A stretch of DNA of 32,888 nucleotides from positions 1 through 32,888 of the forward strand of contig JACPQY010000042.1 of assembly GCA_016190245.1 (NCBI GenBank), written 5' to 3'. The position numbers and the translations under genes were made by a program. Below the pieces are notes generated by a model, which saw nothing but the letters and a program-made list of their open reading frames with translations, was not told where the DNA came from and ran no database searches. Below, in pieces: positions 1 to 32,888 of the stretch (within the stretch, counting starts at the first letter, position 1; every line of letters begins with the position of its first letter). Source of the stretch: Nitrospirota bacterium (GTDB lineage Bacteria; JACPQY01).

Positions 1-151
1 ACAGCACCAGGCCCGCCGCGTCGTCCGACGCCCGATTGATGCGCAGACCGGACGACAAACGTTCGACGCTTTTCGCGATCGAACTCTGTGTGGTGTTGAG
101 ATTGAACGCCGCGAAGAGCGACGCAATATTGGTGTTGATCCGCGTTCCCAT
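1..151 (-). CDS. fliC: Flagellin, N-terminal part (gene runs off the window)
   Basis: Main filament protein of the flagellum, secreted through the flagellar type III apparatus. Only the first 50 codons are present, read leftward from ATG at 151-149. They show the classic flagellin N-terminal helix: a start [14 protein letters not shown], then [21 protein letters not shown], the most conserved stretch of the family (the D0/D1 coiled coil). An AAGGAGG Shine-Dalgarno lies about 7 nt upstream. The leader carries a sigma-28 promoter (219-245) and two CsrA-type hairpins (154-209). csrA and fliW, the usual regulators of flagellin translation, lie at 11.9-12.8 kb in this window. Identity is clear; the symbol (fliC, hag or flaA) is a convention. 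Confidence 0.9.
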
Positions 152-153
152 TC

Positions 154-209
154 ACAAACCTCCTTGTTTGTTGTGGGTCTCTCCCCAGTGGCCTTCTTCC
201 TTGAAGACC
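154..209 (-). promoter_or_regulatory. Two CsrA-binding hairpins in the flagellin mRNA leader
   Basis: On the minus-strand transcript two stem-loops carry GGA in a six-base loop, the hallmark of CsrA/RsmA sites. The promoter-proximal one (190-209) has a 7-bp stem with one G-U pair and loop AAGGAA. The second (154-171) has the 6-bp stem ACAAAC/GTTTGT and loop AAGGAG, and that loop is the Shine-Dalgarno itself, 7 nt from the start codon. Two such sites are known in the Bacillus subtilis hag leader, where CsrA blocks translation and FliW relieves it. The hairpins are seen directly; CsrA binding is inferred from the motif and from csrA-fliW in the same window. Confidence 0.75.
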
Positions 210-218
210 TCGCTGGAG

Positions 219-245
219 ATATCGGCGGCACATCACAAAACTTGA
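219..245 (-). promoter_or_regulatory. Sigma-28 (FliA) promoter of flagellin
   Basis: On the minus strand TCAAGTTT, an 11-bp spacer, then GCCGATAT, against the sigma-28 consensus TAAAGTTT-N11-GCCGATAA. Transcription would start near 212, just before the first CsrA hairpin, giving a leader of about 60 nt. Late-class flagellin promoters are normally of this type. Confidence 0.85.
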
Positions 246-407
246 CCCCGAGTACCGATAACTTGCCCTGGGCCCCGGAGGCTCCTGCAGAAGATGAGAT
301 TCCAGAAGGGAAACTGGCTGATCGGGTCAAGTTTCAGACCCCGCGATCCACGCTGCGCCGCCGGTTTCCGATTGCCACCCCGGGGGTCGGTCTCTATAAT
401 CCCGGCC

Positions 408-1547
408 ATGACAACGCCGGGTGCGCGCGCGGCTGACGCGATCTCGTCGGCGGAGCCCGTCCTCGCCCAGGCGCGCGCCCTTCTCGCGTCCCCCCCCCCC
501 GGCGAACTCGGGAACCTCATCGGGGAAGTCGGTCGCGGCCGGGATCTCCCCTTCCAGAGGGCCGAGGCCGCGGTGCGGGCCCTCACGGCGGAAGAAACGG
601 CGGACTCGGAACGGGCCGCCTTCCTGGCCGCCCTCCGCGAAAAAGGTGAGACCGAAGAGGAGATCGCCGCCTTCGCCGCCGTTATGCGCGATCTCGCACA
701 CCCTCTTGCCGTGGACCGCGGTACCCCCCTCGTGGACACCTGCGGGACCGGCGGCGACGGCGCCTCCACCTTCAACGCGAGCACCGCATGCATCTTCGTG
801 GTGGCAGCCTGCGGCTTGCGCGTGGCCAAGCACGGCAACCGCGCCATCACGTCCAAGTGCGGGAGCGCGGACCTGCTTGAGGCCCTTGGCGCAAAGATCG
901 AACTGGAGCCCGCCCAGGTAAGCCGCTGCCTTGCGGAAGCGGGCATCGGGTTCCTCTTCGCCCCCAAGTTTCATACGGCCACCCGGCGCGTGCAGGCCGC
1001 ACGGAAGGCCCTCGCCGCGAAGGGCCTGAAGACGGTTTTCAACCTGCTGGGCCCGCTCACGAACCCCGCCCGTCCCACGCACCAACTCCTGGGCGTGTTC
1101 GATCGCAAACTGACGGACACGCTGGCGCGCGTCCTCACCCGCCTTGGCACCAGTCGTGCAGCCGTGGTCTGGGGCGATACCGGAGACGGGAAGGGCTTGG
1201 ACGAAGTCTCCATCACCGGCCCAACGTACGGCACCGAGACACGCTCGGGCGCTCCGCTCCGCCCGATCGAGTGGTCGCCGGCCTCATTCGGTTTCTCAAC
1301 TGTCTCTGCGGACCAGGTCCGAGGCGGCACGCCTGCCGAGAATCGCGATCGCCTGCTCGAGGTGCTGCGGACGGGTCGGCCGGACGGCCTTCGCTCGTTC
1401 GTGGCCGCCAACGCCGCCGCCGCGCTCTACGTCGCAGGAGCAGCTCCGACTCCAGGCGAGGCGGCGCGACTCGCCCTGGAAAGGATCCGAGACGGCTCGG
1501 CACTCAAGAAATTGGAGCAATTCGTGGAGGCCACCCGACATGCGTAA
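408..1547 (+). CDS. trpD: Anthranilate phosphoribosyltransferase
   Basis: Second step of tryptophan synthesis: transfers phosphoribose from PRPP to anthranilate. The 379-residue product has the PRPP-binding signature DTCGTGGDG at about residues 110-118 and the anthranilate/Mg motif KHGNRAITSKCGSADLLEALG from about residue 141. The helical N-domain (GETEEEIAAFAAVMRD) is also typical. It is about 30-40 residues longer than most TrpD proteins because of an extra N-terminus. ATG 408 was taken as the first plausible in-frame start, but no good ribosome site precedes it. A run of 11 C (490-500) lies in this poorly conserved segment, so the start could be misplaced if the run length is wrong. It overlaps the next gene by 8 nt. 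trpE and trpG sit 23 kb away, so the trp genes are split. Confidence 0.93.
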   Translation: MTTPGARAADAISSAEPVLAQARALLASPPPGELGNLIGEVGRGRDLPFQRAEAAVRALTAEETADSERAAFLAALREKGETEEEIAAFAAVMRDLAHPLAVDRGTPLVDTCGTGGDGASTFNASTACIFVVAACGLRVAKHGNRAITSKCGSADLLEALGAKIELEPAQVSRCLAEAGIGFLFAPKFHTATRRVQAARKALAAKGLKTVFNLLGPLTNPARPTHQLLGVFDRKLTDTLARVLTRLGTSRAAVVWGDTGDGKGLDEVSITGPTYGTETRSGAPLRPIEWSPASFGFSTVSADQVRGGTPAENRDRLLEVLRTGRPDGLRSFVAANAAAALYVAGAAPTPGEAARLALERIRDGSALKKLEQFVEATRHA

Positions 1548-3081
1548 CACACTCTTTTCGTTCTCCCTTGCCTTGGCCGCGTTCTTGATCGCGTCCAGCC
1601 CCGCCCTCCCCTTTGAAACGGAGATTCATGGGCAGTACAGGTTCCGCGCCTTGGACAACGACCGGCAAACGCTCGCCAACGACGGGAAACGCTCCGAGCA
1701 AACGGGCTGGAGGGAACAGCGCCTCCGTGTGGCGCCCCAGCTCACCTTCGACTCCGCCAAAGTCTTCGGACAAGCCGACTTCTTCTCCGCTTCCATCCTG
1801 GGCCACAAGAGCGACATCGGCTCCGATTTCGCCCTCTTCCCGAGCCGTCGAGGCACACGCTCGGGCAAGACGGTTCCCGACCTCGTGGACCTCCGCCACC
1901 TCTATCTCGAAGCGCCCACCCGGGTCGGCCTCCTGCGCGCCGGGCAGATGCCCTCCGATTGGGGCCTCGGCATCCTCGCGAACGGCGGCGACCGCCAGCT
2001 CCCCTTCGGCGCGAATCGCCATGGTGATATCGCCGATCGCATCCTCTTTGCCACCAAACCCCTCGTCCCCTACGGGTCAAGTGCCTTCCACCAGAACTTC
2101 TACACGGTGGCCGCGGTGGACACGGTCTTCCGGGACGAGAACGCCTCTCTGGTGGACGATGACCTCGCCTTCCAGGGCGTTCTGGCCGCGTTCTACCGTG
2201 AGTACGAGAACGTGAATGGCCTGTATTTCGCCGGCCGCCGGCAGGAAGACCGCTCGGGTGCAAAGCTAAACGTCGTCGCCCTCGATACGTATCACAACTG
2301 GATTCGAGAAGGAGACGTCACGCGCACCACCGCCGCGTTCGAGGGCGTTGTCGTCCTCGGCCGCACCACGCGCATCCGCGAAGAGCGGGCCAAGTCGGGC
2401 GCCGACGTCCGCGCCGCAGGCTACGCTGTCCAGGCCGGCGTCGAGTACCTGCCGCTTCGCCTCGGCCTGACCTTGGAGCACGGCTACGCCTCCGGCGACA
2501 ACGACCCCTTGGACGACACCGTCACGCGACTCTCATTCGACCCCGACCACGCCGTGGGCTACCTCCTTTTTCCCGAGGTCCTCGCCAACATCAGCGGCTA
2601 CGGGGCGGACCGCGTCCAGGAGGTGTTTGGAGCGACCGGGGATCTCAAAGGGCAAGCCGAAGAGCTGGGCGTGCTCAAGCCGAGCGTCCCTTACCTGCCC
2701 ACCCAGGGGGCCGTCTCGGGCGCGACGTACGTGTTCCCGATCCTGAGATACAAGGGCCCGCTGACGGATCTCGAATGGAAAGTCGGATTCCTGGCCGCCT
2801 GGCTCACCGCCGACTTCTTCGATCCGATTAACAGCACCGGCACCCCGGGCGGGGGCGTCTCCACAAGCCCCTACGGGGTCACGAATGCGCCGCGGGACTT
2901 GGGGCAGGAGTTCGATGCCGGCGTCGGGTACACGTTCAACTTCCTGGGGGACATCGGCCTCGTCTTCGATATCGAATACGCCGACTTCTTCCCCGGCGAC
3001 GCCCTGAAAGGCCCGGTCACCAGTGTCGCTGAGACTTCGAGCATTCAGAAGGTCGAAGGCCGGTTCACGTTGAAATGGTAG
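1540..3081 (+). CDS. Outer-membrane beta-barrel protein (porin / alginate-export-like)
   Basis: The 513-residue product starts with a clean signal peptide (MRNTLFSFSLALAAFLIA..., cleavage near residue 25). It continues with alternating polar/hydrophobic strands rich in Tyr, Phe, Gly and Asp and ends in a beta-strand with a C-terminal aromatic residue (FTLKW), as outer-membrane barrels do. The layout is reminiscent of AlgE/alginate-export-type barrels (an early EIHGQYRFRALDN strand), but no specific substrate can be named. The start codon overlaps the end of trpD by 8 nt, so the two are probably co-transcribed and translationally coupled, although a tryptophan gene and a barrel have no obvious shared task. 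Confidence 0.72.
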   Translation: MRNTLFSFSLALAAFLIASSPALPFETEIHGQYRFRALDNDRQTLANDGKRSEQTGWREQRLRVAPQLTFDSAKVFGQADFFSASILGHKSDIGSDFALFPSRRGTRSGKTVPDLVDLRHLYLEAPTRVGLLRAGQMPSDWGLGILANGGDRQLPFGANRHGDIADRILFATKPLVPYGSSAFHQNFYTVAAVDTVFRDENASLVDDDLAFQGVLAAFYREYENVNGLYFAGRRQEDRSGAKLNVVALDTYHNWIREGDVTRTTAAFEGVVVLGRTTRIREERAKSGADVRAAGYAVQAGVEYLPLRLGLTLEHGYASGDNDPLDDTVTRLSFDPDHAVGYLLFPEVLANISGYGADRVQEVFGATGDLKGQAEELGVLKPSVPYLPTQGAVSGATYVFPILRYKGPLTDLEWKVGFLAAWLTADFFDPINSTGTPGGGVSTSPYGVTNAPRDLGQEFDAGVGYTFNFLGDIGLVFDIEYADFFPGDALKGPVTSVAETSSIQKVEGRFTLKW

Positions 3082-3109
3082 ACGAATAGCGTCGCCTCCC
3101 CGTTCGTTC

Positions 3110-3130
3110 CGCTTTTCGCTTTCCGCTTTC
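3110..3130. repeat. Heptanucleotide tandem repeat
   Basis: Three consecutive 7-bp units (CGCTTTT, CGCTTTC, CGCTTTC) plus a partial fourth, just after the barrel gene. A similar but unrelated heptamer array lies after nrdJ (21150-21177). Confidence 0.7.
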
Positions 3131-3215
3131 CGCCCGAGATGCCGCAGTCGCGCTCTTGCTTTTCCTCGTTCGACACTCTAATGTGTGGGTCTCTGCCCGG
3201 TTTGTTGTTTCCTGA

Positions 3216-3293
<78 letters not shown>

Positions 3294-3426
3294 CGGGGAG
3301 TTTGCACCCGGAGCTTTCACGGGCGCCAAGAGGGTGGTCGGCTCCCTGTGGAGGGTGCGACCAGCCCGCATCGGGCAACCGGCTATCGAACTCGTCGGAT
3401 CACAGACCGCGGCACACCCCTTCTTC

Positions 3427-4080
3427 TCACGAAAGCTTCTTCTCCAGGAAGGCCTCCAGAACTTTCCTGAAGTCCCGAAATGCTTGATCCATTCGCTCAG
3501 GAGGCTCCGACAGAGCCGAATAGAACCACAGCCCCGTGATCGTGGCCATGACGATCTCAACCAGACTGTCCAGGCTGAACCCGAGCTCCCCCTCCGGCTT
3601 CCCAACCGCCATCAGGGTCCCCTTCCTCAACAGCGCTCGGTTCTCCTCCACCGCGCCCACGAGTTGCTCCCTCACCCGCTCGATGGTCAGCGCCCGCCCC
3701 AGCATGTCCACGACCATGGGGATCCGGCTCCGCCCGGCGCCCAGCAACCGCCACACTTGATCGAGGGCCCCCAGCGCCCGCGCCAGGGACGGACCGGACT
3801 CCGCGGCCACCTGCTGGAACTGCGAAAAGGCCTCCCTGTAGATCCCCGCCTGGAGCTCAAGCAACAGACCCTCCTTCGTGCCGAAGTGGTACGTGAGCAA
3901 GCCAGTCGATACCCCGCACTCACGAGCAATATCCCCCAGCGAAGTAGCCATGTAGCCCTTCTTGCTGAAACACTGGGCAGCCGCTTCCAGAATCGCCTTC
4001 TTTGATGCCGCAGTCCTCTCTGCGTGAGTGCGGCGCTGCCTGGGCTGCCCTTCCGCACCGGCCAATTCGCTCGTCTCCAT
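3427..4080 (-). CDS. TetR/AcrR-family transcriptional regulator
   Basis: A 217-residue one-component repressor. Its N-terminal TetR domain has the helix-turn-helix at about residues 47-67 (TSLGDIARECGVSTGLLTYHF) followed by the typical GTKEGLL. The C-terminal half is all-helical, the dimerisation and ligand-binding part. Start ATG 4080-4078 lies 7 nt after the stop codon of the activase gene, with GAGG upstream. The gene closes a minus-strand cluster with the glycyl-radical enzyme and its activase, so it probably senses the substrate or a related molecule and represses its own operon. A 20-bp palindrome upstream of the first gene (7953-7978) is the natural candidate operator. Ligand unknown. 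Confidence 0.88.
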   Translation of the reverse strand: METSELAGAEGQPRQRRTHAERTAASKKAILEAAAQCFSKKGYMATSLGDIARECGVSTGLLTYHFGTKEGLLLELQAGIYREAFSQFQQVAAESGPSLARALGALDQVWRLLGAGRSRIPMVVDMLGRALTIERVREQLVGAVEENRALLRKGTLMAVGKPEGELGFSLDSLVEIVMATITGLWFYSALSEPPERMDQAFRDFRKVLEAFLEKKLS

Positions 4081-4087
4081 CACAGCC

Positions 4088-5074
4088 TCAGTCCCCCAAC
4101 TCCACGGCGCCGGACCATCTCGAGGCGGCGAGTCCCTTGATGACGGACAACGTCCTGCCGGACACCGATCCCGTGCGTTGCCACGCGTAGCGGCGGCCGA
4201 GTTTCGCGTATTTCCCAATGCCCCATTTGTGATACGGAAGGAACCACAACTTCTCGGCCCGACAGGCCTTGGAAAGCCTGAAGATCCTCGCCAGCGTCCG
4301 GGGGTCGTCATTGAAGCCCGGGATCACCGGCACCCGAATCCAAAGATCAACCTTTCCCGCAAGGTAGCGCAGGTTCTCCATGATGATCGCGTTGTCTTGT
4401 CCCGTGTATCGTGCATGCATTCCAGAATCCAAGTGCTTGATGTCATACAACACGAGGTCCACGAAGGGTAGCAGCCGATCCAGCAACTCTCGGGAGGCAT
4501 GACCCGACGTGTCCAGGGCCGTGTGGATCCCCCTCGCCTTGCATTCCCTCAGCAGCGCGCGCGAGAACGCGGGTTGCACGAGCGGCTCGCCCCCGGACAG
4601 CGTGACGCCCCCACCGCTCGTCCTGTAGAAGGCGCAGTCCTGCAGCACCACGTCCATCACCTCCCGAACGGATTTCGTTTCACCAATCGTCCTCAGCGCG
4701 CCCGTGGCGCAAACATCCACACAGGCCATGCAGCGGTCGCATCTCCGGCGGTCCAGGCGAACGATCCCCCCCCCCGCTCCCGTTCCTTTCGCTCGGCCCC
4801 CCTGCCTTCCGGCCCGCAGCGCGCGCCTCCGGCACACGTCGATGCAACGCAGGCAACCGTTGCACAGCGACTCCGTGTTGTCGATCACTTCGGGAAAGGC
4901 CCTGATCGACTCCGGGTTTGCGCACCACAAACAACTCAACGGGCATCCCTTCAAAAAGACGGTCGTGCGGATCCCCGGGCCATCGTGGATGCTGAACTTC
5001 TGGATATTGACGATCCTGCCTTTCGCCTCCAGTCCGTCTGCGCGGGATGGCTCGCCGCCAGGCACTGGCTCCAT
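4088..5074 (-). CDS. Glycyl-radical enzyme activating enzyme (radical SAM)
   Basis: Cleaves S-adenosylmethionine with a [4Fe-4S] cluster to place the glycyl radical on its partner enzyme. From the chosen start (328 aa), residues 44-51 carry the CxxxCxxC motif (CPLSCLWC) in the family context HDGPGIRTTVFLKG. Two ferredoxin-type clusters follow: C71/C74/C77/C81 and C112/C115/C118/C122. That insert is found in activases of the dehydratase, decarboxylase and lyase types and is absent from classical PflA. A TLSGGEPL motif also matches radical-SAM activases. ATG 5074 has GGAG 8 nt upstream and gives a normal N-terminus; ATG 5101 and ATG 5176 (overlapping the end of the upstream gene by 10 nt) are alternatives. 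A run of 10 C on the plus strand (4766-4775) lies inside the gene. Confidence 0.9.
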   Translation of the reverse strand: MEPVPGGEPSRADGLEAKGRIVNIQKFSIHDGPGIRTTVFLKGCPLSCLWCANPESIRAFPEVIDNTESLCNGCLRCIDVCRRRALRAGRQGGRAKGTGAGGGIVRLDRRRCDRCMACVDVCATGALRTIGETKSVREVMDVVLQDCAFYRTSGGGVTLSGGEPLVQPAFSRALLRECKARGIHTALDTSGHASRELLDRLLPFVDLVLYDIKHLDSGMHARYTGQDNAIIMENLRYLAGKVDLWIRVPVIPGFNDDPRTLARIFRLSKACRAEKLWFLPYHKWGIGKYAKLGRRYAWQRTGSVSGRTLSVIKGLAASRWSGAVELGD

Positions 5075-5166
5075 CCCTCCCGCTCCCGGCAGCGCTTCCA
5101 TCCGCCGCTTGCCTGAGATCGACCGGCCAAGGAATGGCCGTCTACCGCCCCCGGCGAGGGCGCGGG

Positions 5167-7851
5167 TCAGCCACATCGGATGCCGGTCAGGTCCTGCTCG
5201 GTTCGACGAATAATGTCGCGCTGGACGGTGGGCGTGAGATCCGTGAAATAGGCACTATAGCCGGAGACACGTACGATGAGTCCCGAATGCCTTTCCGGAT
5301 GCAATTGGGCATCCCGAAGCGTGTCTGATGTGACGCAGTTGAACTGGATATGCCAGTTCCTGAACGTGTGCCACGTTCTCAAGTAGTCCGCGAACACCTT
5401 CTTGTTCCTTCCCGTGAGAAAAGCCGGCTGAAACTTCTGGTTCAATAGCTGGTTCCACGTTCGTGTGGGATCCACCTTTGAGCACGACTTCAATACGGCG
5501 GTCGGCCCTTTCACATCCCTGCCGTGCATGGGAGACAGTTGACCGTCGGACAGAGTCTCGCCCCGTTTGCGCCCGTCCGGGGTAGCCCCGCAAACGGTTC
5601 CGGCCATGTAGAACCCTCCCACCACGGCCGCCTCGAGGGCGAAAGGCTTTCCAAAGTGGTCCTTCACGCTCCTCACCGTTTCGTTGGCGCTGCGGTACAT
5701 CTCCGCCAGCAGGGTGTCCACGTAGTCATCATCGTTGCCGAACTTGGCCACTTTGAGACATCGCTGACGCAGGGGCTCCCTTCCTTCGAAGTTGCTCGAA
5801 CAGGCTTGGACCATCTCATCCATCGAGACCGTCTTCTCCTCGAAAACCAGTTTCTTGATCACCGCCAGACAGTCCGCCGCGTTGACAGGTCCCATCGTCA
5901 GGATTTCGCTGTACGCCCCTTCCGTCTTGTGCGTGGCATCCCGCCCGCGCGCGATGGCATGTTTCATCAAGAGCGAATCGAACGGGCGGGGCATCCGCTC
6001 CTGGTAGATCGGCTCACATACCGCATAGACCTTCGCGATCTGTTCGACGGCAAAGCGGATCTGCTGCAGATAGGCGTCCAGGAACTGCTCATAGGTCCGG
6101 AACGTCCGTGGGTCTGGAGTCCGCAACCCCATCTGCTTGCCGTTCTCCCGTTCTACCCCCTGGTATAGGACATACTCGAGACACTTGACGAAACTCAGGA
6201 CGCAGGCCGCCGACAGGTTCGACATACCGCCATGCACGCTCATTCCGCTGAGCCCTCCCGTCACACAGGCGATGGGGGACCAGTCGCGAATCAGCGCGAG
6301 CGTCTGCTCAGTGTCGAAGATCCCTGCGCGCTTGAGGCCGCCGCGCAACGACCGTGCCGTTCGCCCCTTGTTGACCATGACCTTGTACGGCCAATTGTGA
6401 AGAATCTCGTCCGTCCGGGGGTAAACAGCCGCCGCGAATTCCCTCGTTTTCCGCGCCACTCGGGAGCGGCTCGCCTCGAGAAACGCCCAGACGATCCTGG
6501 GCCACTTCGAACCGAGGTACCTTAGGGCGTCCGAGTTCATGTGATTGAGCGCCATGTTGAGGTGCCATTTCACTCCCACCTCGTCATTGAAGATCGCCGG
6601 CATGCCGATGCCCGTAGCGATACAGTCTATGGCCTTGTCCACGAGCCGAGGGTTGATCTTTTCGTGATATCTCAGACACAGGCTGGGTTGAATCGTTCGG
6701 GCCTTCATCGTCGCATCCAGGATGGCAAATGACAGTTCGTTGGTGGCATCGTTCCCCTTCTCATCCACCCCACCAATCGTGACATTCTGGAACTTGGTTC
6801 CTCCTACAAGAACCATGGTTGTCACCGGGGGGGTGAGCTGTCCGAGGTCCGCCAGCTTGATCCAGACAAACTCGAGCAACGATACAGCCCGATCGTAGGT
6901 CAGAGTTCCGGCATCCTTCTCTTTCCTGTAGAAGGGATAGAAAAGCTGGTCGAAGCGCTGGCCCAGGCCCAGACTGCACCAACTGATCTGGCTGCTGATC
7001 AGGTGATAGAAGAAGAATGACTGCAACGCCTCGTGGAACGTTTCGGGCGGGTGGTCCGGAATGCGGCTGCAAATCCGAGCTACGGTCTCATAGCCCTTTC
7101 TGGATGCCCCCCTGGAGGTCTCGGCCCGCGCGCGCGCCAGCCCGGCATATCGGCGCGCGAAAGCAATGGTGGCACGAGCGCAGATCTCCGCCGCGTCATA
7201 GAAATGTGTCTTCTCCCGGACGTCAGGATCATGGGGAGACAGCCGGGAACGGTGGTGGCTGATTTCACCCAGGACCCCATTCAGACCGAGACTGAACGCG
7301 CGCTTGTAGTCGGGAATCATCGGGCCTGCAGGGAAATCCCATGCACCGGCCACGGCACCCGTCCACCCCGCGTAGTCTTTCAAGTCACCAGGCAGGGACT
7401 TCCGGAATGTGTCCTCAACATTCTGCGTGCGCCAATACTCGTGAATTGACTTGAGTCTCTTCTTCCGCTTTTCGTCCAGCGCGCCTCGAAGCTCGCCATC
7501 CAGCAAGGTCTCGAGCCAGGCCGTGGAAAACTCCGGATAGGTCGGCAGACTGCGGGGCGTACTCGCGTAGTTTCCTACGATTTGTTCGCCGTCCAGGATG
7601 TAGATCGTCATCTTGCGCAGGAGATGATCCAGGGCCAACGCACGTCGAAGAATCCACGGCTGCCCCTCCGTTCTCCTGTACGATTCGGTTACAAGCTCCG
7701 CCCTTTCCGTGCAAATCCTCACCCGGTCATCCAGACGCGGACTGAACGGCTTCTCGATAGAAGGGGTTTCTCGCTCCCTCAGTTGGACGACCTTGCTGAC
7801 TCTGGCGGGGCGATGCGCCACCGGCAGTGACGACTCTCTAGCTGCTTCCAT
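5167..7851 (-). CDS. Glycyl-radical enzyme of the PFL-like family, substrate unassigned
   Basis: An 894-residue oxygen-sensitive radical enzyme. The C-terminal radical loop is RVSGYSAYF with Gly864 as the radical site, followed by a typical tail. The thiyl-radical cysteine is Cys529 in the context RDWSPIACVTGGLSG. In eliminases and aryl-acetate decarboxylases this loop reads GCVE; here the Glu position is Thr531, so it does not match glycerol/propanediol dehydratase, CutC, HypD or HPAD. It also lacks the paired Cys of pyruvate formate-lyase. Start ATG 7851 has a strong AAAGGAGGA ribosome site. It is followed by its activase and a TetR regulator. Anaerobic catabolism of an unknown substrate is the reasonable inference. 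Length is at the upper end of the family. Confidence 0.88.
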   Translation of the reverse strand: MEAARESSLPVAHRPARVSKVVQLRERETPSIEKPFSPRLDDRVRICTERAELVTESYRRTEGQPWILRRALALDHLLRKMTIYILDGEQIVGNYASTPRSLPTYPEFSTAWLETLLDGELRGALDEKRKKRLKSIHEYWRTQNVEDTFRKSLPGDLKDYAGWTGAVAGAWDFPAGPMIPDYKRAFSLGLNGVLGEISHHRSRLSPHDPDVREKTHFYDAAEICARATIAFARRYAGLARARAETSRGASRKGYETVARICSRIPDHPPETFHEALQSFFFYHLISSQISWCSLGLGQRFDQLFYPFYRKEKDAGTLTYDRAVSLLEFVWIKLADLGQLTPPVTTMVLVGGTKFQNVTIGGVDEKGNDATNELSFAILDATMKARTIQPSLCLRYHEKINPRLVDKAIDCIATGIGMPAIFNDEVGVKWHLNMALNHMNSDALRYLGSKWPRIVWAFLEASRSRVARKTREFAAAVYPRTDEILHNWPYKVMVNKGRTARSLRGGLKRAGIFDTEQTLALIRDWSPIACVTGGLSGMSVHGGMSNLSAACVLSFVKCLEYVLYQGVERENGKQMGLRTPDPRTFRTYEQFLDAYLQQIRFAVEQIAKVYAVCEPIYQERMPRPFDSLLMKHAIARGRDATHKTEGAYSEILTMGPVNAADCLAVIKKLVFEEKTVSMDEMVQACSSNFEGREPLRQRCLKVAKFGNDDDYVDTLLAEMYRSANETVRSVKDHFGKPFALEAAVVGGFYMAGTVCGATPDGRKRGETLSDGQLSPMHGRDVKGPTAVLKSCSKVDPTRTWNQLLNQKFQPAFLTGRNKKVFADYLRTWHTFRNWHIQFNCVTSDTLRDAQLHPERHSGLIVRVSGYSAYFTDLTPTVQRDIIRRTEQDLTGIRCG

Positions 7852-7931
7852 TTCGATCCTCCTTTGCGGCCCCCCACGAGCTGCGTTGGCCGGTCTGCAG
7901 GATGCTTGTTCCGGCTCGTCTCATACAGTTC

Positions 7932-7937
7932 ATTATA
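7932..7937 (-). promoter_or_regulatory. Candidate -10 box for the glycyl-radical operon
   Basis: A perfect TATAAT on the minus strand in a locally AT-rich stretch 80 nt upstream of the start codon. No good -35 box lies at 16-18 bp, which would suit an activated or tightly repressed promoter. The palindrome at 7953-7978 covers the -35 position. Confidence 0.4.
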
Positions 7938-7952
7938 GATACTTTATATTTC

Positions 7953-7978
7953 ATTTACTGCTTGGCCAGTTAGTATAT
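7953..7978. promoter_or_regulatory. Palindromic operator candidate for the TetR regulator
   Basis: Symmetric site TACT-N3-TGGCCA-N3-AGTA (7956-7975), extended by outer AT pairs at 7953-7954 and 7977-7978. It sits between the divergently read glycyl-radical operon and vapBC, over the -35 region of the former. A symmetric core of about 20 bp is the size usual for TetR-family operators. Assignment to the regulator at 3427-4080 is inference. Confidence 0.5.
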
Positions 7979-8030
7979 TTTCCTGGCGCTTTCCTGTCAA
8001 GTGCCGGCGGTTTCTGAGCCTCTACCCTAT

Positions 8031-8059
8031 TTGACCATGGACAATGACCATGGTAAACT
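8031..8059 (+). promoter_or_regulatory. Promoter of vapBC with CCATGG direct repeats in the spacer
   Basis: TTGACC (8031-8036), a 17-bp spacer, then TAAACT (8054-8059). The 9-mer TGACCATGG occurs twice, at 8032-8040 and 8045-8053, 13 bp apart, and each copy contains the palindrome CCATGG. Toxin-antitoxin promoters are usually autorepressed through repeats placed like this. Transcription would start near 8066, only about 13 nt before the chosen antitoxin start. Confidence 0.6.
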
Positions 8060-8078
8060 AAAAGCCACGCACAAAGCC

Positions 8079-8321
8079 ATGCAGACGATCTCCGTTTCCA
8101 AGTTCAAGGCGACCTGCCTGTCGCTCCTTGAAACCGTCCGCAAGACCGGAAAACCGATCCTGGTGACCAAACGCGGCGAGCCCCTCGCCCAGGTCGTTCC
8201 CCCCCCGTCCCCGAAACGTAAGAGTTCGTGGCTGGGGTGCATGGCGGGCACGGCAACGATCACCGGCGACATCATCGCCCCGGCGGCCGACCCGGACGAG
8301 TGGGAGGCCGAGAGAGACTGA
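8079..8321 (+). CDS. vapB: Antitoxin of the Phd/YefM family
   Basis: An 80-residue antitoxin. The N-terminal Phd/YefM DNA-binding fold is recognisable from QTISVSKFKATCLSLLETV and the following GKPILVTKRGEPLAQVVP. The C-terminal tail (from about residue 50) is the expected toxin-binding segment and ends in acidic DPDEWEAERD. ATG 8079 was chosen over ATG 8037 because the family begins at this methionine and 8037 lies inside the predicted promoter. No clear ribosome site precedes it. The stop codon overlaps the apparent start of the PIN toxin. Confidence 0.85.
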   Translation: MQTISVSKFKATCLSLLETVRKTGKPILVTKRGEPLAQVVPPPSPKRKSSWLGCMAGTATITGDIIAPAADPDEWEAERD

Positions 8322-8710
8322 AACTGCTGCTGGATACGCACGTCTGGCTCTGGAGCGCGCTCACTCCCGACCGGATAGCAGATCACGCACGATCGGTCTT
8401 GCACGACAGAAACAATGAGCTGTGGCTTTCGCCGATCAGCATCTGGGAAACCCTCCTCCTCGCGCGGAAAGGCCGGATCATTCTGGAGCCCACGCCCACC
8501 GCGTGGCTGGCCAACACCCTCAACGCCATCGCCCTCCAGGAAGCCCCCTTGACCTTCGCCGTGGCCCAAGCCAGCGAGCAGTTTACGACCGACATCCCCG
8601 ACCCGGCGGACCGGTTCCTAGCCGCCACCGCCGTCGTGTACGGCCTCACCCTCGTCACGGCGGACCGCCGCCTCCGCGCCCGGCGCGAGTTCCGTTCCCT
8701 CCGGAGCTGA
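8300..8710 (+). CDS. vapC: PIN-domain toxin (VapC family)
   Basis: Mg-dependent ribonuclease toxin of a type II toxin-antitoxin pair. Acidic active-site residues are visible: Asp in LLLDTHVWLW (residue 12), Glu50 in ISIWETLLLARKG, Asp104 in DPADRFLAATA and Asp122 in LTLVTAD. Length and C-terminus look complete. The start is unusual. Family members begin MKLLLDTH..., but this position (8318) is CTG, in a CTGA overlap with the antitoxin stop and 10 nt after GGAGG. The nearest conventional start is GTG 8300, used here, which has a poor ribosome site. Either start leaves the PIN domain intact. The cassette abuts a broken histidine-kinase gene. Confidence 0.85.
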   Translation: MGGRERLKLLLDTHVWLWSALTPDRIADHARSVLHDRNNELWLSPISIWETLLLARKGRIILEPTPTAWLANTLNAIALQEAPLTFAVAQASEQFTTDIPDPADRFLAATAVVYGLTLVTADRRLRARREFRSLRS

Positions 8711-8723
8711 AACCTCGGCAGGA

Positions 8724-9152
8724 GCTGACCGTGACCTGACCGCCGTCGCGGTTGTACTTGATGGCGTTGTCCAGGAGATTGAGAAGAATCTGCTCCAGGG
8801 CAAACTCATCGGCTCTCACCGCGTCACTCGCACCCAGACCGGACACCAGTCGCACGTGCCGGCCCTCCGCTTCCGACTGGAGCGAAGTGAAGAGGCGCCC
8901 AACTATTTCGCGCAAGCGCACCTCCCTGCGCTCGATCGGCCACCGCCCGCTCTCGATCCGACCCAGCGTGAGGAGATCCTCCACCAATCGTCCCAACCGC
9001 CGCGCGTTCGCATGGATTCGCTCAATGAAGCGATCGCGCATCACGGGATCGGAAGCGGCCCCCTGAGCGAGTGTTTCGGCATATCCAAGGATCGAACTGA
9101 GCGGCGTCTTGAGCTCATGGGCAGCATTGAGCACGAAATCGCGCACTCGAAC
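8724..9152 (-). pseudogene. Histidine kinase fragment (PhoR-like), truncated at both ends
   Basis: The minus-strand frame encodes the phosphoacceptor H-box (RDFVLNAAHELKTPLSSILGYAE) and continues through the DHp domain to the N-box (QILLNLLDNAIKYNRDGG). Homology then stops at GGQVTVS near 8724; the rest of the ATPase domain (D-, F- and G-boxes) is missing, exactly where the VapBC cassette begins. Upstream, an in-frame stop at 9153-9155 cuts off the sensor part, and the sequence switches to a phoU fragment on the other strand. It can have no kinase activity as it stands. The H-box style resembles PhoR, which fits the adjoining phoU remnant. Confidence 0.8.
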
Positions 9153-9502
9153 TCAACAAAGAACCGCAGATCAAGCCCTATGTAGACCTTCCCCAGATGG
9201 CCCTCCGGGCGCAGACCATGGTGAGGGGAGCGCTGGACGCTTTCGTGACCAAGGATTCCGCCGCCGCGAGAACGGTCTGTGCGGCCGACGATTCGGTGGA
9301 CCAGCTCCTGGAGCAGATCTTCCGGGAGCTCCTCACCTACATGATCCAGGATCCTGCCGCCATCGCCCGGGGGATGCGCCTCTCGTTCGTGGCCAAGTAC
9401 ATCGAACGCATCGCGGACCACGCCACCAACGTCGCCGAACTCGTCACCTACATGATCGAGGGCGAGATCATCCGGCACACGGGGGGGCGCCCCACGCCCT
9501 AA
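9143..9502 (+). pseudogene. phoU: PhoU C-terminal fragment
   Basis: The plus-strand frame encodes the second three-helix bundle of the phosphate-signalling protein PhoU. It opens with LELNKEPQIKPYVDLPQMALRAQTM and ends with the conserved metal-binding helix region (SFVAKYIERIADHATNVAELVTYMIEGEIIRH). About half of a normal PhoU of about 220 residues is present. The N-terminal bundle is missing and no start codon with a ribosome site is seen; ATG 9197 lies inside the conserved region. The left edge is fused, within roughly 10 bp, to an oppositely oriented kinase fragment. Probably non-functional. Confidence 0.8.
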
Positions 9503-9556
9503 GCCAAAGCGCGGCGGAGTTGTGCGGGGCGGCCGATTCGGCCATCATCGCTCACT

Positions 9557-10786
9557 GTGCCGAGTCGAGGACCTCTGACCGGAGTGCGCGTCCTGGACCT
9601 CACCCAGACGCTTGCCGGGCCGTTCGGGAGCATGCTCCTGGGCGATCTGGGCGCCGAGGTCATCAAGATCGAGCACCCGACGCAGCCCGACGTCGCCCGG
9701 ACCACGCCGCCTCACTTCATCGCGGGCGAGAGCACCTACTTCTTCAGCCTCAACCGCAACAAGAAAAGCCTGGCCCTGGACCTGAAGCACCCCCAGGGAC
9801 ACCGCGTGTTCCTCGACCTCGTCCGGAAGAGCGACGTCGTCATCCACAACTTCCGCCCGGGCACCATGGAGCGTCTCGGCCTGGGCTATCGCAACCTGCG
9901 CCGCCTGAACCTCCGCCTAATCTACTGCTCGCTCACGGGCTATGGCCTCACGGGTCCGTGGCGCTCGAAGCCGGGCTACGACTACGTCATCCAGGCCTTC
10001 TCGGGCTTCATGAGCATCACTGGAGAACCGGGCGGTCCGCCCACCAAGGCCGGGCTTTCGATCGTGGACCACGTGGGCGGGCTGTATGCCGCCCTGGCCA
10101 TCGCCTCCGCCCTGTACGCCCGGCGCACGACCGGTCGCGGCACACTCATTGATCTTGCGCTCCTCGACGCGCAACTCTCACTCTTCACGTACGTGGCATC
10201 GGCCTATCTCAATGCGGGCGAGAAGCCGCACCGGGTGCCCGATTCGGGCCACGCCCACATCGTCCCCGTCCAGAACTTCCACGCCAAGGATGGGACGCTC
10301 GTCGTCATGGCGATGAATGATCGGTTCTGGAGGAAGCTCTGCACTGCAATCGACCGACCCGAGTTGGCCGACGACCTTCGCTTCCGCACGATGCAGGACC
10401 GGTATCGGAATCGGGGAAGGGTGATCCCGCTGCTCAAGGGCATCTTCCGTCGGCGCACGGTGGCCGAATGGGTGACAAGACTCGAAGAGGCCGACGTCGT
10501 CTGCGGACCCGTCTCCACGCTGGACCGCGCGCTCCGTCACCCTCAAGTGCGCGCCAGAGACATGGTGATCACGGTTCCCCACCCGCGGGCGGGACCGATT
10601 CGACTCCTCGGGAACCCCGTGAAGCTCGGGCGAAGGCCTCGCCGGCCTACTCCTCCCCCCATTCTCGGGCAGCACACGAGGGAAATCCTTCGCCGTGTGC
10701 TCGGCTATCCCACGGAAAAGATACGCCGGATGGTCTACGAGCGGGTGGCGGGGAGCTCACGCGGATCCGCCAGACAGTCCAACTGA
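9557..10786 (+). CDS. CaiB/BaiF-type (family III) CoA-transferase
   Basis: A 409-residue enzyme that moves coenzyme A between carboxylic acids. It starts with the family signature LTGVRVLDLTQTLAGPFGSMLLGDLGAEVIKIEHP. Other hallmarks are LNRNKKSLALDLKHPQG, the ...NFRPGTMERLGLGY loop, and PPTKAGLSIVDHVGGLYAA, whose Asp171 aligns with the catalytic Asp169 of formyl-CoA transferase. The C-terminal HPQVRARDMV motif is also present. The full length argues for an intact gene. The start is GTG 9557; no strong ribosome site is seen. The acyl substrate cannot be read from the sequence. It lies 54 nt after the phoU fragment and faces the zincin-like gene. Confidence 0.9.
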   Translation: MPSRGPLTGVRVLDLTQTLAGPFGSMLLGDLGAEVIKIEHPTQPDVARTTPPHFIAGESTYFFSLNRNKKSLALDLKHPQGHRVFLDLVRKSDVVIHNFRPGTMERLGLGYRNLRRLNLRLIYCSLTGYGLTGPWRSKPGYDYVIQAFSGFMSITGEPGGPPTKAGLSIVDHVGGLYAALAIASALYARRTTGRGTLIDLALLDAQLSLFTYVASAYLNAGEKPHRVPDSGHAHIVPVQNFHAKDGTLVVMAMNDRFWRKLCTAIDRPELADDLRFRTMQDRYRNRGRVIPLLKGIFRRRTVAEWVTRLEEADVVCGPVSTLDRALRHPQVRARDMVITVPHPRAGPIRLLGNPVKLGRRPRRPTPPPILGQHTREILRRVLGYPTEKIRRMVYERVAGSSRGSARQSN

Positions 10787-10807
10787 CCCACGGCCCCAAC
10801 GCCGGGG

Positions 10808-11272
10808 CTACTCCTCGTCGCTGTCGTCCTCTTCGTCGGCGTCCGACTCGCCACCGGGTGTTGTCTCGTTGCCGCCACCCTTGGAAGACTCGTCGTCGTC
10901 GCCCCCGTCCCCGCCATCATCGTCCGCCATCCCGAGGTGCCGCTTGACCTGCCGAAGGAGCGCCAACTGGATCTCCTCGGCCACCCACTCCCGATCGTCG
11001 CCGCAGCGCTCTTCAAAGGCCGCTTGGTACAGGTAGATCCGAGCCTTCGCGGCGCCCCCCGATTCTCCGGAAGAGCCGACATACAGGGCCAGGAGCGGGT
11101 GCCCTTCCTTCACGGCCTCCGATGCCTCCTCCCCCGGCCGGTCCCTCACCACAATCTCGATGTTCTTGAGCTCGTTGCGGACGGAGGCCGGCAGGTCCGC
11201 CATCGCACGCTCCAAGGCCTGCCTGAATTCACTCTCGCTGATCACGCCAAGCGCGCCCACCTGCCCCCTCAC
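10808..11272 (-). CDS. Zincin_1-like protein with a degenerate metal-binding motif
   Basis: A 154-residue protein resembling the small 'metallopeptidase family' (zincin_1) proteins: an N-terminal helix SEFRQALERAMADLP, then NIEIVVRDRPGEE, a short LLALYVG strand and a late helix. In active members that helix carries HExxHxxG. Here it reads RQVKRHLG (residues 107-114), so both motif histidines and the catalytic glutamate are replaced (H to R107, E to Q108, H to R111). The C-terminus is a long Asp/Glu/Gly-rich tail from about residue 116. Start GTG 11272 overlaps the stop of the upstream lipoprotein gene in a GTGA junction. Probably non-catalytic; family placement is moderately sure. Confidence 0.6.
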   Translation of the reverse strand: MRGQVGALGVISESEFRQALERAMADLPASVRNELKNIEIVVRDRPGEEASEAVKEGHPLLALYVGSSGESGGAAKARIYLYQAAFEERCGDDREWVAEEIQLALLRQVKRHLGMADDDGGDGGDDDESSKGGGNETTPGGESDADEEDDSDEE

Positions 11273-11754
11273 TCAAATGTCAATCGAACTTCGCTCGAGT
11301 AGTTCGAGGCAAGCCCCCCGCGGTAGGCCCAAGCCCGGTAGGTGTAGACCACACCGTTGTGCAGGCCTCGATCCTCGTCCACGAAGCAGGGAACCTTACG
11401 GGAGGGATTGGTGAGCTCGCAACGCACATTTGAGGGCGCGCGACCCACGGGCACGAAGGTCGCCTCCGCCGTCTTGCGCTCGAGGACGAACCCCTCCTCG
11501 TTGTCCGACTTGTCCTCGAACTCAACATAGACCTTCTTCTGGCCCGGCTGGCGCGTCGCCGTCGTCAACCCGGGCGTGCGCGGACACCCATCGCATGCAG
11601 GTTCAGTCACCGGCTCCGCCAGCTCGGGACTTTCCCCTGAGGCAGACTGGACATCATCGGGAGTGAGGGCACACCCGGCCCACGCGGCAAGGCATCCCGC
11701 CACCGCAACAACCGCCCAATATCGAGCTTCCCTCGCCAGCCCCGTGAGACACAT
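11269..11754 (-). CDS. Lipoprotein with a fibronectin type III-like domain
   Basis: A 161-residue exported protein. The N-terminus has a short hydrophobic stretch ending in lipobox VAGC (Cys21), with a second possible WAGC slightly later. A Ser/Glu/Pro-rich spacer follows. Residues about 75-161 look like an FN3 domain: VYVEFEDKSDNEEGFVLERK early, and the typical NGVVYTYRAWAYRGGLASNYSSEV late. Two cysteines in the domain (in VRCELTN and KVPCF) could form a disulfide. ATG 11754 was chosen; AGGAGG directly abuts it, unusually close, and a TTG at 11781 is the alternative. Likely co-transcribed with the zincin-like gene. Function unknown. Confidence 0.65.
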   Translation of the reverse strand: MCLTGLAREARYWAVVAVAGCLAAWAGCALTPDDVQSASGESPELAEPVTEPACDGCPRTPGLTTATRQPGQKKVYVEFEDKSDNEEGFVLERKTAEATFVPVGRAPSNVRCELTNPSRKVPCFVDEDRGLHNGVVYTYRAWAYRGGLASNYSSEVRLTFE

Positions 11755-11856
11755 CCTCCTAAGGTAAAGGAACGCCCCCAACTTGTCCAGACCTTGAATT
11801 TCGCTGAAAATTCAATATTATCTGCGGGTGAACACGGACGATCATGAAGGCCGCCA

Positions 11857-11883
11857 TAAAGGTTTTCTCACGGTTGCCGATTA
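11857..11883 (+). promoter_or_regulatory. Sigma-28 (FliA) promoter of csrA-fliW
   Basis: TAAAGGTT, an 11-bp spacer, then GCCGATTA, close to the consensus TAAAGTTT-N11-GCCGATAA. Transcription would start near 11890, giving a leader of about 18 nt that contains the GGGAAGG ribosome site. It matches the flagellin promoter class at 219-245, so regulator and target would be expressed together. Confidence 0.8.
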
Positions 11884-11907
11884 GCTAACCAGCTAGGGAA
11901 GGCTACC

Positions 11908-12225
11908 ATGCTCGTATTGACCAGGAAGGTCGGCGAAGGCATCACAATCGGCGAAGAGATAAAGATCGTTGTCGTCGAGATCAGGGGCACGCAGGTCAGA
12001 TTGGGGGTCGAGGCACCCAAGAACGTCATTGTTCATCGTGAGGAAATCTTCCGAAAGATCAAGGAAGCCACCGTCGAATCGGCCACGGCTCCCCGCAGCC
12101 TCGAGGAAATTTCGCGGATCTGGAAAGAGATGAAAGATCAAACCAAGCCCGGTAAGGATACCGGAGAAAAAACCCCGAAGCCCCCGGCCAAGGGTCCAAC
12201 CAAGGAAGGAGGAACACCAGGATGA
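11908..12225 (+). CDS. csrA: Carbon storage regulator / flagellin translational repressor
   Basis: RNA-binding homodimer that recognises GGA in hairpin loops. The canonical core is complete in residues 1-60: [20 protein letters not shown], then [18 protein letters not shown] with the conserved RNA-contact Arg. The protein is 105 residues, longer than the usual 60-80, with a lysine/proline-rich tail ([17 protein letters not shown]) of unknown role. It overlaps fliW by 4 nt (ATGA). With FliW and the flagellin gene it forms the partner-switch known from Bacillus and Campylobacter: FliW binds CsrA until free flagellin displaces it. Confidence 0.96.
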
Positions 12226-12770
12226 TCATCAAGACCTCGCGTTTCGGTACGCTGGAAGTCGAAGACGCCAAAGTCGTCACGTTCCCGCTCGGACTCTACG
12301 GATTCCCTGGCGAGAAACGCTATGTACTGCTTGACCACGACAGGGAGACCCCCTTCCGATGGCTCCAGTCGGTGGAAAACCCCGACCTCGCCTTCGTGGT
12401 CATCGATCCGCTGACCTTCCGCCCGGACTACCACGTGAGCGTGCAGCGCGAGGACATCTCGGAGGTTCAGCCCGAAAACGAGAAAGACCTGGCCGTACTG
12501 GCCCTCGTCACGATCCCCCGCGGGAATCCCTCCACCATGACCGCGAATCTTCAGGGGCCGCTCGTGATCAACGTGGAAAAGATGCTGGGCAAACAGGTCG
12601 TGCTCCTGGAGTCGGAGTTCCACACGGCGCACAGAATCATCGAGGAGATGAAGGTCCTGGGCGAGCAGCTCAAGACGAACGAGAAGGCTCAGGAAAAATC
12701 CCCCCCCGTGGTAGTCGGCCGCAATCAGGCCGAAATGGGCCTGATCACGCTTCAGGCCGCGGGGATGTAG
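12222..12770 (+). CDS. fliW: Flagellar assembly factor FliW
   Basis: A 182-residue antagonist of CsrA and binding partner of flagellin. Family features: start [54 protein letters not shown], and [34 protein letters not shown]. The C-terminus beyond about residue 145 extends past the usual length of about 150 and is variable. The start codon lies in an ATGA overlap with csrA, so translation is coupled. No other flagellar genes are in this part of the window; the flagellin gene is 11.8 kb to the left. Confidence 0.95.
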
Positions 12771-12832
12771 GCCGCCTCGCCTCCCGACCCCCCCTCGGGC
12801 CGGCCTCCGCGGCTTCCCGGCCCTGACAAATC

Positions 12833-12907
12833 GTAGCCGCACCCGTAAGGGGTGCGGCTACCCGGACCGTCGAGAGGCGTGCGGTAGCCGCAGGCTTTGA
12901 GCCTGCG
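12833..12907. repeat. Two REP-like palindromes, likely also a bidirectional terminator
   Basis: The first palindrome has perfect 12-bp arms (12833-12844 and 12850-12861) around GTAAG. The second has 8-bp arms (12889-12896 and 12900-12907) around TTG. Both contain GTAGCCGCA at their left side, so they are two related members of one repeat family. They lie between the convergent fliW and HDOD genes, where they may stop transcription from both sides. Confidence 0.7.
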
Positions 12908-12943
12908 TCCCGAGTTTCGCGAAAACGCCTGCAAGCGGTCGGC

Positions 12944-13783
12944 TCAGGTCTGAAACATCGCCTTCACTCTCTCGATATCGTCCTCAACCTTTAGAACCAC
13001 CTCGTCAAGGTCGGATGCCTTGAGCTGCAGGTAGTCCCACGTAGGCCGGTCGATTAGCGGCACGAACGGATCGCCCGAGGACCCGCACCCCAAGGCTCTG
13101 ACGAGCATATCGGCGACATGCACCACGGCTGTGATCTGCCGCTCCACCTTCGCCCGACCGGGAACGTGGTGGTATTGCAGTACGTCTTTCAATCCCGGCG
13201 GGAGTTTCCATCTGACGCAGATGTCCGCACCCACCGCTGTGTGATCGAACTCCCCCAAGACCTCCCGCTCAGCCTCAATCATGTAGCACCCCTTCCGCTT
13301 CACAGTCTCCAGAACCTCCTTGTACTCGTGTGGCACCACGATCTTGAGCACCACCTTGCCTAGATCGTGAAGGAGCCCGGCCACGGTCGCCTCGTCCGGC
13401 TTCGGATAGCCCACCTTGCGCGCGATCACGCCCGCCGCGAGGGACGCGCCCAGCGAGTGTTCCCACAATCCCTTGATTTCCTTGGCCATGAGACCCGAGA
13501 CGAATGTGCTGAAAGCCAGCCCCTTGACCACGTTGAATCCCAGGAGAACGACGGCGTGGGCAATGTCCTGGATCTTTCCGGGAAAGCCGTAGAGGGGCGA
13601 ATTGACGAGCCGGAGCACCCGGCCGGCCAAGGCTTGGTCGCGCGAGATGACCCCCGAGAGCTGCTGGGCGGTCACGTGCGGATCGTCCACCATCTGGCTG
13701 ATCTTCTGGATGGCGGCAGGGAGAGGTGGAAGGTTCTTGAGGTCGCTGATCCGCTGCTGGAGGGCCTTGCGGTCGAGCGGCAT
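12944..13783 (-). CDS. HDOD-domain signalling protein
   Basis: A 279-residue protein with an HDOD domain, a relative of HD-type phosphohydrolases found in bacterial signalling. Residues 10-95 show the family opening (LKNLPPLPAAIQKISQMVDDPHVTAQQLSGVISRDQALAGRVLRLVNSPLYGF). An HD motif remains at H139-D140 (GLLHDLGK), which many HDOD proteins lack. The C-terminal helix is acidic. It begins 6 nt after the small partner gene at 13790-14098 and was probably transcribed with it. Motility, second-messenger and stress roles are known for the family; none can be assigned here. Start ATG 13783 fits the family N-terminus. Confidence 0.88.
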   Translation of the reverse strand: MPLDRKALQQRISDLKNLPPLPAAIQKISQMVDDPHVTAQQLSGVISRDQALAGRVLRLVNSPLYGFPGKIQDIAHAVVLLGFNVVKGLAFSTFVSGLMAKEIKGLWEHSLGASLAAGVIARKVGYPKPDEATVAGLLHDLGKVVLKIVVPHEYKEVLETVKRKGCYMIEAEREVLGEFDHTAVGADICVRWKLPPGLKDVLQYHHVPGRAKVERQITAVVHVADMLVRALGCGSSGDPFVPLIDRPTWDYLQLKASDLDEVVLKVEDDIERVKAMFQT

Positions 13784-13789
13784 GGGGAA

Positions 13790-14098
13790 TCAGGAGGGAC
13801 CGAGCTTGAGCCGGAGGATCGCCTGCTTGATGTCCAGCATGAAAGGATCGGCTTCCACCTTCGAGAAACGCTGGTCGATTTCCTTGCGGATCCGCTCCTT
13901 GACGGCCGGGGCCATCGCGCTGCCCGGGTCCTCCTCACCCTCTACCACCACCCACCCCACACCGATCCTGGCCAACCTCTCGAGCACGGCCTCCGAGAGG
14001 GCCGTCCCCTTCGAGCAGAGCACCATCCCCTTCTCGTTCGTGATGGGATGCAAGACCAGCATCCCCGGCTTCACCTTCTCGATCGGCAGGCGCGGCAC
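13790..14098 (-). CDS. Small protein upstream of HDOD gene, resembling the HD-GYP N-terminal (DUF3391-like) module
   Basis: About 102 residues. The first half (LPIEKVKPGMLVLHPITNEKGMVLCSKGTALSEAVLERLARIGVGWVVV) resembles the small beta/alpha module found in front of HD-GYP domains, here as a separate protein. The second half is helical (VKERIRKEIDQRFSKVEADPFMLDIKQAILRLKL). The start is uncertain: GTG 14098 gives the shortest protein containing the module, while a longer GTG start at 14182 would fall inside a palindromic repeat. No ribosome site is evident. The 6-nt gap to the HDOD gene suggests the two act together. Function unknown. Confidence 0.6.
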   Translation of the reverse strand: MPRLPIEKVKPGMLVLHPITNEKGMVLCSKGTALSEAVLERLARIGVGWVVVEGEEDPGSAMAPAVKERIRKEIDQRFSKVEADPFMLDIKQAILRLKLGPS

Positions 14099-14174
14099 GT
14101 TGGGCAAACTAGCACAGGTATCTTGCCGCAGGCAAACCGAGTTCTCGTGTCCCAGCCAGTTGACCCGCCACCGG

Positions 14175-14189
14175 CCCGCCACAGGCGGG
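14175..14189. repeat. Short palindrome between divergent genes
   Basis: CCCGCC-ACA-GGCGGG, with a further upstream copy of CCCGCC at 14164-14169, in the gap between the HDOD-partner gene and topA. It looks like a small REP-type repeat. Confidence 0.45.
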
Positions 14190-14226
14190 TTGACCTGACC
14201 TTCGAATACGACGACAATGAAGAGCT

Positions 14227-16215
14227 ATGGCCGAAAACCTCGTGGTGGTGGAGTCTCCCACCAAGGCCCGGACGCTGAAGAAATACCTTGGCGAGAAATA
14301 CGCCGTGAAGGCCTCCATGGGCCACGTCATCGATCTGCCCAAGTCCCAGTTCGGCGTGGACGTGGAGGACTCGTTCCGCCCCCGCTACATCATCGTCAAG
14401 GGCAAGGGGAAAGTGCTCAAGGAGATCAAGATCGCGGCGAAAAGGGCCAAGCGCGTGTACCTGGCCTCAGACCCCGACCGGGAGGGCGAGGCCATCGCCT
14501 GGCACATCGCGGGCGCGATCCGCGCCCTCAACGGGGCCACCCTCCATCGCGTGATCCTCCACGAGATCACGGCCAAGAAAGTCAAAGAGGCCATCGAGAA
14601 ACCCGTCGAGCTGGACGAGCGCAAGTTCAACGCGCAGCAGGCGCGACGCATCCTGGACCGGGTTGTCGGCTACAAGCTCAGTCCCCTGCTCTGGAAAAAA
14701 GTGAAGAGGGGTCTCTCGGCCGGCCGGGTCCAGTCCGTGGCCGTGCGGATCATCGTGGACCGCGAGAAAGAGATCCGCGTGTTCGTCCCGATCGAGTACT
14801 GGTCGCTCACGGCCCTGCTCCGCGCCGCCTCGGCCCCCCCGTTCCGGGCCCGTCTGCGGGAACTCGACGGCGAGAAAGTGGCTTTCGGCAAGCCGGAGGC
14901 CGGAGAGCGAATACTGCTGCGGGACGAGATCGACGCGCTGAAGCGGCGTCTCGAGTCCGGAGCGACCTTCCGTGTGACGGACACGGAGTCCAAGGACATC
15001 CGCCGCCACCCACCCGCGCCGTTCATCACGAGCGAGCTCCAACGCGAAGCGGCGCGCAGGTACCATTACCCGGCCCGAAAGACGATGATGATCGCCCAGC
15101 AACTCTACGAAGGTATCCCGCTGGGGGATGAAGGCCCGGTCGGGCTCATCACCTACATGCGCACGGACTCCGTCCGTGTGTCCGAGGACGCGGTCAAGGA
15201 GGCACGGGCGTACATCGAGGAGACATTCAGCCCGACCTACCTGCCCGGCTCGCCCCGCTCGTTCCGGAACAAGAAGAACGCGCAAGACGCGCACGAGGCG
15301 ATCCGCCCCTCGGACGTGCGCCGGACGCCGGAGGCCATGGCCTCCTTCCTGAACGAGGAACAGCTCAACGTGTACCGGATCGTCTGGCAGCGCATGCTCG
15401 CGTCGCAGATGGCGGAAGCCGTGATCGCCCAGACCCGCGTGGATGCGCAGGCGGACCTCCCGGCGGATGGCGCGCAGCCCCGCAAGGCCCTTTTCCGCGC
15501 CACGGGGAGCACGCTCAAGTTCGACGGCTTCATGACCCTCTACCGCGAGAGCCAGGACGAAGACGAAACCTCGGAGGACGAGACCGACCTCCCGGCCGTT
15601 CGCGCCGGTGAGCCCCTCACCCTCACCGAGCTCGAGGAACGCCAACACTTCACCCAGCCCCCCCCCCGGTACTCCGAGAGCAGCCTCATCAAGGAGTTGG
15701 AGGACAAGGGCATCGGCCGCCCCTCCACGTATGCCATGATTATCTCAACCATCCAGAACCGCGGCTACGTCTACAAGCTAAGGGGGCGCTTCATCCCCAG
15801 CCCGCTGGGCGAGCTCATCACGGACATGTTGACGGCCAGTTTCCCGGAGGTGCTGGACGTCCAGTTCACCGCCGAAATGGAGGAGCAGCTCGATCGGATC
15901 GAGGAGGGGGAAGCCGACTGGGTGCAGACGCTCGAGACCTTCTACCGCCGTTTCGAGAAAGCCCTGGAGCGCGCCGCCGTTGAAATGAAAACCGTCAGGG
16001 GAGTCGTGGAAAAAGTGGGGCGGGCCTGTCCCAAGTGCACCAAGGATCTCGTGTTCCGTTTCGGTCCTAGGGGCCGGTTCATCGCGTGCTCGGGATTTCC
16101 CGAGTGCCGCCATACCGAGAGCCTTCCGCCGGAGGCGACTGAGGCCAAGCCCCCGGAGGGATCGGATGTCAAGGAGGAGAAAGGGGGTTCCGATGTGGTG
16201 GGCGTATCTGGCTAA
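14227..16215 (+). CDS. topA: DNA topoisomerase I (type IA)
   Basis: Relaxes negative supercoils by single-strand passage. The 662-residue protein has the TOPRIM domain at residues 1-120 (NLVVVESPTKARTLKKYLG; acidic cluster ASDPDREGEAIAWH). The catalytic tyrosine is Tyr310 in GLITYMRTDS. RFNA-like KFNAQQARRILDRVVGYKLSPLLWKK and the IGRPSTYA motif are also present. Only one C-terminal zinc-finger module is seen (CPKC ... CSGFPEC, from Cys601), whereas many TopA proteins have several; this makes it shorter than the E. coli enzyme. GAAGAG precedes ATG 14227. Its end overlaps the next gene by 23 nt. Confidence 0.96.
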   Translation: MAENLVVVESPTKARTLKKYLGEKYAVKASMGHVIDLPKSQFGVDVEDSFRPRYIIVKGKGKVLKEIKIAAKRAKRVYLASDPDREGEAIAWHIAGAIRALNGATLHRVILHEITAKKVKEAIEKPVELDERKFNAQQARRILDRVVGYKLSPLLWKKVKRGLSAGRVQSVAVRIIVDREKEIRVFVPIEYWSLTALLRAASAPPFRARLRELDGEKVAFGKPEAGERILLRDEIDALKRRLESGATFRVTDTESKDIRRHPPAPFITSELQREAARRYHYPARKTMMIAQQLYEGIPLGDEGPVGLITYMRTDSVRVSEDAVKEARAYIEETFSPTYLPGSPRSFRNKKNAQDAHEAIRPSDVRRTPEAMASFLNEEQLNVYRIVWQRMLASQMAEAVIAQTRVDAQADLPADGAQPRKALFRATGSTLKFDGFMTLYRESQDEDETSEDETDLPAVRAGEPLTLTELEERQHFTQPPPRYSESSLIKELEDKGIGRPSTYAMIISTIQNRGYVYKLRGRFIPSPLGELITDMLTASFPEVLDVQFTAEMEEQLDRIEEGEADWVQTLETFYRRFEKALERAAVEMKTVRGVVEKVGRACPKCTKDLVFRFGPRGRFIACSGFPECRHTESLPPEATEAKPPEGSDVKEEKGGSDVVGVSG

Positions 16216-16774
16216 CCTGGCCGCTTTCGTGGTGGTCGCCACCCTGTTTTGGCGCTTGAGGAAGAAATCCCGGGCGGCGGAGGATGCCGCGGACGAGGCG
16301 GCTTTGGACGACGCTCCCCCGGACCTCAAGGGGGCGCAGGATCTTCGCAAGCGCCTCTCGGAGTTCATCCCCATGTGGGAAGGTGAAATGGAGCGCTTCG
16401 AGAAGCAGGCTGCGTCGCGCCTGATGGAGCCGAAGGCCATCCTCAAGGAAGCCAAGTCCAACCATCAACGCTTCGAGGCTCAGATCGAGCGGGAGCGTCA
16501 GGAATGGACCCGGAGCGAGGAGGAGTCCGAACGCGAGGTGGCTCAGCGTTTCCAAGGCGCCTTCGAAAAGGCCCCGGCCGAACCCGGCCCACTCGCCTGG
16601 GCACGGCAGGAAGCCGCCTACCCGCAGTACGGTCGTGCGGCATCTGCGCCCGCCGCCCCTCCGGAAAAGCCCGCCACCGCGGCGCCGGCACCCAAAGCGG
16701 CAGCCCCCGCGCCGACCAGGCCCGCGAGACCTGCGGCCCAGCCGTGGAAACCGGCCAAGGTGTTCGCGTCTTGA
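16193..16774 (+). CDS. Membrane-anchored coiled-coil protein of unknown function
   Basis: A 193-residue protein with one N-terminal membrane helix (MWWAYLANLAAFVVVATLFWRLRKK). Next comes a charged segment likely to form coiled coil (SEFIPMWEGEMERFEKQAASR ... AQIERERQEWTRSEEESEREVAQRF), then an Ala/Pro-rich low-complexity tail. No known domain is recognised. The start at 16193 overlaps topA by 23 nt and places the membrane helix at the N-terminus, with GGGGG shortly upstream; ATG 16166 is possible. The context, topA before and trmFO after, gives no clue to function. Confidence 0.65.
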   Translation: MWWAYLANLAAFVVVATLFWRLRKKSRAAEDAADEAALDDAPPDLKGAQDLRKRLSEFIPMWEGEMERFEKQAASRLMEPKAILKEAKSNHQRFEAQIERERQEWTRSEEESEREVAQRFQGAFEKAPAEPGPLAWARQEAAYPQYGRAASAPAAPPEKPATAAPAPKAAAPAPTRPARPAAQPWKPAKVFAS

Positions 16775-16809
16775 GTGCCGACGACTGAACCTCTCATTCG
16801 CGCTTCCCT

Positions 16810-18159
16810 ATGACCGCCGAGGCATCCCACGAGCTCACCGTTGTCGGCGGCGGCCTGGCCGGAAGCGAAGCGGCGTGGCAGGCGGCACAACTGGGCGTCC
16901 GCGTTCGGCTCTGCGAGATGCGTCCCGCCAACCGTTCCCCCGTTCACGTCACCGACAGCCTCGCGGAGCTCGTATGTTCCAATTCCTTCAAAGCGAAGTC
17001 GCTCGAGAACGGCCCCGGCCTCCTCAAGGAGGAAATGATCCTCCTCGACTCGCTCATCCTCGATTCGGCGCTGAAGAACGAGGTCCCGGCGGGCGCCGCC
17101 CTGGCGGTGGACCGCAACCGGTTCGCGGAAACGATCACACAACGGGTCGCGTCACACCCGAACATCGAGCTGGTGCGCGAAGAGATCAAGACCTTGCCAC
17201 CCGGACCCGTCATCATCGCGACGGGACCGCTCACCTCGCCCGACATGACCGAGATCCTGATCCGCCTGACGCAGGGCAAGTTCCTCTACTTCTTCGACGC
17301 GATCTCGCCGATCGTGGAGACCCCCTCCATCAACATGGAAAAGTGTTTCAAGGCATCCCGATGGCAGCAGGGCGAGGGCGACTACATCAACTGCCCGATG
17401 ACGAAGGAAGAGTACTACGCATTCATCGACACGCTGCTCAAGGCGGAGGCCGTCCCCCTCAAGCCCTTCGAGAAACCCCTCTACTTCGAGGGATGCCTCC
17501 CGATCGAGGAGATGGCCCGCCGGGGGCCGGACACGCTCGCCTTCGGCCCGATGAAGCCCGTGGGCCTCATGGACCCGCACACGGGGCATCGGCCCTTCGC
17601 CGTGGTGCAACTCCGGCCCGAGGACCCGTACGGCCAGCTCCACAACATCGTCGGCTTCCAGACGAAGCTGAAATATCCGGAACAGACCCGCGTGTTCCGC
17701 ACCATCCCGGGGCTGGAGGGCGCGCAGTTCGCCCGTCATGGCAGCGTCCACCGCAACACGTTCATCAACTCGCCCCTCGTCCTGAAACCCCACCTCGAGC
17801 TGCGCGGCAAGGCCGGCGTCTTCGTGGCGGGACAACTCGTAGGCGTTGAAGGTTACATCGAGTCGGCTGCCATGGGCCTCATCGCCGGCATCAACGCGGC
17901 GCGTCTCCTCCGGAACGATCCCCCGGCCGTTCCACCGCCCACCACCGCGATCGGCGCGCTCATCCAGTACATCACGACGTCCGACCCCAAGCATTTCCAG
18001 CCCATGAACATCAACTACGGACTGCTGCCGCCCCTGTTCGAATCGAGCGGCAAGCGCCACCTGCACCGGCGCGAGATCGCCGACCGCGCGCTGGAGCACA
18101 TGAAAATCTGGAAGAATCAGACTTTGCCCGAACGACAGCCTGAATCGAAGGCGGTGTAG
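16810..18159 (+). CDS. trmFO: Folate/FAD-dependent tRNA (m5U54) methyltransferase
   Basis: Makes 5-methyluridine at position 54 of the tRNA T-loop, using methylenetetrahydrofolate and FAD. The 449-residue product has the FAD-binding opening (LTVVGGGLAGSEAAWQAAQLG) and GidA-like motifs. TrmFO-specific segments include LVCSNSFKAKSLENGPGLLKEEM, VPAGAALAVDRNRFAETIT, YFFDAISPIVE, GQLVGVEGYIESAAMGL and the C-terminal MNINYGLLPPL. Full length. It is the first enzyme of the pathway whose later steps (TtuA/TtuB, with TrmI) are encoded in the operon at 26.9-29.8 kb. No clear ribosome site; start ATG 16810 agrees with the family. Confidence 0.95.
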   Translation: MTAEASHELTVVGGGLAGSEAAWQAAQLGVRVRLCEMRPANRSPVHVTDSLAELVCSNSFKAKSLENGPGLLKEEMILLDSLILDSALKNEVPAGAALAVDRNRFAETITQRVASHPNIELVREEIKTLPPGPVIIATGPLTSPDMTEILIRLTQGKFLYFFDAISPIVETPSINMEKCFKASRWQQGEGDYINCPMTKEEYYAFIDTLLKAEAVPLKPFEKPLYFEGCLPIEEMARRGPDTLAFGPMKPVGLMDPHTGHRPFAVVQLRPEDPYGQLHNIVGFQTKLKYPEQTRVFRTIPGLEGAQFARHGSVHRNTFINSPLVLKPHLELRGKAGVFVAGQLVGVEGYIESAAMGLIAGINAARLLRNDPPAVPPPTTAIGALIQYITTSDPKHFQPMNINYGLLPPLFESSGKRHLHRREIADRALEHMKIWKNQTLPERQPESKAV

Positions 18160-18227
18160 GGCTCCAAGCGATCGCCCCGCCGAATTCGAGTGGGGCATCC
18201 GAATCCTCCGCGAAAGGAGAACCATCT

Positions 18228-18320
18228 GTGGGCAGCGTGCGCAAGTGGAGAAAGAAGAAGATGAAGAAACACAAGTACAGAAAGCTCAGAGAGAAAATGC
18301 GCTTCCGGCGCGGGAAGTAG
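18228..18320 (+). CDS. Very small basic protein, AURKAIP1/COX24 (bS22-like) family
   Basis: A 30-codon gene with GTG start at 18228 and a strong AAGGAG ribosome site 8-9 nt upstream. The product (MGSVRKWRKKKMKKHKYRKL, then REKMRFRRGK) has the pattern of tiny Lys/Arg-rich proteins of the COX24/AURKAIP1 domain, typically MGSV-x-KKRRKRM-x-KKKHRK. In actinobacteria such a protein (bS22) binds the small ribosomal subunit near the decoding centre. It fits between trmFO and the nrdJ promoter on the same strand. Its size makes it easy to miss. Family placement is confident from the pattern; a ribosomal role is inferred. Confidence 0.8.
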   Translation: MGSVRKWRKKKMKKHKYRKLREKMRFRRGK

Positions 18321-18342
18321 ACGCGCGGGGAGGGCGAGGGGC

Positions 18343-18371
18343 TTGACACGCCATACCATATGTTGTATGTT
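18343..18371 (+). promoter_or_regulatory. Sigma-70-type promoter of nrdJ
   Basis: Perfect TTGACA (18343-18348), a 17-bp spacer, then TATGTT (18366-18371). The predicted start near 18378 gives a leader of about 70 nt. The first NrdR-type box overlaps the spacer and the -10 box, as expected for repression. Confidence 0.75.
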
Positions 18372-18398
18372 TGTATCCATAGATACAACATTTTGAGG
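18353..18398. promoter_or_regulatory. Tandem NrdR boxes upstream of nrdJ
   Basis: Two 16-bp sites, at 18353-18368 (core CCATATGTTG) and 18383-18398 (core CAACATTTTG), fit the NrdR core CwAtATaTwG; the second matches every conserved position. They are 30 bp apart, about three helical turns, as paired NrdR boxes usually are. NrdR represses ribonucleotide reductase genes when dATP is high. A nested hairpin TTGTATC-CATA-GATACAA (18371-18388) lies between and partly over them. The nrdR gene itself is not in the window. Confidence 0.7.
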
Positions 18399-18449
18399 CC
18401 ACTCAAGCACTTCGCCCTCGTCCGAAAGGGCACATAATAGGAGGCGCAC

Positions 18450-21146
18450 ATGGCACACGCAGCCGAAATCGTGGAGATCACGCCTGGAAAGACGTCTCGG
18501 CCCCGGCTTCTCAGCTCGGGGCCTGAAGTCTTGAACCGGCGGCTGGAACTCTCGGAGAACCAGCTCAAGGTCATCCGCGACAAGTACCTGCGGGATGCCA
18601 AGAGCGTCGAGGCTTGGCTCCTGGGCGTGGCTCGCAATATCGCCCTGGGGGAGCTGCTCCACGCCCCTGAGATCCCGCGGGAGAAAGTGCTGCGCGGCGT
18701 GAAGCACACGATCCGGAAGTTCGAGGACCCCGCCGGCGGAACCGTTGACCTTTTCCTCCTTCACGAGGGTCTGCACGAGTTCGACGAGCGCGAGCGCAAC
18801 TTCAGGCGCTACATGGAAAACCTCGAGCGGCTCGTGGAAGAGGAGCCGGCGGCAAGGCCCCTCGTGGACACCGCCACGGCGGAGTTCTACGGGCTGCTGT
18901 CCGAGTTCTACTTTCTCCCTAATTCCCCTACGTTGATGAACGCGGGCCGGGCCCTCCAGCAGCTTTCGGCGTGCTACGTGCTCCCCGTGGAAGACTCGAT
19001 CGAGGGGATCTTCGAGGCGATCAAGAACCAGGCGCTGATCCACAAGTCCGGCGGCGGCACCGGCTTTTCGTTCGGTCGCATCCGTCCGATGATGGACGAG
19101 GTGCGCACCACCAAAGGGATCGCTTCCGGCCCCGTCTCCTTCATGAAGATCTTCGACATCGCCACCGAGCAGGTGAAACAGGGCGGCACGCGCCGCGGGG
19201 CCAACATGGCCATCCTGCCCTACACACACCCGGACATCCTGGATTTCGTCACCCTCAAGGGCATGCCGGGCGTCCTCGAGAACTTCAACATTTCGGTCGG
19301 CATCGATTCCAAGTTCATCGATGCCGTGCGGAACGACGAGGAGTACGACCTGCTGAACCCCAAGACGAAGAAGCCGGAGGGGCATGCCCGCGCGAGGGAC
19401 GTCTTCGAGAGAATCATCGAGTATGCATGGAAGTGCGGCGACCCCGGGTACGTCGTCCTCGATCGGATCAACCAGTCCCACTCCAATCCCACGCCGGAGT
19501 ACGGCCAGATCGAGGCCACCAACCCTTGCGGCGAGCAGCCCCTCCTTCCCAACGAGCCATGCAACCTCGGCTCCATCAACCTCGCCCGCTTCGTCCGCGA
19601 CGATCGCACGCTCGACCGCGAGGGCCTGCGCGAGGTCGTCCACGCGAGCATCCACTTCCTGGACAACGTGATCGACCTCAACAACTACCCCACGCCCGAG
19701 ATCGAGCGGATGGCGAAGGGCAATCGCCGGATCGGGCTGGGCGTCATGGGCTTCGCGGAAATGCTCATCAAAATGGGCACCCCCTACAACACGGAGGAGG
19801 CCATCTCGGTAGCCGAGGACCTCATGAAGTTCGTGAGTGAAACATCCCTCGAGGCATCCGTCGCCCTCGCGCGCACCCGCGGGGTGTTCCCCCACTTCAA
19901 GGGAAGCATCTACGACCGCACGAGCATCCACTTCCGCGGGGAGGACGTCCGCCCGCGCAACTGCGCCCGCACCACCATCGCACCCACGGGCACCATCGCC
20001 ATCGCCTCCGGCCTCCAGGGCAGCGGCATCGAGCCTTTCTTCGCGATCTCCTACACGCGCTACAACGCCAAGGGCCTCGACGCCGTGAAGAAAGGCAACA
20101 CGCCCGACCCCAAGGACGTTTTCTTCGAGGTCAACCCCCTCTTCCGCGAGGTGGCCGCGCGCCACGACTTCTTCGGCCTCCAGGAGGAGGTGCTCTGGCT
20201 GAAGATCAACGACAACCACGGCTCCGTCCTCGGCCTGCGCGAGATCCCGCCGGAGATCCAGCAGCTCTTCCCCACCTCACATGACATCTCGCTCGAGCAC
20301 CACATCCGGATCCAATCCGCGTTCCAGAAGCATACGGACAACGCCGTCTCCAAAACGATCAACTGCCCCAACGAAACGACACCGGAGGAAATGGCGAAGG
20401 CCTACCTGCTGGCGTACGACCTCGGCTGCAAGGGGCTCACCGTCTACCGGGACGGCAGCAAGGCCCAGCAGGTCCTCAATCTGAACAAGAAGGATCCCGG
20501 TCGTGCCTCGGCACCGGCGCCGGAACCCGCCCCCATGATCGACCGGCAGCCCACCGCCCATCGCGGGACGACGAGCGCGTACTACGAGATGCAGACCGGA
20601 TACGGCCCGCTCCACGTGAACATCATCTACGACGAAAAAGGCCCGTACCGGATCTTCACGAACCTCCCGCCGCTAGGCACCGAGATCTCAGGGCTGACCG
20701 CCGTGATCGGCATCCTCCTGTCCAAGTACTTGGAAACCGGCGGTGATCCCGCCCGCCTCCTCAAACACCTGAACTCGGTCCGCGGGGACAAACCCTACGG
20801 TTTCGGCGCGTCGCGCATAGACTCCATCCCCCACGCGCTCTCGAAGATCCTGCGCGATCACCTGATGAAGACCGGGAAGCTCCAGTCCAACGGCATCACC
20901 CCTCAGCCGGACCCGCCGGCGGAGAAGGCCGGGCCCAATTCGGCCGAAACCTCACCCGCCGAGAAGGAAGGCCAGCGTGCGTCGGCGCCCAAGGCCAACG
21001 GCGTCCATCTCCAGGCCGTGGACCCCATCCGCCAGGATGCCACGGAGGATGCCTACTGCCCGCAGTGTTACTCGCGCAACGTCCAGTTCGTGAGCGGCTG
21101 CAAGAAGCCCACCTGCTTCGACTGCGGCTTCTCCGAATGCTCCTGA
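18450..21146 (+). CDS. nrdJ: Adenosylcobalamin-dependent (class II) ribonucleotide reductase
   Basis: Reduces ribonucleotides to deoxyribonucleotides using adenosylcobalamin to start the radical, so it works with or without oxygen. The 898-residue protein has the first redox cysteine in LSACYVLPVEDS (Cys175), the active-site NPCGEQ (Cys360, Glu362), the phosphate loop RTTIAPTGTIAIASG and a long C-terminal extension. The end carries a Cys-rich segment, CPQC ... GCKKPTCFDCGFSEC, typical of the NrdJ zinc/redox tail. AGGAGG lies 5 nt before ATG 18450. Paired NrdR boxes and a sigma-70 promoter precede it. No other ribonucleotide reductase lies in the window. Confidence 0.96.
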   Translation: MAHAAEIVEITPGKTSRPRLLSSGPEVLNRRLELSENQLKVIRDKYLRDAKSVEAWLLGVARNIALGELLHAPEIPREKVLRGVKHTIRKFEDPAGGTVDLFLLHEGLHEFDERERNFRRYMENLERLVEEEPAARPLVDTATAEFYGLLSEFYFLPNSPTLMNAGRALQQLSACYVLPVEDSIEGIFEAIKNQALIHKSGGGTGFSFGRIRPMMDEVRTTKGIASGPVSFMKIFDIATEQVKQGGTRRGANMAILPYTHPDILDFVTLKGMPGVLENFNISVGIDSKFIDAVRNDEEYDLLNPKTKKPEGHARARDVFERIIEYAWKCGDPGYVVLDRINQSHSNPTPEYGQIEATNPCGEQPLLPNEPCNLGSINLARFVRDDRTLDREGLREVVHASIHFLDNVIDLNNYPTPEIERMAKGNRRIGLGVMGFAEMLIKMGTPYNTEEAISVAEDLMKFVSETSLEASVALARTRGVFPHFKGSIYDRTSIHFRGEDVRPRNCARTTIAPTGTIAIASGLQGSGIEPFFAISYTRYNAKGLDAVKKGNTPDPKDVFFEVNPLFREVAARHDFFGLQEEVLWLKINDNHGSVLGLREIPPEIQQLFPTSHDISLEHHIRIQSAFQKHTDNAVSKTINCPNETTPEEMAKAYLLAYDLGCKGLTVYRDGSKAQQVLNLNKKDPGRASAPAPEPAPMIDRQPTAHRGTTSAYYEMQTGYGPLHVNIIYDEKGPYRIFTNLPPLGTEISGLTAVIGILLSKYLETGGDPARLLKHLNSVRGDKPYGFGASRIDSIPHALSKILRDHLMKTGKLQSNGITPQPDPPAEKAGPNSAETSPAEKEGQRASAPKANGVHLQAVDPIRQDATEDAYCPQCYSRNVQFVSGCKKPTCFDCGFSECS

Positions 21147-21149
21147 ACT

Positions 21150-21177
21150 CGGTTCTCGATTCCCGGTTCTCGGTTCC
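21150..21177. repeat. Heptamer tandem array between convergent genes
   Basis: Four 7-bp units in a row (CGGTTCT, CGATTCC, CGGTTCT, CGGTTCC), or two 14-bp units differing at one base, fill the gap between nrdJ and dctP. The period equals that of the array at 3110-3130, though the sequence differs. Confidence 0.7.
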
Positions 21178-22197
21178 TCAGTTCGCCGTCTGCGCGGCTG
21201 AAGCCAGTCGCGAGCGCACCTTCTCGTAGAACGCCCGCGTGAAGATGCCCTCTCGGATCAGGACATCCGGCACAGCGTCCCGCGTAAGCTGAATCATCTC
21301 CTGGCGCAGCGCGGGGTCCGGGAGGACGATCTGGATGCCCTTCTTTCTCATCCCCCCGAGCGCGGTCTGGTCGTCCCGTCTGGCGGTGTCGATCAGTTTC
21401 GGCTGGTACTGTTTGCTCAAGTGCATGATCAGCTCGCGGTACTCGGCCGGAAGGCTGTCCCACGTCTTCTTGGCCAGCACGATCACCCCCGGCTCGTACC
21501 GCAGATCCACCTTGAGCACGTAGTTGATCTGCGTGTACCACTGCAAGGCCACGCACGCCAGCGGCGTCGTGGTGACCACGTTGATGAGGCCGGTCTGGAG
21601 ACCCTGGAGAACGTCCGGAACCGCCAGGGGATTCGGCTCGATGCCCATGGCCTTGTAGGTCTCGTAGTGAACGCGGTTCCCCGCCCACACCCAAGGCTTC
21701 CGGCTCTTCAGATCGGCCAGGCTTGCCACTTTTTCTTTCGAGTACATTTGGATGAAGCCCGCTTGGTCCACGAGGCTGAGGAGCACGAACCCGCGTGAGG
21801 CGTAGAGCTTCCCCAGCTCTTCTTCCATGAACGATCGGAGCCGATCCACCTGCTCGAGTGAATCGAAGAAGAAGGGCAGTTCGAGGATGGAGGTCTCCGC
21901 GGCGATCTCCTCCGCCCCCAGCACCGTGAACCCGCCGCCATCGAGCTGGCCGATCCGGATCTTGCGTACCATGTCCTCTTCATCGCCCAGCACCCCGCCG
22001 GCGTACATGAGAAACTTGAGCCTGCCGTTGGTGGCGCGGTTGATGTCGTTGAGGGTCTCGGCAAACACCCTCTCCCATGTCGACCCCTTGGGGGCGAGCG
22101 TGCCCACCTTGAGAACGATCTGGCCCTCGGCCGCCTGGGCCCCCTGCGCAAGGCACAGGACACAGGCCACCGCGACCGCACTCCCCGCGCGAAGCAT
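21178..22197 (-). CDS. dctP: TRAP-type transporter substrate-binding protein (DctP family)
   Basis: A 339-residue periplasmic receptor. A signal peptide (MLRAGSAVAVACVLCLAQGAQA) precedes a DctP fold: LKVGTLAPKGSTWERVFAETLNDINRATNGRLKF, the LPFFFDSLEQVDRL segment, and GNRVHYETYKAMGIEPNPLAVPDVLQGLQTGLINVV, a variant of the family's ligand-binding region. TRAP receptors usually carry carboxylates to DctQM permease subunits, but none lie nearby, so this is an orphan receptor here. A predicted promoter at 22206-22233 would begin the transcript about 2 nt before ATG 22197, with no Shine-Dalgarno, suggesting leaderless translation. Substrate unknown. Confidence 0.88.
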   Translation of the reverse strand: MLRAGSAVAVACVLCLAQGAQAAEGQIVLKVGTLAPKGSTWERVFAETLNDINRATNGRLKFLMYAGGVLGDEEDMVRKIRIGQLDGGGFTVLGAEEIAAETSILELPFFFDSLEQVDRLRSFMEEELGKLYASRGFVLLSLVDQAGFIQMYSKEKVASLADLKSRKPWVWAGNRVHYETYKAMGIEPNPLAVPDVLQGLQTGLINVVTTTPLACVALQWYTQINYVLKVDLRYEPGVIVLAKKTWDSLPAEYRELIMHLSKQYQPKLIDTARRDDQTALGGMRKKGIQIVLPDPALRQEMIQLTRDAVPDVLIREGIFTRAFYEKVRSRLASAAQTAN

Positions 22198-22205
22198 GGC
22201 GATTC

Positions 22206-22233
22206 ATCTTAGGTGTTCGCCTCGGTTTGTCAA
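22206..22233 (-). promoter_or_regulatory. Promoter of dctP, abutting the start codon
   Basis: On the minus strand TTGACA (22228-22233), a 16-bp spacer, then TAAGAT (22206-22211). The expected transcription start near 22199 leaves almost no leader before ATG 22197. Confidence 0.5.
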
Positions 22234-22258
22234 CAAAACCCTGTTGCTTCGTTCGGTC

Positions 22259-22280
22259 TTGACACACGTGGGGGCACGTG
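22259..22280 (+). promoter_or_regulatory. TTGACA box and paired CACGTG palindromes upstream of phaR
   Basis: TTGACA at 22259-22264 is followed at once by two CACGTG palindromes (22265-22270 and 22275-22280), 10 bp apart and so on one face of the helix. The -10 region is weak. A dimeric regulator, perhaps PhaR itself, could bind here; this is a guess. Confidence 0.35.
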
Positions 22281-22299
22281 GTAGCGCACGCGGGTGGCC

Positions 22300-22911
22300 A
22301 TGAAGGACTTGGACGGCCGCGCTCGGCTCATCAAGCGCTACCCCAACCGCAAGCTCTACGACACGTCGAGCAGCCGATATGTCAAGCTCGACGAGATCGC
22401 CGAGATGATCCGCAAGGGGTATGAGATCAAGATCATCGACAACGCCACGAGCGAAGACCTCACATCCGTCGTCCTCACTCAGGTTATTTTCGAGGAGCAA
22501 AAGAAGAAGAAGAGCCTCCTCCCGATTCAACCCCTGCGGGGCCTCATCCAATCTTTCACACACACCAAGGTGGGCGAGCGCTTCCAGGAGGGAACCACGC
22601 GCGTGCGGGAGCTCGTCGAGGAGTACCTCGCGCCGGGCGGCCAATTGCTCTTTCCCGGCCGGGAGGAGTTGGAGAGCCACGTCGAAAGGCTGATCAAGCG
22701 AGGCTCGATCTCCGCCGAGGACGGGCGGCGGTTCATCCACGGGGTCCTGAAAGTCTCACGCCGCAGCGTGGACGAGATTCAAAGGCGGGTGGATCGGAAC
22801 GTCTCCCACACCCTTGCACGGCTCAACATCCCCACCAAGCGGGATGTGGAAAACCTGCGACGGAAGGTGGATGAGCTCATCCGCCGCCTGGACAATCGGC
22901 GGCGCCCCTAG
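22300..22911 (+). CDS. phaR: Polyhydroxyalkanoate synthesis regulator PhaR
   Basis: A 203-residue regulator of carbon-storage granules. The N-terminal PHB-accumulation regulatory domain is clear: RLIKRYPNRKLYDTSSSRYVKLDEIAEMIRKGYEIKIIDNATSEDLTSVVLTQVIFEEQ. In characterised species it represses phasin genes and binds both DNA and nascent polymer. The C-terminal part is helical and charged (ISAEDGRRFIHGVLKVSRRS ... DELIRRLDNRRR) and differs from proteobacterial PhaR. ATG 22300 was chosen; GTG 22294 is in frame two codons earlier. No PHA synthase or phasin gene lies in the window, so the storage role is inferred from the domain only. It converges with the acyltransferase, 16 nt away. Confidence 0.82.
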   Translation: MKDLDGRARLIKRYPNRKLYDTSSSRYVKLDEIAEMIRKGYEIKIIDNATSEDLTSVVLTQVIFEEQKKKKSLLPIQPLRGLIQSFTHTKVGERFQEGTTRVRELVEEYLAPGGQLLFPGREELESHVERLIKRGSISAEDGRRFIHGVLKVSRRSVDEIQRRVDRNVSHTLARLNIPTKRDVENLRRKVDELIRRLDNRRRP

Positions 22912-22927
22912 GGATAGCCTCCACGAC

Positions 22928-24073
22928 CTATCCGAACCAGACCGAACGGCGCACCTTCAGGAGGCTGTTGATCATCTCCTGAAGGCGGGCGCGGATTTCC
23001 TCTTTGTACCGGTTGACCCGCAGCTCGGAATCGCGCGCGCCAAGAACCGCCGAAGGGAGCTCGATGGGCTCGCCGAACTCGATGAGCCACTTGGTGGGAA
23101 ACGCGAGCATCGTACCCAGCGGGCCGAGGAGCAGCATGTTGGGCGTGATGGGAAAATACGGCAGGCCGAGGAGACGCGCCATGAAGTCGGACTTGGCGAT
23201 CATCGGCATGCTCTCCTCCGCCCCCACCACGGCGGTCGGGATGATGGGCGCCCGCGTCCTCAGCGCCAGGTGGATGAAGCCTCCCCGCCCGAAGCGCTGC
23301 AAATGATACCGGTCGCGATAAAGCTTGCCGATGCCCTTGGTCCCCTCGGGGAACACGGCCACGAGCTGGTCTTCGTTCAAGAGCCGTTCGGCATTCTCCC
23401 GGCAGGCCCGCACGGTCCCCCCCCTCGTGAAGAGCGGGGCGAGAAGGGGATAGTTGCTGAACATGTCCTCGGCCAGGAACCGCGGGATCCGCCCGCTCGG
23501 GTGATCGAACATCACCGCGGCGCTCACCATCATCCCGTCGTAGGGGATGACGCCGGAATGGTTCCCGACGAGTAGGCCACGACCGACCGAAGGGACATGG
23601 TTGAGCCCGCGCGCCTCCACGCGGAAATAGCGCCGGTAGAAGAACTCCACGATCGGTTTCGTGGCCTCGAAAAACACGGGGTCCATGCCGAAATCGTCCA
23701 CACGCTCCGACCGCCAAGCCATCCGCCAACGATAGAGCGTCTGCAAGAGGAAGCTCCTGAGTGCCGGTCGGGGGGCTCGATCCGGCGGGCGCACCGCCTC
23801 CACGGGGGGTTCCTTGGCGGGGGCAGCGGCCGGCATGCCTGCCTGGTGTCCGTTTCGCGAGAGGAACTTCTGTAGAACGGCGATCTCTCGCTCGAGATCC
23901 CGCAGCGTGCGGATGCCGCCCTCCGCCCAACCGGGCCGGCGGCCGACCTCGCGCCGCACCGACCGGATGGCCTCATCCAACCGTTGCACAAACGTCTCCC
24001 CGCGAGCATCCAAGCGAGCCCGGATAAGGCGATCCAACTCCCCCGGCAACACCGCCACCGCCGCGCGTGACAT
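22928..24073 (-). CDS. Lysophospholipid acyltransferase-like protein (PlsC superfamily)
   Basis: A 381-residue protein. The C-terminal two thirds is an acyltransferase fold: motif I NHSGVIPYDGMMV (His with a downstream Asp), then a region ending in VRACRENAERLLNEDQLVAVFPEGTKG, the FPEGT acyl-acceptor motif. The later PIIPTAVVGAEE is also typical. The N-terminal 110 residues are charged and helical (RLIRARLDARGETFVQRLDEAIRSVRRE) with no match I recognise. A WxxE-like amphipathic stretch precedes the catalytic domain. ATG 24073 is the first plausible start after the SOD divergence; GGGAGGG lies about 15 nt upstream, further than usual. Membrane-lipid acylation is the likely role; the acceptor is unknown. 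Confidence 0.8.
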   Translation of the reverse strand: MSRAAVAVLPGELDRLIRARLDARGETFVQRLDEAIRSVRREVGRRPGWAEGGIRTLRDLEREIAVLQKFLSRNGHQAGMPAAAPAKEPPVEAVRPPDRAPRPALRSFLLQTLYRWRMAWRSERVDDFGMDPVFFEATKPIVEFFYRRYFRVEARGLNHVPSVGRGLLVGNHSGVIPYDGMMVSAAVMFDHPSGRIPRFLAEDMFSNYPLLAPLFTRGGTVRACRENAERLLNEDQLVAVFPEGTKGIGKLYRDRYHLQRFGRGGFIHLALRTRAPIIPTAVVGAEESMPMIAKSDFMARLLGLPYFPITPNMLLLGPLGTMLAFPTKWLIEFGEPIELPSAVLGARDSELRVNRYKEEIRARLQEMINSLLKVRRSVWFG

Positions 24074-24229
24074 GGCGGCCCAAGCATACCCTCCCGGCTT
24101 CCCCGCGCGCAAACTCACGAGGACGTGCCACGGCCGCTCACCTTCTGATAGGATGTGCGCCGCTGGCGGTGTCCCGAGTACCGGGTCCGAGCCTCTATGA
24201 ACCGGACCCCCAAGCCGAGAGGAGGACAC

Positions 24230-24754
24230 ATGAGGACAGCACCGAGAGACGTGTGGACGTGGTTCGCTTGCGCCGTCATGGCCGGCGCATGCGTCAAACA
24301 GCCGGCGCGGACCGCGCGCGCCATCCTTCAAGACACGACGGGCCGACCCGTGGGAGAGGCAACCTTCCGCGATACATCGGAGGGAGTCGAGGTCAAACTA
24401 CGTCTGGAGGGACTCCCGGCCGGGCCCCACGCTCTTCACATCCACGGAGAAGGCGCGTGCCAGCCTCCCGGCTTCGAGAGTTCCGGGGCGCACTTCAACC
24501 CGGATCACAAACAGCACGGGTTGAAGAACCCGGCCGGTGCCCACCTGGGCGACCTCCCCAACGTGTCCATCGTGCCGGAGGGCCCCACCGAAACGCGCCT
24601 CGTCATCCCGCAAGCGACTCTCGAACCGGGCGATCGCTCGCTTCTCAAGGCGGGCGGGACCGCCCTCATCCTCCACGCAGGCGCCGACGATGAGATGAGC
24701 GATCCCGCCGGCCGCGCCGGGCCGAGGATCGCATGCGGGGTGATCCAGCCCTGA
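24230..24754 (+). CDS. sodC: Cu/Zn superoxide dismutase, periplasmic
   Basis: Converts superoxide to hydrogen peroxide and oxygen in the periplasm. The 174-residue protein starts with a membrane-targeting segment (VWTWFACAVMAGAC) whose Cys21 could be lipidated, though the lipobox is imperfect. All metal ligands are visible: Cu His70, His72 and His149; bridging His88; Zn His96, His105 and Asp108. Cys77 and Cys169 form the conserved disulfide and Arg166 guides substrate. AGGAGG lies 5 nt before ATG 24230. It is divergent from the acyltransferase and converges on trpG. Confidence 0.93.
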   Translation: MRTAPRDVWTWFACAVMAGACVKQPARTARAILQDTTGRPVGEATFRDTSEGVEVKLRLEGLPAGPHALHIHGEGACQPPGFESSGAHFNPDHKQHGLKNPAGAHLGDLPNVSIVPEGPTETRLVIPQATLEPGDRSLLKAGGTALILHAGADDEMSDPAGRAGPRIACGVIQP

Positions 24755-24806
24755 CGAGAGTCCAGCGGGCAAGCCGTGCCCGCACGTAGCGCGGGCCGAA
24801 TCCATT

Positions 24807-25408
<602 letters not shown>

Positions 25409-25412
<4 letters not shown>

Positions 25413-26920
25413 CTGGGAGGTCCTCCGGGCACAAGGCCCTTGCAGGCCATTTCGAGGGCCCGTCGGACACCAAGGGCCTTGCTCTCCGTTTCGTGGAACT
25501 CGCGATCCGGCTGCGAATCGGCCACGATGCCCGCCCCGGCCTGGATGTAGTAGCGTCCGGCGCGATGGAGAAGCGTGCGGATGGTGATGCACATGTCCAT
25601 GGCTCCCGAGAAGCTGAAGTAGCCGACGCTTCCAGCGTAGAAGCCTCGCCGCGTGGGCTCGAGCTCTTCGATAATTTCCATGGCCCTCACCTTCGGGGCG
25701 CCGCTCACGGTGCCGGCGGGAAAGCACGCGGAAAAGGCATCGTAGCCGTCACGTCCGTCCGCCAGCTTGCCCTGCACGCTCGTGACGAGGTGCATGACGG
25801 TGGAATAGCGCTCGACGCTCATGAGGTCCGACACGGCCACGCTGCCTTGGGCGGCCACGCGTCCCACATCGTTGCGCCCGAGGTCCACCAGCATGATGTG
25901 TTCCGCCTTCTCCTTTGGGTCCGACCTGAGCTCTTCCTCCAGCCGCGCGTCCTCCACGACGCTCCTCCCGCGGGGTCGTGTGCCGGCGATCGGCCGAGCG
26001 ACCACCGACTCCCCTTCGACCCGCACGAGGATCTCGGGCGAAGAGCCGATCAGCCTGAGGTCGCCGAAGTTGAGATAGAACATGTAGGGCGAGGGATTGG
26101 TCATTCGGAGTGCACGGTAGACGGTGTACGGATCCACGGGCGAACGGAACTCGAACCGGCGCGAGAGGACGACCTGGATGGCGTCGCCCTGCACGATGTA
26201 CTCCTTGGCCCGCTTCACGATCCGCTCGAACTCGGGCCGAGCCATGTTCACGCGCGGCTCGGCCAGCCGGGCCGTCCGTGCCCGCCCCGGACCGCGGCCA
26301 ACCTCGAGACGCCGGCGCAGGCGCTGAAGAGTTCGGAGGGCGGCGGCATAGAGGGCGGACGGCCGCGCCCCATCGCGGACGGCCACGTTCACGAGCAGCG
26401 TGGCGCGCTGGCGAAACCGGTCGAACACGACCACCGGCCCGCCCACGAAGAAATAGGCATCGGGCACGCGAAGGTCGTCCCGCGTTCGATCCGGGAGCCG
26501 CTCGAGGTGGCGGACCACGTCGTACGAGAAGAAACCGACGGCTCCTCCAGTGAAACGGGGCAAACCGATGTGGGGGGCCTGCCGGAGCCCCTGCATCTGC
26601 TTTCTCAGCGCATCCAAAGGCGATCCCTCGATCCTCCGCTGCGTCCGACCGTCCGAAATCTCCGTTGAGCCGCCCGCGCTCCTGAGAAGGAGCGACGGCT
26701 CAAGCCCGATGATGCTGTAGCGTCCCCACTGTTCCTCTCCCTCGACGCTCTCGAGCAGGTAGCCCGGCGCATCGCCCACCAGCCGCTGATAGGCTGCGAC
26801 GGGGGTCTCCAGGTCAGCCACGATCTCCTGCCAGACCGGCACGACCGTGAACTCCGCCGCGAGCCGCGCGAACTCCTTCTCCCCCGGCTGGATGAAGGGG
26901 GTCAGGTCTTGACTTGACAC
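25409..26920 (-). CDS. trpE: Anthranilate synthase component I
   Basis: Converts chorismate and ammonia to anthranilate. The 503-residue protein has the N-terminal regulatory part (VVPVWQEIVADLETPVAAYQRL, then YLLESVEGEEQWGRYSIIG with the LLES tryptophan-binding motif) and the chorismate-binding domain: PIAGTRPRG, EKAEHIMLVDLGRNDVGRV, FPAGTVSGAPKVRAMEII and YIQAGAGIVADS. Feedback inhibition by tryptophan is therefore likely. Start GTG 26920 has AAGGAG 8 nt upstream. The start codon and first eight codons (VSSQDLTP) come from a palindromic element (26897-26984); normal homology begins at PGEKEF. It overlaps ttuA by 19 nt and trpG by 4 nt. Confidence 0.95.
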
Positions 26921-26984
26921 ACCACCGCTCCTTGTCCCTCCACCGACCTCGCCCCCACCTGCGTCAAGGCAAGACCTGACCCCC
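26897..26984. mobile_element. 88-bp palindromic element (REP/MITE-like) at the ttuA-trpE junction
   Basis: Inverted terminal arms at 26897-26918 and 26963-26984 match over 22 bp with one mismatch; the outer 15 bp (GGGGGTCAGGTCTTG and its complement) are perfect. The motif GTCAAGACCTGACCCC is a familiar short repeat associated with REP-type transposase loci in environmental genomes (recollection, not searched). The element lies wholly within coding sequence. It encodes the last 28 residues and stop of the ttuA product on one frame and the start of trpE on another. Confidence 0.75.
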
Positions 26985-27960
26985 GGGCGAGGGTTGCCGC
27001 ACGGAGGCGGCAGAAGGCACACACTTCGACCGGCGATGGGGATCCACATTCCCGGCACGGTTTCATCGCGGGCGGCGCAGGCGCCGGCAACCGGTCCTTG
27101 GCGCTCAGAAAGTTCGCGAGAAAAGCCCGCTTGGTCCCCGGGGACTCGTGCTCCAGGCGATTGATCACGTCCTTGTGCTCAAGGGATGTGGCACCCAAGG
27201 CAAAGGGACATTCCTCGCGGATGTACGGAACACCCTCCAAGACCGCGTAGAGCGCCGTTTCCTTCTCGGAAAAGAAACAGAACGGCTTCACCTTGCGGGC
27301 AAACCCTTCCGCCGCGGGCAAGACGGGCGTCTGGCGCGCGAGGTAGTCCATATCCCACCGAAGCGTGTTGGAGAAAAGCGTGGCCGCCTCGTCATCGAGA
27401 TTGTGCCCCGTGGCGAGGCCGTCATAGCCCCGCTCGACCGCCACCTTGTTCATGTAATGCCGTTTCGTTGTCCCGCATGGCGAGCAGGCAGGCCGATGCA
27501 CGGCCCGTTGGATCTCGGGGATGCCGAACCCCATCGTTTCCTGGAGATCCACAACGATGAGCTCGCGGCCGGAGCGGTCGGCATACGCGCGGGCAAACTC
27601 GAGGGAGCGCTGGGAGTAAGCCAAGCCGTCCGATCCCTGAATCCTCAGATGAATGTACAAGCCGTCCGCCACGTAGCCCAGCTGCAGGAGGGCGTGCCAC
27701 AGGCCCAAGCTGTCCTTGCCGCCGGAGACGGCCACAAGGATGCGGTCGGTCTTTCCGAACATGTGGAAACGTTCGATCGTGCGCTGCGTCTGCTTCTCGA
27801 ACCAAGGGGGGTAGCACGCGCGGCACAGGGCCAGCCGGTGCTGAGGCATGTGGATCACGGCCTTTCCACCGCAGGGCTTGCACCGGCGGTATGACTTGGG
27901 CGCGCCTTCCTCGGCCCGCCCACGCCCGCCGGTACAGGGCCGTCCTGGCCCGCACTTCAC
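26902..27960 (-). CDS. ttuA: TtuA/Ncs6-type tRNA 2-thiolation enzyme
   Basis: ATP-dependent enzyme that replaces the C2 oxygen of a tRNA uridine by sulfur taken from a ubiquitin-like carrier. The 352-residue protein has an N-terminal zinc finger (Cys27, Cys30, Cys46, Cys49), the PP-loop SGGKDS (79-84), and GHNLDDEAATLFSN. Three cysteines are placed like the TtuA [4Fe-4S] ligands: Cys159 and Cys162 (CSPCG) and Cys251 (EECPFA). A C-terminal zinc finger follows (CRECG ... CAFC). TtuA thiolates m5U54; relatives Ncs6/CTU1 act on U34. Start GTG 27960 forms a GTGA overlap with the ttuB::radC gene. The C-terminal tail is encoded by the palindromic element. Confidence 0.87.
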   Translation of the reverse strand: MKCGPGRPCTGGRGRAEEGAPKSYRRCKPCGGKAVIHMPQHRLALCRACYPPWFEKQTQRTIERFHMFGKTDRILVAVSGGKDSLGLWHALLQLGYVADGLYIHLRIQGSDGLAYSQRSLEFARAYADRSGRELIVVDLQETMGFGIPEIQRAVHRPACSPCGTTKRHYMNKVAVERGYDGLATGHNLDDEAATLFSNTLRWDMDYLARQTPVLPAAEGFARKVKPFCFFSEKETALYAVLEGVPYIREECPFALGATSLEHKDVINRLEHESPGTKRAFLANFLSAKDRLPAPAPPAMKPCRECGSPSPVEVCAFCRLRAATLARGSGLALTQVGARSVEGQGAVVCQVKT

Positions 27961-28925
27961 GGCTGGGCCACCTTGCGGCGCCGGTCGTCGATCCGCCCCG
28001 GCGCCTCTCGCCGCATCGCATCGATCCGGCCGGCGTCCGCGAAGCTGTAGTGATCCGCCCCGCCGACAATCACGTGGTCCAGGACGCAAAGGTTCATGAT
28101 CTCCCCGCCCCAGACCATCTCGCGGGTGAATTGCTCATCCTCCGCGCTCGGCGTGGGATCACCTGAGGGATGGTTGTGCACGAGGATGAGCGCCGCCGCC
28201 TGGCGCCGGAGACCGCATTCGAACACTTCGCGCGAGAATGCGGCGCTGCGATTGACCGTCCCGCGGCTCACGCGCTCCCGTGCCAGGAGCTTGTTCCGCG
28301 TATTGAGCAAGAGAACGTCCAGCACCTCTTTCCTGAGGTCCTTGAGCAGCGGCCCGGCCAGGTGGGCCACGTCCGCCGAACTTCGGATCACGACGGCGGG
28401 CGAGGCCGGAAGGGCGTTCACGCGCCGCCCGAGTTCGAGGGCGGCGAGGATCTGGGCAACCTTGGCCGTCCCGACGCCCTTGATGCGGCGCAGCTTGTCC
28501 GGGTCCGAACGAACCATCTTTCCCAGGCCGCCGGCCAAGCGGAGGAGCCGCCGCGCGAGATCAATGGCGCTCGTGCCGCGGGCACCGGTCCTGAGGAGAA
28601 TCGCGATCAACTCGGGATCCGTGAGGGATTCGGCTCCGGCTTGGATCAATTTCTCACGGGGCCGCTCGGCCTCGGGCCACTCGCGGATCGGCACGTGATA
28701 GGCCGCCGCGTCAGAAGGAGCGGAGGGCGGGCCGTCGCTCCCGCCGGAAATCGCCTTGATGATCTCCACCTCGTCCTGCGGCCCCACCATCTCGTCTTCG
28801 GTCACCACCTCACCGTTCTTCGCGACGAGCACCACCTCCGGTAAAAGTTCCAAACGCTTCAGCAGGTCCCGTACGCGCATCTTCCCCTCGACATCCTGGA
28901 TTGCCCCACCCACCTTCACTCGCAT
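27957..28925 (-). CDS. Fusion of a TtuB-like ubiquitin-fold sulfur carrier with RadC (JAMM domain)
   Basis: A 322-residue protein in one uninterrupted frame. Residues 1-62 form a ThiS/MoaD/TtuB-type beta-grasp domain (VRDLLKRLELLPEVVLVAKNGEVVTEDE ... VEIIKAISGG) that ends in Gly61-Gly62; TtuB proteins end with the same AISGG. A short Pro/Ser/Ala linker follows. Residues 78-322 are full-length RadC: IREWPEAERPREKLIQAGAESLTD, the helix-hairpin-helix RRIKGVGTAKVAQILAALELG, and a complete JAMM metal site (Glu233; His250-x-His252-x7-Ser260-x2-Asp263). GGAGG precedes ATG 28925. The gene overlaps trmI by 10 nt and ttuA by 4 nt. The carrier presumably serves TtuA. The JAMM domain could expose the Gly-Gly end by cleavage or remove carrier from targets. 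That role is inference; RadC has no agreed function. Confidence 0.88.
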   Translation of the reverse strand: MRVKVGGAIQDVEGKMRVRDLLKRLELLPEVVLVAKNGEVVTEDEMVGPQDEVEIIKAISGGSDGPPSAPSDAAAYHVPIREWPEAERPREKLIQAGAESLTDPELIAILLRTGARGTSAIDLARRLLRLAGGLGKMVRSDPDKLRRIKGVGTAKVAQILAALELGRRVNALPASPAVVIRSSADVAHLAGPLLKDLRKEVLDVLLLNTRNKLLARERVSRGTVNRSAAFSREVFECGLRRQAAALILVHNHPSGDPTPSAEDEQFTREMVWGGEIMNLCVLDHVIVGGADHYSFADAGRIDAMRREAPGRIDDRRRKVAQP

Positions 28926-29761
28926 GTCGCATCCCCCTCCAATCCCTCCGCCTTCGGCTCCTCCGCGGTAGAGGAAGCCTCCTCGCATCGAACCAGCCTC
29001 TCGTTCGACTTCCGCCCGAACGTGAGAAACCCCGTGTGCCCCACCATCCGCTCGAACGGCCGCGTGCGGCCGCTGCGCGCCAGGATCGTGCGCGTCAACA
29101 CCTCGATCGTCTCCAAGAAGACGAACCCACCCTCCTCGAGCGCAATGGCCGCCCGCTCCACCTGGTTGTAGGTGGGCGAAAGACTCACCCACCGGCCGCC
29201 GCCCTTGAGACTCTCGTAGACGGGGCCGACCACCGTCCACGGCTCCGGGATGTCCACCACGGCAACGTCCACCTCCCGCTCGTCGTAGCGATCCGGCTCG
29301 TTCGCCGGCTTGAACTCGATTGTGTTCGTCATGCCCATCCAGCGCAGGTTGTCGCGCGCCTTCTCGAGGCGCTCCGCCACGCGGTCGTATGCGAACACTC
29401 TTCCCGCCTCCCCGACTGCATTAGCGAGAGCGAGGGTGAGCGCCCCCGTGCCCGACCCCACCTCGAGCACGCGGTAGCCCTCGCGAAGTCCGGTCTTCAG
29501 AACGATCATGGCCGCCTCTTTGGGGTAGATGATCTGGGTGCGGCGCTGGATCTTCATCATGACATCTTCGAGAGTCGGTTCGAGGAGCACCACGGGCTCG
29601 CCGGTGTGCGTGCGGATCACGTCGCCGTACGATCTTCCGATCACCTCGTCAATCGCGATGATCCCCTTGTGCGTGTGGAACTTCTCCCCCGGTCGGACGA
29701 TCTTGAGATACGTCCTTCGTCCGGGCAGAAGAAAGAGAACCGGTGAGTCGGCCTGGATCAT
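28916..29761 (-). CDS. trmI: tRNA (adenine-N1-)-methyltransferase, m1A58
   Basis: Methylates N1 of A58 in the T-loop using S-adenosylmethionine; the enzyme is a homotetramer. The 281-residue protein has the N-terminal beta-domain (TYLKIVRPGEKFHTHKGIIAIDEVIG, GRSYGDVIRTHTG), the linker QRRTQIIYPKEAAMI, the Rossmann motif VLEVGSGTGALTLALA, and motif IV VAVVDIPEPW, where TrmI/Trm61 proteins have a D-x-PxPW pattern. The C-terminal tail (EEPKAEGLEGDATCE) is variable. It is the first gene of the overlapping operon. In Thermus, m1A58 promotes 2-thiolation of m5U54, which gives a functional reason for sitting beside ttuB and ttuA. No clear ribosome site before ATG 29761. Confidence 0.93.
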   Translation of the reverse strand: MIQADSPVLFLLPGRRTYLKIVRPGEKFHTHKGIIAIDEVIGRSYGDVIRTHTGEPVVLLEPTLEDVMMKIQRRTQIIYPKEAAMIVLKTGLREGYRVLEVGSGTGALTLALANAVGEAGRVFAYDRVAERLEKARDNLRWMGMTNTIEFKPANEPDRYDEREVDVAVVDIPEPWTVVGPVYESLKGGGRWVSLSPTYNQVERAAIALEEGGFVFLETIEVLTRTILARSGRTRPFERMVGHTGFLTFGRKSNERLVRCEEASSTAEEPKAEGLEGDATCE

Positions 29762-29896
29762 GGACGGGCTATTCTAGCCTCGAACGGTGGTGGATAGAAG
29801 GGCACAGCCCCAACGGATGTGATGAAGGGGGCTGCAACAAGAGGAGGACAAGAAGCGAGGTCACGGCCGACAGGGTCCAGATCGAGGGATCGGTCC

Positions 29897-29934
29897 GTTC
29901 GACAGAAGATCGCGCGGCCGGTATTGTTCGACAG
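29897..29934. repeat. Direct repeat upstream of the oxidoreductase gene
   Basis: GTTCGACAG occurs at 29897-29905 and 29926-29934, 29 bp apart, each followed by a GATCGC-like end. They lie in the 197-bp gap between divergent trmI and the oxidoreductase gene and may be regulator sites. Nothing else is evident in this gap apart from a small palindrome GGCTA-TTC-TAGCC at 29768-29780. Confidence 0.35.
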
Positions 29935-29958
29935 ATCGCTGTCCCAACGAGACGGACG

Positions 29959-31023
29959 ATGAAAGGAAACTGGCTGATCTACGGAGCCAACGGCTTCACG
30001 GGCGAGATGATCGCGCGACGAGCCGTCGCCAAGGGCATGCGACCCGTGCTCGCCGGCCGAAACGCGCAGTCGGTGGGAAAACTTGCCTCGGAACTCGGCT
30101 TGGAAGGTCGGAGCTTTGACCTATCGGACGCCGACGCGATCCGCGCCGGGTTGCAGGGTTGTTCACTGGTCCTGAACTGCGCCGGGCCGTTCGATCACAC
30201 ATGGCGCCACTTGAGCGAGGCGGCCATTCGATCCCGGTGCCACTACCTGGACATCGCCGGTGAGTATGCTGTCTTCGACAACCTGCAAGCGCGGTCGGAG
30301 CGGGCGCGGGCGAAAGGCGTGATGCTGCTGCCGGGCGTCGGCTTCGATGTGGTGCCGACGGACTGCATGGCGAACCAACTCAAGAAACTCCTGCCCGATG
30401 CCCACAAGCTGGATCTCGCCTTTGTGGGCCCAAACAAGGCCGCGGCCGGGTCGATCAAGACGGCCCTGCGGCAACTTCCGCTCGGCTCCAAGATTCGCGT
30501 CAACGGCGCGTTGCAGACCATCCCCCACTTCAGCCGCACGCGGACGGTCCGGATCGAAGGAACGGATCACACGATCTACGCCATCCCGTGGGGCGACCTC
30601 TCCACGGCATTTTTTTCGACGGGTATCCCAAACATCGCCGTGTACACGGGGTTCCCGCCGTCCCAGGTGATCGCGCTCAAGCTTCTGAACCCTGCTCTGG
30701 CACTCCTGCGAAGCGAACGTGTATTGCGTTTCGTCGAGCGTTTGGTCGAAAAGGTCGTGCCGGAACCTGACGAGGAATACTTCAAGACGGCAAGGTGCAC
30801 CATCTGGGGCGAAGTCAGCAATCCGTCGGGTGGGACGAGGTCGGCAGCCTTCCGTACGCGCGACACCTATTCGCTCACGCTGGAGACCGCCACCCTCTGC
30901 GTGCAGAAAGTATTGGACGGAACAGTGAAGCCCGGGTTCCAGACACCGGCCACGGTTTTCGGAGAGAGGCTGATTCAGGAAGTCCCGGACACCGCGATCG
31001 TTGCGCAGCCAACGCGTTATTGA
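29959..31023 (+). CDS. Saccharopine dehydrogenase-like oxidoreductase (trans-acting enoyl reductase type)
   Basis: A 354-residue NAD(P)-dependent enzyme. The N-terminus is a Rossmann fold with GANGFTGEMIARRAVAKG (GxxGxxG) followed by RPVLAGRNAQSVGKLASELG. LVLNCAGPFDHTWRHLSEAAIRSRCHYLDIAGEYAVF and LLPGVGFDVVPTDCMANQLKKLLPDA are characteristic of the saccharopine dehydrogenase-like family that includes mycobacterial trans-acting enoyl reductases. The substrate cannot be named; the neighbouring SDR (31262-32035) could act in the same lipid or polyketide-like path, but an inverted-repeat element separates them. Start ATG 29959 fits the family; the ribosome site is weak. The stop codon lies within the left arm of that element. 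Confidence 0.82.
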   Translation: MKGNWLIYGANGFTGEMIARRAVAKGMRPVLAGRNAQSVGKLASELGLEGRSFDLSDADAIRAGLQGCSLVLNCAGPFDHTWRHLSEAAIRSRCHYLDIAGEYAVFDNLQARSERARAKGVMLLPGVGFDVVPTDCMANQLKKLLPDAHKLDLAFVGPNKAAAGSIKTALRQLPLGSKIRVNGALQTIPHFSRTRTVRIEGTDHTIYAIPWGDLSTAFFSTGIPNIAVYTGFPPSQVIALKLLNPALALLRSERVLRFVERLVEKVVPEPDEEYFKTARCTIWGEVSNPSGGTRSAAFRTRDTYSLTLETATLCVQKVLDGTVKPGFQTPATVFGERLIQEVPDTAIVAQPTRY

Positions 31024-31201
31024 GGTCTGGATTGTCAAAGGAGTCATCCCTTGAGAGGCGACCCCCCATCCTCACCTTCCCCCCATGCTCCGAACTGCGT
31101 TCGGAGCATGGGGGGAAGGGATAGGAACTTCCTCCCCCTTGTCGGGGGAGGATTGAGGTGGGGGTGGATTCTGAGTCCACTGGCTATCCAGACCTCAATA
31201 A
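31017..31201. mobile_element. 185-bp MITE-like element with 16-bp terminal inverted repeats
   Basis: Perfect 16-bp arms at 31017-31032 and 31186-31201 (left arm TTATTGAGGTCTGGAT). Inside are a very long hairpin with 21-bp perfect arms (31075-31095 and 31099-31119, 3-nt loop) and a second one with 8-bp arms CCTCCCCC/GGGGGAGG (31131-31138 and 31144-31151). There is no coding capacity. The left arm contains the stop codon of the upstream oxidoreductase. It fits a non-autonomous mobile element; the transposase must be elsewhere. Confidence 0.7.
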
Positions 31202-31261
31202 TCAACCGATCATGGCGCCATGCCGCGGCGGGCCGCCGGGATGTCCCGAGAGGGAATCGAG

Positions 31262-32035
31262 ATGAACTACTTTAGCGACAAGATCATTCTCATCACCGGT
31301 GCGAACGGCGGCCTGGGGACCGAATTGGTTCGTCAACTCCACGTCACGCGGGCCAAACTCATCCTCACGGACATCGCTTCCGCCCCCGCCTCAAACAGTT
31401 CGCGAACAACGGCGTACATCCCCGCCGACATCCGTACGCGCGCCGGCTGTGAGGCTCTGGCGAAGGCTGTCCGGAAGGTTTCCCGAATCGTTGACATCCT
31501 GATCAACAACGCCGGCCTGGCCACCGCAGGCGATTTCGTCGATGTTCCGGATGACGAGTGGGAAGCCCAGATCGAGGTCAATCTCCTAGCCGCCATGCGA
31601 CTGACAAGGTTGCTGCTGCCGGGGATGATCGAACGACGCTCAGGCCACATCGTCAATATCTCCTCGCTTGGCGGACACGTCGCCCTGCCCAAAACGACCA
31701 CCTATGCGACGAGCAAGTGGGGGTTGCGAGGCTTCGGGATGGCGTTGCACGGCGAGCTCGCCGGACACAACATCAAGGTGAGCAATGCTTATCCATCGTT
31801 CACGCGCACGGCGATTCTGGATGCGCCGCGCTTTGGATATGAGCAGAAGCGGGAACTTCCCGCCTTCATGGTGAGCGAACCGTCGGCAGTCGCGAGCAAG
31901 ATCCTCAGAGGGGTTGCCAGAGGGCAGTTGCACATCTTTCCGAGTGCGGATGCCCGACTCGTCGCCCTCCTGGTTCGCCTGTTTCCCGGTCTGAACGGAC
32001 CGCTGACGCGGCTGCTGCTCAAGTTCCTCGGGTAG
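31262..32035 (+). CDS. Short-chain dehydrogenase/reductase
   Basis: A 257-residue classical SDR. The cofactor site TGANGGLGTELVRQL (residues about 12-26), DILINNAGLA, the catalytic serine in IVNISSLGGHVAL and the active-site Tyr-x3-Lys in YATSKWGLRGF are all present. An Asp at the end of beta-strand 2 (ILTDIAS) suggests NAD(H) preference. The C-terminus is long and hydrophobic (LVALLVRLFPGLNGPLTRLLLKFL), suggesting membrane association. ATG 31262 has a GAGGGA site upstream. Substrate unknown; the upstream saccharopine-dehydrogenase-like gene is the only functional hint. Confidence 0.9.
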   Translation: MNYFSDKIILITGANGGLGTELVRQLHVTRAKLILTDIASAPASNSSRTTAYIPADIRTRAGCEALAKAVRKVSRIVDILINNAGLATAGDFVDVPDDEWEAQIEVNLLAAMRLTRLLLPGMIERRSGHIVNISSLGGHVALPKTTTYATSKWGLRGFGMALHGELAGHNIKVSNAYPSFTRTAILDAPRFGYEQKRELPAFMVSEPSAVASKILRGVARGQLHIFPSADARLVALLVRLFPGLNGPLTRLLLKFLG

Positions 32036-32055
32036 AGCGGCTTCGGAACACGACT

Positions 32056-32079
32056 GCGATCTCCCGGCCTGGAGATCGC
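32056..32079 (+). terminator. Hairpin after the SDR gene
   Basis: 9-bp perfect stem GCGATCTCC/GGAGATCGC with a 6-nt loop, 20 nt after the SDR stop codon. No U-tract follows, so termination is only likely. Confidence 0.45.
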
Positions 32080-32107
32080 CTCGAACGGCCGGCTTTGGAA
32101 GGGTCTC

Positions 32108-32127
32108 GCCCGACCCGAAGGTCGGGC
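32108..32127. repeat. Palindrome in the gap before the small orphan gene
   Basis: GCCCGACC-CGAA-GGTCGGGC, an 8-bp stem with a tetraloop. I see nothing else of note between 32128 and the promoter at 32224. Confidence 0.5.
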
Positions 32128-32223
32128 GCAATGGCCCGATCCTTTGGCATTGTGAAATGGGAGACCTACTGCCTACCCTCCTTCGCCAGATACCGCCCCA
32201 TTCGTAGCCGGCCTAGAGGGAAA

Positions 32224-32252
32224 TTGAAAAGAGTCCCCGGCCCTGCTATTCT
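32224..32252 (+). promoter_or_regulatory. Promoter directly before the small orphan gene
   Basis: TTGAAA (32224-32229), a 17-bp spacer, then TATTCT (32247-32252). Transcription would start near 32259, about 3 nt before ATG 32262, so the message would be almost leaderless. Confidence 0.55.
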
Positions 32253-32261
32253 TCAAGGCAG

Positions 32262-32453
32262 ATGGCCACGCCGCGGCGCGAATTGATCGAGATGCTCCAG
32301 GCGTATAAGGCGCTGGAACGTATCTTGGCCCGCGATGTTGACCCCCGGGAACTGTACCGTTCCGACTTCGTACGCGGCCTGAATACCGCACTCCGCGAAG
32401 TCAGGAAGGGGAGCACCAGGAAGGTCCGAAGCTTCGAAGAGTTCGTCCGCTGA
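32262..32453 (+). CDS. Small hypothetical protein next to the CRISPR array
   Basis: A 63-residue, charged and probably helical protein (RRELIEMLQAYKALERILARD ... ALREVRKGSTRKVRSFEEFVR). The ending, a basic helix followed by SFEEFV, is reminiscent of small antitoxins, but no toxin gene follows and I do not recognise a family. A good promoter abuts the start codon and there is no Shine-Dalgarno. Its stop codon is 47 nt before the first CRISPR repeat, on the same strand. It could equally be a short remnant. Confidence 0.5.
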   Translation: MATPRRELIEMLQAYKALERILARDVDPRELYRSDFVRGLNTALREVRKGSTRKVRSFEEFVR

Positions 32454-32499
32454 TCCGCCCGCCGCGCGAACTCAGAAAGACCAAGGCTTTGCCCAAACC

Positions 32500-32888
32500 G
32501 TGCTCAACGCCTTTCGGCATCTCATAGGGGATCACCCCCGCTCCATGAGCGCGTGCAGTCCGGTGCCGAGGTGCTCAACGCCTTTCGGCATCTCATAGGG
32601 GATCACGTTCGTACTGGTCGGCCCGTAGAGGGGTGACCTCGGGTGCTCAACGCCTTTCGGCATCTCATAGGGGATCACTTTCCCGTTTACGGGCTCCAGG
32701 TCCATCCTGAATCGTGCTCAACGCCTTTCGGCATCTCAGAGGGGATCACAACCCAGGAGGTAAAACCCATGCCACGAATCCGCCCGTGCTCAACGCCTTT
32801 CTGCATCTCTTAGGGGATCAGCGTCTTGAGATTCGTTCCATGCTACGGTAGTGAAAGCGTGCTCAACGCCTTTCGGCATCTCATAGGG
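32500..32888. CRISPR. CRISPR array, six repeats seen, continuing beyond the window
   Basis: 36-bp repeats start at 32500, 32571, 32643, 32714, 32786 and 32859 (the last cut after 30 bp). Spacers of 35, 36, 35, 36 and 37 nt are all different. Repeats 1-3 are identical and the visible part of repeat 6 matches them; repeat 4 has one change (CATA to CAGA) and repeat 5 has three. The repeat starts GTGCTCAACG and ends GGGGATCAC, with GCC-TTTC-GGC inside. Read on the minus strand it ends in GTTGAGCAC, recalling the ATTGAAAC-type 3' ends of many type I and III repeats, so transcription from right to left is more likely. No cas gene or leader lies in the window. Confidence 0.97.

Follow-up and report, generated by a model that had tools for sequence, protein, structure and literature searches.

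Analysis of a 32,888-nucleotide stretch of DNA from a Nitrospirota bacterium (the window) revealed a ubiquitin-like (Ubl) sulfur carrier of the TtuB type encoded in frame with a complete RadC protein, in what is very probably an operon for tRNA T-loop modification. The Gly-Gly of the carrier lies at residues 61-62 of a 322-residue product, and in both genomes found to carry the fusion the reading frame runs on into RadC. The Gly-Gly is not at the C-terminus of the protein, and the encoded carrier is pro-TtuB, not TtuB. The earlier note on this DNA had only named the fusion; its buried Gly-Gly, the most informative feature of the locus, implies proteolysis, and the nature of the partner suggests that RadC may free ubiquitin-like proteins by cutting.

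Table 1. Positions of the T-loop modification genes and of the parts of the fusion gene in the window
Feature	Position	Strand	Description
trmI	28916-29761	minus	tRNA m1A58 methyltransferase, 281 aa
ttuB::radC	27957-28925	minus	fusion gene, ATG at 28925, 322 aa
ttuA	26902-27960	minus	GTG start, 352 aa; predicted tRNA U54 2-sulfurtransferase
trmFO	16810-18159	plus	m5U54 methyltransferase; NF003739 1.9e-192; downstream of topA
topA	14227-16215		Pfam
Ubiquitin-like (TtuB/ThiS) domain, residues 1-62	28740-28925	minus	ThiS 5.8e-10
Gly61-Gly62 codons	28740-28745	minus	predicted cleavage point; C-terminus of free TtuB/SAMP2/ThiS
Linker, residues 63-79	28689-28739	minus	pN/pS ~1.0; 11 aa longer in the sister genome
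RadC N-terminal helical (HhH) domain, residues 80-157	28455-28688	minus	UPF0758_N 3.5e-27
RadC JAB/JAMM domain, residues 180-299	28029-28388	minus	Pfam RadC 1.3e-36
JAMM motif H250-N-H252-P...S260-x2-D263	28137-28178	minus	Glu200 codon at 28326-28328

The three genes lie on the same strand, the stop of trmI overlapping the ATG of the fusion gene by 10 nt and the stop of the fusion overlapping the GTG of ttuA by 4 nt (GTGA). This arrangement and the presence of trmFO in the window, both claimed in the earlier note, were confirmed (Table 1). The trmI product has both its catalytic and its N-terminal part (Pfam GCD14, 1.9e-32; TrmI-like_N, 3.2e-7); its top match in PDB is 1o54 (3.1e-53), and the TrmI structures 5c1i and 5c0o match at ~3e-31.

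The ttuA product combines the TtuA_LIM_N and PP-loop domains and matches Thermus TtuA in PDB at 8.5e-88, as against 1.3e-28 for NcsA. Profile scores follow the same order, with NF049949 (5.5e-80) ahead of NcsA (1.3e-28) and TtcA (3e-18); the NF049949 match falls below the 450-bit cut-off of that model, which is named for Pyrococcus. Aligned to the TtuA chain of 5gha, the protein retains the PP-loop (S79GGKDS84) and the Fe-S cysteines (Cys159, Cys162 and Cys251), and it has zinc-finger cysteines at both its N-terminus (Cys27/30/46/49) and its C-terminus (Cys302/305/314/317). All of these are identical in the sister genome described below, where a stretch of ~24 residues at the N-terminus has no counterpart. 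On the profile and PDB scores, an assignment to Ncs6/NcsA (U34) or TtcA (C32) was rejected; they are in agreement with the earlier assignment of the thiolase as TtuA-like and support an enzyme of the U54 type, predicted to make s2U54.

Similar clusters recur elsewhere. Among 38 TtuA loci from other lineages, ttuB directly adjoins ttuA in 24, and trmI adjoins the ttuB-ttuA pair in seven. One genome (G349) has the identical order trmI-ttuB-ttuA, with a TtuB of 62 aa that ends at Gly-Gly; the fused Ubl domain thus takes the place that free ttuB has at such loci. These clusters, together with the stimulation of TtuA by m1A58 in Thermus (PMC6418473), favor the T-loop operon proposed in the earlier note. 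Its hint at a thermophilic or formerly thermophilic host found no support: the 16S G+C of the sister genome is 57%, and composition-based temperature estimates conflict (~57 C for the window proteins versus ~30 C for a few proteins of the sister genome). Proximity of radC to ttuA was also seen in two other genomes of one family (G011 and G159, radC-hldE-ttuA) and was set aside, one event in 38 loci being within chance.

Pfam recognizes three domains in the fusion protein, ThiS (residues 8-62), UPF0758_N and the RadC JAB domain. Both its sequence and its modelled fold place the Ubl domain nearest to carriers of the TtuB type: it matches TtuB 5ztb_E at 5.5e-4 by sequence, and its structure model (pLDDT ~94) aligns with the TtuB chains 5gha_H and 5ztb_E at Z-scores of 9.8 and 9.7. 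The phmmer alignments to Ubl structures stop at fusion residue 62, and standalone relatives of the domain, such as that of G349, terminate exactly at ...AISGG. Directly after the Ubl domain, residues 60-102 are predicted to be disordered (pLDDT <50), and with a pTM of 0.56 the modelled inter-domain geometry was left uninterpreted.

The remainder of the protein resembles other bacterial RadC (UPF0758), with full N-terminal and JAMM domains and all catalytic residues, but no other bacterial RadC examined has an N-terminal Ubl. The model of the JAMM domain superimposes on the RadC structure 2qlc with a Z-score of 21.1 (1.8 A over 126 residues). The metal site EXnHxHx7Sx2D is complete (E200, H250, H252, S260 and D263), and none of these residues differs in the sister genome or in any of the 75 other RadC proteins that have a letter at these columns. 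The fused RadC keeps 57 of the 69 conserved RadC columns, four departures being common to both fusions, and by this comparison shows little sign of specialisation.

The only other genome of this phylum-level lineage in our sample (G001, the sister of the source genome G000) carries the same fusion and operon. The three genes are 61-70% identical between the two genomes, and the fusion (L006:1495-2469 in the sister genome) is 61% identical; trpE is the next gene at both loci. Because the sister genome has the same three genes, the same fusion and the same 4-nt overlap into ttuA, the arrangement is not due to chance. Synonymous sites of the fusion are near saturation, with the Ubl and JAMM domains constrained and the linker unconstrained. 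Both Gly61-Gly62 and the AISGG tail are kept in the sister genome.

These two genomes, from two genera, are the only ones found to carry the fusion. Matches to the fusion query, mostly to its RadC part, occur in 267 of 386 genomes sampled; no further Ubl fusion was found among the RadC of ~390 sampled genomes, 78 RadC frames of which were searched with a Ubl profile. Two candidates (G234 and G084), whose matches start inside the Ubl region, were rejected after the profile recognized no Ubl. The RadC of phage contigs had no Ubl fusion, none of the RadC-containing records, 2314 from plasmids and 42 from phages, gave a match spanning 80% of the fusion query, and viral contigs searched with the RadC protein gave no match. 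The search of genome contigs with the Ubl domain recovered five free Ubls from other lineages, the best in Bacterium HR37; TtuA gave no match in these contigs.

The C-terminal glycine of TtuB is required for sulfur transfer (PMC3980101), and the fusion should therefore be cut after Gly62. The JAMM domain of RadC is the parsimonious protease, since the JAMM fold releases other Ubls. In Deinococcus radiodurans the JAMM protein DR0402 (DRJAMM) cleaves a linear MoaD-MoaE fusion and exposes its C-terminal glycine (PMC8832034); there too a fused sulfur carrier needs a JAMM, but a classical JAMM distinct from the fusion does the cutting, whereas here the fusion partner itself has the JAMM fold. Deletion of a JAMM in Thermus results in aberrant TtuB conjugates and ~50% less thiouridine (PMC3980101). 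The JAMM and Ubl domains of our fusion find their counterparts in the two members of the PfJAMM1-SAMP2 complex (5lda; JAMM model versus 5lda_A, Z 9.6, rmsd 3.4), although those are two separate proteins and the JAMM domains are only 14% identical. For the lambdoid phage tail protein TAPI, Ubl and JAB peptidase occur in a single chain in one E. coli prophage, where the JAB is proposed to release the Ubl; that protein, however, serves phage tail assembly rather than sulfur transfer, and RadC is absent from the report (PMC1779556). Cleavage after Gly62 by the RadC JAMM is also favored by the conserved internal Gly-Gly, the unconstrained linker between constrained domains, the predicted disorder directly after the Ubl and the intact JAMM residues; it is a tentative proposal, with a probability just short of even.

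In the proposed pathway, TrmI would make m1A58 and TrmFO m5U54, which TtuA would then 2-thiolate. TtuB would be translated as a pro-protein fused to RadC, whose zinc-peptidase domain is the most likely enzyme to cut behind Gly62, either in its own chain or in that of another molecule, so that TtuB is set free with Gly-Gly as its C-terminus. The freed TtuB would be converted into a thiocarboxylate by an E1 and a cysteine desulfurase, and TtuA would hand its sulfur to U54. Released RadC may also strip TtuB off proteins, by analogy with the JAMM of another subfamily in Thermus. A T-loop operon with pro-TtuB cut by RadC is the best explanation of the locus as a whole, and we give it an even chance. 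Its enzymes, the TtuA catalytic residues and the carrier fold resemble the TrmFO/TtuA-TtuB-TtuC-TtuD/TrmI system of Thermus thermophilus (m5s2U54, m1A58), but in that species TtuB is a small protein of its own, its C-terminal glycine free, and our literature search found no described link of RadC to the Thermus pathway.

As to the partners, the earlier note had reported the E1-like activator (TtuC) as missing from the window. No ThiF-family E1 was found in the source genome either, but that genome is 84.8% complete and the sister genome encodes a rhodanese::E1 protein (7.7e-89); the absence probably reflects the ~85% completeness. Class-V aminotransferases of the IscS/SufS superfamily were found in both genomes.

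Counting against cleavage by RadC are the restriction of the fusion to two genomes, the little specialisation of its RadC, a literature search that found no biochemical activity of RadC, the argument of Iyer et al. given below, and a classical JAMM in the sister genome that could act in trans. This standalone Prok-JAB protein (L160:1474-1902; 142 aa, 2.2e-22) has the full JAMM motif, and such enzymes cut linear Ubl fusions in trans (PMC8832034). A different protease of this kind might cut after Gly62, RadC being a co-expressed passenger with an unrelated function of its own. We consider this a rather unlikely alternative: no standalone JAMM scored above the cut-off in the source genome (85% complete), and it leaves unexplained why the partner has the JAMM fold and has stayed in frame across two genera.

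Less probable still is a nucleic-acid target for RadC, in this case tRNA, with the Ubl tethering RadC to TtuA or tRNA and the fusion left uncut or cut incidentally. Iyer et al. argued from structure and context that RadC has no groove for the tail of ubiquitin and that nucleic acids may be what it processes (PMC5512222), RadC has a helix-hairpin-helix-like domain, and the fusion sits in a tRNA-modification operon. An uncut fusion, however, offers no C-terminal glycine for adenylation, and TtuA would then have to draw its sulfur from a different carrier; the Gly61-Gly62 pair is conserved all the same. In a further, quite improbable explanation, another Ubl of the genome serves TtuA, and the fused Ubl no longer carries sulfur but has a binding or regulatory role. 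The source genome encodes two other ThiS/MoaD-type domains, in a MoaD-NIL-like protein (L001) and a MobA::MoaD protein (L003), either of which could serve TtuA, and sulfur carriers are reported to be functionally redundant in Thermococcus kodakarensis (PMC11323500). Against this, the Gly-Gly and AISGG tail are retained in a domain closest to TtuB-type carriers that sits at the usual position of free ttuB. Finally, a lost stop or frameshift joining two genes in these draft assemblies of many contigs is ruled out, for practical purposes, by the sister genome, where the fusion recurs in another genus at 61% identity with synonymous sites near saturation, a linker of different length and no stops or shifts.

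RadC was listed as of unknown function in a 2003 study of JAMM proteins (PMC300881), and a 2025 review still calls for studies of RadC-like domains (PMC11981726). The protein is widespread in bacteria and has a complete zinc-peptidase site; the fusion supplies a concrete candidate substrate and makes its function directly testable. A broader idea, speculative and rather doubtful at present, is that RadC serves as a peptidase whose substrates are ubiquitin-like sulfur carriers, with the fusion a self-processing pro-TtuB and standalone RadC elsewhere in bacteria likewise processing proteins of the ThiS/MoaD/TtuB type or removing them. A failure of RadC to cut the fusion would also be informative about RadC. 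If RadC does cut it, a large orphan family would gain a function, and sulfur-carrier processing would gain a protease.

In the window, the ttuB::radC gene is a single reading frame of 322 codons that joins a TtuB-like ubiquitin-like domain (Ubl), a sulfur carrier, to RadC, a JAMM/JAB-fold protein. The structure matches of the carrier domain (TtuB, SAMP2 and other Ubl proteins) end at residue 62, the second glycine of a Gly-Gly. TtuB ends with this glycine, which bears the sulfur (PMC3980101), whereas in the fusion as encoded it is buried and the chain runs on into RadC.

Features of the operon region and domains of the fusion protein
Feature	Position	Strand	Remark
trmI	28916-29761	minus	
ttuB::radC	27957-28925	minus	
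ttuA	26902-27960	minus	GTG start
TrmFO	16810-18159		full-strength match, 1.9e-192; adjoins topA
TtuB/ThiS domain	residues 1-62		ThiS 5.8e-10
Short linker	between TtuB/ThiS domain and RadC		
RadC N-terminal helical domain	residues 80-157		RadC complete
RadC JAB domain	residues 180-299		

The gene positions and overlaps claimed by the earlier note are confirmed: 10 nt between trmI and the fusion and 4 nt (GTGA) between the fusion and ttuA, with trpE and trpG as the next genes. TrmFO likewise lies in the window as described. For TrmI, both GCD14/TrmI models and solved structures of the enzyme give matches. The thiolase scores 5.5e-80 with the U54 model versus 1.3e-28 with NcsA and 3e-18 with TtcA, and against the PDB 8.5e-88 with Thermus TtuA versus 1.3e-28 with NcsA. 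It keeps the PP-loop SGGKDS, Cys 159, 162 and 251 aligned with the Fe-S ligands, the zinc-finger cysteines and a lysine aligned with Thermus K137. The enzyme is therefore of the TtuA type, and the scores do not place it with Ncs6 or TtcA. The operon very probably has a T-loop role. In the sister genome G001, from another genus of the same family, TtuA carries a low-complexity insertion in its C-terminal zinc finger, between the two pairs of cysteines (L006:3330-3530).

The E1 activator that the earlier note reported missing is probably not missing. None is detectable in the window's genome at 85% completeness, but G001 has a rhodanese::E1 protein, and the window's genome lacks about 15% of its sequence and encodes other carriers that would likewise depend on an E1. 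As candidate cysteine desulfurases, both genomes have class-V aminotransferases, assigned at the SufS/IscS superfamily level only. A thermophilic host is not established. A second carrier with a buried Gly-Gly, a MoaD/CysO-like Ubl fused to an apparent NIL-type domain, lies downstream of a threonine-synthase-like gene on another contig of the window's genome (L001:1189-2004, C16); on a third, a MobA-like protein with a C-terminal MoaD fused (L003:526-1572, C82) is followed by MoaE (1834-2349).

The window's genome (84.8% complete) and G001 are the only sampled genomes of their phylum. Operon and fusion recur in G001, where the fusion gene again overlaps ttuA by 4 nt and trpE comes next. The two copies are close to saturated at synonymous sites (pS about 0.7); pN/pS indicates constraint on the Ubl (0.35) and JAMM (0.26) domains and none on the linker (about 1.0), which differs in length by 11 residues. 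Recent stop-codon loss or assembly error is thus ruled out as the origin of the fusion. The fusion shares E200, H250, H252, S260 and D263 with G001 and with every other RadC that has a residue aligned there.

In an AlphaFold2 model built from a 37-row alignment, pLDDT is about 94 for the Ubl, mostly above 92 for the JAMM domain and below 50 for residues 60-102. The modelled Ubl superposes on TtuB (Z 9.8, 1.4 A over 60 residues), and the JAMM domain on RadC 2qlc (Z 21.1, 1.8 A over 126), followed by JAMM-fold proteins, among them PfJAMM1 (Z 9.6, 3.4 A over 111). PfJAMM1 was solved in complex with SAMP2, which the Ubl matches, so each partner of that complex has a counterpart domain in the fusion.

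Because the carrier that serves TtuA must have its C-terminal glycine free, the fusion should be cut after Gly62. The cut may be made by the fused RadC domain, with its full JAMM site, at a Gly-Gly opening a disordered, unconstrained linker. A JAMM similarly cleaves a MoaD-MoaE fusion, exposing a C-terminal glycine (PMC8832034), and Thermus that has lost a JAMM shows disturbed TtuB conjugates and half the tRNA thiouridine (PMC3980101). We put release by RadC forward tentatively, at slightly under even chances. There are two chief doubts. A stand-alone classical JAMM peptidase of 142 aa in G001 (L160:1474-1902) could instead act on the fusion in trans. Alternatively, RadC may act on nucleic acid, as proposed by Iyer and colleagues, who argue that it has no tail groove (PMC5512222).

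Among 78 RadC frames of the sampled genomes, a Ubl profile matched the two fusions only, and no further match spanning both domains occurred in about 390 sampled genomes, phage contigs, 2314 plasmid records and 42 phage records with RadC. Operons of this kind and their enzymes are already known; what is new is the variant in which TtuB is fused to RadC. The open-access literature, to which the search was confined, yielded no description of this fusion, which may have been mentioned earlier in other papers. The closest described case, a tail gene of one prophage, likewise joins a Ubl to a JAB domain (PMC1779556).

We compared 38 TtuA loci of other lineages, together with several kb of flanking sequence wherever the contig was long enough. 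At L107:5177-8579 and L110:4342-7741, of one family (G011 and G159), the order is radC, hldE-like kinase, ttuA and mqnA-like gene, and no ttuB was found beside ttuA. At L119:719-5459 ttuA is apparently split: an N-terminal zinc-finger stretch adjoins ttuB and the remainder lies about 3.7 kb on, with an integrase-like gene between. A free ttuB directly adjoins ttuA in 24 of the 38, and trmI adjoins the pair at seven loci from three families; G349 has the identical order trmI-ttuB-ttuA, its 62-residue TtuB ending in AISGG. The window operon is thus a recurrent cluster type into which radC has been inserted, between ttuB and ttuA and fused to the former. Some free TtuBs beside ttuA extend past Gly-Gly, by about 22 residues (L114:6888-7232), about 17 (L130:5627-6007), about 7 (L112:5832-6047 and L115:6881-7096) and about 4 (L134:3810-4010). 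The buried Gly-Gly is therefore not unique to the lineage of the window, and these extended carriers too would need a peptidase.

Follow-up and report, generated by a model that had tools for sequence, protein, structure and literature searches.

The sulfur carrier TtuB needs a free Gly-Gly for its adenylation and thiocarboxylation. In Thermus thermophilus (structures 5gha and 5ztb), TtuB is a free small protein, a beta-grasp carrier ending in AISGG, and it works with TtuA, which draws on TtuB sulfur in forming 2-thiouridine at tRNA position 54 (PMC3980101). When a JAMM is lost in that species, TtuB conjugates are disturbed and tRNA thiouridine falls by half (PMC3980101). Carriers with a buried Gly-Gly have also been described. 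In MoaD-MoaE, the carrier is joined to a sulfur-using enzyme and is released by a separate JAMM protein, DR0402 in Deinococcus (PMC8832034) or HvJAMM1, and such cutting was proposed generally for JAB domains acting on ThiS/MoaD fusions, with RadC not named (Iyer 2006; PMC1779556). In Pyrococcus furiosus, JAMM1 and SAMP2 (5LDA) are a JAMM protease and a ubiquitin-like (Ubl) carrier made as two separate proteins. There is precedent both for Ubl carriers in fused form and for JAMM cutters.

RadC (UPF0758/TIGR00608; 2qlc) combines a helix-hairpin-helix domain with a JAMM domain. It is widespread in bacteria and has a protease-like zinc site, without an agreed biochemical function; a 2003 paper gave that function as unknown (PMC300881). 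In the literature searched, drawn mostly from outside subscription journals, we found no tRNA-thiolation operon in which a carrier is joined to RadC, no single paper on both TtuB and RadC, nothing relevant linking RadC with deubiquitinases, and no report of proteolytic activity for any RadC.

Here, we describe a bacterial gene in which a TtuB-like carrier is joined to RadC. The carrier resembles Thermus TtuB in its fold, its AISGG and its association with ttuA, but RadC follows the Gly-Gly. As in MoaD-MoaE the Gly-Gly is buried, whereas the partner is the JAMM protein itself, and as in JAMM1:SAMP2 a JAMM domain meets a Ubl carrier, but in one chain. Ordinary RadC shares the helix-hairpin-helix and JAMM domains and lacks the ubiquitin-fold domain. 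A natural fusion to a carrier that needs an exposed Gly-Gly offers a concrete, testable substrate for RadC, as MoaD-MoaE did for other JAMM proteins. If the reading developed below is true, a protease and its Ubl substrate would form a single polypeptide with a link to tRNA thiolation.

The fusion gene and its neighbours

The window (the whole stretch of 32,888 nucleotides analysed here) belongs to genome G000, and its features are listed in Table 1. Our sample of the phylum consists of two genomes, G000 (85% complete) and G001 (97% complete), which represent two genera of one family. The preliminary description had the coordinates of the fusion gene right and left its strand unstated: the plus strand of this interval has stops, and the minus-strand translation from the ATG at 28925 gives 322 residues in one continuous frame, as had been claimed. 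The same open fusion occurs in G001 with 61% identity, an ATG at the matching place, which supports the start assigned in G000, and the same order of trmI, fusion and ttuA. Because an independent genome of another genus carries the full-length fusion between the same neighbours, the fusion is real and not a product of chance.

Table 1. Positions of the features discussed (window numbering; L numbers denote loci of other genomes)
Feature	Position	Strand	Basis
ttuB-radC fusion gene	27957..28925	(-)	322 codons + stop; Pfam, NCBIfam, full-length G001 homologue
TtuB-like ubiquitin-fold (beta-grasp) domain, residues 1-62	28740..28925	(-)	Pfam ThiS, model, fold match
Gly61-Gly62 codons	28740..28745	(-)	AISGG kept in G001; free TtuBs stop there
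Variable linker, residues 63-76	28698..28739	(-)	Low identity, pN ~ pS, low pLDDT nearby
UPF0758_N helix-hairpin-helix domain of RadC, residues 80-157	28455..28688	(-)	Pfam PF20582 E 3.5e-27, fold match
RadC JAMM domain, residues 180-299	28029..28388	(-)	Pfam PF04002 E 1.3e-36, invariant residues, 2qlc
trmI-like tRNA (m1A58) methyltransferase gene	28916..29761	(-)	Pfam GCD14 E 1.9e-32
ttuA, tRNA-5-methyluridine(54) 2-sulfurtransferase gene	26902..27960	(-)	TtuA_LIM_N E 3.8e-8, NF049949
RadCs with a different N-terminal extension	L091:3296-4228, L092:4044-4985, L093:4118-5050, L094:3822-4754, L095:3400-4323, L099:3407-4471		

Pfam ThiS matches residues 8-62 above its curated cut-off (E 5.8e-10), and AISGG occupies residues 58-62, so that the Gly-Gly stands where the preliminary description had placed it. 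By its profile matches the RadC that follows is complete, with the helix-hairpin-helix domain (PF20582, 94.7 bits against a cut-off of 27.1), the JAMM domain (PF04002, 125.6 bits against 22.1) and the NCBIfam model TIGR00608 (E 3.4e-61, 206.8 bits against 133.85) all above threshold.

After the Gly-Gly come 260 residues in G000 and 261 in G001, and the translated product has no free C-terminal Gly-Gly. There is no in-frame stop, nor an early stop in the other two frames, that would free the Ubl domain. Release of TtuB by a programmed frameshift or an internal restart was considered and rejected, as there is no stop at the Gly-Gly in the other frames and no ATG in the linker. A free C-terminal Gly-Gly could only be attained through a cut, for which the expected site is directly after Gly62.

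Between G000 and G001, the Ubl domain is 61% identical (pN 0.28, pS 0.79) and the JAMM domain 68% identical (pN 0.20, pS 0.72), whereas the linker is 38% identical (pN 0.56, pS 0.49) and has 14 residues in G000 against about 24 in G001, a difference of about 10. By these values the Ubl and JAMM domains are under purifying selection, with none visible on the linker.

The gene upstream, trmI, is on the same strand and overlaps the fusion start by 10 bases, and the GTG start of ttuA downstream overlaps the radC stop (GTGA). In ttuA, TtuA_LIM_N scores above its Pfam cut-off and NF049949, the Pyrococcus TtuA model, matches with E 5.5e-80, a score below its equivalog cut-off. These neighbours, absent from the preliminary description, give the name TtuB its best support, and the gene context supports sulfur transfer to tRNA.

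No other TtuB-type Ubl was found in G000 or G001, which means that TtuA would need the fused carrier unless another Ubl substitutes. The remaining Ubls are a ThiS beside thiG in G001 and, in both genomes, a CysO/MoaD-type Ubl that ends in AIAGG and is fused to a NIL domain (L036:1492-2004 in G000:C16, start approximate; L037:1492-2004 in G001:C9). Like ttuB-radC, this Ubl-NIL protein has an internal Gly-Gly followed by a second domain, but its partner is not a protease, and its surroundings differ: it lies downstream of a threonine-synthase-like gene, with a sulfate adenylyltransferase gene next in G001. If it is a sulfur carrier, it may also require a cut after its Gly-Gly.

The zinc site and the predicted structure

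The preliminary description listed Glu233, His250, His252, Ser260 and Asp263 as the JAMM site. The two histidines, the serine and the aspartate stand, each being invariant in 47 of 47 aligned RadCs, but the glutamate was misassigned. Glu233 is present in 41 of the 47 and lies on a predicted helix (231-240), while Glu200 is invariant (47/47) and opens a predicted strand (201-207), and the catalytic glutamate of AfJAMM is on strand beta-2 (PMC300881). From this invariance, the strand position and the AfJAMM precedent, we assign the JAMM glutamate of the fusion to Glu200, which leaves the Glu/His-x-His/Ser/Asp motif intact.

In a predicted model of the fusion (mean pLDDT 89.5, pTM 0.62) the domains are well folded, with pLDDT above 90 over most of the Ubl domain. 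Residues 60-71 have pLDDT under 50 and are modelled as disordered, so that the Gly-Gly tail lies within a disordered stretch and is not docked. The best fold match of the Ubl domain is Thermus TtuB (5ztb/5gha, Z 9.6 over 60-62 residues), with MoaD at Z 8.2. The UPF0758_N part matches the C-terminal helical domain of DisA, and the JAMM part matches RadC 2qlc (Z 21.6). A single fusion chain also matches both chains of 5LDA (JAMM chain Z 9.4, 13% identity), a comparison of a model with a complex that shows shared folds, not activity. The flexible linker makes it plausible that Gly62 could reach the zinc.

Proposed release of the carrier and its candidate cutters

What might become of a buried carrier? 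We consider it probable that the fusion is cut after Gly62, whichever enzyme makes the cut, since ttuA is retained, the Gly-Gly is conserved and no other TtuB-type carrier was found. The earlier reading of the gene as a sulfur-carrier precursor with a buried Gly-Gly has thus gained support, from its being the only TtuB-type gene found, from its place in a ttuA operon and from a Gly-Gly that is kept while the linker is not.

We tentatively propose, at slightly less than an even chance, that the TtuB precursor is cut there by the fused RadC JAMM domain, which would be the most economical cutter since it is on the same chain and has an intact site. In this scheme, the gene product would be the precursor of the Ubl sulfur carrier TtuB, and a metalloprotease cut after Gly62, made by the RadC JAMM domain on its own chain or a neighbouring one, would leave a free C-terminal Gly-Gly. 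An E1-like enzyme (TtuC/MoeB type) would adenylate the freed carrier, a desulfurase or rhodanese would convert it to the thiocarboxylate, and TtuA, the product of the adjoining downstream gene, would take the thiocarboxylate sulfur to form 2-thiouridine at tRNA position 54. As a candidate E1, G001 encodes a rhodanese-ThiF protein; no ThiF-type E1 was found in G000 (85% complete). Several points count against this scheme: the missing E1 match in G000, the undocked Gly-Gly tail of the model, the separate canonical JAMMs described below, the lack of any reported RadC proteolysis in the papers found, and the helix-hairpin-helix domain that RadC retains although a peptidase serving only to process a carrier could do without it.

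The wider claim, that RadC processes its own N-terminal TtuB and is thus a peptidase acting at Ubl Gly-Gly, with plain RadCs perhaps processing or deconjugating Ubl carriers elsewhere, is one we hold only as a possibility and with clear reservations. G001 itself has a second, plain RadC. The preliminary description had suggested a possible function for RadC in general, an extension that is weak given that a single phylum has yielded the fusion.

One alternative is that a separate canonical JAMM protein (Prok-JAB/Mec type) cuts after Gly62, with RadC as a passenger or a co-regulated partner that is released. G001 has such a protein (L048; 142 aa, Pfam E 7.6e-23), which could cut in trans, and the Ubl-NIL fusion, with its internal AIAGG in both genomes, may need a JAMM too. 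Free TtuBs point the same way. Beside ttuA in other genomes we found four TtuBs with a tail of 2, 7, 27 or 7 residues after the Gly-Gly (L041:634-1029, L194:1269-1490, L196:2391-2732 and L198:2384-2605, respectively), which are likely precursors that need trimming, and hence such precursors would not be unique to the fusion. A canonical JAMM is present in all four tailed-TtuB genomes (G015, G077, G219 and G348; E 8e-25 to 5e-30) versus 5 of 17 untailed ones, a difference with a Fisher p of 0.021 by genome and of 0.23 when collapsed to families. RadC is also present in all four of these sampled genomes. The window's genome yielded no canonical JAMM, although 15% of it is missing, and a G000 counterpart of the G001 JAMM neighbourhood, sought through the upstream gene, gave no match; the absence of another JAMM and of an E1 from G000 may be a gap in the genome. 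A separate cutter also leaves unexplained why the fused partner should be a JAMM protein, and we regard it as unlikely.

In G001:C20 (L045:5841-10526), a ThiF-like gene lies within about 4 kb of a RadC-like JAB gene, a pair that may resemble a PRTRC-type mobile element.

Another option is that the fusion stays uncut and the Ubl domain does its work while attached, perhaps as an arm guiding RadC towards TtuA or TtuB conjugates, without sulfur chemistry at a free C-terminus. The disordered, unconserved linker would fit a tethered domain no less than a site of cutting, and both RadC domains are kept. Another carrier might feed TtuA, in view of sulfur-carrier Ubls that can be redundant in an archaeon (PMC11323500). 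Against this, AISGG is kept in both genera despite having no use in an uncut protein, TtuA is kept in the same operon, and neither genome yielded a second TtuB-type carrier. We think an uncut fusion unlikely too, slightly more so than a separate cutter.

Finally, the preliminary description allowed that a sequencing or assembly error might hide a stop after Gly62, with ttuB and radC then separate genes; free TtuB does stop exactly there in other lineages and G000 is a draft assembly, but the frame is also open in the second genus (61% identity), where the linker has another length and sequence, which contradicts an error and makes it extremely improbable.

Distribution and origin

The preliminary description had called for a search for other fusions, which yielded one, that of G001 in the same phylum. 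RadC matches occurred in 248 of the 386 genomes sampled, and among the matches listed only the RadCs of G000 and G001 covered the whole Ubl part. No further fusion appeared among the matches listed in two more phylum searches (25 genomes) or for 2,314 plasmids and 42 phages with RadC, nor in 56 viral RadC loci read upstream. A contig search with the whole fusion protein returned no further case, and one with the Ubl domain returned eight free TtuB-like loci and zero fusions.

Two sets of longer RadCs were rejected as fusions. Those of G047, G088, G148, G162, G301 and G322 (Table 1) carry a different domain of about 75 residues, with the pattern IYPxxSKxGxxF, no Gly-Gly and no match to the Ubl query, and the long RadC frames of G015, G205 and G272 seem to be read-through from upstream.

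Other lineages usually have a free ttuB immediately before ttuA, with a stop after its terminal GG (in some cases KG or RG). The distant lineage of G349 (L055) has trmI, ttuB and ttuA in that order without an intervening radC, and its genome gave no RadC match at the search threshold applied. On the simplest reading of these gene orders, radC would have entered in frame after ttuB, ahead of ttuA, in the ancestor of the G000/G001 family.

In two genera of an unrelated family, represented by G011 (L047:8065-10659) and G159 (C1:430153-432671), an unfused radC shares the strand of ttuA at a distance of about 1 kb, with a sugar-kinase-like (rfaE-type) gene separating the two in G011. This proximity may be chance.

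The trmI gene adjoins ttuB/ttuA in several unrelated lineages (L055:2179-4687, L194, L196, L198, L206 and L208), which suggests that the genes for modifying tRNA positions 54 and 58 are commonly grouped.
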